A program made the position numbers and the translations under genes. Positions 1-64,000 of a stretch of 64,000 nt of DNA are shown here, piece after piece; position 1 is the first letter of the stretch; each line of letters opens with the position of its first letter. The notes under the pieces were generated by a model, which ran no database searches, was not told the DNA's origin, and saw nothing but the letters and a program-made list of their open reading frames with translations. The DNA comes from Candidatus Latescibacterota bacterium (GTDB lineage: Bacteria > JAAXHH01): assembly GCA_022821085.1 (NCBI GenBank), contig JAJEEG010000002.1, positions 1 through 64,000 on the forward strand, read 5' to 3'.

Positions 1-1
1 G

Positions 2-2584
2 CTTGCCGGATTCGACATCAACGATGCCCACCTGGCCGAAGAAGATATCGAATATGTTACGCCCGCCGTTACAGCCCGTGACGTGGTGGACAGGGAAACG
101 TTGAAAACTTTTGTCACGCAGGCGGGGGAGGCCTTTCTCACAAGTCAGAAGGACGGCGACCTGTCCGCGACCTCAAGGGCCAGGGTGTTCTTCAGGGACC
201 CGAACGGCCCGTGGAGACACGGTTCGGTGTACCTCTACGTCCTGGATCTTACAAGCAACATCATCCTGTTCCACGGCGCGTTTCCGGACAGATTCGAACT
301 GCGGCCGCTCATAGCGACCCTCCGGGACGCCGTTACGGGAGAGCTCATACTGCCGCAGGTCATCGAGGCGGCGAAGAGCGACCCGGAAGGCGGCTTCGTG
401 GAGTATTTCTTCGACGATCCAGACGACGACACCGACCGCGCCGATATTCCCAAAGTGGGTTATGCCCGCCAGTTTACCGGTGAACGCGAGAGAGCGGACG
501 GTACTAAACTCCCGGTAAACTTCATCGTCGGTTCGGGTTTCTATGGGCGTGCCCCCGGTGCCGACTACGTTCCGGATATAACGCTGGCCGTGAATCCGGC
601 CACCCTGTCGGAAGGAGCCGGCGCGCAGACCGTTACGGTTACGGTTACGCAGAGCAACACGGCCGTGCCGGTCGCAACGGAGATACCGCTGACGCTCGGC
701 GGTACGGCCTCCGGCGAAGATTACAGCGTCAGCGGCGATCTCAACGTCACCATACCTGCCTGGGGCACGGAAGGCTCGACGGAACTGACCTTCACGATCG
801 TGGACGACACGGTCTATGAATCCGGAGGAGAAACGATCGTCGTCACGGCCAGCTACAACGGCCAGGATCTGGATTCCGCCACCCTGGCGATAACCGACTC
901 CTACGCGGCGCCGGCAGCGGTCGGTACTCCACGGGCGGTAACGCTGGAGGCGGGAGACTCCGAGACCGTCGACGCGGGTCCGCTGTTCAGCGGCACGGAT
1001 CTGAGCTTTTCGGCCTCCTCGTCGGATAACGGCGTGGTCGACGCCGTCATGACGGCCGCTACGTTGACCGTGACCGGTGCGCGCAAGGGTACCGCCACGG
1101 TGACGGTCGCAGCCCGGAACGCGGCGGGCGAGGCGAGTCTGGCCGTGAACGTGACGGTCACGGCCGTCGCGGCGGAACGGGAGGCCTACACGAACATCCT
1201 GGCCGCCATGGGCCGGGGCATGCTGTCCGGCGTATCCGCCACCATAGGCGGGCGATTCGGCGCCGGCGGCCATGGGCAAGGCGTTGTCGTGGGAGGCCGG
1301 AGTATCGGCGGGCTCGCGTCGGGCATATCGGCGCTGACTGAACTGACGGGACACCGTCGGCAGGCGGCATCGAAGGAAATGGCGTTGTTTGCCGATTCGG
1401 AACGCCGTCGCGCCATCGGCGGCGATTACCTGCTGCGGACGAGCTCATTCTCCTACGCGTTGGAGGATCACACGGCGAGCGGCGGACTCAGGTGGTCCGT
1501 CTGGGGCGCCGGAGACCTGCAGAACTACCAGGGTGAGCCCGGTGAGGGCGCCAGTTATGATGGAGACCTCAGAACGGCGTATATCGGGTTCGACGTGGCC
1601 ACGCAGCGCAGCTGGCTGGCGGGCGTCGCCCTTTCGCGGGCCATGGGCCAGTCCGACTACGACGTAACCGTAGCGAGCGGCAGCCTGGAATCGCGTCTTA
1701 CCGCCGTGCTGCCGTACTTGCGCTGGAAATGCGTCACCGGTCTTACGGAGGTGTGGTCGATCGTGGGACTCGGCGCCGGTGAAGTCGAGGTGGAGGATGG
1801 CACGAGCGATCTTTCCATGCGCATGGGCATATTGGGCGCGCGGTCCCGGCTGGCCTCCTCGGGAGGTCTGGGGCTCGACGTGGTGGGAGACGCCGGGCTG
1901 CTCCGCCTTTCCACCTCTGACAGCGAGTCTGCCGCGCTGAGCGACATCGCAACCGACGTGCAGCGGATACGCATCGGACTGGAAGGGTCGCGCGCGACCA
2001 CCCTCGCGGGCGGAACCACTGTAACGCCCTACGCGCAGGTGGCCGGACGCTACGACGGCGGCGACGGCCAGACCGGACAGGGTCTCGAAGTCTCCGGCGG
2101 CCTCCGCCTGACCGGCGGCCGCGTCGGCCTCGACGCCCGGGGGCGTTTCCTGGCGGTCCATACGGCCGAGGAATACAGCGAGAACGGTGTTTCGCTCGTT
2201 GCCTATCTGAGGGCGAACACGGGCGGTCAGGGACTTTCGATGTCCGTAGCGCCGCGCATGGGCGCAGGAACCCGGGAATCCGGCATGATGTGGCGCGACC
2301 GCCCCCTGGCGGGTGCTGACCTGCGCGGCGGGAGGCCAACCCGTTCCCTTCAGGCCGAGGTGGGATACGGTCTCGCTTCATCGTCCACCGGCCTGTTGTT
2401 CACCCCCTTCGGCGACCTGTACCTCGACAGGGATGAACGCCGTCGGTTGCGGCTGGGCGCCCGCATAGGCGCCGCGGACCTCGTTTCGCGCATCGGGTCT
2501 CTCGAGCTTTCCGGCGCGCGGATCGATCGGCGCGGCGGCGAAACCGATCATCGCATCGGCCTCGTTGGAAGCATGAGCTTCTGA
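2..2584 (+). CDS. Cache / Calx-beta / C-terminal beta-barrel surface protein (5' end outside window)
   Basis: The reading frame is open to the window edge, so the N-terminus is missing; the GTG at 83 is only the first in-window start codon. Seen in order (residues counted from base 83): a Cache-like sensor domain (about 1-155, with aromatic-rich strands and a PxVGYARQF-type strand), a Calx-beta domain (about 163-272), an Ig/BIG-like segment (about 280-362), a glycine-rich linker, then about 400 residues of alternating beta-strands ending in Met-Ser-Phe. A terminal Phe on a predicted barrel is the usual outer-membrane assembly signal, so I infer an autotransporter-like anchor that displays a ligand-binding Cache domain. 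Cache domains normally sit on the outside of inner-membrane receptors, so this arrangement is unusual. The ligand is unknown. The next gene follows 67 bases downstream on the same strand. Confidence 0.8.
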   Translation, partial: LAGFDINDAHLAEEDIEYVTPAVTARDVVDRETLKTFVTQAGEAFLTSQKDGDLSATSRARVFFRDPNGPWRHGSVYLYVLDLTSNIILFHGAFPDRFELRPLIATLRDAVTGELILPQVIEAAKSDPEGGFVEYFFDDPDDDTDRADIPKVGYARQFTGERERADGTKLPVNFIVGSGFYGRAPGADYVPDITLAVNPATLSEGAGAQTVTVTVTQSNTAVPVATEIPLTLGGTASGEDYSVSGDLNVTIPAWGTEGSTELTFTIVDDTVYESGGETIVVTASYNGQDLDSATLAITDSYAAPAAVGTPRAVTLEAGDSETVDAGPLFSGTDLSFSASSSDNGVVDAVMTAATLTVTGARKGTATVTVAARNAAGEASLAVNVTVTAVAAEREAYTNILAAMGRGMLSGVSATIGGRFGAGGHGQGVVVGGRSIGGLASGISALTELTGHRRQAASKEMALFADSERRRAIGGDYLLRTSSFSYALEDHTASGGLRWSVWGAGDLQNYQGEPGEGASYDGDLRTAYIGFDVATQRSWLAGVALSRAMGQSDYDVTVASGSLESRLTAVLPYLRWKCVTGLTEVWSIVGLGAGEVEVEDGTSDLSMRMGILGARSRLASSGGLGLDVVGDAGLLRLSTSDSESAALSDIATDVQRIRIGLEGSRATTLAGGTTVTPYAQVAGRYDGGDGQTGQGLEVSGGLRLTGGRVGLDARGRFLAVHTAEEYSENGVSLVAYLRANTGGQGLSMSVAPRMGAGTRESGMMWRDRPLAGADLRGGRPTRSLQAEVGYGLASSSTGLLFTPFGDLYLDRDERRRLRLGARIGAADLVSRIGSLELSGARIDRRGGETDHRIGLVGSMSF

Positions 2585-2651
2585 TCATGGGGGTAAGCGG
2601 CGTAAGCGCCGGACCGGTCAGTCGATTCATTCCAGCAAACAGGTGATTGAA

Positions 2652-5192
2652 ATGACCCCTTGGATATCAGCATGGATGCGCCTCGCCCTCGCCGCCTGCC
2701 TCATCGTCCCTGCGGCCGGCGGCACGGCCGCCCAGCAGCCTCCCCCCACCGCCTACCAGGCCGCCCTGACCGGCGGCAACTACATGCACAACTTCTACCT
2801 GCCGCCGCCTTCCACGACCACGCCCCGGCGGCCGGCCTGGTCACCCGACGGCGAGTCGGTGGCCTTCGCGCTGCACGGGTCGATCTGGCGGATGCGACTG
2901 GGCGAACGCACGGCTTACGAGCTCACGGACAACGATACCTACGACTCCTCTCCGGCCTGGTCGCCCGACGGCGCATGGATCGCCTACACGGCGGAAACCG
3001 ACAACCGGACGATCGATCTCATGGTCCTGAACGTCGAAACCGGGGTATCCCGGCCGCTGAAGACCGGGGATCACCTTTACCTCGATCCCGCATGGTCGCC
3101 CGACGGTTCCAGGCTGGCCTACGTTTCCACGGAACCCAACGGCTATTTCAACCTCTTCGTGCAGGACATGGCGGACGGCGGCGCGGCCGGAGACCCGATG
3201 CAGCTGACCCGCGACAACGACTATGGAAAGAGCCGCCTGTACTTCGGCGCCTACGACCTCCACATCGAGCCGAGCTGGTCGCCGGACGGCAGCGAATTGA
3301 TGTTCGTCGGCAATCGCGGCATTCCGCTTGGATCCGGCGCCGTCTGGCGGATGCCCGTGGAGCCGTTTGGTATCGACAAAGCCCGGATCGTACTCGAAGA
3401 ACAGACGCTGTACCGGACCCGGCCGCACTGGTCGCCGGACGGGTCGCGCTTCGTGTACGCCTCCCACCGCGGTGGCCAGTACACCAAACTCTACCTGTTG
3501 CCCGCGAACGGGGGCCATCCCTACAAGATCACCTTCGGCGACTGGGACGACTTCTATCCCCGGTGGTCGCCGGACGGATCGAAGATCGCCTACATCACCA
3601 ATGAGTACGGCCTTCCGGTTCTGCGCATCATGGAGACCGTGGGCGGCAAGCTGACCGACGTCGTGATCGAGGAAAAGCGCTGGCGGGGTCCCCACGGCCG
3701 CGCGGCGGTCACCGTGCTTGACGGTGACACGGGTAAGCCGGCCCGGGTCCGCGTCTACGCCCGGGCATCCGACGGCAAGTCCTATGCCACGGAAGGCGCG
3801 TACCACCGCGTCGGCCGGCTCCGGGAACACTTCTTTCACGCACCTGGTTCTTTCATTCTGGACGTCCCGGCCGGACCGCTGACCGTGGAAGCCATGAAGG
3901 GCTTCGAATATCAACCCGTCAGCAAGACCGTCGAGATCGAGGACGGGAAAACCACGGCCGTGGCCCTGACGCTGCGGCGCATGGCGGACATGCGGGAAAA
4001 GGGCTGGTACAGCGGCAGCACGCACATTCACATGAACTACGCGGGGGACCTGCACAACACGTTGGAGAACCTGATGCACATGTCGGAGGCGGAGGACCAG
4101 TCCGTGGTCAACGAACTCGTGGCCAACAAGGACAACCGCATGCTCGACTACCAGTTCTTCACGGGCAAGCCCGACGCCCTTTCCACGCCGGACCACGTCC
4201 TGCACGTGGGCGAGGAGTACCGTCCTGCTTTTCACGGGCATGTTTATTTCATCGGACTTTCGGACTTCCTCCTGTCGCCCTTCGCGTCCGGTTACGAGGG
4301 CACCGCGATATACAGCCTGTACCCGTCGAACACGGACATGCTAAGACTTGCCGGTGAGCAGGGCGCTTTCAGGGCATACGTCCATCCCTATTTCGGCGAG
4401 GCCGATCCACTGGGCGGCGAAAACCCGACGCTGGGCAGCGCCAAGGCCTTTCCCGTGGACGCGGCGCTGGGCACCGTGGAAGCGCTCGAGATCTCGGGGG
4501 CGGGACACGCCGTACTGGACGTGTGGCACCGCCTGCTCAACAACGACATCAACATTGTACTGACCGGCGGAGAAGATTCCATCAGCAGCATGTACCGCAC
4601 CGCCATCGTCGGCCAGGTGCGGTCCTACGTCTACCTGGGCGACGAGCCCCTGTCCTGGGACGCCTGGCTGTCGGCGCTGCGGGCCGGACGGACCTTCGCA
4701 ACCAATGGACCGCTGCTTGAATTCACCATCGACGACGCGGGGCCCGGGGAGGTCATCCGGCTTCCGGCGGAAGGCGGTTCGATCACGCTTCGCGGAGCGG
4801 TCCGGAGCATCGTGCCCCTCGAGCGGGTTATGGTCTACCGCAACGGCCGGATACTGAAAGAGATCCCGCTGTCCGGGGAAGGTATGGAAGCGGTTTTCGA
4901 AGAAGAACTGATCGTTCGCGAGAGCGGATGGTACACCTTGCAGGCCGAGGGCGGCCCGTGGACCCATCCCATCGACGACCGCTATCCGCTGGCCACCACG
5001 CAGTCCATTCGGGTTTACGCAGGCGATGACCCGATCCGCAACCCGGATTCCGCCCGGTACTTCGTCCGGTGGATCGACCGTATCATCGAAATGGCCGAAG
5101 CACATCCGGGCTGGCGCTCCCAGGCGGAAATCGATCACGTACTGGGCCAGTTCCGGGAAGCCCGCGCGGTCTACGAACACCTCGCCCGGTGA
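2652..5192 (+). CDS. Secreted TolB-type propeller fused to CehA/McbA-family metallohydrolase
   Basis: Predicted 846-residue exported protein. The start is ATG 2652 because AGGTGA lies 5 bases upstream; GTG 2643 is in frame but has no ribosome site. A signal peptide (hydrophobic LALAACLIVPAAGG, then Ala-rich cleavage region) is followed by at least six TolB/PD40 beta-propeller repeats carrying the WSPDG motif, a carboxypeptidase-like beta domain (about 345-440), and from about residue 450 a PHP-like CehA/McbA domain with the metal-site motifs STHIHMNY, YVHPYFGE and TGGEDS. CehA-family proteins are metal-dependent hydrolases (carbaryl hydrolase is the named example), but the substrate here cannot be read from sequence. 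The propeller probably binds a partner or substrate in the periplasm. It converges on the P1 peptidase gene with a 22-base gap. Confidence 0.85.
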   Translation: MTPWISAWMRLALAACLIVPAAGGTAAQQPPPTAYQAALTGGNYMHNFYLPPPSTTTPRRPAWSPDGESVAFALHGSIWRMRLGERTAYELTDNDTYDSSPAWSPDGAWIAYTAETDNRTIDLMVLNVETGVSRPLKTGDHLYLDPAWSPDGSRLAYVSTEPNGYFNLFVQDMADGGAAGDPMQLTRDNDYGKSRLYFGAYDLHIEPSWSPDGSELMFVGNRGIPLGSGAVWRMPVEPFGIDKARIVLEEQTLYRTRPHWSPDGSRFVYASHRGGQYTKLYLLPANGGHPYKITFGDWDDFYPRWSPDGSKIAYITNEYGLPVLRIMETVGGKLTDVVIEEKRWRGPHGRAAVTVLDGDTGKPARVRVYARASDGKSYATEGAYHRVGRLREHFFHAPGSFILDVPAGPLTVEAMKGFEYQPVSKTVEIEDGKTTAVALTLRRMADMREKGWYSGSTHIHMNYAGDLHNTLENLMHMSEAEDQSVVNELVANKDNRMLDYQFFTGKPDALSTPDHVLHVGEEYRPAFHGHVYFIGLSDFLLSPFASGYEGTAIYSLYPSNTDMLRLAGEQGAFRAYVHPYFGEADPLGGENPTLGSAKAFPVDAALGTVEALEISGAGHAVLDVWHRLLNNDINIVLTGGEDSISSMYRTAIVGQVRSYVYLGDEPLSWDAWLSALRAGRTFATNGPLLEFTIDDAGPGEVIRLPAEGGSITLRGAVRSIVPLERVMVYRNGRILKEIPLSGEGMEAVFEEELIVRESGWYTLQAEGGPWTHPIDDRYPLATTQSIRVYAGDDPIRNPDSARYFVRWIDRIIEMAEAHPGWRSQAEIDHVLGQFREARAVYEHLAR

Positions 5193-5214
5193 CCGTGGAT
5201 CACTCCGCGGATCA

Positions 5215-6108
5215 CTACCCCAGGCTGTTCAGTACGGCGTCCCAGGCCAGTTCCGAGGCGATCAGCCCGAAATCGGTCGTGCTCTTCAGACGCCTGTTCT
5301 CCACCTCGCCCGTCGTCGCGGTAAACAGCACGTCCCCGTCCCGCGTCGTGTGAAAAGGCTGGATCGCCCGGGCCATGGACGCGTGGACCTGCCTGCCGAT
5401 CTGGTTCAGTTCCCCGTGGGTCCATTTCTGGTTGGTCACGACCAGCGTCAGCGTGGTGTGCCTGCCCACCTCGTCGGGTCTGGATTTCGCGCCTCTGGCA
5501 AGGCGCGCTTCCAGCTTGTCGTAGGGATGGCGATGGTCCCGCGTCCGGACCCGGCCTTCGCGGTCGACGATATCGCCCAGGGCGTTCACCACGGTGAAAA
5601 CGGCGATCTTCGTCGCTCCGATCTCGCGAATAGCGCCTCCCTGGCCGACGCCTGCCCAGCGTCCCGCGCCGCGCCGGCCGTAGAAGAACCGGCCCGGCGA
5701 TGCCGCTTCCGTTGCCGCTTCGCCAAGCGCCTTGTCCGGATACACGAAACCCTTCCGGTTGAACCAGTCGAAGATGATCGCTCCGGCGACCAGCGGGAGG
5801 GGCGGGGGACTGCTCGGCGCCGCTTTATCGGTCAGGACGGCCCGTACGCCGGACACGGCTTCCAGTCCGTGCAACGAACCCCCCGCGAAGCAAATGGCGT
5901 GGTGGAACTGGTACTCGGATTCGACCACGCCGGGCATGCCGCCGCGCACGTCGACGGCCGTGACGGCGCCTTCGTCGAAAAGGAAGACCGTACATCCGGT
6001 CGGCCCTTCTTCGTACTCGGCGAATCCGATTTTCAGGCGGGGGAAGTCAAACTCAAGCGAAGGCGTGTCGAATCCGGTAACGGGATCAGGCGAGTCTCTG
6101 CCGGGCAT
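5215..6108 (-). CDS. P1 family peptidase (DmpA/S58-like aminopeptidase)
   Basis: About 297 residues. It carries the features of the P1/S58 (DmpA) family: an early GxTVFLF segment, the glycine-rich AGGSLHGLEAVSGV motif, a central GGAIREIGATKIAVFTVVNALG stretch and the TTLTLVVTNQKW motif that holds the autocatalytic cleavage/nucleophile site. The family are N-terminal nucleophile hydrolases that cleave themselves and then release N-terminal amino acids. The residue at the cleavage position appears to be Thr rather than Ser; I cannot prove activity. I chose ATG 6108 (GGGAG upstream). A longer frame opens at GTG 6228, but its extra 40 residues are Gly/Pro/Asn-rich, lack a ribosome site and run through the hairpin that probably ends the csp transcript (6189-6225). 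No signal peptide is seen from either start. Confidence 0.85.
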   Translation of the reverse strand: MPGRDSPDPVTGFDTPSLEFDFPRLKIGFAEYEEGPTGCTVFLFDEGAVTAVDVRGGMPGVVESEYQFHHAICFAGGSLHGLEAVSGVRAVLTDKAAPSSPPPLPLVAGAIIFDWFNRKGFVYPDKALGEAATEAASPGRFFYGRRGAGRWAGVGQGGAIREIGATKIAVFTVVNALGDIVDREGRVRTRDHRHPYDKLEARLARGAKSRPDEVGRHTTLTLVVTNQKWTHGELNQIGRQVHASMARAIQPFHTTRDGDVLFTATTGEVENRRLKSTTDFGLIASELAWDAVLNSLG

Positions 6109-6188
6109 TCTGGCGTCTCCCGGGCGCCCGGCGTTCGGAGCGGGTCCGTTGGCGTCGGGTCCGTTGGTGGCGCGCCCATCGATACACA

Positions 6189-6225
6189 ATAGCCCGTGTA
6201 CTGTGCGGATCAGTTCACGGGCTAT
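6189..6225 (-). terminator. Hairpin downstream of csp, probable transcription terminator
   Basis: ATAGCCCGTG (6189-6198) pairs perfectly with CACGGGCTAT (6216-6225), and an inner ACTG/CAGT pair extends the stem past a T:T mismatch, leaving a 7-base loop. It lies 33 bases past the csp stop codon. The tail in the minus direction (TTGTGT) is only partly T-rich, so efficiency is uncertain. Its position argues against the upstream GTG start of the P1 peptidase. Confidence 0.65.
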
Positions 6226-6257
6226 CACACTTGCGCATAAGTGCTGTGCAGGCGTCT

Positions 6258-6464
6258 CTAACCGGACACCTTGGTTACGTTAGCGGCCTGGAGTCCCTTG
6301 GGACCTTCAGTAATGTCAAAGGTGACTTCATCGCCTTCATTCAGCGTCTTGAATCCCTGTGCGACGATCGCTGAATAGTGAACGAACACATCGTCCCCAT
6401 CGTCTCGCGCGATGAATCCGAACCCCTTGCGTTCGTTAAACCACTTTACCGTGCCGCGTTCCAT
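6258..6464 (-). CDS. csp: Cold-shock-domain protein (CspA family)
   Basis: 68-residue single cold-shock domain: starts [18 protein letters not shown] (RNP1 KGFGFI), contains DVFVHYSAI (RNP2), and ends with QAANV. Such proteins bind single-stranded RNA/DNA as chaperones and antiterminators. The start at 6464 has TAGGAG 8 bases upstream; an in-frame ATG 15 codons earlier is not supported. The gene has its own consensus-like promoter (6613-6640) and a leader of about 140 bases, the length class known for cold-regulated csp mRNAs. A hairpin terminator follows. Confidence 0.97.
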
Positions 6465-6605
6465 ACTGACACTCCTACCCTTCGCAGGAAGAAAGAGTCT
6501 CCCTGACAAACCTCAACAAATACGCGGCACCGGCAAAGACGGTGGGATGCCTGGTCGAGGTCGCGCATGGGTTGTCTGGGGAGAGGATTAAGAGATTTGC
6601 TCCTT
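6465..6605 (-). promoter_or_regulatory. Long 5' leader of csp mRNA
   Basis: From the inferred start site near 6605 to the csp ATG there are about 140 untranslated bases. E. coli cspA and relatives use leaders of this length as temperature-responsive RNA structures; whether this one folds that way is inference from length and context only. Confidence 0.4.
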
Positions 6606-6612
6606 CGTTGCA

Positions 6613-6640
6613 AATATATGGAAAAGGGGGGGCTTGTCAA
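6613..6640 (-). promoter_or_regulatory. Sigma70-type promoter of csp
   Basis: On the minus strand TTGACA (6640-6635) is separated by 16 bases from TATATT (6618-6613), a perfect -35 and a 5-of-6 -10 element. It is placed back to back with the promoter of the gene at 6810. Confidence 0.75.
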
Positions 6641-6671
6641 GTGAATTCTTAGCCTTCGAATCAAAAACAGG

Positions 6672-6700
6672 TTGCTCAAAATCGCGCCGTGATGCATAAT
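6672..6700 (+). promoter_or_regulatory. Possible promoter of the class V aminotransferase-like gene
   Basis: TTGCTC (6672-6677), 17-base spacer, CATAAT (6695-6700). The -10 matches 5 of 6 consensus bases, the -35 only 3 of 6; the spacing is ideal. It leaves a leader of about 100 bases before ATG 6810. Confidence 0.45.
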
Positions 6701-6809
6701 TAAGAGTATCTCTTTCCAGCTTATCCTTATCGCCTTCAACCGGATGAAAACCGTGCTGGAACCATCCGGTACGGCACCGGCTGCGGACGGCCGAATCGGA
6801 GGTACTTCC

Positions 6810-8234
6810 ATGAATCTCCTCTCACCCGATCTGAACTTCGATCCAAGATTCGAAGACCCCAGGGAACTGGCGGCACTCAACCGCAGGGGTTTCCTGGGCC
6901 GCTTTCTCGGCGGCACGCTGGCAGGCGCCGCCCTGCTGTCGCTGGGATCGAAATCCGCCCACGCGGCGGTGGACATGAACGATATGGGCGCGGCGGCCGC
7001 GCCCGATGACGAGCAGTTCTGGAAACTGGTCACCAAGCAATTCCTGATCCGTCCGGACCTCGCCTACATGAACACCGGGACGCGGGGCCCTTCGCCGCGC
7101 AGCGTTCACATGGCGCAGATCGACGCGTTGAATCGCATCAACAACGATTACGTGGATTACAGACGGAATCACTATACCATGGACTATGCCGACGCGTTCA
7201 TGGCCAAATTCGCCGCGTACGTCGGCTGCAAACCCAACGAACTCGCCCTGGCGAACAATACGACCGACGGGATGATCACGGGTACTTTCGGACCCGTTCT
7301 CGAACCCGGGGACGAGATCCTCTATACCAACCACTGCCACGGCGCCGGCACGAACCCCGTGTTGAACCGGGCGCACCGGGACAAGCTGAAGGTAGGCGTC
7401 ATCGACCTTTCCGACCCGAAGCTGCATCCGCCCAAATCGCCGGACGACCTCCTGAAGGCCTTCGAAGCCGCGATCACGCCACGGACCAAGCTGCTCAGCT
7501 TCTGCCACACGAACTACACGGACGGACTGTTCATGCCGGTCAAGGAAATTTGCGAGATGGCGAGGTCAAAGGGCGTCATCACGCTGGTGGACGGCGCCCA
7601 GCCGCCGGGCATGGTCAAGCTCGACATGCACGACCTCGGATGCGACATGTACGCCGGCCCGTCGCACAAGTGGATGCTGGCCTCCATGCAGTCCGGTTTC
7701 TTCTATGTGAAAGAGGACATGTTCGACCGGATCCAGCCGGTCACCTCGACCACGCCCTTCGCCGGGAAGAACATGTACGGCGAAGATCTCTCCTTGAACG
7801 AGCGCTGGCTCGAGCGGATGAGTTCGGCCGGACAGTACACGCGCCGTGGTTCCAGCTGCTATGCGAAGTGGACGGCCGTCAACGCGGCACTCGACTTCCA
7901 CAACCACCTGACCCCTGAAGGGATCGAGGCCCGCATCCGCTACCTGGCCGGCAAGCTGGCCAACGGACTCCGCAATATCGACGGCGTGGAACTATTCGCT
8001 TCCGAGGACCCAAGGCTCCACGCGGGGCTGATCCCCTTCAGGATCAAGGGCGTGCCGACGCGGGATCTGAACATGAAGCTCATGGATGATTACAACATCT
8101 ACATCCGCAGCGTGACCCACCTGCAGGTCGGCTGGGACGCCAACCGCGCCTCGATGCACATCATGGTCACGGCGGCCGAGGTGGACAGACTCCTCGGCGC
8201 GGTCGAAGAGATTTCGAAATCGGTGAACGGATAG
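6810..8234 (+). CDS. Tat-exported class V aminotransferase-fold PLP enzyme (isopenicillin N epimerase-like)
   Basis: About 474 residues. ATG 6810 is preceded by GGAGG at 6 bases; an in-frame ATG at 6744 has none. The N-terminus holds a twin-arginine signal (NRRGFLG, hydrophobic GGTLAGAALLSLG, then SAHA cleavage site), so the protein should be folded with its cofactor in the cytoplasm and exported. The rest is a fold-type I class V aminotransferase/cysteine desulfurase/IPN-epimerase-like enzyme: substrate-side YMNTGTRGP, LANNTTDGM (phosphate-binding region), LVDGAQPPG (Asp that contacts the PLP pyridine) and GPSHKWML with the Schiff-base Lys. The specific reaction is unknown. A second Tat-exported PLP enzyme lies at 52550. 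Confidence 0.88.
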   Translation: MNLLSPDLNFDPRFEDPRELAALNRRGFLGRFLGGTLAGAALLSLGSKSAHAAVDMNDMGAAAAPDDEQFWKLVTKQFLIRPDLAYMNTGTRGPSPRSVHMAQIDALNRINNDYVDYRRNHYTMDYADAFMAKFAAYVGCKPNELALANNTTDGMITGTFGPVLEPGDEILYTNHCHGAGTNPVLNRAHRDKLKVGVIDLSDPKLHPPKSPDDLLKAFEAAITPRTKLLSFCHTNYTDGLFMPVKEICEMARSKGVITLVDGAQPPGMVKLDMHDLGCDMYAGPSHKWMLASMQSGFFYVKEDMFDRIQPVTSTTPFAGKNMYGEDLSLNERWLERMSSAGQYTRRGSSCYAKWTAVNAALDFHNHLTPEGIEARIRYLAGKLANGLRNIDGVELFASEDPRLHAGLIPFRIKGVPTRDLNMKLMDDYNIYIRSVTHLQVGWDANRASMHIMVTAAEVDRLLGAVEEISKSVNG

Positions 8235-8248
8235 TAGCCAGGGCGGGT

Positions 8249-8289
8249 TTCAGGCGGACTTCAGGTCGGACTTCAAGTCAGACTTCAAG
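8249..8289. repeat. Imperfect 12-bp tandem repeat between convergent genes
   Basis: Three to four copies of a TTCAGGTCGGAC-like unit fill most of the 50-base gap between the stop codons of the aminotransferase-like gene and the SDR gene, and run into the SDR stop codon. Confidence 0.7.
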
Positions 8290-9112
8290 GTTGCTCGTCG
8301 GTGCCCGCCCTTTCGGACTTCTTCGTGTCAAGCCGCATCCAGAGGTGCTTCATGATCCATTCCAGGAGGCGGGGCGACAACCAGTGGAAGAAGACGAAGA
8401 ACTTGCCGTAGAAGGACACCACCACTTCCCGGCTTCCCCGGCGGGCGGCGCGGACGATGGCCGCGGCCACGTATTCGGCCGAGATCGAAGGGGCGCTCAT
8501 CCGCTGTCCCTTCTGTCTCATCAGGGGCGTGTCGTGGAAGGTCGTGTCGACCCGGGGCGGGCACAGGACCGTAACGGCGATCCCGTGTTCAGCCACTTCC
8601 ATGCGCAGGCTGTCCGAAAAGGCCTGCACGGCGAATTTGCTCGCGCAGTAGGCCGAGATGTGGGGCAGCGCCCGCTTGCCGGCGACAGATGAAACATTGA
8701 CGATCCGGCCGCTTCGCTGCCTGATCATGTGGGGCAGGACCGCCTGCGTGCACCAGATCAGGCCGAAGAAATTCACCTCGAAGATCCGCTTTAGTTCCTC
8801 TGGATCCATACCGTCTACAGGGCTCAGCAGGCCGATTCCCGCGTTGTTGACCAGCACGTCTATACTTCCCTGGGACGCCGCGACCTCGTTCATCTTTTCG
8901 AACACGGCGGACCGATCCGTGACGTCCACGGCCACGGGGACCGCCCGTCCGCCCGCCCTCTCGATGTCCGCGGCGATACGTTCCAGTCTCCCCTCGGAAC
9001 GGGCCGCCAGGACGACCGTGGCGCCTTCGCGCGCAAAGGCCTCGGCCGCCGCCTGCCCGATTCCGGTCGATGCGCCGGTAATCACTGCCACTTTGCCACG
9101 CATCGAAGCCAT
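8285..9112 (-). CDS. Short-chain dehydrogenase/reductase (SDR family)
   Basis: 275-residue classical SDR: NAD(P)-binding TGASTGIG at about residue 13, NNAGIG, catalytic Ser in VNVSSVAG and the YCASK Tyr/Lys pair. An extended C-terminal segment with an amphipathic FYGKFFVFFHWLSPRLL stretch suggests membrane association, as in several lipid- or retinol-type SDRs; the substrate is not known. It starts 6 bases after the stop of the Gfo/Idh gene upstream, so it is the last gene of an operon read from the promoter near 12650. Confidence 0.92.
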   Translation of the reverse strand: MASMRGKVAVITGASTGIGQAAAEAFAREGATVVLAARSEGRLERIAADIERAGGRAVPVAVDVTDRSAVFEKMNEVAASQGSIDVLVNNAGIGLLSPVDGMDPEELKRIFEVNFFGLIWCTQAVLPHMIRQRSGRIVNVSSVAGKRALPHISAYCASKFAVQAFSDSLRMEVAEHGIAVTVLCPPRVDTTFHDTPLMRQKGQRMSAPSISAEYVAAAIVRAARRGSREVVVSFYGKFFVFFHWLSPRLLEWIMKHLWMRLDTKKSERAGTDEQP

Positions 9113-9118
9113 GAGCGC

Positions 9119-10291
9119 CTAACCCTCCCGGTCCTGGTCCAGAGAAACCATGCGGCCCGTTTCACTGGACTCGTACGCGGCTTCAATGATCCGCAGAACA
9201 CGCAGGGCGTTCTCCCCGTCATCGTACGGGACCTGCGGTTCTGGAAGGCCGTCCGGACCGGCCGGGCCTTGCGGTTCACCCGGGCCGTCCGGGCTGTCCG
9301 GGCCTTCCGAGCCGGCCGACTGGTCGCCCCCCATGGCCGAAGCGATGAACCGGCCGACGAAATCCTGACCGTACGGGCCCCCGTATGCTTCGGATTCCGC
9401 GACGACGTACTTCAGTTCACGGCGGGGCGTGGCGTTCCAGGCCTTCGACGTGCTTTCGACGACAATGGGCCGATCCTCATCGGTGGGATACCAGGTGATG
9501 TTGCCCTCCAGACCGCGGAAACCCAGGTAGGTGTCGTAGCTGCCCGACAGGTACCCGGCCTGGCTGATGGGCAGGAGGTATCCGGCGTGAAGCGTGGCGA
9601 TCGCGCCGCTGCCCATTCGCATGATCACCCCGGCCGTATCCTCCACGTCGATGGGCTGATCGTTCAATGTATCCACCATGGCGGTAACTTCCGCGACCTC
9701 GTCCCGCGTGATGTACCGGATCGCGTCGATCCAGTGGCAGCCCAGCCAGCTGAGGATGCCGCCGCCGGCAATCCGCTTCTGGAACAGCCAGTGCGCGGGG
9801 TCGCGAAAACGGACCTGGGACGTGACCATCCGGCCTTCAACGGACAGCAGCTTGCCGATAACACCGGCGTCGATCAACGTCCTGAGATCGTTGACGATGG
9901 GGTGTGACCGCCAGGTGTAGTAGACCCCAAGGCGGACACCGGCGCCGCGGACCGCGTCGAGCAGGGGCGCCATGGCCGCGGTGCTGGCCGCGACCGGCTT
10001 CTCCGTCAGGACGTGCTTACCCGCCTTCGCCGCCCGGATCACCCAGTCGGGATTCCGGTCGTTCGTCGCCAGCGAAACGACGATGGGTATGTCCTCCCGC
10101 TCCATGATCCGGTCGAAGGTGGACCGTCCGGGTTCCAGCTTGGGATGGTCCTCGCGCCGCAACCGGTCCAGCGCGCCGTCGTCCTCGTCCCATGCCACGA
10201 TGCCCGACACCTCGTCCAGCAACTCCAGGGTGCGAAAATGGGGACGGGCGTGCGGATGGGCCACCCCCAGGAAACCGACCTTGACCTTCAT
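9119..10291 (-). CDS. Gfo/Idh/MocA family oxidoreductase with Gly/Pro-rich insert
   Basis: 390 residues. N-terminal Rossmann fold (KVGFLGVAHPHARPH replaces the usual GxGxxG with a GVAHPH variant), then the family signature GKHVLTEKPVA, and the C-terminal substrate domain with LGCHWIDAIRY. Members oxidise or reduce sugars, inositols and similar polyols with NAD(P). Near the C-terminus (about 9235-9330) a GPDSPDGPGEPQGPAGPDG-type low-complexity stretch has been inserted in frame before the conserved final helix; it is encoded by imperfect repeats of a GGCCGTCCG-like unit. Such an insert is not typical of the family. Fourth gene of the five-gene operon. Confidence 0.9.
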   Translation of the reverse strand: MKVKVGFLGVAHPHARPHFRTLELLDEVSGIVAWDEDDGALDRLRREDHPKLEPGRSTFDRIMEREDIPIVVSLATNDRNPDWVIRAAKAGKHVLTEKPVAASTAAMAPLLDAVRGAGVRLGVYYTWRSHPIVNDLRTLIDAGVIGKLLSVEGRMVTSQVRFRDPAHWLFQKRIAGGGILSWLGCHWIDAIRYITRDEVAEVTAMVDTLNDQPIDVEDTAGVIMRMGSGAIATLHAGYLLPISQAGYLSGSYDTYLGFRGLEGNITWYPTDEDRPIVVESTSKAWNATPRRELKYVVAESEAYGGPYGQDFVGRFIASAMGGDQSAGSEGPDSPDGPGEPQGPAGPDGLPEPQVPYDDGENALRVLRIIEAAYESSETGRMVSLDQDREG

Positions 10292-10323
10292 CGAACTGTT
10301 CCTTTCACGGACATCCGGCCGTG

Positions 10324-10668
10324 CTAGCCTGCCCCGTCGAGGTCCTGTCCCGAGTTGTACAGGTACTCGTACGTGTAAATGCCGGTATTGTGGCCGTCTT
10401 TCCAGGTAAACTGCAGGGCGTAGCGGCCGACTGTACTCATGTCGACCACCTCGACGCTCGGATCCAGCGATTCGTTGGCAAGCAGGGTCAACCCGGCGGC
10501 GGCGGACAACTGGTCTCGCAGATCGCGGCAGGTGGCGCAGGGACAGGCTTTTCGAAGATCGGCCAGGGCGTACTTTCTTGCGCTGCCGTCGTTCCAGAAT
10601 ACGGTCAGTTCGCCCTTCTCCGGGTGATCGAGGGCCACGTGTTCGGGCGAGGGTGGTGCGGTGGACAT
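10324..10668 (-). CDS. DUF971 (GBBH-like N-terminal domain) protein
   Basis: 114 residues beginning MSTAPPSPEH. The whole protein is a DUF971 domain, also found at the N-terminus of gamma-butyrobetaine hydroxylase, with the WNDGSARKYALADLR core, a CPCATCRDL cysteine cluster (possible metal or Fe-S ligands) and FTWKDGHNTGIYTYEYL near the end. Stand-alone DUF971 proteins have been linked to Fe-S biology; its role here is not proven. I rejected a longer in-frame extension upstream because it overlaps the lipoprotein gene in another frame and has no coding character. It starts 10 bases after the lipoprotein stop. Confidence 0.88.
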   Translation of the reverse strand: MSTAPPSPEHVALDHPEKGELTVFWNDGSARKYALADLRKACPCATCRDLRDQLSAAAGLTLLANESLDPSVEVVDMSTVGRYALQFTWKDGHNTGIYTYEYLYNSGQDLDGAG

Positions 10669-10678
10669 GACGGCTTTG

Positions 10679-11569
10679 TCACCCCGACCCTTCGGCGGGC
10701 TGTGTGGTGGCGGGACGGCTGGTTTGCTCCCGTACCATCTCGGGAGATACCGGGTCGGGCGACGCAAATACCCGATCGTCCACGAACTCGAGCACGGCCA
10801 GGTCTTCGTGGGACCGCTTCTGGCCGTCCATCCGCTCGCGTTCCGCGGACAACAGGATGTCGCCGTGCCTGCGCCAGTCATTCCACTTCCATTCTCCCCG
10901 GCTTCGCTCGTCCTGGCCCTCCCGCAGCTGCAGGAGATAGACCCACCTGTCCATGAGGCGGGTTTCGCGGTTGATATAGGCCCAGTACTCGTCGCCCGGC
11001 GTATTCCCCACTTCATTGAAACTGAGATGCAATTTGTCGTAGACAGTGCCGTCCACGACTTCCTCGCCATCGTATACCAGGTCGACTCCCGGATCCTGCA
11101 ACTTGTAGGGCATCAAGAGCCAGTACGTGTCGTTGATCCACGCGCCCCGGGCACGTTCCAGGGCCCGGTTCCTTTCCTCGGCGTCCGCGACTTCCGCGCC
11201 GTCAATGAACGCGTTCCCTTCCCCCGTGTTCAGATTCATGAGGATCACGTGGGACTGCCCGCTTTCACGGTCGGTCCAGGAAACGCGGTAACGTCCGTCG
11301 TGCTTGTCCCAGTAGTGGGTGCGGAACCCGAAAAACGAAAACCGGATGTATCGGGTGGCGTTCCAGCTATCCTGCCCCCCCATGGCCTCCATCACCTCTT
11401 TCGCGATGACCCGGGCCTGATCGGGACCCGCGTCCGCGGTTTCCGGCTCCGATTCCGAACCGGCGCAACCGGCGAACCAGAGGAGGCAAAGGGGGATCGT
11501 CAGCATGGTCGTAATCCGGAGCGGAATTCGCCGCGGTACCCGGCGCGTGGTCAGGAAAGGGATACCCAT
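10679..11569 (-). CDS. Predicted lipoprotein of unknown function
   Basis: Up to 296 residues, or 275 if translation starts at the internal ATG 11506. A hydrophobic LTIPLCLLWFAGC segment ends in a lipobox Cys, so the mature protein is anchored in a membrane. The body is rich in aromatic strands (RYIRFSFFGFRTHYWDKHDGRYRVSW and a YDGEEVVDGTVYDKLHLSF-like pair), reminiscent of LolA/DUF6503-type beta-sheet proteins that bind lipids, but I cannot assign a function. The longer start overlaps the end of the upstream Gfo/Idh gene by 19 bases, which supports co-translation. Confidence 0.8.
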   Translation of the reverse strand: MGIPFLTTRRVPRRIPLRITTMLTIPLCLLWFAGCAGSESEPETADAGPDQARVIAKEVMEAMGGQDSWNATRYIRFSFFGFRTHYWDKHDGRYRVSWTDRESGQSHVILMNLNTGEGNAFIDGAEVADAEERNRALERARGAWINDTYWLLMPYKLQDPGVDLVYDGEEVVDGTVYDKLHLSFNEVGNTPGDEYWAYINRETRLMDRWVYLLQLREGQDERSRGEWKWNDWRRHGDILLSAERERMDGQKRSHEDLAVLEFVDDRVFASPDPVSPEMVREQTSRPATTQPAEGSG

Positions 11570-12594
11570 GTCTGCTGCTCCTCCGAAGTTGTTATGGCGT
11601 CGGCGACCTGCTGCACGCAGAACCCTTCGCGGAAACTCGGATCGGCTTCGACGCCGGACCGTATCGCTTCGACGAAGTGTCTTTGCGGAGACAGCGCGCC
11701 TTGCTGCGTCGGCACGGACAGCGGCTGGAGGTTGCCCCGCAGCCCCTGGCCGCCCTTCAGGCTGGCCTGCATGGTGTCCCGGACAAACTGGAACTGCAGC
11801 GCGCCATCGCTCCCGTGGATGTCAATGTGAATGTAGTCCGTGTACAGTGCGCACCGGCTCACGTGGAACACGGCCTGGATCCCGCCCTGCATCTGGGCGA
11901 TGAAGGCGCAGGCGTCTTCGAGCTCGGATTCGCGCATGTCGGAAGAGTCCGGCGCGCGGCGTTCGGGGATGAGCGTGTGCATCAACGCGCACACCCGTTC
12001 GAACTCGCCGGCCCACCACCGCGTCATGTCGATCAGGTGCACGCCGAGGTCGCCCATGGCGCCGAGTCCCGCCTCCAGGCGCCGCTCCCGCCAGCTGTGC
12101 GCTTTCCGTGGACTCGCCCGGTAACCCATCATATAGCGGGCGTTCAGGTGGTAGACCCTGCCGATGTAGCCCTCGTCGAGCAGGGACTTCATGCGAAAGG
12201 CCGGACCATTGAACCGCCAGCCGAAGTTGGTCATGTGGACCTTGCCGCTCCGGCGGGCGCATTCGAGCATGTCTTCGGCTTCTTCGGCGTTCAATCCCAG
12301 CGGCTTCTCGCACAGCACGTGCTTGCCGGCTTCCAGGGCCTCCATGACCATCTGCCTGTGCAGGTTCACCGGTGTGCAGATGCTCACCGCGTCGATGTCC
12401 CCGCGATCCAGCACGGCGCGGTAATCCGTCTGGGTCTCGGCGATCCCGTAGTCCTTCGCCACGCGCCGGGCGGTCGCCGCCGTACGGCTGCAGATGGTCT
12501 CGACCACCACGCCCGGGCAGGCCTGGTAGCCGCGGACGTGGTACTGGCCGAATCCAAGCCCGATCACCCCCACGCGCAATGGGTCGGATGCCAT
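11551..12594 (-). CDS. Gfo/Idh/MocA family oxidoreductase
   Basis: 347 residues. Rossmann GLGFGQYHVRG, catalytic-site motif GKHVLCEKPLG (family EKP) and the C-terminal domain motif GDLGVHLIDMTRWW with the usual Asp/His pair. Expected to be an NAD(P)-dependent dehydrogenase of a sugar or cyclitol. First gene of the five-gene operon, 46 bases downstream of the predicted start site. Unlike its paralogue at 9119 it has a normal nucleotide-binding motif and no Gly/Pro insert. Confidence 0.93.
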   Translation of the reverse strand: MASDPLRVGVIGLGFGQYHVRGYQACPGVVVETICSRTAATARRVAKDYGIAETQTDYRAVLDRGDIDAVSICTPVNLHRQMVMEALEAGKHVLCEKPLGLNAEEAEDMLECARRSGKVHMTNFGWRFNGPAFRMKSLLDEGYIGRVYHLNARYMMGYRASPRKAHSWRERRLEAGLGAMGDLGVHLIDMTRWWAGEFERVCALMHTLIPERRAPDSSDMRESELEDACAFIAQMQGGIQAVFHVSRCALYTDYIHIDIHGSDGALQFQFVRDTMQASLKGGQGLRGNLQPLSVPTQQGALSPQRHFVEAIRSGVEADPSFREGFCVQQVADAITTSEEQQTWVSLS

Positions 12595-12646
12595 GTAAGT
12601 TTCCTTTGCGTTCTATCCTGGCCCGGATGCCATGAAACGACATTGA

Positions 12647-12675
12647 ATCCTACGGGCGGAGCGGGTTTTTGTCAA
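12647..12675 (-). promoter_or_regulatory. Sigma70-type promoter of the Gfo/Idh-lipoprotein-DUF971-Gfo/Idh-SDR operon
   Basis: TTGACA (12675-12670) with a 17-base spacer and TAGGAT (12652-12647) on the minus strand: perfect -35, 4 of 6 at -10, ideal spacing. Transcription would begin near 12640, 46 bases before the first ATG. Confidence 0.7.
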
Positions 12676-12704
12676 GCACATTGGGGGCTGGATCGGGACG
12701 GTGT

Positions 12705-13433
12705 TCAGCGCTGTCCGGCCCGTTCGGCGACGATGACCAACTGGTTCGTATCCCAGTCGTACGGCCTGAAATCGAGCCCGCCGTGGACCGACCCGATCGT
12801 CATGCCCGCGGCGGCCAGGAGCAAGTCCAGTTCGGTCACCGTGTAGACCCGTATGGAGGACAGGTATGTCCGCTTTTCGGCGCCGTTGAGAACGGTCGAC
12901 TGCGTATGGACGCGGTTGGCCACGGGATCGAATTCGCGCTCTTCGAGCAGGATGCGGCCGTCCCTCCGATGGACTTCCTGGGCGGTGAACCGGCGGACCA
13001 GGTAGTCGCGGTTTACGAGCTGGCACACAAGCCGCCCGCCGGGGCGCAGCACCTCGGAGATGGACTTCAGCACCCTGAAATTCTCGTCTTCCTCTTCGAA
13101 GTACCCCAGGGTGTTGAACAGGCTGATGACCGCGTCGAACTGCCCGGAAAAAGGCAGGTCGCGCATATCGCCCCTCACCCAGGTCCCCGCGGGGTCCCGC
13201 TCGCGGGCCCGGTGCAGAAGCGATGGGGACAGGTCGTATCCCACGACCTGGAATCCACGTTTTCGCAGTGGCGTGCTCACGCGACCGTAACCGCAGCCGA
13301 GGTCCAGGACCGCGTTCCCGTCCGGACGCCCGATCAGGCGCGCGAGGCCGTCCACTTCGAGGTCCGTGTCCCCGTGGCGGTCGAAATGGTAGTAGTCTTC
13401 GCCGAAGTATTCGACGTACCAGGGATTGGTCAT
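12705..13433 (-). CDS. Class I SAM-dependent methyltransferase
   Basis: About 242 residues starting MTNPWYVEYFGEDYYH (ATG 13433 with GGAG 9 bases upstream; a longer frame to 13550 lacks support). SAM-binding motif I VLDLGCGYGRVS, acidic motif II VVGYDLSP, motif III/IV GDMRDLPF and FDAVISLFNTLGYF, and post-I LRPGGRLVCQLVNRD. The N-terminal FGEDYYHFD block is common to methyltransferases of small polar metabolites and lipids. Substrate unknown. It is divergent from uvrA across a 257-base intergenic region. Confidence 0.88.
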   Translation of the reverse strand: MTNPWYVEYFGEDYYHFDRHGDTDLEVDGLARLIGRPDGNAVLDLGCGYGRVSTPLRKRGFQVVGYDLSPSLLHRARERDPAGTWVRGDMRDLPFSGQFDAVISLFNTLGYFEEEDENFRVLKSISEVLRPGGRLVCQLVNRDYLVRRFTAQEVHRRDGRILLEEREFDPVANRVHTQSTVLNGAEKRTYLSSIRVYTVTELDLLLAAAGMTIGSVHGGLDFRPYDWDTNQLVIVAERAGQR

Positions 13434-13619
13434 GATGATTGCTCCGGCCACCTGTGTGCTGTCGGCAAAGCAGTGCCGACCGCCTGCCGCATCGAGGGAC
13501 GCATGGTCGAAATCCAGGACCGACCGCCTCAGATTAACCCCCGCCGTCACGCATTACAAGCATCTTTTCCGGGTTCCCCCGGGTGTCGTGAAAATACCTT
13601 GATTTCTAAACACCCGTAT

Positions 13620-13636
13620 AGCAACTTCCGGTTGCT
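13620..13636. promoter_or_regulatory. Small inverted repeat upstream of uvrA
   Basis: AGCAAC - TTCCG - GTTGCT, a 6-bp perfect dyad 55 bases before the uvrA start, inside the region shared with the divergent methyltransferase. It could be an operator, but it is not the E. coli LexA box (CTG-N10-CAG) and no protein can be assigned. Confidence 0.25.
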
Positions 13637-13690
13637 GTGCCGGCGTGAAACGACCTCAATCTCAAACCCCCGGAACCCGACCTTCAGCCC

Positions 13691-16600
13691 ATGGCCGGAA
13701 CGACCATACAGATCAAGGGAGCCCGCGTTCACAACCTGAAGAATGTGAACCTGGACTTGCCGAAAGACGCGCTGATCTGCTTTACCGGCGTATCCGGTTC
13801 CGGCAAGTCCTCGCTGGCCTTCGATACCCTCTACGCCGAGGGCCAGCGGCGGTACGTCGAATCGCTCTCCGCCTACGCGAGGCAGTTCCTCGGCCAGATG
13901 CAGAAACCCGACGTCGACCGGATAACAGGACTGGCGCCCGCCATTTCCATCGAACAGAAAGCCGCCGGGCTCAATCCAAGGTCCACCGTCGGGACGATCA
14001 CGGAGATCTACGACTTCCTGCGCGTGCTCTACGCCCGGGTGGGGGTGCCGCACTGCACGAAGTGCGGGGAACGGATCGGGGCGCAGACCCTCGAACAGAT
14101 CGTGGTCCGGATCCTGGCGCTGCCGGAAGGAACGCGGATGCTCGTGATGGCGCCGGTAATCCAGGGACGCCGCGGCGAGTACCGGGACCTGTTCGAGGAC
14201 CTGCGCCGGCAGGGCTATCTGCGCGCACGGGTGAACGGCGTGGTCGCCAACCTCTCCGAAGATCCCGACCTCGACCGTAACATGCGGCACACGATCGAAG
14301 TGGTGACGGACCGGCTCGTCATGCGGGACGATATCCGCACCCGGCTGGTCGAAGCCGTCGAAGGCGCGTTGCACCTGGGACAGGGTACCGTCATGGTCCA
14401 GCTGGAGGAAGACGGCCGGACCTCCGACCTGCTCTTCAGCACCCGGTACGCCTGCAACAACTGCGATCTGAGTTACGAAGAACCGACGCCGCAGCTGTTC
14501 TCCTTCAACAGTCCCCAGGGGATGTGCGCGAACTGCCACGGCCTGGGCACCATGATGCGGATCGAACCCAGGCTCATCGTGCCCGATCCGTCGAAGTCCA
14601 TCAACGAAGGCGCGATCGAGCCCCTCGGCACGATCGCCAATCTCTGGAAACGGCACTTCTTCGAAGGGATCGCCCAGCACGTGGGATTCAGCCTGGACAC
14701 GCCCTGGGAGCGTCTGGCCGAAGAGGCGCGGCGGGTGGTGCTGTACGGACTGGGCTACAAGCGCATCACCTTTACGTTCCGCAACGGAAAGGGAGGCGAA
14801 TGGTCGCACAAGGACCGGTTCAACGGAGTCGTGAACGACCTTGAAAAGCGGTACCATACGCTCAAGTCCCAGCGGCACAAGGCCGAACTCGAACGGTACA
14901 TGGCCATCGGGAAGTGCGACCAATGCCACGGCGAACGCCTGAAGCCCGAGGCGCTGTCCGTCACCCTGGGCGGCCTCTCCATCGCCGCGCTGTGCCGCCT
15001 GCCCATCCTGGATATTCACGCATTCTTCGGGAAACTGACCTTATCGGACGCCGAAAGCCAGATCGGCGACGAGGCGCTCAAGGAGATCGTCGCGAGGCTC
15101 GACTTCCTGCTCAACGTGGGCCTCGAATACCTGACACTGGAACGTACGGCGCCGACCCTTTCCGGAGGGGAGGCGCAGCGCATACGGCTCGCAAGCCAGA
15201 TCGGCCGCGGGCTTGTCGGCGTGATGTACGTGCTCGACGAACCGAGCATCGGCCTGCATCCAAGGGACAACCGGCGGCTGCTGGATACCCTGGGCCATTT
15301 GCGGGACCAGGGGAATACGGTCATCATCGTCGAACACGATGAAGAGACCATGTGGGCGTCCGACCACATCGTGGATTTCGGCCCGGGCGCCGGCGTCAAC
15401 GGCGGTGAGATCGTGGCCGAGGGCCGTCCCGGCGCCGTGGCCGCCAGCACGGCTTCGCTGACAGGCCAGTACCTGTGCGGAAAGAAGACGATCCCCGTAC
15501 CGGCCTCCCGCCGCGGCGTGGACGGCACGTGGCTTACTATTCTTGGCGCGCGCCAGAACAACCTCAAGAACCTGGACGTCCGGCTGCCCGTGGGCCGGTT
15601 TACCTGCGTCACGGGCGTGTCCGGTTCGGGCAAAAGCTCGCTGATCAACGATATCCTGTACGCGGCCCTGGCCCGGTCGCTGAACAAGGCCGGCACCCAA
15701 TCGGGAGAATTCGACGGCCTCAAGGGCGTGGGTCACCTGGACAAGATCATCAACATCGACCAGGCGCCCATCGGCCGCACGCCGAGATCGAATCCGGCGA
15801 CCTACACGAAGGTCTTCGACGCGATCCGCGCCCTCTTCGCCGAAACACCGGAGGCCAGGGTGCGCGGCTACAAACCCGGCCGATTCAGCTTCAACGTGCG
15901 GGGCGGCCGGTGCGAGGCCTGCGAGGGCAACGGCGCGACCCGGGTGGAGATGGATTTCCTGGCGGACATGTGGGTTACCTGTCCCGTCTGCGAAGGCAAG
16001 CGGTTCGACCGGGAGACCCTGGAGGTGAAGTACAAGGGTCATTCCATCGCCGACGTGCTCGACCTGGACGTGCAGGAAGCGCTGGAGATCTTCGAACACG
16101 TTCCCTCCATCGCCCGGGTGCTCCGGACCCTCTACGACGTGGGCCTGGGGTATATCAAGCTGGGCCAGCCCGCGCCCACGCTGTCGGGTGGCGAGGCGCA
16201 GCGAATCAAGCTGGGGCGCGAGCTGTGCAAGCGCAGCACGGGCCGGACCATGTACGTGCTGGACGAACCCACGACCGGCCTGCACTTCGAAGACATCACC
16301 CACCTGCTCGCCGTGCTGAACGCCTTCGTGGACAAGGGCAACACCGTCGTCGTCATCGAGCACAACATCGACGTGATCAAGACGGCCGACTGGATCATCG
16401 ACCTGGGGCCGGAGGGCGGTGAAGCGGGCGGGCGCGTCATCGCCGAAGGGACACCGGAGACCGTCGCGGGCATCGCCGGATCGTCCACGGGACAGATCCT
16501 GGCGAAGGCACTGCGGCCTTCCGGGCCTACAGAGCCATCATCGGGGACGCCGGAATCATTGCCGGCCGCCAGCCGTACTGCCGGTGCAGACGGCCGGACC

Positions 16601-19534
16601 ACCGCCGACGGGGACGGCCGGATTACCGGTGCGGACGGCAGAACAGCCGGTGCGGACGGCCGGACCACCGCCGACGGGGACGGCCGGATTACCGGCGCGG
16701 ACGGCCACATCCGGGAGATCACCGTGCGGGGCGCGCGGGAACACAACCTGAACGATCTCTCCGTGACGATCCCCCGGGACCGGATGACGGTATTCACGGG
16801 CGTGTCGGGCTCGGGGAAGACTTCCCTGGCCCTCGATACGATCTACGCGGAAGGCCAGCGGCGGTACGTGGAATCCCTGTCCGCCTATGCCCGGCAGTTC
16901 CTCCAGCAGATGCAAAAGCCGAAGGTGGACCACATCGTCGGCCTGTCCCCGGCCATTTCCATCGAACAGAAGTCCCCGGGCCGGAACCCCCGTTCCACGG
17001 TGGGCACCATCACGGAGATCTACGAATACCTGCGCGGGCTCTACGCCCTCGTGGGCGACCCCCACTGTCCGGCGTGCCGAGTGCCTGTCGGCGCGCAAAC
17101 GCCCAGCCAGATCGTGGACCGCATCATGACCCTGCCGGAAGGGACCCGCGCCACGCTCCACGCCCCGCTGGAGCCCGAAGGCGCAGACGGGTATGACGTC
17201 CTCCTGGACCGGGCCCGCCGGAACGGGTTCATCCGGGTGCGTATCGACGGTGAGTTGCGGCGGCTCGAAGAGGACATAGAGATCGACCGCCGTCGACGCC
17301 ACGAGTTGTGTGTAGTGGTGGACCGGATCGTCATGCAGGGCGACGTGCGCCAGCGCCTGGCCGACTCCGTGGAGACGGCCCTGGAACTATCGGGAGGGCT
17401 GCTGATCGCCGAAGTGGAGGAGCCGGACACCGGCAGTCTCCGCGACATCCGTTTCAGCCGGTACTATTCCTGTCCGTCCTGCGGAAACAGCTACGACGAG
17501 CCTACGCCCAAGAGCTTCTCCTTCAACCACCGGTCGGGCATGTGCCCCGAATGCGAAGGACTCGGCACCCAGCCCGGCATCGATCTCGACCTGCTGATAC
17601 CGAATCGCGCGAAGCCGGTGCGTGAAGCCGCGGCCGCGATCTGGGGTGAAGACGCAGCGGGTGTAAACGCCATGGGCGAGCGGTCCATGCTCGACCTGTT
17701 GGAACAGGTGGCGTCCACGAGTGGTTTTGCCCTCGAGACGCCGGTCGACGCCTTGTCGCCGGAACAACTCCAGGAGTTACTCTACGGAAGCGAACGGTGG
17801 GTGGACGACCAGCGGGTACCCGGCCTGTCTTTCCAGTTCCGGGGCATCTTCCCGACGGTGGAACTGGTCGCCCGGTACGCGAACCGCTTCCCTGAACTGG
17901 CCCGTATGCTGCAGCCGACGCCCTGTTCGGCCTGCGCGGGCGGACGGCTCCGTCCCGAGAGCCTCTCCGTGATGATCGACGGCGTGTCCATTGCCGGGCT
18001 TTGTGCGCTGCCCATCGACCGCGGCATGGACTTCATCGAGAAGCTGGAACTCTCGGCGTCCCAGCGGGAAGTCGCGGGCGAGGTGTTAACGGAAATCCGA
18101 AACCGCATGCGCTTCCTGCTGGACGTGGGACTGGAATACCTGACGCTCGACCGCCGTGCGCCCACGCTTTCGGGCGGCGAGGCGCAGCGGATCCGCCTGG
18201 CCAGCCAGATCGGATCGGGACTGACGGGCGTGCTCTACGTGCTGGACGAACCCACGATCGGACTCCACCCGCGGGACAACCTCAGGCTGATCGAGGCCCT
18301 GGAAAACCTGCGCGATCTCGGCAATACCCTCATCATGGTGGAACACGACCGCGACACGCTGGAGCATGCCGACAACCTGGTGGATTTCGGTCCGGGGGCC
18401 GGCGTGCACGGGGGCCGGATCGTGGGCCAGGGCGCGCCCGGGAACCTCAAGGAACACGAGACATCGCTCACCGGGCGTTACCTCGCCGACCGGCTGCGCA
18501 TCGAAGTGCCCACTGACCGCCGCAAGCCGGGCCGCAACAGGCTGCGCATCCTCGGGGCCCGCCAGAACAACCTCAAGAACATCGACGTGACGCTGCCCCT
18601 CGGCCTCTTCATCTGCGTTACGGGGGTGTCCGGCTCGGGAAAGAGCTCCCTGGTCAACGACATCCTGTATCCCGTGCTGGCCTCCACCCTGCACCGCGCC
18701 CAGGTCAATCCCGGTCCCCACGACGAGATCAAGGGGCTGCGCTTCGTGGACAAGGTCATCAACATCGACCAGACGCCCATCGGCCATTCCCCGCGCTCGG
18801 ACCCCTGCACCTACGTCGGGCTCTTCGCGCCGATCCGCTCGCTCTACGCCCGGACCGTGGAGGCCCGGATGCGGGGCTACGAACCCCGCCGGTTCAGCTT
18901 CAACGTGCCCGCGGGCCGTTGCGAGGCCTGCCAGGGGCTCGGCGTGCGCAAGATCGAAATGCATTTCCTGGCAGACGTGTGGATGACCTGCGAGGTCTGC
19001 GACGGGAAGCGCTACATGAAGGAGACGCTGGAGGTGACCTACAAGGGCAAGACCATCGCCGACACGCTGGAGATGACCGTGGCCGAGGCCCTCGAGCATT
19101 TCGAGAACGTGCCCCGCATCCGGCGCATGCTCCAGACGCTGTACGACGTGGGTCTCGACTACATCAAGCTCGGCCAGTCGGCCGTCACGCTTTCGGGCGG
19201 CGAGGCGCAGCGGGTCAAGCTTGCGAAGGAACTCTCCCGGCCGGGCACAGGCAAGACCATCTACCTGCTGGACGAGCCGACTACGGGACTGCACTTCGAC
19301 GACATCCGCAAGCTGTTGAAGGTCCTGAACAGGCTGGTAGACAAGGGGAATACGGTGCTGGTGATCGAGCACAACCTGGACATCATCAAGACGGCCGACT
19401 GGATCGTCGATCTCGGACCGGAAGGCGGTGACCGGGGCGGTCACGTGGTTGCCGCGGGGACGCCCGAGGAAATTGCCGGTTCGCTCTCCCATACCGGAAA
19501 GATCTTGTCACGGGAACTGATGGCGGGGACGTGA
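13691..19534 (+). CDS. uvrA: Double-length tandem UvrA (excinuclease ABC subunit A fusion)
   Basis: 1947 residues, about twice the usual 940, made of two complete UvrA units in one frame. Unit 1 (about 1-945): Walker A GVSGSGKSS near 34, zinc-finger pairs CNNC/CANC (about 254 and 279) and CEAC/CPVC (about 741 and 764), signatures LSGGEAQRIRL and LSGGEAQRIKL, Walker B YVLDEPSIG and YVLDEPTTG. Unit 2 (about 1008-1947) repeats all of these (GVSGSGKTS near 1038, CPSC/CPEC, CEAC/CEVC, LSGGEAQRIRL, LSGGEAQRVKL). All four ATP sites and both zinc pairs look intact, so neither half is obviously dead. UvrA dimers scan DNA for bulky lesions and load UvrB; here one chain could form the whole dimer. The halves are joined by a repeat-rich linker (about 950-1007). 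ATG 13691 has only a weak ribosome site. Confidence 0.97.
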   Translation: MAGTTIQIKGARVHNLKNVNLDLPKDALICFTGVSGSGKSSLAFDTLYAEGQRRYVESLSAYARQFLGQMQKPDVDRITGLAPAISIEQKAAGLNPRSTVGTITEIYDFLRVLYARVGVPHCTKCGERIGAQTLEQIVVRILALPEGTRMLVMAPVIQGRRGEYRDLFEDLRRQGYLRARVNGVVANLSEDPDLDRNMRHTIEVVTDRLVMRDDIRTRLVEAVEGALHLGQGTVMVQLEEDGRTSDLLFSTRYACNNCDLSYEEPTPQLFSFNSPQGMCANCHGLGTMMRIEPRLIVPDPSKSINEGAIEPLGTIANLWKRHFFEGIAQHVGFSLDTPWERLAEEARRVVLYGLGYKRITFTFRNGKGGEWSHKDRFNGVVNDLEKRYHTLKSQRHKAELERYMAIGKCDQCHGERLKPEALSVTLGGLSIAALCRLPILDIHAFFGKLTLSDAESQIGDEALKEIVARLDFLLNVGLEYLTLERTAPTLSGGEAQRIRLASQIGRGLVGVMYVLDEPSIGLHPRDNRRLLDTLGHLRDQGNTVIIVEHDEETMWASDHIVDFGPGAGVNGGEIVAEGRPGAVAASTASLTGQYLCGKKTIPVPASRRGVDGTWLTILGARQNNLKNLDVRLPVGRFTCVTGVSGSGKSSLINDILYAALARSLNKAGTQSGEFDGLKGVGHLDKIINIDQAPIGRTPRSNPATYTKVFDAIRALFAETPEARVRGYKPGRFSFNVRGGRCEACEGNGATRVEMDFLADMWVTCPVCEGKRFDRETLEVKYKGHSIADVLDLDVQEALEIFEHVPSIARVLRTLYDVGLGYIKLGQPAPTLSGGEAQRIKLGRELCKRSTGRTMYVLDEPTTGLHFEDITHLLAVLNAFVDKGNTVVVIEHNIDVIKTADWIIDLGPEGGEAGGRVIAEGTPETVAGIAGSSTGQILAKALRPSGPTEPSSGTPESLPAASRTAGADGRTTADGDGRITGADGRTAGADGRTTADGDGRITGADGHIREITVRGAREHNLNDLSVTIPRDRMTVFTGVSGSGKTSLALDTIYAEGQRRYVESLSAYARQFLQQMQKPKVDHIVGLSPAISIEQKSPGRNPRSTVGTITEIYEYLRGLYALVGDPHCPACRVPVGAQTPSQIVDRIMTLPEGTRATLHAPLEPEGADGYDVLLDRARRNGFIRVRIDGELRRLEEDIEIDRRRRHELCVVVDRIVMQGDVRQRLADSVETALELSGGLLIAEVEEPDTGSLRDIRFSRYYSCPSCGNSYDEPTPKSFSFNHRSGMCPECEGLGTQPGIDLDLLIPNRAKPVREAAAAIWGEDAAGVNAMGERSMLDLLEQVASTSGFALETPVDALSPEQLQELLYGSERWVDDQRVPGLSFQFRGIFPTVELVARYANRFPELARMLQPTPCSACAGGRLRPESLSVMIDGVSIAGLCALPIDRGMDFIEKLELSASQREVAGEVLTEIRNRMRFLLDVGLEYLTLDRRAPTLSGGEAQRIRLASQIGSGLTGVLYVLDEPTIGLHPRDNLRLIEALENLRDLGNTLIMVEHDRDTLEHADNLVDFGPGAGVHGGRIVGQGAPGNLKEHETSLTGRYLADRLRIEVPTDRRKPGRNRLRILGARQNNLKNIDVTLPLGLFICVTGVSGSGKSSLVNDILYPVLASTLHRAQVNPGPHDEIKGLRFVDKVINIDQTPIGHSPRSDPCTYVGLFAPIRSLYARTVEARMRGYEPRRFSFNVPAGRCEACQGLGVRKIEMHFLADVWMTCEVCDGKRYMKETLEVTYKGKTIADTLEMTVAEALEHFENVPRIRRMLQTLYDVGLDYIKLGQSAVTLSGGEAQRVKLAKELSRPGTGKTIYLLDEPTTGLHFDDIRKLLKVLNRLVDKGNTVLVIEHNLDIIKTADWIVDLGPEGGDRGGHVVAAGTPEEIAGSLSHTGKILSRELMAGT
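16577..16708 (+). repeat. 66-bp tandem duplication encoding the linker between the two UvrA units
   Basis: Two near-identical 66-base units (16577-16642 and 16643-16708) encode 22 residues each, beginning TAGADGRTTADGDGR. The two copies differ at only a few bases. Each unit itself contains smaller GACGGCCGGA-type repeats. The result is a flexible Gly/Asp/Thr linker. Confidence 0.95.
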
Positions 19535-19772
19535 CCCTGTTTCGCCAGGTCACGCCGACCGGATCGACAAACGTCGCGCGGGACCTGACTCCAGGAAAGT
19601 GACCGTTTCACCACGCCTTTTCGAGTTGCCAGGAAATGGTCGCTGGGCTATCTTGTCGTATCAATCCCAGAATCGTCATAATACTGGTACACCGAATGGA
19701 TCTGCCCGAGAATGTGCCAGACCTCGGCCATTTCTACTGCTTGATGTGAAAACTCATTGGAGGATTAACCGA

Positions 19773-20995
19773 ATGTCTGAAGGTGCGAACTTCGAATTGC
19801 TGGAGAAGTTGGAAACCCATGCTGTGCGTGTCCGTTCCCTTCTTGAATACTGCTCCAACGAAGAACAGACGAAGGTCTCGCTGATTAATCCATACCTCGA
19901 ACACCTGGGATTCGATGTGCGCGACCCGCGTTATGTTCAACTTGAATATCGGTCAGAAACGGATCAGGTACGGAACGTGTGGATTACGCGCTGTTGAAAA
20001 ACGGCAAGCCCGCTTTACTAATCGAGGCCAAGCCCGCCACAACGACACTCCCGTCAGAAGCTCCCGTGCAGTTGAGACGCTATGCCATGGCACTTCCAGA
20101 ACTTCGTTACTGTGCGGTTACCAACGGTGTTCATTGGCATTGGTATGCCAAGTCTGAGAATTCGGGTGATTTAAACCCCAACCCATTCCTGGTTCACGAT
20201 GCGACGGATCCCAACGTCGTCGAGGTCAGATGGCTCGCCTCCCTCCGCAAAGATCCGCAGAACTGGGACAGCATCGCAACAGAGCAGAATCTTCAAACTA
20301 AAATCGGAGAGTGGTTCACTCATCAACGTACCAACCCTGACGAGCATTTCATCGTTTCGATCATTCGAGGCGTGAACGAACGCAACAATCAGAAAACGAG
20401 AGACGTGGTATCACGTATCTGGGTGAAAACCATAGCAATGCACATGCAGAAGGAAATCGACAAAGCATTGCGCCGGGCCAGTAAACCGGAGCAAGAAGAG
20501 ACGGAGGCAGTCAATCCTTCCGGAGATGGTGGTACGTCGACGAAAGAAGACGTACAGGATTCGGGTGAAACGGCGGAGTTCAACACGCCGGAGGACGTGG
20601 TCCGACTCGGCGTCGGTTTGAGGCGCGCCTGGCGAATCATCGGCGAGGAGCATTGGCAGATCGAACCTAACATGACTGCGCTGTGCAGGAGAATTTACCT
20701 GGTCCTTGCCGATATGCATGATCAGGGTATCGACGATTTCTTCGCTAGTGTAACCAAGGCCTTCGCGGGTGATCCAAATAAGTCTTTATGGATACAAAGA
20801 AAAAGCGATCTGGATGCTCAGCAGGTCAGGCGCTATACCGATTTAACTCCCGTGTGGTGTTTTCATCATCACGCCAGCAATGAGATCAAAATCAACCGAT
20901 TGCGAGAGATTGCACCGTCCTGCATTTCCTCGGGGAAATCGGTCCATCTGAACGACTGTTTCGAGATCTGGGATCCACGAATCGATGGAAACTAA
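19773..20995 (+). pseudogene. Frameshifted orphan nuclease with HsdR_N-like PD-(D/E)XK domain
   Basis: Two overlapping frames together give one protein. The first starts at ATG 19773 (GGAGGA 9 bases upstream) and runs through LLEYCSNEEQTKVSLINPYLEHLGFDVRDP, the typical start of a type I restriction subunit R N-terminal domain; it stops at 19997. The continuation is in the next frame from about 19979 (VDYALLKNGKPALLIEAKP), giving the Asp and Glu-x-Lys of a PD-(D/E)XK active site, then LRRYAM and AVTNGVHWHWYA typical of this family. There is no helicase part. About 250 further residues include a Glu/Ser-rich linker and an uncharacterised C-terminal domain (QQVRRYTDLTPVWCF). A GTG-like duplication at the junction (about 19977-19981) would explain the shift; assembly error or genuine inactivation are both possible. 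Base composition is clearly lower in G+C than the flanks. Confidence 0.75.
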
Positions 20996-21056
20996 CGGTG
21001 TCTAGGTTATACTTGCTTCGTGTATTCACTTCTAAACGTCGATGAGAGGCAGCACG

Positions 21057-21389
21057 ATGACGTCCGAAGCGACGATATTAGCGATGGTAAATCGCATTGT
21101 AGGTAAATTTCAACCGTCTCGCGTAGTGCTCTTCGGTTCCCACGCTAGGGGCGCAGCCGATGGATCTAGCGATGTGGATCTGCTTGTTGTGATGCGAGAC
21201 GTTCAAGACAAGCGTCTTGCGGCGGTCGAGATCAGGCGGTCTCTTGGAGATCTTCCGATCAGCAAGGATATTGTTGTAACCACCCACGATGAGATCAGGC
21301 GTCGAGGCGCGATTGTAGGAACCGTGCTTCACGCCGCACTTCGTGAAGGGGTAACTGTGTATGAACGACCCCGATCTCTCGGCAAATGA
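21057..21389 (+). CDS. MNT-type nucleotidyltransferase (antitoxin of a HEPN/MNT pair)
   Basis: About 110 residues from ATG 21057 (GAGAGG 7 bases upstream; the ATG at 21042 has none). Minimal nucleotidyltransferase fold: RVVLFGSHARG then SDVDLLVV (the GSxxRG and DxD metal site) and a third acidic strand KDIVV. In characterised MNT/HEPN modules the MNT protein neutralises the HEPN RNase by adenylylating it. The downstream HEPN gene overlaps it by 29 bases, which points to translational coupling. Confidence 0.9.
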   Translation: MTSEATILAMVNRIVGKFQPSRVVLFGSHARGAADGSSDVDLLVVMRDVQDKRLAAVEIRRSLGDLPISKDIVVTTHDEIRRRGAIVGTVLHAALREGVTVYERPRSLGK

Positions 21390-21771
21390 AGCTCGCCGCT
21401 GGCTGCAGTTCTCCAAAGAAGATCTCGATGTCGCTTGGCGTCTGATATCGGGCACGCCGACTGCTCCACGCCACGCATGCTGGCTCAGTCAACAAGCGGC
21501 TGAGAAGGCGCTGAAGGCAGCGCTTGTGCTTGAAGGTATCGAGTTCTTCTTCACTCATGACTTGGACGCCCTGCGTAACCGCCTACCTGACAGTTGGTCC
21601 GTTCGAATTACGCACGCCGACTTGGCCGAGTTAACTGAGTGGGCGGTGGAATCGAGGTATCCCGGAGATTGGCCTCAGCCCACCGACGAGGACGCAGCAC
21701 GAGCGGAGGCAAGATCAATCCACGAGTCAATTACGGAAGAATTTCGAAGTCGTGGTATTATCGCAGTGTAG
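21361..21771 (+). CDS. HEPN domain protein (probable RNase toxin partner of MNT)
   Basis: 136 residues, all-helical HEPN (PF05168 type): WLQFSKEDLDVAWRLI, the core RHACWLSQQAAEKALKAAL and FTHDLDALRNRLP. An Arg-x6-His (RAEARSIH) near residues 113-120 fits the HEPN ribonuclease motif class, but the H-x-Tyr that is adenylylated in the best-studied HepT is not present (His-Glu-Ser here), so the mode of control may differ. It converges on the radical SAM gene with 30 bases between the stop codons. Confidence 0.87.
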   Translation: MNDPDLSANEARRWLQFSKEDLDVAWRLISGTPTAPRHACWLSQQAAEKALKAALVLEGIEFFFTHDLDALRNRLPDSWSVRITHADLAELTEWAVESRYPGDWPQPTDEDAARAEARSIHESITEEFRSRGIIAV

Positions 21772-21801
21772 CTTTACTGAAGATGAGCAAATACGGGGTT
21801 C

Positions 21802-22902
21802 TCAAGCGCTACTGCGCCAGGTCCGTAGCAGGCCTTCCAGCAACCTTCCGAGCTTCAACGAAGATTCCGTCTCGCCCCGGCAACTGTACCAGCACCGGTT
21901 GCAATCGATCTTCCTGGAAACTTTCTTGAAGTCGGCATATCCGGACTGTACGGGCAGTTCCGCGCAGGGCTTTACGTCGCCGTCGGGGGTCAGTTGCACC
22001 AGCCACTTGCCGGCCGCCGTGCAGGACCGTGGAAGGGTATCCTGGAAATAGGCGGGGACGCGGCGCAGGTACCAGGCGGAACTGACGATGTTCCCCAGGC
22101 GGGATTTCTGGAAGATCAGATCCTCGATCACGGACTCCAGCCGCTCGGCGTGGGCGGGATCCACCAGGTGGGTTTCGTTCCCGTTCTTGAAATCGCTGTA
22201 GCAACTGTAGGAAACCTTGGCGCCCATGGTGCGCGCCAGGTGCGCTATGGGCACGACGTGGTCCAGGTTGTCCCGCATGATCACCGTGTTGAAGATCACG
22301 TTGACCCCCCGGGCCGTCAACTGGGGCACGAGCGTAGTTATATGCTCGTACAGCCCCTCGATGCCTCGTTCCTCGTCGTGTTCGCGTCCGATGTAATTCA
22401 ACGAAATCGAGATGTGGTCCAGGCCGGCATCCCACAGGGCCATGGCCTTTTCCACGGTCATTAGAGATCCGTGGGTGACCATGCCGATGTAGACGAATCC
22501 CTGGGATTCCTTGATGCGCCTGACCGCCTCGGGCAGTTGCTTGTTGATCGTGGGTTCCCCGCCGGTCAGGGTGACCGTAAGGGGGTTCAGTTTCCGCAGC
22601 GCCTCCACGTAGTCGTAGTCGCCCAGCTTGCCCGAACGTTTCGTCTTCCAGTAATCACAGAAATCGCAAGTGGCGTTGCACAGGTAGGTCACCTCCATGT
22701 TCACCGACATCGGCCCGCCCTTCAATCGCACCCAGATGTATTTGAGCAGGGCTCGTAGCTTCATGCCGACGGACATGGGCCGCAGCAACGTCCGGTCGTA
22801 CCCGAGATAGCCCGCGTCCGGCTGCAATACGGGCGGTGCGGGCGGTCCGGGAGACGGCGGGATGAGTTCTACCGCCGGGGAGATCTGAACCTGTTCGGAC
22901 AT
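21802..22902 (-). CDS. Radical SAM protein with SPASM-like C-terminal cysteine cluster
   Basis: 366 residues. The SAM [4Fe-4S] motif is CNATCDFC near residue 75, followed by LTGGEPTIN. The C-terminus has further cysteines (SCTAAGKW, VKPCAELP, IDCNRCWYSCRGE) typical of a SPASM/twitch auxiliary cluster. Such enzymes modify peptides, lipids or sugars by radical chemistry; the N-terminal Pro-rich stretch precedes a short amphipathic segment (MKLRALLKYIWVRL) that may touch the membrane. ATG 22902 has AGGAG 8 bases upstream. The gene follows a phosphodiesterase by 10 bases, so the two are co-transcribed. Substrate unknown. Confidence 0.9.
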   Translation of the reverse strand: MSEQVQISPAVELIPPSPGPPAPPVLQPDAGYLGYDRTLLRPMSVGMKLRALLKYIWVRLKGGPMSVNMEVTYLCNATCDFCDYWKTKRSGKLGDYDYVEALRKLNPLTVTLTGGEPTINKQLPEAVRRIKESQGFVYIGMVTHGSLMTVEKAMALWDAGLDHISISLNYIGREHDEERGIEGLYEHITTLVPQLTARGVNVIFNTVIMRDNLDHVVPIAHLARTMGAKVSYSCYSDFKNGNETHLVDPAHAERLESVIEDLIFQKSRLGNIVSSAWYLRRVPAYFQDTLPRSCTAAGKWLVQLTPDGDVKPCAELPVQSGYADFKKVSRKIDCNRCWYSCRGETESSLKLGRLLEGLLRTWRSSA

Positions 22903-22912
22903 GAATATGCTC

Positions 22913-24355
22913 CTACGCCACGGCGCGCGTGGCGGCGGTGACGGAATCTCTGCCGTCTATGATCCCTTTGACGGTACGTCCCGTCAGGTTCAGCATGGCG
23001 GGGAACACGTCCACGGTGCGGACGCATTCCGCTGCGATGTCCGTGTTCATCATCAGAGGCACGTGCATATGGTCGCGATGCAATGAACCGTGGGTCGACT
23101 TGTGCTCGGGATGTTCATGCCGGTATCTCAGATCGTAGCCGTTCCGGGCGCTTACGATAAGGTCACCTGACCGCGGTGAACCGAAGACGCGCAGCAACTG
23201 GTAAGGCGCGTCGGGATATTCCGTGTCGAACGTGGCGGAGAGCATCTGTTCATCGGAGGCTTCGGCCGGCATGCCGCCGTAGCCGAAAGGATCCTGACCC
23301 TCGAGCACGCGGTACGCGATGCCGCCGGGTATCTCCCTGATTTCACTGGTTCCACGGTGTCCGCAGACGATGACCGCGTCCTCCCGGGTCGCCGCCACCA
23401 GGTCTACCGCCTCCTGTTCGAGCAGGGCCTCGATGGGATCGGTTTCCCCCAATGCGCGGATTTCATCGTATGATGGCCTTTCTTCCCACGTCTCGCCCTT
23501 CTTCAGGTAGATATGCGCCATGCCGTTGCCCGAGACCATCATTGCCGCGTCGCATCCACTGCGCAGGATCCGGGGATAGTACAGCGTATTGAATCCGATT
23601 TCGTCGAGAAAGGACCATAGTTCGAAATGCGTGTGGGTGGCGGTCAGGCCGTGATCGCTGGAGACCACGAAAAGTGTGTCGTCCAGCCTGTTCAGCCGCT
23701 GAAGCCGCTCTGCCAGCCTGCCGAACCCCCGGTCGAATGCCCGGTAAGCCTCCAGCGTGGCGTCCGAAAAGGGATCGGTGTAATGGGAGTATTCGTCCAC
23801 CGCGGGAAATACGACCGACAGAAAATCCACGGCCTGGTCGACGGCCCGGTCGATGTACCTCCAGGCCGCGTCGTCCATGACCTGCCAACGGCCGGATAAA
23901 TGGGCGTAATACAAGTACCAGTTCCTGGTCAGCAGCGTCCGGTTTTCGAATATGCCCAACCCCTTGTTTACCAGGCTGAACACGCCCGCCGGGCGCTCGA
24001 AGTATTCGAAGATGGTGTGGATTTCGTCCTTCAGATCGCTGTCGATATACAGTCCACCCGGTCCCACGTAACTGCGCGCCTGCCGGAAATGGGTGAGCCC
24101 CTCCGGCTGAGACCGGTCGAACCAGCGGATGCCGGGGAGATTGCACGTACCGGGCGTACAGCCGGTTAAAAAGGGCACATGGGCCGGACCGGTCGTGGAC
24201 GGGAACGAGGTCACCGCTTTCCGGTAGTCTCCCCGGTCGAGGACGTACCGCCGCAGGGACGGAAGTTCGCCGGCCTCGATCAATTTCCGCATGACGTCTT
24301 CACGTGCGCCGTCGACGAGGAAAAAGATACATCGGTTATAGACCGCCGCCGCCAT
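22913..24355 (-). CDS. Alkaline-phosphatase-superfamily phosphodiesterase (nucleotide pyrophosphatase-like)
   Basis: About 480 residues from ATG 24355 (AGGAG upstream; ATG 24373 is unsupported). Metal and nucleophile motifs of the type I phosphodiesterase/NPP family are visible: FFLVDGARED, the nucleophile loop FPSTTGPAHVPFLTG, FPAVDEYSHYTD, VVSSDHGLTATHTHFE and the late STHGSLHRDHMHVPLMM. No signal peptide is evident, so it may act in the cytoplasm. Family members hydrolyse phosphodiesters, nucleotide-linked or lipid headgroups, or act as phosphoglycerate mutase-like enzymes. Pairing with a radical SAM protein suggests a shared lipid or glycan substrate, which is inference. Confidence 0.88.
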   Translation of the reverse strand: MAAAVYNRCIFFLVDGAREDVMRKLIEAGELPSLRRYVLDRGDYRKAVTSFPSTTGPAHVPFLTGCTPGTCNLPGIRWFDRSQPEGLTHFRQARSYVGPGGLYIDSDLKDEIHTIFEYFERPAGVFSLVNKGLGIFENRTLLTRNWYLYYAHLSGRWQVMDDAAWRYIDRAVDQAVDFLSVVFPAVDEYSHYTDPFSDATLEAYRAFDRGFGRLAERLQRLNRLDDTLFVVSSDHGLTATHTHFELWSFLDEIGFNTLYYPRILRSGCDAAMMVSGNGMAHIYLKKGETWEERPSYDEIRALGETDPIEALLEQEAVDLVAATREDAVIVCGHRGTSEIREIPGGIAYRVLEGQDPFGYGGMPAEASDEQMLSATFDTEYPDAPYQLLRVFGSPRSGDLIVSARNGYDLRYRHEHPEHKSTHGSLHRDHMHVPLMMNTDIAAECVRTVDVFPAMLNLTGRTVKGIIDGRDSVTAATRAVA

Positions 24356-24434
24356 TCCGTCTCCTAAAAACATAGGACATCGTTACATACTAAATACGAG
24401 TATACAGTACAGGCTTGCAAGTATACCCGTTTCG

Positions 24435-25034
24435 CTATTCGATTTCAAGGGTTTTCGCACGCAGGGTGTTGAGCAATTCGTCGTAGGAGGTCCTGCTGAT
24501 CTTCTTGTAGAATGCGTCCCGGTTGGCCAGCGCGACACTCGCCCCGTCGATCACCATATCGTAGATGAGCCATTCACCTTCCTTTAGTTCCATCTTGTAG
24601 TCGACGAGCGTTTTGGTGCCCTTGTACCATACCGTCGTTCTCACCAGCGAGCGGCTGCCCCGGGTCTCTTCCCCGTCGTACGTCGTCCTGTCCGACCGCT
24701 TGCGCAGCTTGTCCAGCGCCCGGCTTTCAGTCCACCTGCGCAGGACCGAAACGAACTCCTCCCGCTCGGCGTCCGTCCGCTCCCGCCAGTGCCTGCCGAG
24801 TGAAATGCGGCTGTGCCGTTCGAAATCGAATCCGGAGACGACGGCATGGCGCACCAGGCTGTCCATGGCCGCTTCGGTGGCGGCCCCGTCCAGCGCGCTC
24901 AGCGCGGCGTCCCGCTGTTTCAGCGTCTCGATGGGCGAGTATTCCTGCGCGTAACTCCCGAAAGCAAGCAGCGACACCGCGGCCCAGGCGGCAAAGCGTC
25001 CCAGGCGGCGGACCGCACGGCGATTCACTTGCAT
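24435..25034 (-). CDS. MlaC/Ttg2D-family phospholipid-binding periplasmic protein
   Basis: About 199 residues from ATG 25034 (GGAGG 6 bases upstream). Signal peptide (RRLGRFAAWAAVSLLAFGSYAQ) and the MlaC pattern of small helices followed by FDFERHSRISLGRHWRERTDAEREEF, LVRTTVW and LKEGEWLIYDMVIDGASVALANRDAF, ending with a YDELLNTLRAK helix. MlaC ferries phospholipids between the outer and inner membrane. No MlaE/F/D genes are present in the window. Last gene of a TolC-DUF3047-MlaC run. Confidence 0.92.
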   Translation of the reverse strand: MQVNRRAVRRLGRFAAWAAVSLLAFGSYAQEYSPIETLKQRDAALSALDGAATEAAMDSLVRHAVVSGFDFERHSRISLGRHWRERTDAEREEFVSVLRRWTESRALDKLRKRSDRTTYDGEETRGSRSLVRTTVWYKGTKTLVDYKMELKEGEWLIYDMVIDGASVALANRDAFYKKISRTSYDELLNTLRAKTLEIE

Positions 25035-25112
25035 TTCCCACCTCCATCCTTTCATGCTGCAGGCCGGATTGCCCGGATCACCCGGATCGCCGGGTCGTCC
25101 GGACCGGCCGGA

Positions 25113-26063
25113 TCAGGATCCGGTGTCCCGGCGATGAACCGCGAAGTCGTCGTAATCTCCCTTCGAATCCGTTCCCGTCGCGTTGCCATCCGTGAGAATG
25201 CCGATCCCGACGGCTTTGCTGGGCGGTTTCTTCCCGAAGATCCGGACATAGTCCGCATGCACGTCGACCGACTCCTCGACCCACTGACCGAGTTTTTCCT
25301 TCCCGCTCTCAAGCACGATCACGTGAGGGCGGCCGATGCCTTCGCGGCGGTAGTGGGTGCCGACCGGCGCGGTGGTGCTCCAGACATATTTCAGGGTCTT
25401 GGGCACGCCGATGAAGTTCTGGTCCAGGACCACGTATACGGCCACGGAACTGTCGTTTTTGGTACGGATGCGTTCATCGCCGCCTTCGGGCAGGACCGTC
25501 GCCCTCCACCGCCAGGACAGCACTGGATATCTATTCGCATCCCATTCGCTGACTTGCTTGAGAATGATGATGGAGGAACCGTCGTCGGCCGCATGGAGAT
25601 ACCGGTTGCCCTTCTCCTCACGGATCGTGTACAAACTGCGGGCCAGGTCGTCGTCGCCCCGCCAGGCTTTCCAGGTCAGGGGAAAGCCGCCCGGGGCCGC
25701 ATCGTCGAAGGCTTCGATCGTGATGGTCTTTCGATGATCATCGCCCCGCTGGGGAGGGTCCACAGGGTCCGCACTCTCCGCAAGGCCCGCACTCTCCGCC
25801 CGCGCGACGCCCGAAACGAACGAGGCGGTCCGCGTCCAGGCCGGCCAGGACGTCCCGGACTCCCGGGAAGCCAGCGCCTGCATCTCCGTGTCCGTATCCG
25901 TGTCCGTGTCCATGCGAAGGACGGAAGGCAGGTCGATGAATGTGGCGCAGATCAACAAGCCGGCGCCCGCCAGCAAACCGAACGCCCGGCCGGCCGGCCA
26001 ACCGCGCGCCTTGTACGCCGGCAAATCACGCTCCTTGTCCGTCCCCGCACGCCTATGGCTCAT
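25113..26063 (-). CDS. DUF3047 domain membrane-anchored protein
   Basis: 316 residues starting at ATG 26063 (GGAGG upstream). One N-terminal membrane segment (AFGLLAGAGLLICATFIDL), a low-complexity region that includes a MDTDTDTDTEM repeat encoded by a hexanucleotide repeat (25884-25911), then the DUF3047 domain (about 115-310) with WRWRATVLPEGGDERIRTKNDSSVAVYVV and FGKKPPSKAVGIGILTDGNAT. DUF3047 has no established function; the periplasmic orientation and the flanking TolC and MlaC homologues suggest an envelope role. Confidence 0.85.
   Translation of the reverse strand: MSHRRAGTDKERDLPAYKARGWPAGRAFGLLAGAGLLICATFIDLPSVLRMDTDTDTDTEMQALASRESGTSWPAWTRTASFVSGVARAESAGLAESADPVDPPQRGDDHRKTITIEAFDDAAPGGFPLTWKAWRGDDDLARSLYTIREEKGNRYLHAADDGSSIIILKQVSEWDANRYPVLSWRWRATVLPEGGDERIRTKNDSSVAVYVVLDQNFIGVPKTLKYVWSTTAPVGTHYRREGIGRPHVIVLESGKEKLGQWVEESVDVHADYVRIFGKKPPSKAVGIGILTDGNATGTDSKGDYDDFAVHRRDTGS
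25884..25911. repeat. Hexanucleotide repeat inside the DUF3047 gene
   Basis: Four to five copies of TCCGTG/TCCGTA encode the alternating Asp-Thr tract of the DUF3047 protein. The unit length is a multiple of three, so copy changes alter length, not frame. Confidence 0.9.
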
Positions 26064-26120
26064 GCCTGTCCTCCGTTCCGTGTTTCAATGCGGGCACCTT
26101 GTTCAACACCGCCCCGTGTT

Positions 26121-27569
26121 TCAACGCCGTCCATTAAAAGTCCCGTTGCCGGTCACTTGATCGAGTTCGGCCAGCGAAACCCGGTACTGGTACACCGACT
26201 GCCGGTGCGCATGTTGCATCTTCGCATGTGCGGTAAAGGCGTCCAGCAGTTCCGAACTGTCTCCGGTAACGTCGAAACCCAGTTGAGCCGATGTCAGCCA
26301 TCCCCTGGCGGAGCGCAGCGCCCGGTCGCTGTTGTCCACGTTGGTACGGGCCTCGATCACGTCCCGGTAAGTCTGCTCCACCTGCAGCGCGATCGCGCGT
26401 ATCGCCTGGGATTCCCTGCTCACCAGCGCTTCCAGTTCCACTTTCCGGGCAAGGTACTTGGCGCGGGTCAGGCCGAAATTGAAGTCCTGGCGCAAGGTGA
26501 TCACGGCGCCGCCGCGAAGAAAATTGAACTCGTCCCTGAGAAAAGGATTGTCGAGCTCCGGCCTGTGCGGCGCGATGCCCCACTGGAGGGAACCCGCCAG
26601 GGCGATCTGGGGGTAGAAGTCGCTCCTGGCCACCTTCAGCAGCGACCGGCGGGCCAGCACTCCGGCCCTCAACTGCCGGATGTCGTACCGCCTGTTCTTC
26701 GCCCGTTCTATGTAAACGTCCAGTTCTTCGAGGTCCGCCGTTTCGGTTCCCGCGGCCGTATGGACGATATCGAAATCGCTGGAGCGATCGATTTCGAGAA
26801 TGGCCTTTAGCGCCGCCTTCCCCATTTCGATCGACTTCTCGGCACGCGCCCGACTCTGCCGCACTTCGAATTCAAATACATCGATTTTCAACAGATCGTT
26901 CTGACCGACGTCTTCCGAATCCTCCTCGATCATCTCGTTTACGAGGTCCCGGGCCTCCTGTACCTTTTCTTCGCTTTCCAGAATGATGTCCCTGAGTTCC
27001 CTGGCCAGTACGAGTCCGTAGAACAACTTCTTCACCTGGAACGCCACATCGATCTTTCGGGATTCCACGGCCGCTTCGCCCGCTTCGAGGCCGTACTCGG
27101 CCGCCTTCTTCGCGTTACTGAGCTTCCCGAAGGTGTACAGCGGCTGGACCAGTTCGATCTGCGTGCGTGAGAAAACACCCAGATCGGTCAGATCGCTCCG
27201 GATGGTCTCGATCTTTTCAGTATCGCCTTCTATACCCGGCGCGGGACCGAAGATATTGGTCCACTGCAGCCGGGGCGTGATGCCGGCGAATCTCGCTTCG
27301 CTCAGCCTGGCTTCCAGCCCTTCGACGGCAATGACGGCCTGTTCGATGTCCGGACTGACCCGCAACGCCCGGTCCACGCACTGTTCCAGCGTCATCCGGA
27401 CTACCTGGGTAGCCTGATCATCCTGGGCGGACCGGGCGGTCCGGGCGGTCCGGCCGGCCCGGACGGTCTGGTCAGCCTGGTCTGCCTCGTCGAGTCCGCC
27501 CGGACCCTGCGCGAACACCGGTCCTGCAATCAACGATCCCGCCAGGATGTGGACCAGAATACGAATCAC
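26121..27569 (-). CDS. TolC-family outer-membrane efflux protein
   Basis: 482 residues with a GTG start and a signal peptide (ILVHILAGSLIAGPVFAQ). After an Ala/Asp/Gln-rich segment come two outer-membrane-factor repeats with long coiled-coil helices (LEARLSEARFAGITPRLQW, VQPLYTFGKLSNAKKAAEYGLEA, and KVARSDFYPQIALAGSLQWG, VITLRQDFNFGLTRAKYLARK). Such trimers form the outer-membrane channel of type I secretion or RND/ABC efflux. No inner-membrane pump or adaptor is in the window. Start of the TolC-DUF3047-MlaC operon. Confidence 0.93.
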   Translation of the reverse strand: MIRILVHILAGSLIAGPVFAQGPGGLDEADQADQTVRAGRTARTARSAQDDQATQVVRMTLEQCVDRALRVSPDIEQAVIAVEGLEARLSEARFAGITPRLQWTNIFGPAPGIEGDTEKIETIRSDLTDLGVFSRTQIELVQPLYTFGKLSNAKKAAEYGLEAGEAAVESRKIDVAFQVKKLFYGLVLARELRDIILESEEKVQEARDLVNEMIEEDSEDVGQNDLLKIDVFEFEVRQSRARAEKSIEMGKAALKAILEIDRSSDFDIVHTAAGTETADLEELDVYIERAKNRRYDIRQLRAGVLARRSLLKVARSDFYPQIALAGSLQWGIAPHRPELDNPFLRDEFNFLRGGAVITLRQDFNFGLTRAKYLARKVELEALVSRESQAIRAIALQVEQTYRDVIEARTNVDNSDRALRSARGWLTSAQLGFDVTGDSSELLDAFTAHAKMQHAHRQSVYQYRVSLAELDQVTGNGTFNGRR

Positions 27570-27782
27570 TTTGCCACCCCGCTTCGCAGGTATTGTCTTA
27601 CCGTAACCGCGTCGACTTACTTAACGCGTCGACCCACCGTAATCTAAATCGTACTCGTTCTCAAGTATATTAGACGCAACCGTCCACCTATTGATCCAAC
27701 AAATAGCGAAGGCCATTCCATGCATGTCAGCGGAACGGTCGGCGAGCTCACCCCACTCCCTTCGTTCTCTCGAACGGTGCGC

Positions 27783-29057
27783 CTAAGACTTGTCGGCAGA
27801 CGGCGGTTGCGATAGCAGCCAGATCGCCCGCGTCCAATGAAATGCCGCCGTGATCACCGTCCAGATGGCCACGCAGGTGAAGGCTTCCTCCAGCATGCCG
27901 ACCGCCAGGCCCGCGAGCAGCACCAGGACATTCGTATTGCGCCGGGCGCCGATACGGCGAAAAAAGCGGTCCACGGGCGCGTAGTCAAACAGTTCTATAC
28001 CCTGCCTGGACTTGAACATCCCCGTGGCTGCCTTGTCAAGCAGATAAAAGAACGTAATCACCGTGGCGAGCACAAAGGGACCGACCACCTCGCCGCCGGC
28101 GCTGAGCATCCACCCCAGTGCCCAATACCAGGTCAGTTCCCAGACCACGTCCAGGATATGCTCGAATCGGTCTCCGAAACGGGTGCATCGCACGGTCACG
28201 CGGGCCAACTTGCCGTCGACTCCGTCCAGCACTCCGACGATGAATGCGATCACCAGTCCGGCGGCCAGGTATCCCGTGCCCATCTGCCCCACGGCAAGGA
28301 GCCCGGTGGCCAGAAAGGCGAGCAGTATGGAGAGGGTGGTTACCTGGTTCGGCGTCACGGAACTGGCCGAAATCCATTTCGTAAGCAGGTTCTCCAGGGG
28401 CGGATGGATGAATTCAGCCGGAAAATCCAGCGTACCCTTCTGCGCGGCGTCGGCCAGCAGGGCCTCCGCCCTGCGGATCTTCAGGTCCGAATCGACGACC
28501 ACCCACCAGGGGGGCAGGCTCCGGCGAAGATCCACGATATAGGGGTCCATTTCGCGAAGGTCGAATAACGGACAGGTCGATTCCTGCGCCGAGTCCAGCG
28601 CGGACCACAGCGATTCGGAGCCGGTCCAGGACGCCGTGAGCCCTGCGAGGAGGTCCGCGTCCGCCACCAGCAGCCTGCAGGGTTCCCTGACCGCCGAGTC
28701 CACGGCGCTCCGGTTCGGGCCGCCGTCGATCATGACCCGTAGAACCCTGGGATCGTACAGGTGGCCGGCGTCCATGACCAGGGCCGTTTCGTCCTTCCCG
28801 GGCAGCCAACGGGCGGGGTTTTCGTCCGTGCGTACGTAATCGACGGCGTCCAGTCCCCGGTACCAGCGATTGTCGAATCCGTCGACCCGGACCTTCGATC
28901 CCCGCCCGGGCGAAGGTCCGACAACCGTGACCTGCCTGGCTCCCAGGGAAGCGAAGACCCGGAGGTGACGCTCCAGCAGCGAAATACCGTAAATCGACCG
29001 GCCGGCGCCGGCCGACATGGTTTCCGTATCCGCGAACAGGACTACGCTGAATTTCAT
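27783..29057 (-). CDS. CDP-alcohol phosphatidyltransferase with N-terminal nucleotidyltransferase-like domain
   Basis: 424 residues. The C-terminal half (about 225-420) has six membrane helices and the CDP-alcohol signature D-GV-D-G-KL-A-R ... G-DRF-E-HIL-D. The third conserved Asp is replaced by Glu (FGDRFEHILD), a possible change in metal binding. The N-terminal half (about 1-215) resembles a degenerate nucleotidyltransferase/MobA-like fold (VVGPSPGRG, VMDAGHLYDP, VADADLLAG) and lacks a clear GGxGxRL loop. The whole looks like a diverged bifunctional IPCT/DIPPS-type protein. It would condense a CDP-alcohol with an acceptor at the membrane. Substrates unknown. It follows the flippase gene on the same strand. 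Confidence 0.85.
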   Translation of the reverse strand: MKFSVVLFADTETMSAGAGRSIYGISLLERHLRVFASLGARQVTVVGPSPGRGSKVRVDGFDNRWYRGLDAVDYVRTDENPARWLPGKDETALVMDAGHLYDPRVLRVMIDGGPNRSAVDSAVREPCRLLVADADLLAGLTASWTGSESLWSALDSAQESTCPLFDLREMDPYIVDLRRSLPPWWVVVDSDLKIRRAEALLADAAQKGTLDFPAEFIHPPLENLLTKWISASSVTPNQVTTLSILLAFLATGLLAVGQMGTGYLAAGLVIAFIVGVLDGVDGKLARVTVRCTRFGDRFEHILDVVWELTWYWALGWMLSAGGEVVGPFVLATVITFFYLLDKAATGMFKSRQGIELFDYAPVDRFFRRIGARRNTNVLVLLAGLAVGMLEEAFTCVAIWTVITAAFHWTRAIWLLSQPPSADKS

Positions 29058-29157
29058 TACCGCTCGTTCTCCATAGAGACAGAAGTCCGTAGTTTGAGTT
29101 CCTCTTTCGGTCCCGGCTCACGACCATGCTTCCGCCAGGATAGAGCGGCGGGCTTCA

Positions 29158-30747
29158 TCATGGTCCGCCCGGTCCGCCCGGTCCGCCCGGTCCGCCCGGT
29201 CCGCCCGGTCCGCCCGATCCATCGGATCTGCCCGTCCCACGCAGGCGCCTGAGGGCGATCCGGTCATCCTCTTCCAACCCCAGGAGAACCAGTACGCCCA
29301 GGTAGGCGCCCAGGAATATCGTGGGCAGCGCGGCCATGCGCAGCCACGGGATATCCGGCACGTAGACGCCCGCCAGGTATGCGCAGGTGAAGGCGGGGAC
29401 TGCCGCGGTGCATGGCTTCAAGATGCGCCAGGACAGGGGAAGGATCCGGAACAGATGGTACACTTCGAAAAGGCGGATCAGCGTCAACAGCCCGAAGGCC
29501 GCCAGCGTTCCCAGGGCCGCGCCCAGGATGCCCAGGGCCGGTATCAGCCAAAGGTTCAGGACGAAATTGACCACCACGACCGCGACCGTATTCACGAGAT
29601 TCAGCCAGGGCCGGCCCGACATGATGAGCACGGTATCGCCCGAACCCATGGCGGCGTAGACGACCTGGCTCATGGCCAGGACGACCATCGTCATGAATCC
29701 TGCGACGAATTCGGGTCCGAAGAGTCCAAGCAGTTCATTTCCGACCAGCGACACCACGCAGAGGAACGCCAGGCCGATGGTCAGCACCCACCGGGTGACC
29801 AGCCGCAGATTGAGCTCCAGCCGCCGCTGGTCGTTGCGGTGACTCAGTTCGGCCACGATGGGACTGAAAACGGGGTCGAACCACTGGCGGACCTTCTTGG
29901 TCGCCAGGGCGATTTCGACCGCGATCACGTAAACGCCCACCTGTGCGGCCGGCAGAAAGTATCCGACCATGAGCACGTCCAGGCGGATCATGAACATGTA
30001 GACCAGTTCATAGCCCATGACCGGCAGCGAGAAACGGGTCAGCGGGGTAACGGCCCGCAGTGTACGGAGGTGGACGAGACAGGCCCGCCAGGAATAGAAC
30101 CGGATGAACACGTAGACGGCGTAGAGCAGGCCGCAGGCCAGCGCGGCCAGGTGGGCCGTGGCGATGCCGTAGGTGCGCCAGCCCGCGTAGAACAGGACAC
30201 AGGCCGCCCCGAACAAGACCAGCGGCTCGACGGCGCCCCGGACCATGGCGTCGTGCTTCATGACCTTGTGCGCCCGGGTGACGCCCAGGATGATCTGGGT
30301 CAGGGCGATGAGCGGCAGACCGACCGCCAGCAGCCGCAGCATGCCGGTGAGCCGGGGTTTGTCGAGCAGGCCGTCCGCCAGTGCGCCGGCACCGGCATAG
30401 AGCGCGGCGCCGATCCCCGCGCTCAGTAGCAGGCCCACGCCCAGGGCCTGCGCGATGGTCCGGTGAATCGCCTCCGTCTCCCCGTCCTCACGCAGGCGCG
30501 GGATGAAATTGACCAGCCCCTTGTCCAGCGAGAACTGGCCGACCTTCGACACCAGGTCCACGATGGTCCACCCGAGCATGTACAGCCCGAAGATCTCGGC
30601 GCCGAACAGCCGCGTAAGGACGATAAGCGACACGGACTTGATCAGCCGCGCTACCGTTCCGATGAAATTGACGGCCGCGCCCCGGGCGATCGTCGATGCG
30701 TCGGATCGGGACCGGGACGGAGCCGGCTGCTCCTGGATACGCGTCAT
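29158..30747 (-). CDS. Oligosaccharide flippase / MATE-like polysaccharide exporter with (GGP)n tail
   Basis: 529 residues, about 12-14 predicted membrane helices of the MVF/Wzx flippase superfamily (LTRLFGAEIFGLYMLGWTI, DVLMVGYFLPAAQVGVYVIA). Such proteins flip lipid-linked glycans or lipid-linked intermediates across the inner membrane. ATG 30747 shares an ATGA overlap with the stop of the methyltransferase gene, so the start is well supported. The C-terminus ends in a run of Gly-Gly-Pro triplets encoded by six perfect copies of a 9-base unit; the tail is not part of the family fold. Confidence 0.92.
   Translation of the reverse strand: MTRIQEQPAPSRSRSDASTIARGAAVNFIGTVARLIKSVSLIVLTRLFGAEIFGLYMLGWTIVDLVSKVGQFSLDKGLVNFIPRLREDGETEAIHRTIAQALGVGLLLSAGIGAALYAGAGALADGLLDKPRLTGMLRLLAVGLPLIALTQIILGVTRAHKVMKHDAMVRGAVEPLVLFGAACVLFYAGWRTYGIATAHLAALACGLLYAVYVFIRFYSWRACLVHLRTLRAVTPLTRFSLPVMGYELVYMFMIRLDVLMVGYFLPAAQVGVYVIAVEIALATKKVRQWFDPVFSPIVAELSHRNDQRRLELNLRLVTRWVLTIGLAFLCVVSLVGNELLGLFGPEFVAGFMTMVVLAMSQVVYAAMGSGDTVLIMSGRPWLNLVNTVAVVVVNFVLNLWLIPALGILGAALGTLAAFGLLTLIRLFEVYHLFRILPLSWRILKPCTAAVPAFTCAYLAGVYVPDIPWLRMAALPTIFLGAYLGVLVLLGLEEDDRIALRRLRGTGRSDGSGGPGGPGGPGGPGGPGGP
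29162..29215. repeat. 9-bp tandem repeat (GGTCCGCCC) x6
   Basis: Six perfect copies at the 3' end of the flippase gene, coding Gly-Gly-Pro repeats and reaching to within one base of the stop codon. Confidence 0.97.
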
Positions 30748-31517
30748 GATGGGGGGGTCGCCGGTCCGGGGGTCATCCTGTCCGCTTCGATCAACAGGGT
30801 CCATCCCCGCTGGTTCCCGGTAAACAAGTTGAAGACCGCGGATACCATCCTGCCGACCGATACCAGTCCCAGACGGATCAACGCCGCCGGAACCGCGTGC
30901 ATGCGCTCCGCGGCGTAGCTCAGCCGGATCAATGCCAGGTCCAGCCGGGAACGAAGCATGTACCGGTGTCTCATCAGTCTGAATCCACAGGCCTCCAGCA
31001 ACGAGCCGACCGACCGGTGCGTATAGAACTGCTGGACGCTGTGACGCTTCCGGTGCTCGTCGCGCCACGACTCGCCGATCTTCTCGAGGCTCAGGCTGTC
31101 CAGCGTCAACAGGATGCGGCCCCCGGGCCGCAACACGCGCCACATCTCACGCAGCGTCTGCCTGTCGTCCGGCAGGTGCTCGAAGACGCAAAGGCTCATG
31201 ACCGTGTCGAACTGCCCGGAGCGAAGGGGGAACGCGTCCGCATGGGCGCAGATGAATCCCGTGCGGGGCGTCTTGTGGTAGGCCTGGGCACGGCGCAGCT
31301 GTTTCCGGTCCAGGTCGAAACCGAACACCCTGGCGCCCCGCAGGGCGACCCGGTAGTCATAGGTCCCTTCCCCGCAGCCGATATCCAGAATACGCTCGCC
31401 TTTGCGCGGCTTCAGCCAGCGTAGCGCGGGGACCGTTTCCTGGGTCCTGCGGAAGTTGAAGTCCTTCCTGAGCCGGAGGGCGAAGAGTCCCTTTGCACGG
31501 AACAGCAAACCGCTCAT
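30744..31517 (-). CDS. Class I SAM-dependent methyltransferase
   Basis: 257 residues starting MSGLLFRAKGLFAL at ATG 31517, overlapping the upstream stop by ATGA. SAM motifs: ILDIGCGEGTYDY, VFGFDLDRKQ, ADAFPLRSGQFDTVMSLCVFEHL and LRPGGRILLTLD. The C-terminal part contains amphipathic helices, consistent with a membrane-linked substrate. Its place between a CDP-alcohol enzyme and a flippase suggests that it methylates a lipid-linked or glycan intermediate. Confidence 0.9.
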   Translation of the reverse strand: MSGLLFRAKGLFALRLRKDFNFRRTQETVPALRWLKPRKGERILDIGCGEGTYDYRVALRGARVFGFDLDRKQLRRAQAYHKTPRTGFICAHADAFPLRSGQFDTVMSLCVFEHLPDDRQTLREMWRVLRPGGRILLTLDSLSLEKIGESWRDEHRKRHSVQQFYTHRSVGSLLEACGFRLMRHRYMLRSRLDLALIRLSYAAERMHAVPAALIRLGLVSVGRMVSAVFNLFTGNQRGWTLLIEADRMTPGPATPPS

Positions 31518-32965
31518 GAGCGCATATCCCCGGCCAACGCCCGGTCCCGGGCCAGCAGCCTCCCCGTGGAAATGAATATGGCCAGGCCCATGGCCAAGCC
31601 GCCGGCCGTAACGGTCCAGAACATCCAGCTGAGCAGGTCGAGGGCGGCGAAACAAAGCAGCAGCATGGTAAAGAAATCTCTTTTGGCCATCATCCTGAAC
31701 AGGTTGAGCAGCCTTGAGAAGAGGTGGCGCCGCCGCCCGACGGCGTGCTCTTCGAAGGCCCGGTTGAAACGGACCAGGCTACCGCTCCCGCCGGTCTGCA
31801 GCAGATAGTAGTACATCACGAGAATCGACGCGGCCACCACGGCGACGGATCCCAGGCCGAGGGACCGGATTACCGTTTCCCCGGAGCCGCCCGCGTAGGC
31901 CCAGACCACGGCCGCGAAGAACGCCAGGTAGGTCAGGTTGTCGGTGATCGTGTCGAGCCACGAACCGTATTTCGATTCGCGGTAGGTCAGCACCGCCACC
32001 TCACCATCGCAGCCGTCGAGTATGGACGAAACCTGGAAGAGCAACGCGCCCAGCAGCACAGACCCGTAGGTGCCGTCCAGCACGGACCACGCCCCGGCCA
32101 GGCCGGTAAGGAAAGTGATCAGGGTCACCATGTTCGGAGTGACCGGCGTCCGGACCAGCCACCGGCTGAGACGGGTCGAAATCGGCCGGTTGATATGCCG
32201 GGATACCCAACCGTCTGTGGGTTTTACGAGGCGTCCCAGCAGGGCTTTTTCTCCCTGGGACAGCATTTCGGGCGTATCCACGTCCTGCCAGTATCCATCG
32301 CCCACGTCGAAGGCGCGCATCCGCCCTTCCGCGGCTAGCGCCCGGATGCCGTCGCTCAACGCGCAACCCTTCGGTCCATCCACCGTATCGAGGGCGTCGA
32401 ACAGGGCCGGCGTACAGAGGAACATGCCGGTGTCGACCGCGTTGTACGCTTGCAGTGCCTTGTCGATGCGCACCACTTTGTCCCCGCGCACTTCGACCTT
32501 GGTCGCGTCGTCCAGGTCGTACACGCGGTCGATTTTCCGGTCGACGGCGAGCAGGCACTCCCCTTTGGCCACCGGTTCCTCGAGCAGCCGCTCCAGCGTC
32601 CGCTGCTCGAAGAGGTGATCGGCCATGAGCAGCACGAACGGTTCATCCAGGCGGGAGCGTGCGGCCAGGGCGGAAACCCCGTTGGGCAGATGCCACCGTT
32701 CGTTGTGCACCCATTCGATCTCGAGGGCGTCCAGACCGGGATCGTTGGAAAGGACCTCGTGAAACCGGTCCGCCTCGTATCCCGTTACGATCACGAAGCG
32801 CGTCACGCCGGCCCGCGCGGCCGTCAAAATGATCCGCTTGATCAACGGCACGCCGCATAGCTTCAACAGGGGTTTGGGCACCGGGCCGGTGACGGCCTGA
32901 AGGCGCACGCCCGCGCCGCCGGCTATGATGAGCGCCGGAGCCGCTCTTCGGGTATGATGATCCAT
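31514..32965 (-). CDS. Bifunctional nucleotidyltransferase / CDP-alcohol phosphatidyltransferase (IPCT/DIPPS-like)
   Basis: 483 residues. The N-terminal domain (about 9-245) is a sugar-phosphate/inositol-phosphate nucleotidyltransferase: ALIIAGGAGVRL, VPKPLLKLCGVPLI, VLLMADHLFEQRT and YWQDVDTPEML. The C-terminal domain (about 262-480) is a CDP-alcohol transferase with D-GC-D-G-EV-A-V and YGSWLDTITDN; the Arg of the usual A-R pair is Val. This is the layout of IPCT-DIPPS, which makes CDP-inositol and joins it to inositol-1-phosphate to give di-inositol phosphate compatible solutes. The alcohol (inositol, glycerol or other) is not proven. No inositol-phosphate synthase is in the window. It follows the BlaR1-like gene by 40 bases. 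Confidence 0.85.
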   Translation of the reverse strand: MDHHTRRAAPALIIAGGAGVRLQAVTGPVPKPLLKLCGVPLIKRIILTAARAGVTRFVIVTGYEADRFHEVLSNDPGLDALEIEWVHNERWHLPNGVSALAARSRLDEPFVLLMADHLFEQRTLERLLEEPVAKGECLLAVDRKIDRVYDLDDATKVEVRGDKVVRIDKALQAYNAVDTGMFLCTPALFDALDTVDGPKGCALSDGIRALAAEGRMRAFDVGDGYWQDVDTPEMLSQGEKALLGRLVKPTDGWVSRHINRPISTRLSRWLVRTPVTPNMVTLITFLTGLAGAWSVLDGTYGSVLLGALLFQVSSILDGCDGEVAVLTYRESKYGSWLDTITDNLTYLAFFAAVVWAYAGGSGETVIRSLGLGSVAVVAASILVMYYYLLQTGGSGSLVRFNRAFEEHAVGRRRHLFSRLLNLFRMMAKRDFFTMLLLCFAALDLLSWMFWTVTAGGLAMGLAIFISTGRLLARDRALAGDMRS

Positions 32966-33005
32966 TTGCTAAAGATTCAGATGGCCATGTGGACGAAGGA
33001 AAAAG

Positions 33006-34892
33006 CTAGAAGATCGCGGAAAAGCCCAGCGTCATCTCCGGGTAAGGACGAGAGATGACATCCAGTTCCTTCCGGTAGGATGCCTGTACGATCACGGCGA
33101 CGTGCCGTTCCCAGTAGTAACGCAGCCCGACCCCGGCGTCGATCATGGTCATGTTCCGGTTCTGCGGCCTGATCTCCAGGCCGGCGCCCCATCCGAAGAA
33201 AGGCGTGAAGGAATCGCCCGGAACGAGCAGATTGTACCGGTAGAAGGCGCCGATCCGGGTGATCCTTTCGGCCTGCTCTTCCTCGGAGGTTTCCAGTACG
33301 GTCTCCTGCGCCGAAGAGGTCCCGAAACCGGCCAGTCTCCGGGCTCGAAGGAGGGAACCGCTATACGGGGATCCGGAAGGCCGCCGGGTATCGTCAAAGG
33401 CTTCCGTATCGTTGGGACGCCGAATGGAAAACACGCCGCCAAACTGGTGGGTCGGTGTAATGAAATAGCCGGCGCTCAGGGAGACCGTACCGGGATCGAA
33501 CAACTCGTTGCCGGTCCGGCCCACGCCCTGCACCTCGATACGTCCCTGCCTGGCCTGGTTCCCTGTCGATAGCGTCCGATCCGGGATGACCGGGGCGGCG
33601 GCATGTCCTAGCACGGCGGGGTTGATCCGTTCGCGCTCCGTGGATTCGGGCATCCCGTCCCGGGGAAGTACAACCGGTTTTTTCATCATGGCGGCCATGG
33701 ACCTGCGCGGTGCGGGCCGGCCGTCTACCATGATCCGGTGATCGACTTTCCGGCCTGGCGGCACGGGTGCGTCCGCGACCCACGCGACCTGCGTCGCCGG
33801 ATTCGAACCTTCGTGATGCTGCGCACCGGGCGCCGGATCTATCCGGAAGGCAACCGCCGGTTCGGCGGGTATGCTCGCCCGTGACGGTTCGGGCGCGTCG
33901 CGGGGCGCCTCCACCGCCGGCCGCAACAGGGGCATGACCGCGATCAGCGAGCAGATACCGGCGGCCAGCAACGGGAAGAAGGCGCGGTCCTTCCGGTTCA
34001 CCGTCGAACCGAGCACGTCCCGGATACGCTGGGCCGCCATGGATGCCGACCGCGCCAGTTCGAGGGCGGCCTGCCAGTGCGTCCGGACCTTGCCCGTGGC
34101 CACCTTCAACAGGGTGGAAGCATAGCGCTCCGGCTGCCTGGAAACACGGACGACATCCGCGTCGCAGGCCCGCTCCGCCTCGATCCCGGCCCGGTACGCG
34201 GCGTACCATACCGCCGGGTGGAAAAAGAAGAAGAACCTGCTGAACTGGACAAGAAAGACGGTAAGGTGGTCCCGCCGGGCATAGTGGGCCAGTTCATGAA
34301 GCAGGACCTGCCTGAGTTCCGCGCTGGAAAGCTCCAGAATGCACCAGGAGGGGATCACGACGACGGGGCGCCCGGCGGCGATCAGGACGGGCACCTCGAA
34401 CTCGTCGGAGACCCGCAAGGCCACTTTGCGCTTCAGGCCCGATTCGGCCAGACACCGGTCGAATAACGCGCTTACCCGGGGGACGGCGACCGGGACGGAC
34501 CGCCGCCTTCTCCGGGACATGGTGATGACCGACGAACCTATGCGGTACAGGCCGAAACCGGCGAAACCCATCCAGACCAGACCGGCGACGGCGTAGACAC
34601 CGGAAACCAGGGCGTTGTAACCGCTCGCGGCGGACACGCCGTGGCTCGCCATCGACGCCCACGGGATCTCGAACGGTCCATGCCAGGGCAGCACGAGGGT
34701 CAGCAGCGGTTTGGCCAGAACCAGCAGCCAGAGGAAGTGTCGTATTCTGGCCGGGCATCCCGGGTTCACGAACAGCAGCACCCAGACCAGGACGCCCAGA
34801 AGCAACGCTTCAAGGCTCGGAAGCCACAACAGGTCCACGACCTCCCGGCCGAACCGCTCGAACAGACCTATGGCGTGACCGGAATCAAGCAT
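33006..34892 (-). CDS. BlaR1-type M56 metallopeptidase fused to a C-terminal outer-membrane-type beta-barrel
   Basis: 628 residues. The first half is a membrane-embedded M56 peptidase: several membrane helices (LEALLLGVLVWVLLF, SGVYAVAGLVWMGF), the zinc motif LLHELAHYARRDH near residue 200, and FHPAVWYA. After a Pro/Ala/Arg-rich linker (about 325-455) the last 165 residues are alternating beta-strands (SLSAGYFITPTHQFGG, FFGWGAGLEIRP, VGLRYYWERHVAVIVQASY) ending in GFSAIF, a porin-like barrel ending in Phe. BlaR1 relatives sense a signal and cleave a BlaI repressor; here the sensor half appears to be a barrel. It overlaps blaI by 8 bases and starts after GGAGG. Confidence 0.85.
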   Translation of the reverse strand: MLDSGHAIGLFERFGREVVDLLWLPSLEALLLGVLVWVLLFVNPGCPARIRHFLWLLVLAKPLLTLVLPWHGPFEIPWASMASHGVSAASGYNALVSGVYAVAGLVWMGFAGFGLYRIGSSVITMSRRRRRSVPVAVPRVSALFDRCLAESGLKRKVALRVSDEFEVPVLIAAGRPVVVIPSWCILELSSAELRQVLLHELAHYARRDHLTVFLVQFSRFFFFFHPAVWYAAYRAGIEAERACDADVVRVSRQPERYASTLLKVATGKVRTHWQAALELARSASMAAQRIRDVLGSTVNRKDRAFFPLLAAGICSLIAVMPLLRPAVEAPRDAPEPSRASIPAEPAVAFRIDPAPGAQHHEGSNPATQVAWVADAPVPPGRKVDHRIMVDGRPAPRRSMAAMMKKPVVLPRDGMPESTERERINPAVLGHAAAPVIPDRTLSTGNQARQGRIEVQGVGRTGNELFDPGTVSLSAGYFITPTHQFGGVFSIRRPNDTEAFDDTRRPSGSPYSGSLLRARRLAGFGTSSAQETVLETSEEEQAERITRIGAFYRYNLLVPGDSFTPFFGWGAGLEIRPQNRNMTMIDAGVGLRYYWERHVAVIVQASYRKELDVISRPYPEMTLGFSAIF

Positions 34893-35325
34893 CCGATGCC
34901 TCCGGCTCCGGCGCGTCCGGCTCCGTCTCCGGCGCGTCCGACGACTCCGAGGCTATCCTGTCCAGCAGTTTGCGCAGGCTCTCGGCTTCTTCCGCGGTCA
35001 ACGCGTCCGATTCGATCAGGTGCAGCACCAGGGACTGCGGCGATCCAGCAAATAGCTTGTCCACGACAGCCCGGACCGTTTCCCGCCGGACGCCCTCGGG
35101 TTTCAGGATGGCGGTGTAGACATAGGCCCGGCCTTCACGGGTATACCGGACGACACCTTTCTGCGTGAGTATGGACAGGACCGTCTGAACCGTGGTGTAC
35201 GCCAGGGGACGCTGGTTTCGAAGCGAATCGACGATCTGGCGCACTGTCGCCCGTCCCAGCCGCCAGACGACGTTCATGATGTCGATTTCCAGGTCAGTCA
35301 AAGACGAAAGCTTCTTTCTCGCCAT
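34885..35325 (-). CDS. BlaI/MecI/CopY-family transcriptional repressor
   Basis: 146 residues from ATG 35325: LTDLEIDIMNVVWRLGRATVRQIVDSL winged-helix start, YTTVQTVLSILTQKGVV recognition helix and a C-terminal dimerisation helix pair ending in a Glu/Pro/Ala tail. BlaI repressors are inactivated by proteolysis through a BlaR1/M56 partner, here the next gene. A near-palindromic AT-rich dyad upstream (35405-35441) is a plausible operator. The longer GTG start at 35349 lacks a ribosome site. Confidence 0.93.
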   Translation of the reverse strand: MARKKLSSLTDLEIDIMNVVWRLGRATVRQIVDSLRNQRPLAYTTVQTVLSILTQKGVVRYTREGRAYVYTAILKPEGVRRETVRAVVDKLFAGSPQSLVLHLIESDALTAEEAESLRKLLDRIASESSDAPETEPDAPEPEASDA

Positions 35326-35404
35326 CCGATCCGTACCCCGGTTTGCCACTCCGATGCCTCGAAGCGTAAGGTGTCCGCACGCTGCGGTTGCGACCGAAGA
35401 TTTC

Positions 35405-35441
35405 GTTAGTTAAATATATGGCCTATTGTATTTTAATTAAC
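35405..35441. promoter_or_regulatory. AT-rich imperfect dyad between blaI and the LpxH-like gene
   Basis: Arms GTTAGTTAAATA (35405-35416) and TATTTTAATTAAC (35429-35441) are near-reverse complements around a 12-base centre, in an otherwise G+C-rich sequence. It sits 80 bases upstream of blaI and 91 upstream of the LpxH-like start, so it may be the operator or promoter for one or both. It does not contain the TACA-N-TGTA core of classical bla operators. Confidence 0.4.
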
Positions 35442-35531
35442 GCGCGCGGGGCGAAATGTCAATCCAAAGTTATCCCTCTGAATCCCCGGGAAACCGGCGT
35501 TTGCCGGCCTGTTTCGGTCATGGAGCCTGAT

Positions 35532-36284
35532 ATGAGTCTTAAACCCGTCTACTTCATTTCCGACGCCCACCTCGGAATCGACGATTACGGGGCGGAAGAA
35601 GAGCGAAGAGACCGGTTGCTGGAATTCTTGCGAAGTCTCAGGGGCCGTACCGGTCATCTGTACATCGTGGGCGATCTGTTCGATTTCTGGTTCGAGTACC
35701 GCACCGTGGTGCCGCGCCAGCACTACACGGTGCTGCACGCGCTGAGCTCGCTGGTCGAAAGCGGCGTCCGGGTCACCTACCTCGCGGGAAACCACGATTT
35801 CTGGCTGGGGACCTTCCTGGACGAGCAGGTCGGGGTGGAAACGGCCGAAGGCCCTCTGACCGTTACCCATCACGGCCGGAAGATCTATATCGCCCATGGT
35901 CACGGACTCATATCCAGGGACCTTGGATACCGCCTGCTATCAAAGATTATGCACAGTCCCTTAAGCATCCGCCTGTTTCAGCTGATTCACCCGGACTGCG
36001 GCTTCAGGATCGGCCGCCTGGCATCGCGGCTCAGCAGGCGCCACGGCACACCTACGGCGTGGGATCCGCGGGAAGCTTACAGGGATCTGGCCTTCTCATT
36101 GCTCGACCAGGGTTACGATGTGGTGGTCTTCGGGCACAACCACTGCCCGACGCTGGAGCATAAGGAGGACAAGTTCTATATCAACCTGGGAGACTGGCTA
36201 CAGCACGACACCTATGGCGTGCTGCGCGACGGAGAGATGACCCTGGAGAAGTACAGGCCGGGGGATAAGCGCGAAACGAAATAA
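35532..36284 (+). CDS. UDP-2,3-diacylglucosamine hydrolase-like metallophosphoesterase (LpxH type)
   Basis: About 250 residues from ATG 35532 (GGAG 6 bases upstream). Calcineurin-like motifs in order: SDAHLG, GDLFDFWFEY, GNHDFW, AHGHG and FGHNHCP, with HPDCGFRIGRLAS and a YINLGDW strand. These are the features of LpxH and its relatives, which cleave UDP-2,3-diacylglucosamine in lipid A synthesis on the inner membrane. Other LpxH-like enzymes act on other nucleotide-linked lipids, so the gene symbol is not certain. Confidence 0.88.
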   Translation: MSLKPVYFISDAHLGIDDYGAEEERRDRLLEFLRSLRGRTGHLYIVGDLFDFWFEYRTVVPRQHYTVLHALSSLVESGVRVTYLAGNHDFWLGTFLDEQVGVETAEGPLTVTHHGRKIYIAHGHGLISRDLGYRLLSKIMHSPLSIRLFQLIHPDCGFRIGRLASRLSRRHGTPTAWDPREAYRDLAFSLLDQGYDVVVFGHNHCPTLEHKEDKFYINLGDWLQHDTYGVLRDGEMTLEKYRPGDKRETK

Positions 36285-36597
36285 GTACAACATCCTGCAA
36301 AGACAAAGCCCCGGCACGTTCCAGCACCGGGGCTTGTGAATGTCAGGCCGCTCGCCCTTTTCAGTGGCCGTGGCTCCTACTCAGGGCGAACGGGAAGGTG
36401 TTCCAGGATGCCTGATACAAATGCATGAGGCTTCCGCGAAGGCTGATCCTCCGGAGAGGATCCTGACCCCATTTTTGGATAATCCCAGGCGACACCCCAG
36501 AACTTGTTGCGGTACTTCCAGGACTCTGTCTGCACCCTGGCTACGGGCCCGGATTATCCCGAACCTTGTGAACGGTTATGCGACCTGTAACGACGGT
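36285..36597. other. Gap without a gene
   Basis: Holds the hairpin at 36306-36335 and a second perfect 7-bp hairpin (GATCCTC-CGGA-GAGGATC, 36445-36462). Frames in this stretch show no coding character. Confidence 0.6.
36306..36335. terminator. Terminator-like hairpin after the LpxH-like gene
   Basis: AAGCCCCGG (36306-36314) pairs perfectly with CCGGGGCTT (36327-36335), 22 bases after the stop codon. The plus-strand tail is not T-rich; the minus-strand tail (TGTCTTTG) is slightly so. It may serve both directions. Confidence 0.55.
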
Positions 36598-37950
36598 TCA
36601 AGGCGCGTTGATGAAGATCGGAGCAAGAGGCAAGTCCTCAGCCCCGGGTATCGAAACCACCAGATACGCCGTACCATGACCTACAATCCAGTCCTCAGCG
36701 GTGTCGATGGTAATTGTACCTAAAGCACCGCTGATAGCTGCCGGCGTAGAATTGGCAGGAATGGCGATCACGTCCGGATTCTGGCTTCGAACGGTCGCCG
36801 TCAAGGTATCGTCATTGTTAGAAGTCTTGCCGTCGGGACCGACTTCCAATACCTGGATACGCAGCACGATGTTCGCGGCAGGCGTCACCGATCTGGCCAC
36901 GGTTTCATTTACGTCAGTAGTGGCGGGATCGTCTTCGACTGCAGGCTGAAGGACCCGGGTACGGTCGGCCGTACTGGACGGGTATGGATTCATCACGTAC
37001 CTGATGACCCCAGTACCGCCTGCGACGGTAATCGTGATCTTGGCCTTGGACGTAACCCCCTGGCCCTGGGCCGTGATTTCGGCTTTTCCTCGACCTTCCG
37101 CCGTGATCGTGTTACCGTCCACGCTGACTATGTCGGTATCGGAACTTACCCAGTCAATCAGCGCTTCGGCGCCGTCGATTACGTCGCCGTCTTCTTCCTC
37201 ATTGTAGGCGACGGGTGTCATCAGATCGATCGAACCACCTACCGGCAGCACATAAGAGGTCGCCTGGCCCGAGGCAAACTCGATCCGCTGGATCAGGTCG
37301 AGCACTTTAATGGTCAGGTCTATTGCCACACCTCTTCCCACAGCGGTAACCGTTACCGTCGCCTTGCCGGTCGGAGACGAGGCGTCGATTGTGCCCCCGT
37401 CGACCGTAACAGCGTCGGAATCGGAAGCCCAGTCGAACGTGATGGGCAGCGCCATACCGCTCTGGCTGGCGGCCTTTGCGGCGATCATGGTCATATCGCC
37501 CACGGCCATAATCAGATTCAGGGCGTTTTCCGTACCTTCCCTGAGTTCGAAGTCAGGCGCGTCGAACACGGCGATCTTCTTGTCGTTGCCATCCTGCATC
37601 AACTTGATGTGATGAATGTCGGACAGCACGCCGCTACCGATGACCTGATCCGCGTCGATGCCCTCGCCCTGGGGTCCCTGGGGACCTTGTGGACCGGCGG
37701 GACCTTCAGGGCCGGCGGGACCTACGGGGCCTTGCGGACCGGCGGGACCCTGATCACCCTGGTCGCCCTGGGGGCCTTGCGGACCTTCGGGGCCTTGCGG
37801 ACCAACCGGACCTTGAGGACCGGTAGAGCCGGCTACGCCCTGCGGACCGGCTGCGCCTTGAGGACCGGTAGGGCCGGCGGGGCCTGTCTTGCCTTCGCAT
37901 CCCATCATGGATAGCGCGAACGCAATCACAATTACTATGAGGTAATGCAT
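36598..37950 (-). CDS. Collagen-like triple-helix lipoprotein with Ig-like (BIG) domains
   Basis: 450 residues. Signal sequence ending in lipobox MMGC, then about 25 Gly-X-Y triplets ([10 protein letters not shown]-type) forming a collagen-like rod at residues 22-96, followed by at least two BIG2-like domains ([20 protein letters not shown] and [18 protein letters not shown], both with the 'change over constant' pattern) and a C-terminal beta-domain. GGGAG lies 7 bases before ATG 37950. Bacterial collagen-like lipoproteins form surface stalks or adhesive fibres; that role is inferred. The triplet region is G/C-rich and repetitive, whereas the sequence upstream is very AT-rich. Confidence 0.93.
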
Positions 37951-38471
37951 TGTCGTCTCCCGTTTATCGAATGTTACGCTTTGCTGTAAAATGGATGATG
38001 CTTAACGGCACCGTTCTATATGTCCTCCTTTCCCGTCCAGTGCATTGCGCGTATTGGACAGTGTGTTAACTGTCGCAGATAGTGCGGAATTCTGTGTCGC
38101 CCGACGTGAATCACCCTTGAAGCGGGCAGATATCATTAAATCAATCGAATCATATATAACTACTAATTAGCTTAATTTATACTTCGATAAATCATAGTCA
38201 ACACTTTTTTGTGTTTTTGTAATCGGATAAGCCGTTCCAGGCCGGAATTACGGGGCGATTGACCCTGGAACGCGTTGCAGACGGGCCACCGAATTGAAGA
38301 CGTCAGGAACCTTCCAGAAGGACCCGCGCAGGCACATCCGCACACAATACGTTTTATTTAATTTTATTTATGGTAGTATGTGTTTCGTGGTCGCCGTGCG
38401 TCCCTTCCGATACGCGTCATGGCACGGCAACGGGCGGTGAAGGGCAGGCGGACGCTGGAGAGGGCGTTTGG
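37951..38471. other. 521-base AT-rich intergenic region
   Basis: No gene seen. From about 38120 to 38240 it is strikingly AT-rich, with poly-A/T runs. A TTGACT on the minus strand (38200-38195) has a TATAAA 14 bases further, shorter spacing than a standard promoter, so I only note it as a possible promoter of the collagen-like gene. Near 38350-38370 lies an ATTTAATTTTATTT stretch. Confidence 0.5.
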
Positions 38472-39485
38472 CTATGGCCTGGGTACTGTCCCGATTCCCG
38501 GTCCCTCGGGCAGGACCATGCGGCCCTGCCGAACAGTTGCTCCGCTGAAAGGGTCGTTGGAAATCAGCAGGTTGCCGTCCAGGTCGGCGTAGTCGGCCAA
38601 TGGAGAGAGGTGGGCCGCGGCGGTGATGGCAACGGAGGTTTCGATCATGCAGCCGATCATGACGCGCATCCCGTGGGCCCGGGCAGTGTGGATGAGGCGG
38701 AGCGCTTCGCGGATCCCGCCGCACTTCATCAGTTTTATGTTGATGCCGTCCACCAGGCCGGCCAAGGCGGGCACGTCCGGGGAGATCAGCACGCTTTCGT
38801 CGGCGAAAACCGGCATGGACGCCGCCTCCCGCACCCTGCGCCAGTCCGCGGGCGAACCGGGGGGCAGGGGCTGCTCCACGAGTTCCACGCCGAACTCGGA
38901 CAGGCGGCCGACCATTTCCACGGCCTGGTCCGCCGTCCACCCCGCGTTGGCGTCGATCCGGATGCGCGCATCCGATTCATCCCGGATCGCGCGCATGATT
39001 TCGAGGTCCTTTTCCGAACCGAGCTTGACCTTCAACGCCGGGTACCCGGCGGCCTCCCGCACCTTGCGGCGGACGGCTGCCGGATCGTCGATACCGATGG
39101 TGAATGAAGTGACGGGCGTTTTCGCGGGATCGAGACCGAGCCATCGGTAGAGCGGTACGCCGAGCCGCTGGGCGGCCAGGTCGTGCAGCGCGATATCCAC
39201 GGCCGCTCGGGCCGAGTGATCGTCCGGAAGCGCGGACGCGAGACGATCGGTCGTTTCCTCGAGTTCGAAGGGATCACCGCGAAGGAGCGGCGGCACTTTC
39301 TCCAGCGCCCGGACGACCGAACCGGCGTCTTCCCCGTAGTAGCGGGAAGGTGCGGCTTCGCCCATGCCGGTCAACTCGCCGTCGGAGATGCGCACGAGCA
39401 CGTTGTGCTTGTGATCGCTGACCTCTCGGGCGATGCGGAAGGGATGGATGAGGTCCAGGCGGACCGTCTCGACGCTTAGCCGCAT
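38472..39485 (-). CDS. Dipeptide epimerase (enolase superfamily, L-Ala-D/L-Glu epimerase type)
   Basis: 337 residues. Enolase-superfamily active site for the dipeptide-epimerase branch: base ALKVKLG (Lys-x-Lys), metal ligands in RIDANAGW, VEQPLPP and FADES, and the second base GINIKLMKCGG. These enzymes epimerise cell-wall-derived dipeptides such as L-Ala-D-Glu during murein recycling. The final DxxG-type motif DGNLLISNDP fits the family. Last gene of an operon (methyltransferase, CCA enzyme, S2P, epimerase), 11 bases after the protease gene. Confidence 0.93.
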   Translation of the reverse strand: MRLSVETVRLDLIHPFRIAREVSDHKHNVLVRISDGELTGMGEAAPSRYYGEDAGSVVRALEKVPPLLRGDPFELEETTDRLASALPDDHSARAAVDIALHDLAAQRLGVPLYRWLGLDPAKTPVTSFTIGIDDPAAVRRKVREAAGYPALKVKLGSEKDLEIMRAIRDESDARIRIDANAGWTADQAVEMVGRLSEFGVELVEQPLPPGSPADWRRVREAASMPVFADESVLISPDVPALAGLVDGINIKLMKCGGIREALRLIHTARAHGMRVMIGCMIETSVAITAAAHLSPLADYADLDGNLLISNDPFSGATVRQGRMVLPEGPGIGTVPRP

Positions 39486-39496
39486 GAAGACCCCGC

Positions 39497-40144
39497 TTAG
39501 AAGCTGCCGAAGATCTCGCTCATCAGGCGCAGGCTGATCTGGGCAGGCACGGCGATCCAGGTCCGGATGATGCCCAGCCGGAGCATCTGGTCCGCGATGA
39601 TCAGGCCGATAAGCAGCATGGGACCGTACATCTCCAGCTGTCCGTACCGCTGCGCCTGCGCCGGGGGCAGCAGCCCTTTAAGGACCCGCGACCCGTCCAA
39701 CGGGGGGATCGGCAGCATGTTGAAGAAGGCCAGCGCCAGGTTGATGATGATCCCGTACCGGATCATCTGGCGCAGCGTGTCGGTCAGGGCGCCGCCCGAG
39801 GGCATGTGGGTGAAGACGCCCACCAGGATGAAAGCCAGGATGATATTGGACACCGGCCCGGACAGGGCGATCCAGAGCATGTCCTTCCGTGGATTGCGCA
39901 GGTAGCGGGGATCCACCGGCACGGGTTTCGCCCAGCCGATGCCGAATCCGCTCATGACGGTGATGATCAGCATGATGGTCCCGGCCGGGTCGAGATGCAC
40001 CAGGGGGTTAAGCGAAAGCCGCCCCATGCTGCGCGCCGTAGGGTCGCCCAGTTTCCACGCCGCCCAGGCATGGGCGTATTCGTGAAAGGTCAGGGCGAAG
40101 AGGATCGCCGGCATGGCGACGAACAGGATCGTAAAGTCGGGCAT
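39497..40144 (-). CDS. Site-2 protease family (M50) intramembrane metalloprotease
   Basis: 215 residues from ATG 40144 (AGGAG 6 bases upstream). Short M50/S2P core: ALTFHEYAHAW with the zinc HExxH, NPLVHLDPAGT and NMLPIPPLDGSRVL with the third zinc ligand, with five to six membrane helices. There is no PDZ domain, so it belongs to the short Rv2869c/YwhC-like subset rather than RseP. Substrate unknown. Confidence 0.93.
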   Translation of the reverse strand: MPDFTILFVAMPAILFALTFHEYAHAWAAWKLGDPTARSMGRLSLNPLVHLDPAGTIMLIITVMSGFGIGWAKPVPVDPRYLRNPRKDMLWIALSGPVSNIILAFILVGVFTHMPSGGALTDTLRQMIRYGIIINLALAFFNMLPIPPLDGSRVLKGLLPPAQAQRYGQLEMYGPMLLIGLIIADQMLRLGIIRTWIAVPAQISLRLMSEIFGSF

Positions 40145-40175
40145 GGATACTCCTTTGCTATGACAGCGGATCCAT

Positions 40176-41450
40176 TCAGGACTCGGGCTGGTGAAGGCGC
40201 GACCAGAGATCCCGCGCGGCGCGGCGTTCCTCATCCACGGTCCCGATTTCGCCGTTTATCTTCATCGAGAGCACGTCGTCCAGGATCCGTCCGTAAGCCG
40301 GGCCCTCCGCGATGCCCAGGTCCTTGAGCGTGCCTCCGTCGATGGACAGGCGCATGTGCCGGTGCTGGCGGTAATAGGTTTCGCAACGCTTCCGCATGCC
40401 TTCGTCCGGGTGGGTCAGGGTGACGAACAGCATGGTGTCCTCCGAGATCGTACGCACGGCGCGGAAGAAGTCCGCCGGCGTGTCGATCTCCCCCGACTCG
40501 ACGGCCTGCTCGACGCCGGACCACCGGGACATGTCCTCGACGGCCTTCCTGAGACGCCGGTTGGGCTTCAGCCGGTCCACGACGCCCTGCAGCGTCTCCG
40601 CCCGGTGCGGGCCGAACAGCGCCACCAGGTACAGGATCCACCAGCCGTCGCGGGCCGAGGACGCCGGGCCGCCGGACGGGCTGATCTCCCGGACCAGGGT
40701 TTTCAGACCCTCGTCGGATCCAAGGGCGGGGTGGATGGCCCGAAGAACCTCGAGTCCCTCCAGCCGGTTGAAGACCAGCCAGGGATCCGGTTCGAAGCAG
40801 ACCAGTTTCAACTGCTCGAGTAACCGGGGTCCCGACAGGTTCCCGATCATGCCCCTGGCGACCGCTTCCCGGAACCGTCGTTCCGTCCCGCGCTCGAGCC
40901 GGAACCGTAGGCGCTGTTCGAAACGGACGGCCCGGAAGAGACGGGTCGGATCGTCGATGAAGCTCCGGTCGTGGAGTATGCGGACCCGCTTCGTCCGCAG
41001 GTCGGCACGGCCCTCGAACGGATCGACCAGTTCGCCTGAGCTTCGCCCGTTGAGCGAGACTGCCATGGCATTGATCGTGAAATCCCGCCGGGCCAGGTCC
41101 ACGTCCATCGACGCGGACGCCACCCTGGGCAGCGCGCCCGGGTGCTCGTAGGTCTCGCTGCGGGCCGTGGCCACGTCCAGGCTGTGGCCTTCGGGCATTT
41201 CCACGGTGGCCGTCAGGAACCGGGGATTGGGTGCGCAACGGCCGCCGGACGCCCGGGCCAGCCGGTCGGCGAACCTCATGCCGTCTCCTTCCACCGCCAG
41301 GTCGATGTCCGTCCTGGCACGTCCCAGCAGCATGTCCCGCACGGTCCCGCCGACCAGGTACAGCGCCAGTCCCGATTCGTCGGCCAGGCGGGCGGCCCGG
41401 CGCAGTTGCTCGCGGATCCCATCCGGCAGTTGGTCGATGGCTTCGTTCAT
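40176..41450 (-). CDS. cca: CCA tRNA nucleotidyltransferase / poly(A) polymerase family
   Basis: 424 residues. Class II nucleotidyltransferase head: LYLVGGTVRDMLLGR, then TDIDLAVEG with the catalytic Asp-x-Asp, RRDFTINAMA and the neck motif DPTRLFRAVRFEQRL. The C-terminal half is divergent, and I see no HD motif. The protein adds CCA to tRNA 3' ends, or may be an A-adding or poly(A) enzyme, which cannot be told apart by eye. It starts at ATG 41450 with a weak ribosome site. Confidence 0.88.
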   Translation of the reverse strand: MNEAIDQLPDGIREQLRRAARLADESGLALYLVGGTVRDMLLGRARTDIDLAVEGDGMRFADRLARASGGRCAPNPRFLTATVEMPEGHSLDVATARSETYEHPGALPRVASASMDVDLARRDFTINAMAVSLNGRSSGELVDPFEGRADLRTKRVRILHDRSFIDDPTRLFRAVRFEQRLRFRLERGTERRFREAVARGMIGNLSGPRLLEQLKLVCFEPDPWLVFNRLEGLEVLRAIHPALGSDEGLKTLVREISPSGGPASSARDGWWILYLVALFGPHRAETLQGVVDRLKPNRRLRKAVEDMSRWSGVEQAVESGEIDTPADFFRAVRTISEDTMLFVTLTHPDEGMRKRCETYYRQHRHMRLSIDGGTLKDLGIAEGPAYGRILDDVLSMKINGEIGTVDEERRAARDLWSRLHQPES

Positions 41451-41462
41451 GTCCTTTCCGAT

Positions 41463-41537
41463 CAGGGCGGCAAGCTCAGGGCAGCGGGTTCAGGGCGGCC
41501 AACTCGGCGCAGCGGACTCAGGGCAGCAGGGTCAGGC
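41463..41537. repeat. Degenerate CAGGGC-type repeats between cca and the methyltransferase
   Basis: The short gap and the 3' end of the methyltransferase gene are made of variants of a (TC)AGGGCRGC-like unit of about 10-24 bases. Confidence 0.6.
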
Positions 41538-42215
41538 TTCCTTTAGAAACCGGTGGACGATGACGCGGTTGTCCTTGCTTTCGAATTTAACCTTACGGGG
41601 CTGCGCGCTGTGGCGGTATCCCCGGGCGATCATGGATTCGACGAAGGGGGCGGCCGCCCGGCGGTCTGGATCGCTCGCGAGGAACATGCCGCCCGGTTCC
41701 AGCGTATCGTGGAGCAGGCGCCGGATCGGGTCGTGATTCGGCCTTTCGTACAGGATGTCCGAGCCGATTACAATGGTAAACTTGCGATCGAGATCCGGGT
41801 TTCTCCAGTCCAGGAAACGGAAGGATACGCGCCCATCCAGGGCGTTCAGCCGGGCATTGTACCGGGCGAAGGCCAGGGCGTCTTCTTCGTAATCGCACGC
41901 GGTGACCGCCAGTCCGGCCGCGGCCGCGGCGATACCGGCCAGGCCGATGCCGCAGCCCAGTTCCAGGATCCGGGAACCGGCAGGCGCGGGATACTCGAAC
42001 AGGTGACGTCCGAGACCGATCGCCGCCGGCCAGATCTCCGCCCAGTAGGGCAGGCGTTCATCCTCATCGTAGAATTCCGGGTCGATTTCGTCGATGAGCA
42101 CATCGGGATCGCGTACCGCCAGCATGTCCAGGTTCACCCAATTGCCTATGGCTATGGACTTGAAACAGACGTCGTAACGGCGGGCCAGCTCGGCGGGTAC
42201 GGCGAACGGTGGCAT
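41532..42215 (-). CDS. Methyltransf_16-like lysine/protein methyltransferase
   Basis: 227 residues. The DERLPYWAEIWPAAIGL motif and SAM-binding RILELGCGIGLAGIAAA, then TACDYEEDAL and VIGSDILYE (the DxxY-like motif IV) place it with the lysine methyltransferase family that includes ETFB-lysine and METTL21-type enzymes. Its target is unknown. First gene of the operon; divergent from ferredoxin. Confidence 0.9.
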   Translation of the reverse strand: MPPFAVPAELARRYDVCFKSIAIGNWVNLDMLAVRDPDVLIDEIDPEFYDEDERLPYWAEIWPAAIGLGRHLFEYPAPAGSRILELGCGIGLAGIAAAAAGLAVTACDYEEDALAFARYNARLNALDGRVSFRFLDWRNPDLDRKFTIVIGSDILYERPNHDPIRRLLHDTLEPGGMFLASDPDRRAAAPFVESMIARGYRHSAQPRKVKFESKDNRVIVHRFLKEA

Positions 42216-42264
42216 GGCCTTTGAACTTAAGGGAGAACCGGTCCGCGGTCAAACGAATTCAGGC

Positions 42265-42293
42265 TTGACAGGCCGAGGCGCGCCGACTATTAT
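42265..42293 (+). promoter_or_regulatory. Strong sigma70-type promoter of the ferredoxin gene
   Basis: TTGACA (42265-42270), 17-base spacer, TATTAT (42288-42293): perfect -35, 5 of 6 at -10. Predicted start near 42300, leader about 115 bases. Confidence 0.8.
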
Positions 42294-42415
42294 ATTACGG
42301 TATTTTGGCGGCGGAACCGTTGCCCGGTTTGATTGTTTCTTACCGGCGGTACCGGGTTCGACGCATCCTCAAAGCCGGTTTGTTTCAAGAAAGCGTGATT
42401 AGCGAGGAGACTCGG

Positions 42416-42661
42416 ATGACCTACATTATCGCAGAGCCATGCCTTGACGTAATGGACAAGGGCTGTGTCGATGTATGCCCGGTGGACTGCATTCACACCA
42501 AGGACGGCGAACGAATGCTGTACATCGATCCGGAAGAGTGCATAGACTGCGGCGCCTGCGAGCCCGAATGTCCGGTCGAGGCCATTTTCGCCGAAGAAGA
42601 CACTCCGGACGAATGGCAGGACTATATCCAGATCAACGCGGATTTCTTCAAAGACGATTGA
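42416..42661 (+). CDS. 7Fe-type ferredoxin ([3Fe-4S]/[4Fe-4S])
   Basis: 81 residues. Cysteine pattern CLDVMDKGCVDVCPVDC and CIDCGACEPECPVEA, as in FdxA/7Fe ferredoxins; with Cys-x7-Cys-x3-CP in the first half. ATG 42416 follows GAGGAG at 6 bases. It carries electrons at low potential and is the obvious partner of the KorAB enzyme encoded 1.3 kb away. Confidence 0.95.
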   Translation: MTYIIAEPCLDVMDKGCVDVCPVDCIHTKDGERMLYIDPEECIDCGACEPECPVEAIFAEEDTPDEWQDYIQINADFFKDD

Positions 42662-42760
42662 CGGCCCTGCGCCGGTCAATCCCGGGCGGGCCACCCGCCA
42701 GCGCCCGCCAGCGTCGATCAAACCTGAGCGGAGCGCCCGGCCGGTCTCACCGGCCTCACC

Positions 42761-42790
42761 TGGTCTTGCCTGGTCTTGCCTTGTCTTGCC
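42761..42790. repeat. 10-bp tandem repeat (TGGTCTTGCC) x3
   Basis: Two perfect copies and one with a single change (42761-42790), after looser ACCGGYCTCACC repeats, between ferredoxin and purU. Confidence 0.85.
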
Positions 42791-42808
42791 CGCCGCTTCA
42801 CGGCAACC

Positions 42809-42874
42809 GGACCCCCGCGGCAGGGTCCGCCTTCATGTCCTCTTCACCAACGATCTCGCCCACCGAAGAGGACA
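42809..42874 (+). promoter_or_regulatory. Two hairpins upstream of purU
   Basis: GGACCC (42809-42814) pairs with GGGTCC (42823-42828), then TGTCCTCTTC (42836-42845) pairs perfectly over 10 bp with GAAGAGGACA (42865-42874); the second loop is 19 bases. They end 46 bases before the purU ATG and are not followed by a T-run. They may be an mRNA leader structure or a weak terminator of the ferredoxin transcript. Confidence 0.4.
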
Positions 42875-42920
42875 CGCAGTACGCAGCCAATCCACAAACC
42901 CACGGTAACGGTCTCCATTC

Positions 42921-43778
42921 ATGAAGGCACGCACCGTTAAGAACTTCCTGCTGGCCCTGTCCTGTCCCAAGCGCACGGGTCTGATCTACACCGTGACCCG
43001 CTGGCTGGCGGAACAGGGTTGCCACGTCATCGAAAGCGACACGTACATCGATCCGTACAGCGAGCGGTTCTTCATGCGGGTGCATTTCGGCGGTCCGGTA
43101 ACGCTGGGGTCCCTGTGGCGGACCTTCGCGCCCCTGGCGGATGAGCTCGAGATGCAGTGGGACCTGTCCTCCGACGACACCCGGCCCCGGGCGCTCATCA
43201 TGGTGTCGCGGGAACTGCACTGCCTGCTGGACCTGCTGAACCGCACCCGCATGGACAAGCTCCGGCTGGACATCCCGCTGATCATCTCCAATCACCCGGA
43301 CGCCGGGCAGCTGGCGGATGAATCGGGCATCGACTTCCTGCACCTGCCCATCACGCCGGAGAACAAGGAGGAGCAGGAGGAGCGGCTGATCGACGAGATC
43401 GAGGAAAACAACATCGATTTCGTCGTGCTGGCCCGTTACATGCGGATCATCGGCCCCGAGGTCTGCGAGCGGATGGCGGGCCGCATCATCAACATCCACC
43501 ACTCGTTCCTGCCGGGATTCAAAGGCGCCCGGCCCTACCACCAGGCCCATCGGCGCGGAGTGAAGCTGATCGGCGCCACCGCCCACTACGTGACGGCCGA
43601 CCTCGACGAAGGTCCGATCATCGAGCAGGACGTGGAGGCCGTGACCCATCGCATGTCTCCGGCGGAACTGACGGCCGTGGGGCACGACATCGAACGCATC
43701 GTGCTGGCGCGGGCCGTACTCTGGCACATACAGCGGCGCGTGCTGATCAACGGACGCCGTACCGTGGTGTTCCGGTGA
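42921..43778 (+). CDS. purU: Formyltetrahydrofolate deformylase
   Basis: 285 residues. N-terminal ACT regulatory domain (LALSCPKRTGLIYTVTRWLAEQG) and C-terminal formyltransferase fold with IISNHPDAGQLAD, VLARYMRII, NIHHSFLPGFKGARPYHQA (catalytic His-His/Ser) and ADLDEGPIIEQDV with the catalytic Asp. It hydrolyses 10-formyl-THF to formate and THF, balancing the one-carbon pool. The 3' end with the stop codon has been duplicated in tandem (43764-43807). Confidence 0.97.
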   Translation: MKARTVKNFLLALSCPKRTGLIYTVTRWLAEQGCHVIESDTYIDPYSERFFMRVHFGGPVTLGSLWRTFAPLADELEMQWDLSSDDTRPRALIMVSRELHCLLDLLNRTRMDKLRLDIPLIISNHPDAGQLADESGIDFLHLPITPENKEEQEERLIDEIEENNIDFVVLARYMRIIGPEVCERMAGRIINIHHSFLPGFKGARPYHQAHRRGVKLIGATAHYVTADLDEGPIIEQDVEAVTHRMSPAELTAVGHDIERIVLARAVLWHIQRRVLINGRRTVVFR

Positions 43779-43807
43779 TGCTGCGGTGGTGTTCCGGTGA
43801 TGCTGCG
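43764..43807. repeat. Perfect 22-bp tandem duplication across the purU stop codon
   Basis: Two identical 22-base units (43764-43785 and 43786-43807); the first holds the last four codons of purU and its TGA, so the second carries the same codons and a second TGA. Confidence 0.97.
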
Positions 43808-43829
43808 GATTGAAGAGTGAGCCCTGACC

Positions 43830-43865
43830 GGGCGGTCCGGGCGGTCCGGGCGGTCCGGGCGGTCC
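43830..43865. repeat. 9-bp tandem repeat (GGGCGGTCC) x4
   Basis: Four perfect copies in the gap between the convergent purU and korB genes. Confidence 0.97.
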
Positions 43866-43870
43866 GCCCC

Positions 43871-43900
43871 GCAGGCTCAGGTAGGCTCAGGCAGGCTCAG
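43871..43900. repeat. 10-bp tandem repeat (GCAGGCTCAG) x3
   Basis: Three copies (one with a single change) reach into the korB stop codon, so the last bases of korB are part of the repeat. Confidence 0.93.
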
Positions 43901-44871
43901 GCGTACTGGTCCATCAGGGCGTCGATGGTCGCCTGCTCGTCGCCGTAGGCCTTGGCGTACACGTCCTGCAGCTTGTCGGTATAGGTGCGGTACACGTCCT
44001 GGAAGAACACGCCGCTGTGGAAGACGCCGTCGCCCACCTCTTCCATGGCCATGTCGATCGCCTTGATCCGGTCGCCGGTGTCCCATTCGTCCGGCAACGG
44101 CATGAAAGACTCTTTCCAGGGGTCGTAGGTGTTGTAGAAGGTGGGGCAGGGACTCATCGCGTGGACGAAGGCGAACCCGGGGTGATCGAGCCCCTGGCCG
44201 ATGATTTTCGCCATTTCCGACGCCTGGCTGGAGAACGTGCGCGCGACGAAACTGCAACCGTATACGATGATCATGGCCAGGATGTTCAGCTGGCCTTCCA
44301 GCACCCCTTCGTATGGCGCCATCTTGGGCATGGAAACGCTCCGCCGCAGCGCCTGCATCCCCGTGGGCGTACTCGGTGACGGCTGGCCCTTGGTCAGGCC
44401 GTAGACCTGGTTGTCCATCACGATGTAGGTGATGTCCTGGTTGCGGCGCACGGCGTGGGGCACGTGGCCGCCGCCGATGGCGAAACCGTCGCCGTCACCG
44501 CCGACGGCGATGACGGTCAGCTCGGGATTGGCCGCCTTTACGCCCTGGGCCGCGGGCAGTGCCCGCCCGTGCACCACGTGCAGGCCGTAGGCGTTTACGA
44601 ATTCAGGCAGGCGGCCGGAACAGCCGATGCCCGACACGATGACCACGTCCCTGGGATCCAGGTTGCGTTCGGCAAGGGCGCGCTGCAGCGCGGCAAGCAC
44701 GCCGAAATCCCCGCAGCCGGGGCACCAGGTGGGCTTGACTTCGCTCCGGTAGTCCTTGAGCGTTCGTTTTGCGGCCGGCTTGGCCGATCCGGCCTGGCCG
44801 GGCTGCCCGGCTTTCCCGGGCCGATCGGGCGCCGTGGTCCTGGCGGTGTCGGGCGTGCGTACTTCAGCCAT
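43897..44871 (-). CDS. korB: 2-oxoacid:ferredoxin oxidoreductase subunit beta
   Basis: 324 residues. WCPGCGDFGVL at about 50, the TPP-binding motif VGGDGDGFAIGGGH...MDNQVYGLTKGQ and SCSGR-type glycine loops define the beta subunit of the 2-oxoglutarate/pyruvate ferredoxin oxidoreductase family. It binds thiamine diphosphate and a [4Fe-4S] cluster. An N-terminal stretch rich in Gly/Ala/Thr/Pro (about 1-35) is extra. Overlaps the alpha gene by 8 bases. The specific 2-oxoacid is not certain; 2-oxoglutarate is most likely. Confidence 0.95.
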   Translation of the reverse strand: MAEVRTPDTARTTAPDRPGKAGQPGQAGSAKPAAKRTLKDYRSEVKPTWCPGCGDFGVLAALQRALAERNLDPRDVVIVSGIGCSGRLPEFVNAYGLHVVHGRALPAAQGVKAANPELTVIAVGGDGDGFAIGGGHVPHAVRRNQDITYIVMDNQVYGLTKGQPSPSTPTGMQALRRSVSMPKMAPYEGVLEGQLNILAMIIVYGCSFVARTFSSQASEMAKIIGQGLDHPGFAFVHAMSPCPTFYNTYDPWKESFMPLPDEWDTGDRIKAIDMAMEEVGDGVFHSGVFFQDVYRTYTDKLQDVYAKAYGDEQATIDALMDQYA

Positions 44872-46600
44872 ACTGCAGCACTCCTTCGATGTATTCCTCG
44901 ATATCGCCCGCCTTGAAGGGCAGTCCCGTTATGATGTTGAACCGCTGGAGGGAAACGGCCAGGCGGCCCTGCAGGTAGTTCGCGAACTGCCCGCTGGCGT
45001 TCAGTTCCACCACGGAAACCACCGGGATGGATTCGATGAAGGCACGGGCCTCCTTCTCCGGCAGGGGATGGAGCATCTTGAATATCAGGGCGGCCACCTT
45101 GTACCCCTTCGCCAGGGTCCGGTCCAGCGCTTCCAGAATGGGTCCTTCCGACGATCCCCAGCCGATCAGCCCGAGCTGGGCGTCCTCCGCGCCGTACCGC
45201 TGCACGAATCCGGGCTCGTTCACCGCGGATTCGATTTTCTGGTGCCGCTTCTCGGTCATGCGGATATGGGCTTCGGGCGAGTAATCGATATGGGCGTGCT
45301 CGTCGTGCTCCAGGCCCGTCGCAACGTAGTGCTGGCCATGGCGGCCCGGCAGGGGCATGGGGGAGACGTAGTCGTCCGTCATCTCGTACCGGTCGAATTC
45401 CTCGGGAGAGACGCTTCCGTTGTGGTCCGGCTGCTTGCGCTCGACGATCTCGACCTGGCTCAGATCGGGACGGGACATGACCTGTGCGCGCTGGGAGAGA
45501 TGCTGGTCGCTGAGCAGGATGACCGGGGTCTGGTACTTCTCCGCGAGATTGAAGGCCTTTACCGCCGTGTAGAAACAGTCTTCGGTATTGGTCGCCGCGA
45601 TCACGATGCGGGGCGCTTCGCCGTGAGCGCCGTGGATGGCCAGGTTCAGGTCCGACTGCTCCGTCTTGGTGGGCATGCCGGTACTCGGACCGCCGCGCTG
45701 GACGTCGACGACCACGAGCGGGATCTCCTCCATGGTCGCCAGGCCGAGGGCCTCGACCATGAGGGACAGGCCCGGCCCCGCCGTGGCGGTCATCACCTTG
45801 GCGCCCGTGAAGGATGCGCCGATGGAAGCGGTGATGGCGGCGATCTCGTCTTCGGTCTGCATCAGGACGCCGCCCACCCTGGGCATCGCTTTCGCCAGCG
45901 TCTCCATGACGTCGCTGGCCGGTGTGATGGGATACCCGGCGTAGTACCGGCAGCCGGCGGCCAGGGCGCCCATGCAGAGCGCGTCGTTCCCCGTCATGAT
46001 CAGCTGGGCGTGTCCGTTCTTGCGTTCGACGGCGACCCGGAGGCCCAGGTCGATGCCGTTTTCGTCCACGTAAACGTAGGCCTGCTTCAACGCGTTGATA
46101 TTGGACTCGAGGAACTCCTTGCGGCGTCCCCACCGGCTCTCGGCGACCATCTGCTTCGCCGAATCGAAGGGAATGCCCAGGCAGGCGGTCAGGATCCCGA
46201 AGGCCAGCACGTTCTTGGACTTCATCGTCTTGATGACGGTCTTCGTGATCTTCTGGAGCGGCACGCCGATCTGCGACAGCGCCAGGCTCTCGTCCGCGTC
46301 GCATTCGTCCGGATCGTAGATCACGACGCCGGTGGGCTTGACCTCGCCCACGTGAATATCGTAGTTCTCCTGGTTCCAGACCATCAGGATGTCCAGGGCG
46401 TCGCCCGGCGAGCGCACGGGCGTGTCCTGCACCCTGACCTGGGTCATGGACGCGCCGCCCTTGATTTCGGCGGGAAGGTTCTTGAAGGTATAGATGTGCA
46501 GACCGGACCGGGCCAGCGCTTCGGCCAGCACGTCGCCGACGGTAAGCACGCCTTCGCCGTTCTCGCCGGCGATGCGTATAGTCAGGTCGAGTTGATCCAT
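44864..46600 (-). CDS. korA: 2-oxoacid:ferredoxin oxidoreductase subunit alpha (gamma-alpha fusion)
   Basis: 578 residues from ATG 46600 (GAGGG 8 bases upstream; an upstream TTG is also in frame). The N-terminal gamma domain (about 1-190: IRIAGENGEGVLTVGDVLAEAL) is fused to the alpha domain (GNDALCMGALAAGCRYYAGYPITPASDVMETLA, TEDEIAAI, ATAGPGLSLM). The complex oxidises a 2-oxoacid with CoA and reduces ferredoxin, or runs in reverse as the reductive carboxylating step. It has its own consensus promoter (46652-46681). korA and korB are co-transcribed. Confidence 0.96.
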   Translation of the reverse strand: MDQLDLTIRIAGENGEGVLTVGDVLAEALARSGLHIYTFKNLPAEIKGGASMTQVRVQDTPVRSPGDALDILMVWNQENYDIHVGEVKPTGVVIYDPDECDADESLALSQIGVPLQKITKTVIKTMKSKNVLAFGILTACLGIPFDSAKQMVAESRWGRRKEFLESNINALKQAYVYVDENGIDLGLRVAVERKNGHAQLIMTGNDALCMGALAAGCRYYAGYPITPASDVMETLAKAMPRVGGVLMQTEDEIAAITASIGASFTGAKVMTATAGPGLSLMVEALGLATMEEIPLVVVDVQRGGPSTGMPTKTEQSDLNLAIHGAHGEAPRIVIAATNTEDCFYTAVKAFNLAEKYQTPVILLSDQHLSQRAQVMSRPDLSQVEIVERKQPDHNGSVSPEEFDRYEMTDDYVSPMPLPGRHGQHYVATGLEHDEHAHIDYSPEAHIRMTEKRHQKIESAVNEPGFVQRYGAEDAQLGLIGWGSSEGPILEALDRTLAKGYKVAALIFKMLHPLPEKEARAFIESIPVVSVVELNASGQFANYLQGRLAVSLQRFNIITGLPFKAGDIEEYIEGVLQYG

Positions 46601-46651
46601 CAAACGGCCCTCGGCGATCTCCAGGCGGGTTCAATTGCACAAAACCATTTG

Positions 46652-46681
46652 ATTATATGGGGTTAGGTACCCGAATGTCAA
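46652..46681 (-). promoter_or_regulatory. Consensus sigma70 promoter of korAB
   Basis: Perfect TTGACA (46681-46676) and perfect TATAAT (46657-46652) with an 18-base spacer on the minus strand. Start near 46645, leader about 45 bases. Confidence 0.85.
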
Positions 46682-46822
46682 TTCTATTCGTCATGGAATC
46701 GCAACATCTTTTCCCAATTCGCACTCGCCTGTGTGCCGGACCTCCGGCACCTGTCGGGCGGCTGGTCTCTATGCGGCTCCCGAAGGGGCGGTCCGGGCGC
46801 CGAACTACGGTACGCGCGGCGC

Positions 46823-48856
46823 CTACCAGCCGTGTATCCGGTGGCCCTGTCCCGGGAACCAGATGATGTCCACGAGGTTGGACAGGACGAGTCCCGTGCA
46901 GAATCCGACCAGCATTCCCATGATCAGCGGCTGGGCGCGGCGGAACAGGCCGATACCGCCGGAACGGAGCAGCAGGACCTTGACCGCCCAGGCGATGAAG
47001 AGGGTGAAGGCCCCGTTGTCGATTGCCACACCCCGTGCGATGGTGAGACCCACGGGATGCAGGGGCCAGCCCGGAAACTTGTACCGGAGGAAGATCAGCA
47101 CCATCATGACGAGACCTCCGAGGAAGAACCAGGCGGTCTCCATGACCGACATCCGGGTCGGGTTCTGGATCCATACCTTGACGCTCTCGAAGAAGTGGAT
47201 GTTCCCGGTGGTGAAGGCCCACTGGTCGAACTGCGACGCGCCGACGGTTTCGTATCCGGAATAGATCGTGTACGCCGCGCCGATCAAGAAGGCCAGGGCG
47301 AAGGCCCCGCAGATCACGGCGAACATCAGCTTCCTGTCGGTCCAGACCCGGTCCCCGATCCGGGTGATGTGGGAAACGGAGACCATGGTGAAGGTCTTCC
47401 AGTTCCGCGCGAAGGCGTTGGTCAGGCCGAAGACCGTGAGGGACGAAGGATCAATGCCGGCCGAGCCCACCCCGCGAATGAGGAACTCGTGGGAGTTCAT
47501 GGGCAGATCGAGGGCGACGAGACCGGTTTCCGCCACAATCCGGGCCACGCCCACGTAGAAGATGAACAGCAGGAAAAGGAAGGGCACCATGATGGCGATC
47601 CCCATGCCGGCCATGTGCAGGAAGGCCGCCATGTAGGCGACGCCCAGCAGCACGCCGAGGACAGCCGCCCGGTAGGAAAAGAACTCCTCGGAATCGTCCA
47701 CCTGCGGCGCCCGGCCAAGGCCGCCCAGGCCGCCCAGGCCGCCAAGGCCGCCCAGGCCGCCCAGGGCCTTCCGCGCCACGTCCCACAAATGGCGCCGGGC
47801 GATCCAGAACCCCCACAGCACGAAGACGATCAGGGCGCCGATCTCCTGCAGCCGCACCGCGGCGTCCGGCGAAGCCCCGGTTTCGAGCAGGCCCACGGCG
47901 TTCATGCCGCCGGACTCGAGGATGGCCAGCAGATGGAAGACCCAGATACTGAACAGGATGTCCACCGGGGAGAAGAGGGCGAAGCAGAGGAGGTAGATGT
48001 TGATCTTGATCTTGATGGCGGGGAACAGGTGGCCGATGACGAGGTCCGTCGCGTAGGGCTGGCCGATGGGGATCACCCCGACCGGCGTAAAGTAGTCGAC
48101 GATGTTCCAGCCGATCACGGCCAGCGGCAGTGAAAAACCGATCCAGAATAGCCTTCCCCGCATGAAGGCCGGCAGAAACGAATGGCCGGCGGGCTCATCG
48201 ATGATCTGGGCGAGGACCTGGGCCAGCGGGAAACTGAGCTTCTCGTGGACGATCCACTGTTTCCGCAGGATCACCACCAGGCAGGACCCCGCGAAGAACA
48301 GGGCGAGGAAGAACGTGCCCCACCAGAAGAGCGGGACGATCCAGGGGCGCCACGGCAGACCGGCGTAGGCGGGCAGCCCCTCGTAGAACCAGCGGATGGT
48401 ATGGTCCGCGGGGTCGACCAGCAGCCAGGCCGGAAGGTATTGAAAGAAAACCTCTACCCACTGGTTTTCGGGCGATGCAAAATAGTACGGGGTGGTGATC
48501 ACGCCGATGAAATAGCTCATGAAGGCGTGGGACGGCACGGTAGACGCGATCAGGCCGAAGGAGAGGATGACGAGGAGTTCCGACGTGGAGAACGTTGCCG
48601 CGGGGCGGTACTTCCGCAGCAGGCCGTTCACGACGATGACGAAGAAGAGGAAGGGCGCCATCAGGGACGCCGAGACGTGCTCGAAGTCCATGAACGTCCC
48701 GCGCACGACCCAGACGTTATAGGGGATCCACAGGCTGATGAATACGGCCAGGACGATGCCGGCAAGGATGGAGCGGAGGGTCACGCGGCGGTGGTCTTGT
48801 GTTGGCATGTTCAAATAAGCGCGGTACGGATCATCCACCCCGGACCGGACGCGCAT
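46823..48856 (-). CDS. Large multi-pass membrane protein (DUF6785-like, OPT-transporter-related)
   Basis: 677 residues from ATG 48856, or 661 from ATG 48808, which matches the usual start of related proteins better; neither has a good ribosome site. About 14 predicted membrane helices (SILAGIVLAVFISLWIPYN, FFLALFFAGSCLVVIL). The WIVHEKLSFPLAQV and VGSAGIDPSSLTVFG segments match a family annotated as DUF6784/DUF6785 and distantly similar to oligopeptide transporters. A cytoplasmic loop carries a run of Gly-Gly-Leu repeats encoded by five 9-base units (47719-47763). Function unknown, presumably transport. Confidence 0.85.
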   Translation of the reverse strand: MRVRSGVDDPYRAYLNMPTQDHRRVTLRSILAGIVLAVFISLWIPYNVWVVRGTFMDFEHVSASLMAPFLFFVIVVNGLLRKYRPAATFSTSELLVILSFGLIASTVPSHAFMSYFIGVITTPYYFASPENQWVEVFFQYLPAWLLVDPADHTIRWFYEGLPAYAGLPWRPWIVPLFWWGTFFLALFFAGSCLVVILRKQWIVHEKLSFPLAQVLAQIIDEPAGHSFLPAFMRGRLFWIGFSLPLAVIGWNIVDYFTPVGVIPIGQPYATDLVIGHLFPAIKIKINIYLLCFALFSPVDILFSIWVFHLLAILESGGMNAVGLLETGASPDAAVRLQEIGALIVFVLWGFWIARRHLWDVARKALGGLGGLGGLGGLGGLGRAPQVDDSEEFFSYRAAVLGVLLGVAYMAAFLHMAGMGIAIMVPFLFLLFIFYVGVARIVAETGLVALDLPMNSHEFLIRGVGSAGIDPSSLTVFGLTNAFARNWKTFTMVSVSHITRIGDRVWTDRKLMFAVICGAFALAFLIGAAYTIYSGYETVGASQFDQWAFTTGNIHFFESVKVWIQNPTRMSVMETAWFFLGGLVMMVLIFLRYKFPGWPLHPVGLTIARGVAIDNGAFTLFIAWAVKVLLLRSGGIGLFRRAQPLIMGMLVGFCTGLVLSNLVDIIWFPGQGHRIHGW
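47719..47763. repeat. 9-bp tandem repeat (GGCCGCCCA) x5 inside the DUF6785-like gene
   Basis: Five units, one with a single change. On the coding strand they give a Gly-Gly-Leu repeat in a loop between membrane helices. Confidence 0.95.
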
Positions 48857-48910
48857 ACTGGACAGGACGCGCGGACCGAACCGGACGCGCAGACCGGACC
48901 GGACGCGCAG
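48849..48910. repeat. Degenerate GACGCGC-centred repeats upstream of the DUF6051-like gene
   Basis: Four copies of an ACCGGACGCGCAG-like unit lie between the divergent membrane-protein and hydrolase genes and end at the ribosome site AGGAGG. Confidence 0.75.
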
Positions 48911-48921
48911 GAGGTTGACGG

Positions 48922-50121
48922 GTGCCCGGAAACGTATACGAGCCCGATGAGTTGAACCGGTTGTACCGGAAGGGCGGCGATCCCGTCGACGACGGACGCT
49001 TCCGGCTGCGCCGCCCGTATTTCGAATCCCGCTGGACCGGCCTGCTGCTGCCGGAGGACCGGGCCATTGCGGAGAACCGCGGTTTCAGCTACCTCATGAT
49101 GGAACCGGTCGATCTTCCCGCGGAGGGCGCCGGCGAGGTCCTGGTCATCTTCCACGGGCTGAACGAGGGCAGCTACGCGAGGATGCTGCCCTGGGCCGGC
49201 AGTTTCGCCCTGCGGCTCGGCATCCCCGTCATCCTCTTCCCCCTGTCCTTCCACGTGGGGAGGCGGTCGGATCTCTGGAGCGTGCAGGAACAGACCCGGA
49301 TCGCCGCCCGACGCGCTGCCATGACCGGCAACGGGCGGACCAGCCCCTTCAACGGCCGGATCAGCGAAAGACTGGGCCTGGCACCCGAACGGTACTGCCT
49401 GGGCGGACTGCAGTCCTGCTTCGACGCCGCGGACCTGGTCGCGCGAATCGAAGCGGGCGACCATCCGTCCTGCAGGCCCGGTGCGCGGGTGCGCTTTCTG
49501 GGTTACTCGGCGGGCGGCTACCTGGCCCTGGTCCTGTTGCTGGCCGACCCTTTCGGACGGTTCTCCAATGCGCGGGCCGCACTCTTCGCGTCCGGCGCTC
49601 CCCTCGACGGCATCCGGCCCGAAAGCTTGTTCATCATGGACGACTCGGCCGCGAAGGGGCTGTCGACGTACCTTCGTGACGGGTCATTGCCAGACGGGGC
49701 GATAAAAGGCCGCCGTGGAAAGCTGATCGATGGCCGCCACCGCCCACTGGTCGATCCTCCGCTGCGCTGGCTGAAAGAGGTGCTGTTTCACGGCGATGCC
49801 CTGGCCGCGCGCATGAAGGACCTGCAGGACCGGTTGATGGTGGTCGTCAATCCCGCCGACCGGGTCATATCGGCCGATCAGACCGAATGGAACCTGCATC
49901 CGGCACCCGTGCTGCGCCTCGACCTGGGCGTGCACGAGTTCCCCTTCACGACGGGTGAACCATTGCCGGACCGCTACGACCGGCGCGCGAAGGAGACCCG
50001 GACCATGATCAGGAACGTCCGGAACGCCCACCGTATCGGGCCTGAATACCGATCCGCCTTCGACCGGTTCATCCACGAAGTATCGGCTTTCCTGTTCCCC
50101 GGCCCTCCAAAACCGGCTTGA
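48922..50121 (+). CDS. Alpha/beta hydrolase, DUF6051-like
   Basis: 399 residues. GTG start at 48922 is supported by AGGAGG 7 bases upstream. Alpha/beta-hydrolase signs: VLVIFHGLNEGSYARML (oxyanion hole), nucleophile elbow RFLGYSAGGYLALVL with the catalytic Ser, the loop VVVNPADRVI with a candidate acid and DLGVHEFPF with the His. A wide cap region (about 125-200) is present. Its substrate is unknown. No signal peptide. It precedes rel by 176 bases. Confidence 0.85.
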   Translation: MPGNVYEPDELNRLYRKGGDPVDDGRFRLRRPYFESRWTGLLLPEDRAIAENRGFSYLMMEPVDLPAEGAGEVLVIFHGLNEGSYARMLPWAGSFALRLGIPVILFPLSFHVGRRSDLWSVQEQTRIAARRAAMTGNGRTSPFNGRISERLGLAPERYCLGGLQSCFDAADLVARIEAGDHPSCRPGARVRFLGYSAGGYLALVLLLADPFGRFSNARAALFASGAPLDGIRPESLFIMDDSAAKGLSTYLRDGSLPDGAIKGRRGKLIDGRHRPLVDPPLRWLKEVLFHGDALAARMKDLQDRLMVVVNPADRVISADQTEWNLHPAPVLRLDLGVHEFPFTTGEPLPDRYDRRAKETRTMIRNVRNAHRIGPEYRSAFDRFIHEVSAFLFPGPPKPA

Positions 50122-50139
50122 CAACGGTCCTTTTCGCCC

Positions 50140-50164
50140 GTTATCTAACAGTATATAAGATAAC
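50140..50164. promoter_or_regulatory. AT-rich inverted repeat upstream of the rel gene
   Basis: GTTATCT (50140-50146) and AGATAAC (50158-50164) form a perfect 7-bp dyad around TATATA-rich sequence. It may be an operator or the promoter region of the stringent-response gene. A TTGACA at 50118 is present, but no good -10 lies at the right distance. Confidence 0.35.
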
Positions 50165-50297
50165 CTATTGTAAATAAGAAACGTTACACACGCATTCCGC
50201 GCCGGCTGAACTTGGGGGTAAGCAATAGTTTAAATTGCCCCGTAGTCCTGTCAAGCGCGTTCAGGCCCCCTGTCGGGCCGTCGAGGCGAGTGTCCCG

Positions 50298-52553
50298 ATG
50301 ACTGCCACGGTTGAAAACGCCCTCACCCACTCCTCGATCGTTCCGGTCCAGGTACTGCTGGAGCAGTACGCCATTTCCCATCCGGAGATCGACTCCGATG
50401 AGGCGCTGGAAGCCCAGCTGGACCTCATCGAGAGGGCCTATCATTTCAGCACCCTGCACCACGCCGGCCAGGTCCGCAAGTCCGGCGAGCCCTTCATGGT
50501 GCACTGCACGCAGGTGGTGCTTACGCTGATCGGCCTTCAGCTGGACGCCGTGACGATCGCGGCGGGGCTCCTGCACGACGTGGTGGAAGACGTGGAGGAC
50601 GTAACCATCGAACAGCTGGCCGCGGAGTTCGGCGAGGAAGTGGCCGTCCTGGTGAACGGCGTCACCAAGATCACCGGGCTGTCCTTCAGAAGCCAGGAGG
50701 AACTCCAGGCCGAGTATTTCCGCAAGATGCTCGTTTCCATGGCGAAGGACGTGCGCATCATCCTTATCAAGCTCGCGGACCGGCTCCACAACATGCGGAC
50801 GTTGTCCTACCTGGAAGAGGAGAAGCAGCAGCGGATCTCCCTCGAAACGCGTGAGATCTACGCGCCCCTCGCCCACCGGTTCGGCATGGCCAAGATCAAG
50901 TCCGAACTGGAAGACCTCAGCCTGAAATACCTGTCTCCCGACGTCTACCGCGATCTCGCGAGCAAGCTGGACCAGAAGCGGGCGGAGCGGGAGAAGCTGA
51001 TCGACGAGATCCGCCAGCCCATCGTCAAGGCCCTGAAGGACGCGGGCATCGACGCCACGGTGAACGGCCGGGCCAAGCACTTCCACAGCATCTACACGAA
51101 GATGCAGCGCCGCAACCGGCCGTTCGAAGAGATTTACGACCTCCTGGCGCTCCGCGTCGTGACCGACACGGTGCCCAACTGCTACCATGCGCTCGGGATC
51201 ATCCATACCCTCTACACTCCCATCTTCGACCGATTCAAAGACTACGTTTCCCGGCCCAAGATGAACATGTACCAGTCCCTGCACACCACGATCATCGCGT
51301 CCAACGGGGAAACGGCAGAGATCCAGATCCGCACGCGGGAAATGGACCGGATCGCGGAAGTGGGGATCGCCGCCCACTGGCTTTACAAGGAAGGAAGGGA
51401 TGAGGTCACGGACGGCGAGAACCGGGAAGACTGGCTCAGCCAGGCGCTGGACTGGCAGACCGACATGACCGATCCGAAGGAGTTCATGCGTTATCTCCGC
51501 ATGGACCTGTACGACGACGCCATCTTCGTCTTCACCCCGCGCGGGGATCTCAAGGAACTGCCGCAGGGCGCCAGCGTGCTGGACTTCGCCTTCGCCATTC
51601 ACACCGACATCGGGCTCCACTGCAGCGGGGCGAAGGTGAACGGCAACATCGCGCCGCTGGCCGGGAAGCTGCAAAACGGCGACACCGTCACCATTTTCAC
51701 CTCGCCGCACCAGACGCCGAGTTCGTACTGGCTGGATATCGTCAAGACCACCAAGGCGTCCTCCAAGATCCGGTCGTGGTTCAGAAAGGCCACGCTGGAG
51801 CAGAGCATCACCCTCGGCGAAGACCTGCTGGACCGGGAACTGAAACGGCTCAAGGTCAAGCGCAAGGTTTCGGAAGAACTGGAAGCGCTCGCGAAGGAGT
51901 ACGGGCTGCCCGACGCGAATCGTCTCCTTGCCGCGGTCGGCCGCGGAGAGTATTCCGCGGCCCAGGTCGCCCAGAAGCTGCTTCCGGAGGACCCTTCCGA
52001 AGAAGAGCCTTCCAAAACGTCGGTGCTGACGCGGTTCGTGGACCGGGTGCGCCGTCCCCGGGGCGGGGTCAAGGTCACGGGCATCGACAACCTGATGATC
52101 CGCTTCGCGCAGTGCTGCCAGCCGGTCCCGGGTGATCCCATCATCGGCTTCATCACCCGCGGACGCGGCGTGACGGTGCATAACAAGGAATGCGCGAACA
52201 TCGTGGACGACCTGGAACGGCGCCTGGAGGTGCACTGGGACGTGGAAAAGGATCAGTTCTTCGTCGTCGGGCTGCGCATCTTCGGAACCGACCGGCCCGG
52301 CCTGCTGAACGAGATCTCCCGGACGATTTCCGACGCCGGCATCAACATCACCCACGCCGCGATGGATACCACGGACGGGATGGCGGACGGCAATTTCGGT
52401 ATCGAGGTGGAGCATCTCAGCCAGCTGGACCGGTTGATCGTCCGAATCAAGAAAGTCAAGGGCGTGGACCGGGTGGAACGGGAAACGGGCGTGAAGTACG
52501 GCAACGTGTCGGAGGACGTCTTCGACCACCTCGAGCAGGATCCCGGCAATTGA
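50298..52553 (+). CDS. relA/spoT: Bifunctional (p)ppGpp synthetase/hydrolase (Rel/SpoT)
   Basis: About 751 residues from ATG 50298. HD hydrolase domain HFSTLHHAGQVRKSGEPFMVH, LLHDVVEDVE and ADRLHNMRTL; synthetase motifs GRAKHFHSIYTKMQRR, YDLLALRVV, PKMNMYQSLHTT and EIQIRTREMD; TGS domain (DLYDDAIFVFTPRGDLKELP) from about 405, a helical/CC domain with CCQPVPGDPIIGF and a C-terminal ACT domain (FGTDRPGLLNEISRTISDAGI). Both catalytic sites look intact, so it should control stringent response in both directions. Its stop overlaps the next gene's TTG start. Confidence 0.97.
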   Translation: MTATVENALTHSSIVPVQVLLEQYAISHPEIDSDEALEAQLDLIERAYHFSTLHHAGQVRKSGEPFMVHCTQVVLTLIGLQLDAVTIAAGLLHDVVEDVEDVTIEQLAAEFGEEVAVLVNGVTKITGLSFRSQEELQAEYFRKMLVSMAKDVRIILIKLADRLHNMRTLSYLEEEKQQRISLETREIYAPLAHRFGMAKIKSELEDLSLKYLSPDVYRDLASKLDQKRAEREKLIDEIRQPIVKALKDAGIDATVNGRAKHFHSIYTKMQRRNRPFEEIYDLLALRVVTDTVPNCYHALGIIHTLYTPIFDRFKDYVSRPKMNMYQSLHTTIIASNGETAEIQIRTREMDRIAEVGIAAHWLYKEGRDEVTDGENREDWLSQALDWQTDMTDPKEFMRYLRMDLYDDAIFVFTPRGDLKELPQGASVLDFAFAIHTDIGLHCSGAKVNGNIAPLAGKLQNGDTVTIFTSPHQTPSSYWLDIVKTTKASSKIRSWFRKATLEQSITLGEDLLDRELKRLKVKRKVSEELEALAKEYGLPDANRLLAAVGRGEYSAAQVAQKLLPEDPSEEEPSKTSVLTRFVDRVRRPRGGVKVTGIDNLMIRFAQCCQPVPGDPIIGFITRGRGVTVHNKECANIVDDLERRLEVHWDVEKDQFFVVGLRIFGTDRPGLLNEISRTISDAGINITHAAMDTTDGMADGNFGIEVEHLSQLDRLIVRIKKVKGVDRVERETGVKYGNVSEDVFDHLEQDPGN

Positions 52554-53794
52554 CCGCTGACGAATACATCGGCGACGATCCCGTATCGCGCAGGGACTTC
52601 CTCCGCGGCGGGCTGGCGGGCGCGACCGGACTGGCGGGCGCGGCCGCCCTGGCGACGGGGCTGGCAGGAGCGGACGCGGTTGCGGCCCAGCTTGCGGGCC
52701 GCCGTCCCGCGGACGTAAAGAGCGTGGGGCTCGAGCCGGGCCGGGTGCGGCTGGCTTTCAACGAGAATCCCCTGGGCGCCTCCCCCGCGGCCATAGAAGC
52801 CGTGCTGAGCCACCAGGACTGGATGAACCGGTACGACTACACGACGACCCTGCAGCAGGCCATCATCCGGCACCACGGCCTGGACATCCCCCGGCCATCG
52901 GGTTTCGATTTCAAGGCCACCGGCGACCGCCACGGCCTGATGCTGGGCGTGGGCACAACCGAGCTGCTCCAGATCCTGGCCCTGCAGGCCCTGATGAAGC
53001 ACGGCGAAGTCCTGGAAGCCCTGCCCTCCTATGGACAGATCACGCGCGTCGGCGACGAACTCCACGACGCTGGCCATGAGGTGCAGGCGCGCCGATCGCC
53101 CGTGCTCCCCGACGGCAACCACGATCTCGAAGACATGGGCAGGCAGATCGGCGACCGCACCGGCCTGGTCATCATCTGCAACCCCCACAACCCCACCGGG
53201 GCGCTGCTGCCTCATCAACGGATCCTGGATTTCATCGACCAGGTGCCGCCCCACGTCCTCGTGGCCATCGACGAGGTCTATGTTCATTTCGTCCGTGACC
53301 CGGCATACCGGGACTTCATCGAAGTCGCGAAGGAACGGGAAAACGTGATCGTGCTCCGGACCTTCTCCAAGGTGTACGGTCTCGGGGGCATCCGCGTGGG
53401 TTACGCCGTTGCCCACCGGGACGTGATCTACCGCCTGGCGCCCTTCTCCATGGGCCTCCTGGGCCGAAACGTCCTGTCCGTCCACGCGGCCGCCGCGGCC
53501 CTGGGTGACGAGGAGCACGTAAGGCGGTCCCGGCAGGCCGTATGGGACGGAAACGACTACCTGACCGCCGAGCTGGAACGGCTCGGCGCCCGGGTCATAC
53601 CCAGCCACGCGTGTTTTCTCTGGGCCGACTTCGGCCGGGAGACGCAGCGCATCGTCCGCCAGTTATGGTCCAGGCGGGTCATGGTCCGCGCGGGCGCCGG
53701 CCAGTGGGCCGCACCGAACCACATCCGCGTTTCGACGGGTTCGAGGGAAGAAAATGAAGCCTTTATCTGGTCATTGGAACGGACCCTCGGATAA
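52550..53794 (+). CDS. Tat-exported histidinol-phosphate-aminotransferase-like class I/II enzyme
   Basis: 414 residues. The TTG start at 52550 overlaps the rel stop codon as TTGA, and AGGA lies 9 bases upstream. A Tat signal (SRRDFLRGGLAGATG) and Ala-rich hydrophobic stretch with a cleavage site (AVAAQ) precede the fold-type I body: LAFNENPLGASP, LMLGVGTTELLQIL, IICNPHNPTGALL, AIDEVYVHF and the PLP-binding FSKVYGLGGIRVGY. In its family the enzyme transaminates histidinol phosphate in the cytoplasm; with a Tat signal it would act in the periplasm on another substrate. It overlaps the glycosyltransferase gene by 41 bases. Confidence 0.9.
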   Translation: MTADEYIGDDPVSRRDFLRGGLAGATGLAGAAALATGLAGADAVAAQLAGRRPADVKSVGLEPGRVRLAFNENPLGASPAAIEAVLSHQDWMNRYDYTTTLQQAIIRHHGLDIPRPSGFDFKATGDRHGLMLGVGTTELLQILALQALMKHGEVLEALPSYGQITRVGDELHDAGHEVQARRSPVLPDGNHDLEDMGRQIGDRTGLVIICNPHNPTGALLPHQRILDFIDQVPPHVLVAIDEVYVHFVRDPAYRDFIEVAKERENVIVLRTFSKVYGLGGIRVGYAVAHRDVIYRLAPFSMGLLGRNVLSVHAAAAALGDEEHVRRSRQAVWDGNDYLTAELERLGARVIPSHACFLWADFGRETQRIVRQLWSRRVMVRAGAGQWAAPNHIRVSTGSREENEAFIWSLERTLG

Positions 53795-54674
53795 GCCAGC
53801 CTCATCGACCCCGGCATCTCTGCGCGACCATGGCACGCCCGGACACGGGTATGCGTATCGCGCCGGGGATCCCCGGATCAGCGTCATCATCCCCACACTC
53901 AACGAGGCATCGACGATCGAGGACTGCCTGGGACAGTTCGGCTGCGATCCGCGTGGATCGAGTGGGGCGACAGGATGGGTCGAACCTGGCGGCCGCGGAG
54001 ATTCGGGCGGGTCGAGTGGACCAGCCGGGCAGGATGGATCGATCGAACGGGAAAGTCCCGGCGGTACGGGATCCCTGGAGATCCTCGTCGTGGACGGCGG
54101 GAGCGAAGACGGCACGCCGGAGATCGTCCGGTCATGCCCCTGGGCAAGGCTCATCGAACCCGGCACACGGGGCCGGGCGGTCCAGATGAACGCGGGGGCC
54201 GCGGCTTCATCGGGGGACGTGCTGCTGTTTCTGCACGCCGATACCCGCCTTCCGGTCCGCTGGCGGGCGCTTGTGGCCGAATCGATCTGCGTACGCGGCA
54301 AAGCCGGTGGCCGGTTTCGTTTCGACATCGCCCATGCGAAACGGATATACCGGTGGATCGTGGGGGGCACCAACTTCCGTTCGCGCTTCCTGGGCATCAC
54401 CTATGGCGACCAGGCGATCTATACCACGCGGAAGGCCTTCGAGGCACTGGGGGGCTATCCCGGTATCCCGGTCTTCGAAGATTCCCGGTTCGCCGATCTG
54501 CTGAAGAAGGCGGGCGGCCTGGACTGGATCGACGAAGCCGTGCTGACTTCCGCGCGGCGCTGGGAACGGCGCGGACCGGTGCGCACGCTTCTGCTGACCT
54601 GGCTTCTGTGGCTGGCGTATACCCTTTTCATCCCGCCCAGGTTCCTGGCGCGGTTTTACGGGGTGGTCCGGTAG
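53754..54674 (+). CDS. TIGR04283-type glycosyltransferase with low-complexity insert
   Basis: 306 residues. GT-A fold family 2: ISVIIPTLNEASTIEDCL, LVVDGGSEDGTPEIV, GRAVQMNAGAAASSGDVLLFLHADTRLP and YGDQAIYTTRKAF, with a C-terminal membrane-adjacent segment (LLLTWLLWLAYTLFIPPRFLA). Known members of TIGR04283 take part in arsenosugar or glycolipid synthesis. Between the first strand and DGGSEDG there is an insert of about 45 Gly/Ser-rich residues (GSSGATGWVEPGGRGDSGGS) absent from typical members. The 5' end overlaps the preceding gene. Confidence 0.85.
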   Translation: MKPLSGHWNGPSDKPASSTPASLRDHGTPGHGYAYRAGDPRISVIIPTLNEASTIEDCLGQFGCDPRGSSGATGWVEPGGRGDSGGSSGPAGQDGSIERESPGGTGSLEILVVDGGSEDGTPEIVRSCPWARLIEPGTRGRAVQMNAGAAASSGDVLLFLHADTRLPVRWRALVAESICVRGKAGGRFRFDIAHAKRIYRWIVGGTNFRSRFLGITYGDQAIYTTRKAFEALGGYPGIPVFEDSRFADLLKKAGGLDWIDEAVLTSARRWERRGPVRTLLLTWLLWLAYTLFIPPRFLARFYGVVR

Positions 54675-54718
54675 AGACCCGGGAATTGCGTCATACGACA
54701 CGGATGAGGACCGGTCAA

Positions 54719-54907
54719 TCAGTCCGTTTCGGTTTCGGTTTCGGTTTCGGGTTCGGGTTCGGGTTCGGGTTCGTCGCCCGCCCCCGTTGAAGCTTTCTCC
54801 TTCGATCTCAGATACTCGACCAGGACCAGCACGGGGATGGTGATCAACAGGCCGGCCACGGCGGCAAGCAGACCACCGGTCAGGAACGAACCTAAGCGGC
54901 ATTTCAT
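54719..54907 (-). CDS. Small single-membrane-helix protein with Glu-Pro/Glu-Thr repeat tail
   Basis: 62 residues. GAGGAG lies 9 bases upstream of ATG 54907. One hydrophobic segment (LLAAVAGLLITIPVLVLVEYL), then a tail EPEPEPEPETETETETD encoded by a hexanucleotide repeat (54726-54773). Likely an inner-membrane protein with an acidic cytoplasmic tail. No family recognised. Confidence 0.75.
   Translation of the reverse strand: MKCRLGSFLTGGLLAAVAGLLITIPVLVLVEYLRSKEKASTGAGDEPEPEPEPETETETETD
54726..54773. repeat. Hexanucleotide repeat, 4x GTTTCG then 4x GGTTCG
   Basis: Eight perfect six-base units in two blocks differing by one base, coding Glu-Thr and Glu-Pro pairs at the end of the small membrane protein. 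Confidence 0.97.
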
Positions 54908-54972
54908 CTTTGTATTCTCCTCAGTATATCTACTCGTGCGTCTCCGGGCTTTCCCGGTCATAGTGGGACAGT

Positions 54973-55014
54973 AAAAAGGGGAAGTGCCCTGATCCTGCTT
55001 ACGGGCGCTTCCCC
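54973..55014 (-). terminator. Rho-independent terminator of hsp20
   Basis: A 12-bp stem with one G:U pair (GGGCGCTTCCCC at 55003-55014 with GGGGAAGTGCCC at 54978-54989) and a 13-base loop, followed on the minus strand by TTTTT (54977-54973). It lies 73 bases after the hsp20 stop codon. Confidence 0.9.
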
Positions 55015-55087
55015 GCGGGTTTCCTTTTGAGCCTTTCGGGTCCTGTTTGCGGACCTTCAAGGCGCTTAAGCGTTACTCACGCGTGGC

Positions 55088-55534
55088 TTACGCGTGGACC
55101 TTCACCGAGATCTGCTTCGGCTTCGCCTCTTCCGCCTTGCCGATGGTGAGGGTGAGCACGCCGTCCTTGTACATGGCGTCGATCCTGGCGGTGTCCGCGT
55201 CCTGCGGCAGATCGAAGGACCGGGTAAACTTGCCGTACAACCGTTCGATCCTGTGCACGTTGTCTTTCCCGGTACGGTTCTCCGCTTTGCGTTCGCCCGA
55301 GATAGCCAACCGGCCGTTTGAAAAGGAAATGTCGAAATCCTCCTTGTTCATGCCGGGCAGGTCCGCCGAGATGACATAGCCGTTTTCAGTCTCGGCAATG
55401 TCGACAGACGGGGTCCAGATCGCGGAGTCAGTGCCCTCTCCGCCGTCGGACTGGTTCCACAGACTGTCGAACATGCGGTCCACGTTGCGTCTGAGACTGT
55501 ACAGCTCGCCGGGTTTCCATCTGATGAGATTCAT
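55088..55534 (-). CDS. hsp20: Small heat-shock protein, Hsp20/alpha-crystallin family
   Basis: 148 residues. Alpha-crystallin domain from about 40 (WTPSVDIAETENGYVISADLPGMNKEDFDISFSNGRLAISGERK) and DGVLTLTIGKAEEAK, with C-terminal ISV-type motif for oligomer contacts. ATP-independent holdase chaperone of the cytoplasm. GGAGG lies 7 bases before ATG 55534. A perfect sigma54 promoter (55625-55640) lies 90 bases upstream, and two palindromes lie further up, so it may be regulated by an enhancer-binding protein. Confidence 0.95.
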   Translation of the reverse strand: MNLIRWKPGELYSLRRNVDRMFDSLWNQSDGGEGTDSAIWTPSVDIAETENGYVISADLPGMNKEDFDISFSNGRLAISGERKAENRTGKDNVHRIERLYGKFTRSFDLPQDADTARIDAMYKDGVLTLTIGKAEEAKPKQISVKVHA

Positions 55535-55624
55535 TTGAATCCTCCTTCTTGTAGTAAAAAGTGAAACACTTCCGACGAATCGACCATCTTAAAGTGAATT
55601 CACCGTCGACTGCCTATATTCGAA

Positions 55625-55640
55625 TGCAACTGCCGTGCCA
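55625..55640 (-). promoter_or_regulatory. Perfect sigma54 (RpoN) promoter for hsp20
   Basis: On the minus strand the sequence is TGGCACGGCAGTTGCA: TGGCAC, 5 bases, TTGCA, an exact match to the -24/-12 consensus with correct spacing. Transcription would start near 55613, leaving about 80 bases before the hsp20 ATG. Confidence 0.8.
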
Positions 55641-55714
55641 GTCTGAAAGAAACGGTCTGAATAAAGGCTTGAGGACAGGCCTGATGTCAGTTGTATGTAT
55701 ATATGGCACGGGGG

Positions 55715-55750
55715 ATATGCCAAATTGGCATATCGCTGCCAATTTGGCAG
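55715..55750. promoter_or_regulatory. Tandem palindromic operator, candidate enhancer-binding site
   Basis: ATATGCCAA-A-TTGGCATAT (55715-55733) and CTGCCAA-T-TTGGCAG (55736-55750) are each perfect palindromes around one central base; the core TGCCAAATTGGCA and TGCCAATTTGGCA are reverse complements of each other. They lie about 100-137 bases upstream of the inferred hsp20 start site, where sigma54 activators bind. Confidence 0.65.
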
Positions 55751-55896
55751 TTAATGGCTCATTCCGGGCCAGATCTTGGTCGTAATCGACAGTTGATAGA
55801 GGTGCGGTGCATAGCAGATCGGTACGGACCGGCGCGCTTGCCGGAATCCGGAAATCAGCAGATGCGCCAATGCCTGCACGTAGAAAGGAAGACGCA

Positions 55897-56922
55897 ATGA
55901 ACGATTCGCTGGAAATCGCGCAGGATTCCCTCCAGACGGCTGCATCCCAGGCCGTATCGAACGGATACCCGGAACGGCTCCAGGAGATTCTGGTCAGCGC
56001 CCTTGGAGAATCCATGACCGGAATCCTCTATGCCGTGATCACGATCCTGGCCCTGGTGGTGCTGTACAGAATCTCGAAGAACCTGGTCGTACGTGCCATG
56101 AAGGAGAAGCACCGCAGCGACGCCCAGGTCCTGCAGTTCACCACCATGTGGAAGTACGCCTTCCTCCTCACGGGCATCGTCTTCGTGATCGTGAGCATGT
56201 CCGGTTCGCTGGCGGCCATGGGGCTGACCGTGGCATTCCTGGGCATGGTGCTGGGCTGGTCGCTCCAGCGTCCCGTAACGGGCGTCGCGGCGTGGCTCAT
56301 GGTCATGATCAAGCGGCCTTTCAAGATCGGCGACCGTATCATCATCATGGGCGTTCGCGGCGACGTCCTCGACATTTCGCCGACTCACGTCCTGCTGGGA
56401 GAGGTCGGCGGGACGGTGGGCGGCGAGGAATCCTCCAACCGGGGCATACTGATCCCGAACGCGGTGCTCTTCGACCAGATGGTGATCAACTACGCGGTCT
56501 CGAAAGAAACGAAGTATATCCTGGACGAGGTCCCGGTGCGGGTGTCCTACGATTCGGACTATCAACTCGCGGAGTCGACGCTCATCGCCTGTGCGCGGGA
56601 GTCGACGAAGGAGATCGTGGAAGAACTCGGACGGGAGCCGGAGGTGAGAGCGGAATTCTTCGATTCCGGGGTCCTGATGCGGCTGCGGTACCAGTCCATC
56701 GCGGTGGAACGTCAGAAGATCTCAACGGCCATCGTGGCCAAGATCGTGGACGCTTTTTCCAATAGCGACAAGCTGGGTTTCGCCTATCCGCATTCCGCCG
56801 TGGAGTACAGGATTTCGCAAGACGCCTCGCTGCCGCCGGTGTTCAAGTACGTTGAACTGGACAAGGGAGGCGAGGGGACCGGATCGCCTTCGGGATCGTC
56901 ACCTGGGTCGCCAGCGAGTTGA
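55897..56922 (+). CDS. MscS-family mechanosensitive channel
   Basis: About 341 residues from ATG 55897 (AAGGAAG upstream). Membrane helices (GILYAVITILALVVLYRIS, YAFLLTGIVFVIVSMSGSLAAMG) and pore-region glycine pattern (LTVAFLGMVLGWSLQRPVTGVAAW), then the MscS beta domain (RPFKIGDRIIIMGVRGDVLDISPTHVLL, NRGILIPNAVLFDQMVINYA) and a C-terminal cage. Opens under membrane tension to release solutes; the unusual IIIMGVRGDVLD segment shows it is a diverged member. It faces MgtE tail to tail with an 8-base gap. Confidence 0.9.
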   Translation: MNDSLEIAQDSLQTAASQAVSNGYPERLQEILVSALGESMTGILYAVITILALVVLYRISKNLVVRAMKEKHRSDAQVLQFTTMWKYAFLLTGIVFVIVSMSGSLAAMGLTVAFLGMVLGWSLQRPVTGVAAWLMVMIKRPFKIGDRIIIMGVRGDVLDISPTHVLLGEVGGTVGGEESSNRGILIPNAVLFDQMVINYAVSKETKYILDEVPVRVSYDSDYQLAESTLIACARESTKEIVEELGREPEVRAEFFDSGVLMRLRYQSIAVERQKISTAIVAKIVDAFSNSDKLGFAYPHSAVEYRISQDASLPPVFKYVELDKGGEGTGSPSGSSPGSPAS

Positions 56923-56930
56923 GCCGGTGG

Positions 56931-58247
56931 TCACGCGGTCAGCAATCCCATCATCAGGGTGGCCAGACCGAGGAAGCTCATGAAGCCCACGACGTCGGTA
57001 ACGGTGGTCAGGATGATGGACGAGGACTGCGCGGGGTCCTGGCCGATCGCGTTCAGCAGAATGGGGATCAACGCGCCTGCGACGCCGGCGACCAACATGG
57101 ACGCGACCATGGAGATGCCGATCACCAGGCCGAATCCGGGTATCCCGGTCCACAGCCCCACGGCCAGGCCGGTTGTCGCCGCGACGACGACCCCGTTGAC
57201 AAAACCGATGGCCGCCTCTTTCCGCGTGACTTTCCACCAGTTACCGGTGCGGACTTCGCGCAGGGCAAGACCTCGCATGACCACCGCGAGCGCCTGACAG
57301 CCCGTATTGCCGGACTGGCCGGCCACGATCGGCAGGAACACGGCCAACGCGGTGATCTGGGCGATCGTGCCTTCGAACAGGCTGACGACGAAGGAAGCGA
57401 GGAAGGCCGTCACGAGGTTCACCTCCAGCCAGGGCAGCCGCTTTCGGATCGAGAATGAAACCGGAGACCACGCGCGTTCTTCCCGGCCGGCGCCGAACAT
57501 GGTCTGCAGGTCCTCCGTGATCTCGGCCTGGGCCGCCCTGAAGAGCGTATCGTGGCGGATCACGCCCATCAGGAATCCTTCCGCGTTTACGACGGGAATG
57601 GTGGTGATCCTGTATTTCTCCATGAGCGCAACGACTTCCTCCCGCTCCGCCATGTCGGGTATGCGGATGGACTCGCCGTCCACGAGCTCGATGAGACGGG
57701 TTCCCAGATCGGCCCTGACCAGCCGGTGCAGGGGTACCATGCCGGTCAACTGGTTCTCCCGGTCGACGATACAGAGATCGAGCAGGTCGCGCCCCTTGAC
57801 CGCGCGAAGCTGCGCCAGCGCATCTTCCACGGTGCTTTCCTCCCTGAACATCGTCACGCGCGAATCCATCAGACTTCCGGCGGACTCGGCGGGATAGGAC
57901 ATCAGCGAACGATATTCTCTCACAAGGTGCCCGGGCAGATGGGAGAACGCCCTGTCCTGGTCCTTCCCTTCCATTCGGACAAAGACGCTTACCGCGACCG
58001 CAGGCTCTATGCGGGTGAACACGGTCCGGATCATTTCAGGCTGCATGTCGGGCACGCATGCCGCGACGACTTCGGGATCCATCCTCCTGACGGTTTCCAC
58101 GAGTTCCGGCGGCGAGACCAGGGCGAACGCCGGCACGATCTCCTCCGGGGACATCCGCTCGATCTGAGAAGCCGCTTCCGCGGGGTACAGCCGGACATAT
58201 TCGTGGATCAACGCATCGGAGCAGGACAGGGTGGTGGATTCACTCAT
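56931..58247 (-). CDS. mgtE: Magnesium transporter MgtE
   Basis: 438 residues. N-terminal MgtE_N helical domain (PAEAASQIERMSPEEIVPAF), a CBS pair (SRVTMFREESTVEDALAQLRA, YRITTIPVVNAEGFLMGVIRHD) and a C-terminal membrane domain with AVFLPIVAGQSGNTGCQALAVVMRG and GQDPAQSSSIILTTVTDVVGF. It is a Mg2+ channel gated by cytoplasmic Mg2+ through N and CBS domains. Its start overlaps the upstream gene by ATGA. Confidence 0.96.
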   Translation of the reverse strand: MSESTTLSCSDALIHEYVRLYPAEAASQIERMSPEEIVPAFALVSPPELVETVRRMDPEVVAACVPDMQPEMIRTVFTRIEPAVAVSVFVRMEGKDQDRAFSHLPGHLVREYRSLMSYPAESAGSLMDSRVTMFREESTVEDALAQLRAVKGRDLLDLCIVDRENQLTGMVPLHRLVRADLGTRLIELVDGESIRIPDMAEREEVVALMEKYRITTIPVVNAEGFLMGVIRHDTLFRAAQAEITEDLQTMFGAGREERAWSPVSFSIRKRLPWLEVNLVTAFLASFVVSLFEGTIAQITALAVFLPIVAGQSGNTGCQALAVVMRGLALREVRTGNWWKVTRKEAAIGFVNGVVVAATTGLAVGLWTGIPGFGLVIGISMVASMLVAGVAGALIPILLNAIGQDPAQSSSIILTTVTDVVGFMSFLGLATLMMGLLTA

Positions 58248-59134
58248 GGCCTGATTCCTTTTTTTTGGTTGCCTTCTTCGTCTTGGGCGCCTTCGTCCTG
58301 GGCGCCTTCGTCCTGGGCGCCTTCTCTTTCCGGGTCTCTGTCGGCTTCCAGGTGCAGCCCGCCCGCGAACGCCGAGAACCCCAGGCGGAACAGCTCGCCC
58401 AGGGCCTTTTCCGATTCGTTATCGTATCCCGATTCCGGGCTTCCCTGTCGCTTGATGTCCACGAGGCCGATCGTTCCGAGCAGAACGCCCTCGCCGTCTG
58501 CCACCGGCAACTCGCTGCTGTAACGCCAACCGGGCGCGTCGACCGCATCCTGCAGGTTCACGTAGGGGGAGAACGTGTGCCGGACGGGTTCCATGACATC
58601 GCGTAAAGACACGTCCTCGGGAGTGCCGAGAATCTGCCGCATGCGGCATAGGCCCACCAGGACGCCATCGCGGTCGACGACAAAGAGAACTTCCCTTACG
58701 CGGTCGGGGTAACGGCGCGCGGCGCCCAGCACGTCTCCCGATTTCAGATCATCGGTCGCGGTCAACGCGCGCGGGTCCATGCAGGCGCCGACGGAACGGT
58801 CGGGGAAGCGGTCCACCAGGCGGAACCCGGAGACGACCTTGTCCGGCAGGCCGTCCAGGACGGCCTCCTTCGACTGCATTCGGCGCAGCAGGATCGCCAT
58901 GGTGCGGAACGGCAACGACGCCATGACCCGGGTGGCCGGGCCGGGTTCAAGCCGGTCCATCAGGTCGGCCGCCGCATGGTCGTTCATTCGCGCGACTACT
59001 GAGGCGATGGTCTCGGGCTTCAGGTCCTCGAACAGCCGTAGCACGGCGCTTCCCCGCTGCCGCTCCAGGACCCTGGCCGCCTCCGTGGGATGTGCCTCCA
59101 GGAAGATCCGGACGAGATCGTTCTTGCTATTCAT
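58244..59134 (-). CDS. Stand-alone MgtE_N-CBS protein without membrane domain
   Basis: 296 residues. It mirrors the soluble part of MgtE: helical N domain (PTEAARVLERQRGSAVLRLFEDLKPETIASVVARM) and a CBS pair (MDPRALTATDDLKSGDVLGAARR, VVDRDGVLVGLCRMRQIL, LGTIGLVDIKRQ), but has no transmembrane helices. The C-terminus ends in an EGAQD x3 repeat encoded by three 15-base units. Coupled by ATGA to mgtE and by an 8-base overlap to the mscS-like gene upstream, it is likely a regulatory partner. Confidence 0.88.
   Translation of the reverse strand: MNSKNDLVRIFLEAHPTEAARVLERQRGSAVLRLFEDLKPETIASVVARMNDHAAADLMDRLEPGPATRVMASLPFRTMAILLRRMQSKEAVLDGLPDKVVSGFRLVDRFPDRSVGACMDPRALTATDDLKSGDVLGAARRYPDRVREVLFVVDRDGVLVGLCRMRQILGTPEDVSLRDVMEPVRHTFSPYVNLQDAVDAPGWRYSSELPVADGEGVLLGTIGLVDIKRQGSPESGYDNESEKALGELFRLGFSAFAGGLHLEADRDPEREGAQDEGAQDEGAQDEEGNQKKGIRP
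58276..58320. repeat. 15-bp tandem repeat (CTTCGTCCTGGGCGC) x3
   Basis: Three copies, one with a single change, at the 3' end of the MgtE_N-CBS gene, coding EGAQD repeats. Confidence 0.96.
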
Positions 59135-59963
59135 CCGTGTTCCGCTTTTGTCCGCTTACGGTGATTCGTTCGTTGAATACGCTCGCGGGGACGACCACGC
59201 GGCCCTCATCGGATTCGAGGATGACCGCGGTGGGGGTCATCTGGATGATGCGTCCCCTGTGGCCCTCGATCTGTACGTATTCGCCTTCGGAGAAGGACTT
59301 TCGAAGGTAATGGCTCGCAAGGATGTTGCTCACGGAAGCGCGCGCGCCGAGACCGAAGGCCAGCGCGGCGCTGAGCAGCACGCCGCCCACGATGACCATG
59401 ATCAGGCCGGAAATGACCGAGACGTCGACGCCCAGTTGACCGGCGGCAAGCAGAAAGGCGAGCGCCACGATCAGGAACCGGACGAATCGCAACAGGTGCT
59501 CACCCAGGTCCAGGCCGATCGAACCGGCCGCCATTTCGATCACGTCGCGCAGTACGATACTGCCTATGAACCCGAAAACCACGATGGCGACGGCACCGAT
59601 CACCCTGGGCAGGTAACCGGCGAGGGCCTCCAGCCAGCTGGACACCACGACCAGCCCCAGCGTGTCGGCAACTACGGCGAGGACGACGACGATCACCGTC
59701 CAGTAGGCGATGCCGCCGAGCAGGACGGGTACGCGGTGCCGCTGGATGAACGCCTTTACATAGGACTTCATGCTCCCGTATGGAACGATGCGATCCGCTT
59801 TGTCCAACAGCCTGGAGACGAGTCTTCTGATCAGCCGGGCGATTAACAGCCCGACGACCAGGTAAAGCAACGCCTCCAGGAGGAGCGGCGCTACCTGCAG
59901 GGCGGTGTCTCTCAGCCAAACCGCAACCTGGATTCCGCTTTCTTTCAGTTGTTGAAAGGTCAT
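59127..59963 (-). CDS. MscS-like mechanosensitive channel domain protein
   Basis: 278 residues. Several hydrophobic helices (APLLLEALLYLVVGLLIARLIRRL, GGIAYWTVIVVVLAVVADTLGL, YLPRVIGAVAIVVFGFIGSIVLRDVIE), then LSAALAFGLGARASVSNILASHYLRKSFSEGEYVQIEGHRGRIIQMTPTAVIL, the MscS beta-domain with YVQIEG and VIL...VPASVFN. It lacks the long C-terminal cage of full MscS. First gene of the mscS-mgtE_N-mgtE cluster. Confidence 0.87.
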   Translation of the reverse strand: MTFQQLKESGIQVAVWLRDTALQVAPLLLEALLYLVVGLLIARLIRRLVSRLLDKADRIVPYGSMKSYVKAFIQRHRVPVLLGGIAYWTVIVVVLAVVADTLGLVVVSSWLEALAGYLPRVIGAVAIVVFGFIGSIVLRDVIEMAAGSIGLDLGEHLLRFVRFLIVALAFLLAAGQLGVDVSVISGLIMVIVGGVLLSAALAFGLGARASVSNILASHYLRKSFSEGEYVQIEGHRGRIIQMTPTAVILESDEGRVVVPASVFNERITVSGQKRNTDE

Positions 59964-60016
59964 GTCGCTACCCGATCATGGGCGGGTGAAGGTTGGATGC
60001 CGAACGGTTGATTCAA

Positions 60017-62278
60017 TCAGTCGATCTGTATTTTCTCGATGGCGGAGACGAACAGCACGTCGTTGACGCCCCTGTAACGATTGAGCTGTGTCGCGATTTC
60101 TTCCTCCGTGGATTTCAACCGGGCCTCCGCCAGGCCGACGATCACCAGGCTGGCGTCGGAAGAACGGCTGGTGATCTCCCTCTCAAGGGATTCTTCCGTG
60201 TCGCAGGTTACCGAAGTGACGTTCTGCGGGGAAATCGGCATGCGTCCCTGCTGCAGCCGGTCCGACAGCCTGTGGGCTTCGCGCTCCGAATCGCCGTCGT
60301 CGAGACACACGAAAAGATTGATCTGCGCCCGTTTCCACTCCGGGTGCCCCACGATGATGTACGCCAGCAGCAGCATCATCGGCGCGTTGGACAGGTTGTC
60401 CTCCGTCACCCAGACGTGGATGGTGGAACGATAGCCGAACCGGTACTTCGTCGACCGCAGGACGAGCATGTTGAACCGCGATTCGACCGCCATGGCGGCG
60501 CACTGGGAAACCTCCTCGAGTTCCTGGGGACGGTTCCGGTCGAACTCCAGGAGGATGCAGTTGTTCGGCAGCCCGGAGATCCCCGGCAACTGCATCGCCA
60601 CCGAGAGGGCGTCGTGAATCGTGGGGCAGATCAAGGTGTCGACAAAAACCCCCGCGCCGGTGACCTGCGACCGTTCGATCATCTTCTGAACCTGCCGGTG
60701 GGCATCGGCTTTACTGGCGTCCGAGTAATCTCCTTCCGAGAACCGGATGAAATGACCGAATCCGTGCCGGTGGGAAATCCAGCGGAGCAGGTCGAAGTGG
60801 CCCAGCCGGCGGCCGGTGTACCGGGTCAGCGCGATGATCGAAGGCCGCCACCCGCTGTCGGCCCCGGTCGCATGGTTCTTCTGCAGCGTGATCTGCAAAC
60901 GCCGCGTCAGCTGGAACATGGCACCCTGGAATATGGCCGTCAGGTCCCGCTCGCCTTTCTGGGAGTGTCGGAGTCCCAGGTAGACCAACGCCATGAGGCC
61001 GAAGGCGACGAAGGCGTAGAAGGCATTCATCTGGATCATCATCAGGCCGCACATTACCGCGCCGACGAGCGCCACGTACCAGCGGGACCGGAACGTCGGC
61101 CGGTAGGACGGATTGCCGGCGAAGTACTCGAGGAACGACACCGCGCAGAGTGCGCCGTACGTCACGAGGAAGAACATGCTGAGGATCTGGGCGATGAAAT
61201 CCACGCCGCCGGCCAACACGAACACGATGGCGATGACAGCCGACACGCCCGTGGCGATCAGCGGTTCATGGGCGGTCCCGTATCCGCGTTCGAGCAGGGT
61301 GTTGAGCGCGCGGGACGGCAACAGGTTGTCCCGGGCGAGCGCCTGCAGCGTCCGGGGCGCGACGAGTATGGAACCGAAGGCCGATGACAGCGCGGCCGCG
61401 GCCAGGCCGACATAAATCGCCGGCCCCCACAGCGCGATCTGGGTCATGACGAACTGATCCGCCGCCAGCACCTCCGGCGTGGCGCTCTGCGCCAGCTTGA
61501 AGGCGACCAGCACATAGATGAGCATGCCGGCCAGCGTGGCTCCGATGATGCCGAGAGGGATGCTGCGCTGGGGGTTCCGCAGGTCGCCGGACAGCCCCAG
61601 GCCGGCGATCATGCCGGTAAACGCCGGGAAGCAGATCGCGAACACCGTGCTGAAACTGTCGCCGTTTGCGATCCTGGCCGTGAGGTTCAGGCCGTCCGGA
61701 CGCATGGATTCCGGGGCCTGTCCCAGCAGAAACATGAAGATCGACAGTCCCAGGAGCGCACATACGATCCACAGGGACTTCACCGCGAAGGAGGCGCCCC
61801 GCTTAAGCACGAGGCCGACGAGCAGGAGCGTGGCGGGCACGCTGACGAACCGGGTACCGAGCGTGAGGTCGTAGGTAGCCGCCAGCCATGCGTACATCGG
61901 TGCGAACGCTTCCGCGAAGGCGACGATGTAGAATGCGATCGAGATGGCCTGCGACAGGTACAGCGAGACGCCGATGGCGCCCCCGATCCTGCTGCCGAAG
62001 GAACGGCTGACGATAAAGTAGGCGCCTCCGCCCGCGACGCGGCGGTTCGTCGCGATCTCCGAAACCGCGAGTACCGTGGGTACCGTTACGAGGTGTCCGA
62101 GGACGATGATCAGGAGGGTTCCCCAGAGCCCCACGTGGCCGACGGCATACCCGAACCGCAGGAACAGGATCGCGCCGAGGATCGTGCTGATGGAGGCGAG
62201 GAAGACCGGAGCCGTTCCGAAGCCGTGCCCCGAACCGCCGGATGCGTCTCGCGGTCCGGGGGTATGTTGGTCTGCCAT
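60017..62278 (-). CDS. SLC12/cation-chloride-cotransporter-like amino acid/polyamine/organocation permease
   Basis: 753 residues. Twelve membrane helices of the APC superfamily (GAILFLRFGYAVGHVGLWGTLLII, AGGGAYFIVSRSFGSRIGGAIG, CFPAFTGMIAGLGLSGDLRNPQRSIPLG). These motifs and the about 280-residue C-terminal cytoplasmic domain (RWISHRHGFGHFIRFSEGDY, INLFVCLDDGDSEREAHRLSDRLQQ) match prokaryotic relatives of Na-K-Cl cotransporters rather than amino-acid permeases. Likely substrates are Na+/K+ and Cl-; not proven. Divergent from the RimB-like gene. Confidence 0.88.
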   Translation of the reverse strand: MADQHTPGPRDASGGSGHGFGTAPVFLASISTILGAILFLRFGYAVGHVGLWGTLLIIVLGHLVTVPTVLAVSEIATNRRVAGGGAYFIVSRSFGSRIGGAIGVSLYLSQAISIAFYIVAFAEAFAPMYAWLAATYDLTLGTRFVSVPATLLLVGLVLKRGASFAVKSLWIVCALLGLSIFMFLLGQAPESMRPDGLNLTARIANGDSFSTVFAICFPAFTGMIAGLGLSGDLRNPQRSIPLGIIGATLAGMLIYVLVAFKLAQSATPEVLAADQFVMTQIALWGPAIYVGLAAAALSSAFGSILVAPRTLQALARDNLLPSRALNTLLERGYGTAHEPLIATGVSAVIAIVFVLAGGVDFIAQILSMFFLVTYGALCAVSFLEYFAGNPSYRPTFRSRWYVALVGAVMCGLMMIQMNAFYAFVAFGLMALVYLGLRHSQKGERDLTAIFQGAMFQLTRRLQITLQKNHATGADSGWRPSIIALTRYTGRRLGHFDLLRWISHRHGFGHFIRFSEGDYSDASKADAHRQVQKMIERSQVTGAGVFVDTLICPTIHDALSVAMQLPGISGLPNNCILLEFDRNRPQELEEVSQCAAMAVESRFNMLVLRSTKYRFGYRSTIHVWVTEDNLSNAPMMLLLAYIIVGHPEWKRAQINLFVCLDDGDSEREAHRLSDRLQQGRMPISPQNVTSVTCDTEESLEREITSRSSDASLVIVGLAEARLKSTEEEIATQLNRYRGVNDVLFVSAIEKIQID

Positions 62279-62480
62279 GTGGATCGACCTCTCGCAAAAA
62301 ACGGTTGTGCACCATTATCTAACATGCGTTAATAGGCAAGTATATCCAAACCTTTCCTGTACGCATCCCGTAAACAGGTATGCAGGCCATGCAGGAAGTC
62401 CATCCAGGAAGTCATGGCGGCCCGACACGTTCCGGCTCGAAACGGATAGTACACCATCGCATGGTAACGACGATTCCCAC

Positions 62481-62957
62481 ATGAAAAAGAAGATCATCGG
62501 CTGGAAGGAGTGGGTGTCTCTCCCCGAGTTAGGCGGAGCAAGACTCAAGGCGAAGATAGACACCGGCGCCCGGTCCTCCTCGCTGCATGTCTCCGATCTC
62601 GAGATATATGAGCGGGATGGGGACGTATACGCCGAATTCAATATCCGCCCGGACAAGCGCGGCAAAGGGAAGTCGCTACGTTGTCGAGCAAGAGTGGAGG
62701 GTTACCGCAAGGTCAAAAGTTCCAACGGCCAGACCGAACACAGGCCGGTCGTCGTCACGCGACTGGCACTGTTCAAGGATTCCTGGCCCATCGAGGTTAC
62801 GTTGACGAACCGTGACGGTATGCGGTACCAGATGCTTCTGGGACGCAAGAGCATCAGGGACCGATTCTACGTCGACGCGGACGGCGCCTGGTATGGAAGA
62901 AAAAAGCGGAATAAGCACACGGCGGCCGTCGGTCGAAACAACGAGGACGGACCATGA
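62481..62957 (+). CDS. RimB-like retropepsin-type protease (ATP-dependent zinc protease family)
   Basis: 158 residues. ATG 62481 lacks a strong ribosome site, but the start fits the family. GWKEWVSLPELGGARLKAKIDTGARSSSLHV contains the D-T-G-A aspartic-protease-like motif, then LRCRARVEGYRKVKSS, RPVVVTRL, WPIEVTLTNRDGMRYQMLLGRKSI. This small domain, called RimB in Pseudomonas, sits next to RimK ligases. It overlaps the following rimK by ATGA. Confidence 0.92.
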   Translation: MKKKIIGWKEWVSLPELGGARLKAKIDTGARSSSLHVSDLEIYERDGDVYAEFNIRPDKRGKGKSLRCRARVEGYRKVKSSNGQTEHRPVVVTRLALFKDSWPIEVTLTNRDGMRYQMLLGRKSIRDRFYVDADGAWYGRKKRNKHTAAVGRNNEDGP

Positions 62958-64000
62958 AACTTGCCATCCTGTCCAGGGAACCCAGGAACTACAGCACGCT
63001 CAGGTTTGTCGAAGCGTGCAAAAGCCGCGGACACGACGTAAGGGTATTCAACACCCTGAAGTTCTCGATCGACCTGGAAAGCGAGTATCCGGATCTGCTC
63101 TACCGTCAGAAGCCGATTGGCAGCTACGATGCCGTGCTCCCGAGAATCGGCGCTTCCATCACCTATTTCGGGACCGCCGTCGTGAGGCAGTTTCAACAGA
63201 TGGAAGTATTCTGCGCCAACTCAGCCGACGGCATCCTGAATTCCCGGGACAAGCTGCGTAGCCTGCAGCTGCTGTCGCGGCACAACATCGGCATTCCCTC
63301 GACCACGTTCGTCAAGGAGAAGAGGGACATCCTGCCCGCCATCGAGAGAGTGGGCGGCGTACCCGTGGTAATCAAGCTCCTGGAAGGCACCCAGGGGATC
63401 GGCGTCCTGCTCGCCCATACCCAGGAGGTCGCCACGTCCATCATCGAACTGCTGCAGAGCCAGAAGCAGAACGTATTGATTCAGAAGTTCGTCGCGGAAA
63501 GCAAGGGAAAGGACATACGCGCCATCGTGGTGGGGGATGAAGTCGTTGCCGCCATGCGTAGAGTCGCCCAGGGTCAGGAGTTCCGAAGCAACGTGCATCG
63601 GGGCGGTACCATGGAGCAGGTCGTCCTGGACGACGCATACAGGGAGACGGCCATCAGGTCGACCCGGCTTTTGCATCTTCGTGTGGCCGGCGTGGACATG
63701 CTCGAGAGCAGGGACGGTCCCCAGGTCATGGAAGTAAACTCGTCACCGGGGATGGAAGGCATAGAGACCTGCACGAAGATAGACGTAGCGGGCGCGATCA
63801 CCGAATACATCGCCGCCAGGGTCGACTATCCGGAGATCGACTTCTACCAGCGGCTCAACGTGAGCAGGGGGCACGGTATCACGGAAATCAAGATCCCGGC
63901 AGGTTCCGAATACGTGGGCAAGACGCTGAAAGACTCGGGACTGAGGGACAGGGACATCAACGTTTTGACGCTCCACAGGGAAGGAATGGTCATCCCCAAC
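62954..64000 (+). CDS. rimK: RimK-family ATP-grasp glutamate ligase with C-terminal TrkA-C domain (3' end outside window)
   Basis: 349 codons to the window edge without a stop. RimK features: LSREPRNYSTLRFVEACKSRGHDV, LPRIGASITYFG, NSRDKLRSLQLL, ATP-grasp loop GVPVVIKLLEGTQGIGVL, IQKFVAESKGKDIRAIVVGD and VMEVNSSPGMEGIE (Mg site). From about residue 300 there is a beta-rich segment (HGITEIKIPAGSEYVGKTL, RDRDINVLTLHREG) matching the ligand-binding TrkA-C (RCK-C) domain of K+ channels and transporters. RimK adds Glu to the C-terminus of ribosomal protein S6 in E. coli; a TrkA-C fusion suggests regulation by an ion or nucleotide. Confidence 0.93.
   Translation, partial: MKLAILSREPRNYSTLRFVEACKSRGHDVRVFNTLKFSIDLESEYPDLLYRQKPIGSYDAVLPRIGASITYFGTAVVRQFQQMEVFCANSADGILNSRDKLRSLQLLSRHNIGIPSTTFVKEKRDILPAIERVGGVPVVIKLLEGTQGIGVLLAHTQEVATSIIELLQSQKQNVLIQKFVAESKGKDIRAIVVGDEVVAAMRRVAQGQEFRSNVHRGGTMEQVVLDDAYRETAIRSTRLLHLRVAGVDMLESRDGPQVMEVNSSPGMEGIETCTKIDVAGAITEYIAARVDYPEIDFYQRLNVSRGHGITEIKIPAGSEYVGKTLKDSGLRDRDINVLTLHREGMVIPN

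Follow-up and report, generated by a model that had tools for sequence, protein, structure and literature searches.

A BlaR1-type membrane protease fused to an outer-membrane-type beta-barrel: a candidate trans-envelope sensor in a Candidatus Latescibacterota bacterium

The window analysed here, a 64,000-nucleotide stretch of contig JAJEEG010000002.1 from a Candidatus Latescibacterota bacterium, contains a 628-amino-acid-residue ORF on the minus strand at 33006-34892. This single ORF encodes, in order, a complete M56 protease with four membrane helices, a proline-rich linker and a C-terminal eight-stranded barrel. We propose, with a probability of roughly 55%, that the product and the adjoining repressor form a BlaR1-BlaI pair in which a barrel in the outer membrane, tied to the protease across the periplasm, acts as the sensor and informs BlaI of outer-membrane or lipid A status. 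The ORF is the one that an earlier reading of this DNA from its letters (the sequence-only reading) had picked out; it lies at the same coordinates on the minus strand, and the plus strand of the interval is interrupted by stops. When the predicted model of the full chain was compared with the PDB, the BlaR1 cryo-EM structures 8exs/8exr and OprF were both matched in one query. The confidence of this model was low (mean pLDDT 49.7) and the mutual placement of the domains is not readable from it. The parts of the gene and its repressor are as follows, with the evidence for each in brackets.

34023-34892, minus strand: M56 (BlaR1-type) membrane zinc protease, residues 1-290 (PF05569, hydropathy, alignment, model match)
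33924-33980, minus strand: TM4, residues 305-323 (hydropathy; BlaR1 topology, PMC9834060)
33546-33923, minus strand: proline-rich linker, residues 324-449, 126 amino acids (length, proline content, dN/dS, motifs)
33009-33545, minus strand: eight-stranded outer-membrane-type beta-barrel, residues 450-628 (AF2, Foldseek, TIGR04565, dN/dS)
34885-35325, minus strand: BlaI/MecI-family repressor, 146 amino acids from the likely ATG, in an ORF that opens at GTG 35349 (PF03965, E 3.8e-33)

Pfam Peptidase_M56 (PF05569) matched residues 23-290 with an E-value of 8.5e-34 (117.5 bits against a cut-off of 31). TM1-3 were placed by hydropathy at residues 24-42, 50-68 and 95-113 and the HELAH zinc motif lies at residues 199-203, so the membrane-helix-bearing HELAH protease recognised in the sequence-only reading is present, with four TM helices in all. 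The catalytic set H199, E200, H203, E240, D244 and R289 is invariant across 15 homologues, and its residues map by spacing onto BlaR1 His201/His205/Asp246/Arg294 (PMC9834060). Judged from sequence, the protease belongs to M56 and its pairing with BlaI is a BlaR1-BlaI architecture. The fusion protein is the only M56 protein over the cut-off in its own genome; two further M56 matches are weak, below the cut-off and located in ORFs without the CD motif of M56. Pfam and NCBIfam scans of the fusion protein found no penicillin-binding sensor domain, the NCBIfam blaR1 models scored far under their cut-off, and the protein is not a beta-lactam sensor. The protease gave no match in the defence-system profile library.

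The blaI gene lies upstream of the fusion gene with an 8-bp overlap and is the sole blaI in the genome by profile search; a BlaI-family gene is adjacent in all homologous loci. The BlaI repressor that the earlier reading had supposed as partner is thus the adjoining gene. BlaR1 has an N-out/C-out topology with its zinc site on the cytoplasmic side, and cuts BlaI directly (PMC9834060); by analogy, the fusion protease should cleave its own BlaI. The M56 fold, HExxH with a downstream Glu ligand and Asp, the conserved Arg on the helix that follows, an extracytoplasmic sensor past the last helix and the overlapping blaI are shared with BlaR1/MecR1-BlaI/MecI. Those systems carry a penicillin-binding sensor domain, whereas an outer-membrane-type barrel is found here, and the host here is a diderm.

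An AF2 model of the last 179 residues, built with 15 homologues, contained exactly eight beta strands, mostly above pLDDT 80; part of loop L1 and the long loop L2 (492-543) were poorly defined. The top PDB match by Foldseek was the N-terminal barrel of OprF (4rlc, E 1.4e-6, TM 0.58/0.76), and OmpA and NspA were other leading matches. The chain ends in Phe628 with the C-terminal sequence LGFSAIF, and LGFS[AT]IF is nearly invariant among homologues. Structure prediction had been suggested as a check on the C-terminal barrel ending in Phe, and it agreed. The modelled turns are 4, 7 and 4 residues long on one side of the barrel and the loops 9, 52, 6 and 7 on the other; both ends of the barrel are on the turn side, which agrees with a periplasmic linker. 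TIGR04565 (OMP_myx_plus, an outer-membrane barrel family) scored 20.9 bits against a cut-off of 60, and 11 of 15 members gave a sub-threshold match to it. The barrel is also the most constrained part of the protein: its dN/dS is 0.093, while the protease has 0.229 and the linker 0.69. On the model, the C-terminal domain is an eight-strand barrel of outer-membrane type, and its location would be the outer membrane. The eight-strand fold is common to the N-terminal barrels of OprF/OmpA and to TIGR04565, where no polytopic inner-membrane enzyme is attached to it.

It is improbable, in our estimate, that the barrel is instead a soluble or lipid-binding (lipocalin-like) ligand domain in the periplasm or inner membrane, acting as an ordinary BlaR1 sensor. 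The in/out hydrophobic alternation of the strands exceeds that of shuffled sequences only modestly (a difference as large arises in 278 of 10000 shuffles), no curated outer-membrane family model matched the barrel over its cut-off and a Pfam scan of the tail found no match; these results would suit such a domain. However, the best 50 PDB matches listed for the barrel were all transmembrane barrels, either from outer membranes or designed, apart from one outer-membrane secretin, with no soluble fold or lipocalin among them. These matches disfavour a soluble barrel, and a soluble fold for the last 165 residues, which the earlier reading had named as fatal to its proposal, did not emerge. The loop/turn asymmetry and the terminal Phe also count against a lipocalin-like domain, and such a domain would have no need of a linker 126 or more residues long. 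A weak match to the barrel elsewhere in the genome (E 0.024) lies antisense to an unrelated gene and was rejected as a paralogue. Beyond the phylum the barrel profile gave three weak matches, in G055, G133 and G258; that in G055 is a genuine OmpA-type protein and that in G133 was rejected, being antisense to other genes.

Between TM4 and the barrel the homologues have 126-165 residues and never fewer than 126. The linker has a doubled proline content (10-18%) and two short conserved motifs, DGRPxPRRSM (about 390-400) and PAxLG (about 425-429), neither fully invariant. It is the fastest-evolving part of the protein (the dN/dS of 0.69 is a median) and probably disordered. Rapid sequence change combined with a floor on length is the pattern expected of a spacer. 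With roughly 3 angstrom for each extended residue, the linker would exceed 350 angstrom, sufficient to cross the periplasm. The segment after TM4 is, by analogy, periplasmic: the BlaR1 chain past its last helix is extracytoplasmic, and this would put the barrel on the periplasmic side. Three readings had been offered from the letters, namely a trans-envelope sensor, a cleaved precursor and a novel signal domain reporting barrel misfolding. The trans-envelope sensor fits best, because the linker is at least 126 residues long and proline-rich and would put the N-terminus of the barrel on the periplasmic side, as a barrel of eight strands demands.

The linker also bears on the cleaved precursor. 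The BlaR1 of Staphylococcus aureus sheds its sensor through a signal-peptidase cut immediately past the last helix (PMC9834060). A similar cut after TM4 or within the linker, which evolves fast and is probably disordered, would release the barrel as an independent small outer-membrane protein, and its production or cutting would itself be the signal. This we regard as unlikely, since the homologue alignment shows no conserved signal-peptidase (small-x-small) site after TM4, the nearest candidate in the window protein, A-V-E-A, being followed by Pro. Nor does it account for a linker length maintained at 126 or above, or for both parts being kept in a single frame by 15 of the 16 genomes of the phylum, in which no barrel gene standing alone was seen.

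Those 16 genomes, from a phylum that is small and little known, span three families and five genera, and every one of them carries the fusion, in 15 cases as one unbroken ORF. The homologues are 35-92% identical to the window protein. The sole homologue with a frameshift, which lies within the barrel, is that of G009 (L013, G009:C397); either an error in the MAG or a genuine split could account for it. The joining of two genes by a frame or assembly error, the other outcome held in the sequence-only reading to be fatal, is rejected because the fusion recurs in all 16 genomes. Its proposed search for the same fusion in other genomes thus succeeded within the phylum and failed outside it, where none of 50 M56 tails had the barrel.

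Two lipid genes flank the locus.

35532-36284, plus strand: LpxH-like UDP-2,3-diacylglucosamine diphosphatase, a lipid A step (TIGR01854, E 1.9e-23; synteny)
31514-32965, minus strand: NTP-transferase/CDP-alcohol phosphatidyltransferase fusion, like bifunctional IPCT/DIPPS (NF041135, PF00483, PF01066, synteny)

The LpxH-like gene is divergent from blaI and matches TIGR01854 over nearly its full length, at 82.9 bits against an equivalog cut-off of 190.35; it is the sole LpxH candidate in the genome by LpxH profile search. The IPCT/DIPPS-like gene starts 40 bp downstream of the fusion gene and matches NF041135 below its cut-off (E 4.6e-72). The LpxH-like gene on one side and the IPCT-like gene on the other were found in every phylum genome with flank sequence; L011 is a contig end, with the LpxH-like flank outside the sequence. 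Elsewhere in the genome lpxA, lpxC-fabZ and lpxD are clustered near an Omp85 gene, so that both lipid A and BAM-type genes are present. A second CDP-alcohol/inositol-phosphate-type transferase lies downstream of a flippase at 27783-29057 (minus strand), giving an operon neighbourhood with two transferases of inositol-phosphate type. At 36598-37950 (minus strand) an ORF with a lipoprotein-like N-terminus (MMGCEG) continues with collagen-like Gly-X-Y repeats for roughly 80 residues.

The sequence-only reading had raised barrel misfolding as one possible signal. The fixed LpxH-like neighbour would point to lipid A or outer-membrane status at least as strongly as to misfolding. Given the fixed lipid-gene neighbours and the sole LpxH candidate, we favour outer-membrane lipid status as the sensed signal, with barrel assembly a close second. 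In the latter case the barrel would be a decoy outer-membrane protein: with BAM working it would be inserted and the protease silent, and with BAM blocked the unfolded periplasmic C-terminus would activate the protease. The near-invariant C-terminus is of the beta-signal type that BAM reads, and no segment is under stronger constraint than the strands, as such a decoy would have it, but the fixed neighbours are lipid genes and not genes for BAM, chaperones or periplasmic proteases. We consider this decoy doubtful, below even the cleaved precursor; it is a special case within the trans-envelope model.

A candidate site for BlaI control lies in the interval that separates its gene from the divergent LpxH-like gene.

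35326-35531, no strand assigned: intergenic region flanked by the divergent blaI and LpxH-like genes (15 such regions aligned)

The 15 aligned regions share a conserved AT-rich block. A candidate imperfect dyad, AACTAACGAAATCTTCGGT, lies at 35393-35411 on the minus strand and is a putative BlaI operator. It differs between clades, a clean palindrome common to all intergenic regions was not found, and no sigma-70-like promoter was detected at the scan threshold. Within 3 mismatches AACTAACGAAATCTTCGGT matches its own genome only at the blaI locus, so the operator search of that genome gave no further target. BlaI may control the LpxH-like gene, and the imperfect, clade-variable dyad keeps this at the level of a hypothesis. 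A site 3 mismatches from the candidate operator, AAACAACGAAATCTCCGGT, is identical in L160, L161 and L162, three members of one genus, and these sites are probably one orthologous place.

In the trans-envelope model the small outer-membrane barrel would stand in for the usual periplasmic sensor of BlaR1. The M56 part would be embedded in the inner membrane, its zinc site turned to the cytoplasm; the chain would enter the periplasm past TM4, and the linker of at least 126 residues would span it. BAM would insert the C-terminal eight-stranded barrel into the outer membrane. Protease activity would then be set by the state of the barrel, that is, by its insertion, by the contacts that its loops and lipid-facing surface make with lipid A/LPS, or by pull on the tether. 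The active protease would cut BlaI and so derepress its own operon and probably the divergent LpxH-like gene, a one-molecule feedback from outer membrane to cytoplasm on envelope lipid synthesis. The stronger form of the model, in which one polypeptide occupies both membranes and intramolecular coupling (tether tension or barrel state) conveys a signal from the outer membrane to a cytoplasmic repressor, so that the lipid A or assembly status of the outer membrane feeds back on lipid A synthesis with no relay by a lipoprotein, a phosphorelay or a sigma/anti-sigma pair, is put forward tentatively, at somewhat less than even odds.

The objection in the sequence-only reading, that a single chain would not easily lie in both membranes, is too strong. 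PelB of Pseudomonas aeruginosa has been proposed to bridge both membranes, its N-terminus contributing a helix and its C-terminus an outer-membrane barrel (PMC12141448). It is a proposed precedent for a single chain in both membranes, and differs in being an export channel with a TPR scaffold, neither sensor nor protease. In the Rcs stress response (RcsF-OMP/IgaA), outer-membrane barrels reportedly help to convey LPS state to the inner membrane (PMC4942254, PMC7553776). RcsF with outer-membrane barrels (PMC4942254) is the closest functional analogue; Rcs uses several separate proteins and a phosphorelay, in contrast to one covalent chain and a protease here.

The exchange of C-terminal parts on a common protease chassis is found in other M56 proteins as well. 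In 384 genomes we surveyed 52 other M56 tails, 50 from outside the phylum and two from G014 paralogues. The 25 commonest Pfam families over the tails showed a small outer-membrane barrel in none of the 52 (eight loci without an ORF were left out). The tails included HEAT, TonB_C, STN, CarboxypepD_reg and thioredoxin-like domains and, once, in a set scanned singly, a secretin domain. L095 (G287:C1:558500-564100), from another phylum, encodes an M56 protein of about 1123 amino acids with a secretin match (PF00263) over the cut-off. This protein likewise joins M56 to an outer-membrane-type module and is the nearest in spirit to the window protein. A plasmid collection contained ordinary M56 proteins only. 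A literature search, mostly without subscription journals, found no paper combining the features sought. As far as we searched, the barrel sensor is new for the M56 chassis.

Reporting from the outer membrane to the cytoplasm of diderms usually takes relays of several proteins. A covalent barrel-tether-protease, if true, would be the simplest solution known to us. It would also provide a true example of a single chain integrated in both membranes, would bear on BAM's treatment of a substrate with an inner-membrane anchor, and would extend a BlaR1 chassis known mainly from antibiotic resistance far beyond that use. The question is directly testable here, with one gene, one repressor and a fixed lipid A neighbour. 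Apart from this locus, the window contains at 13691-19534 (plus strand) a single ORF of 1947 amino acids with two matches to the full UvrA model, that is, a tandem double-length UvrA.
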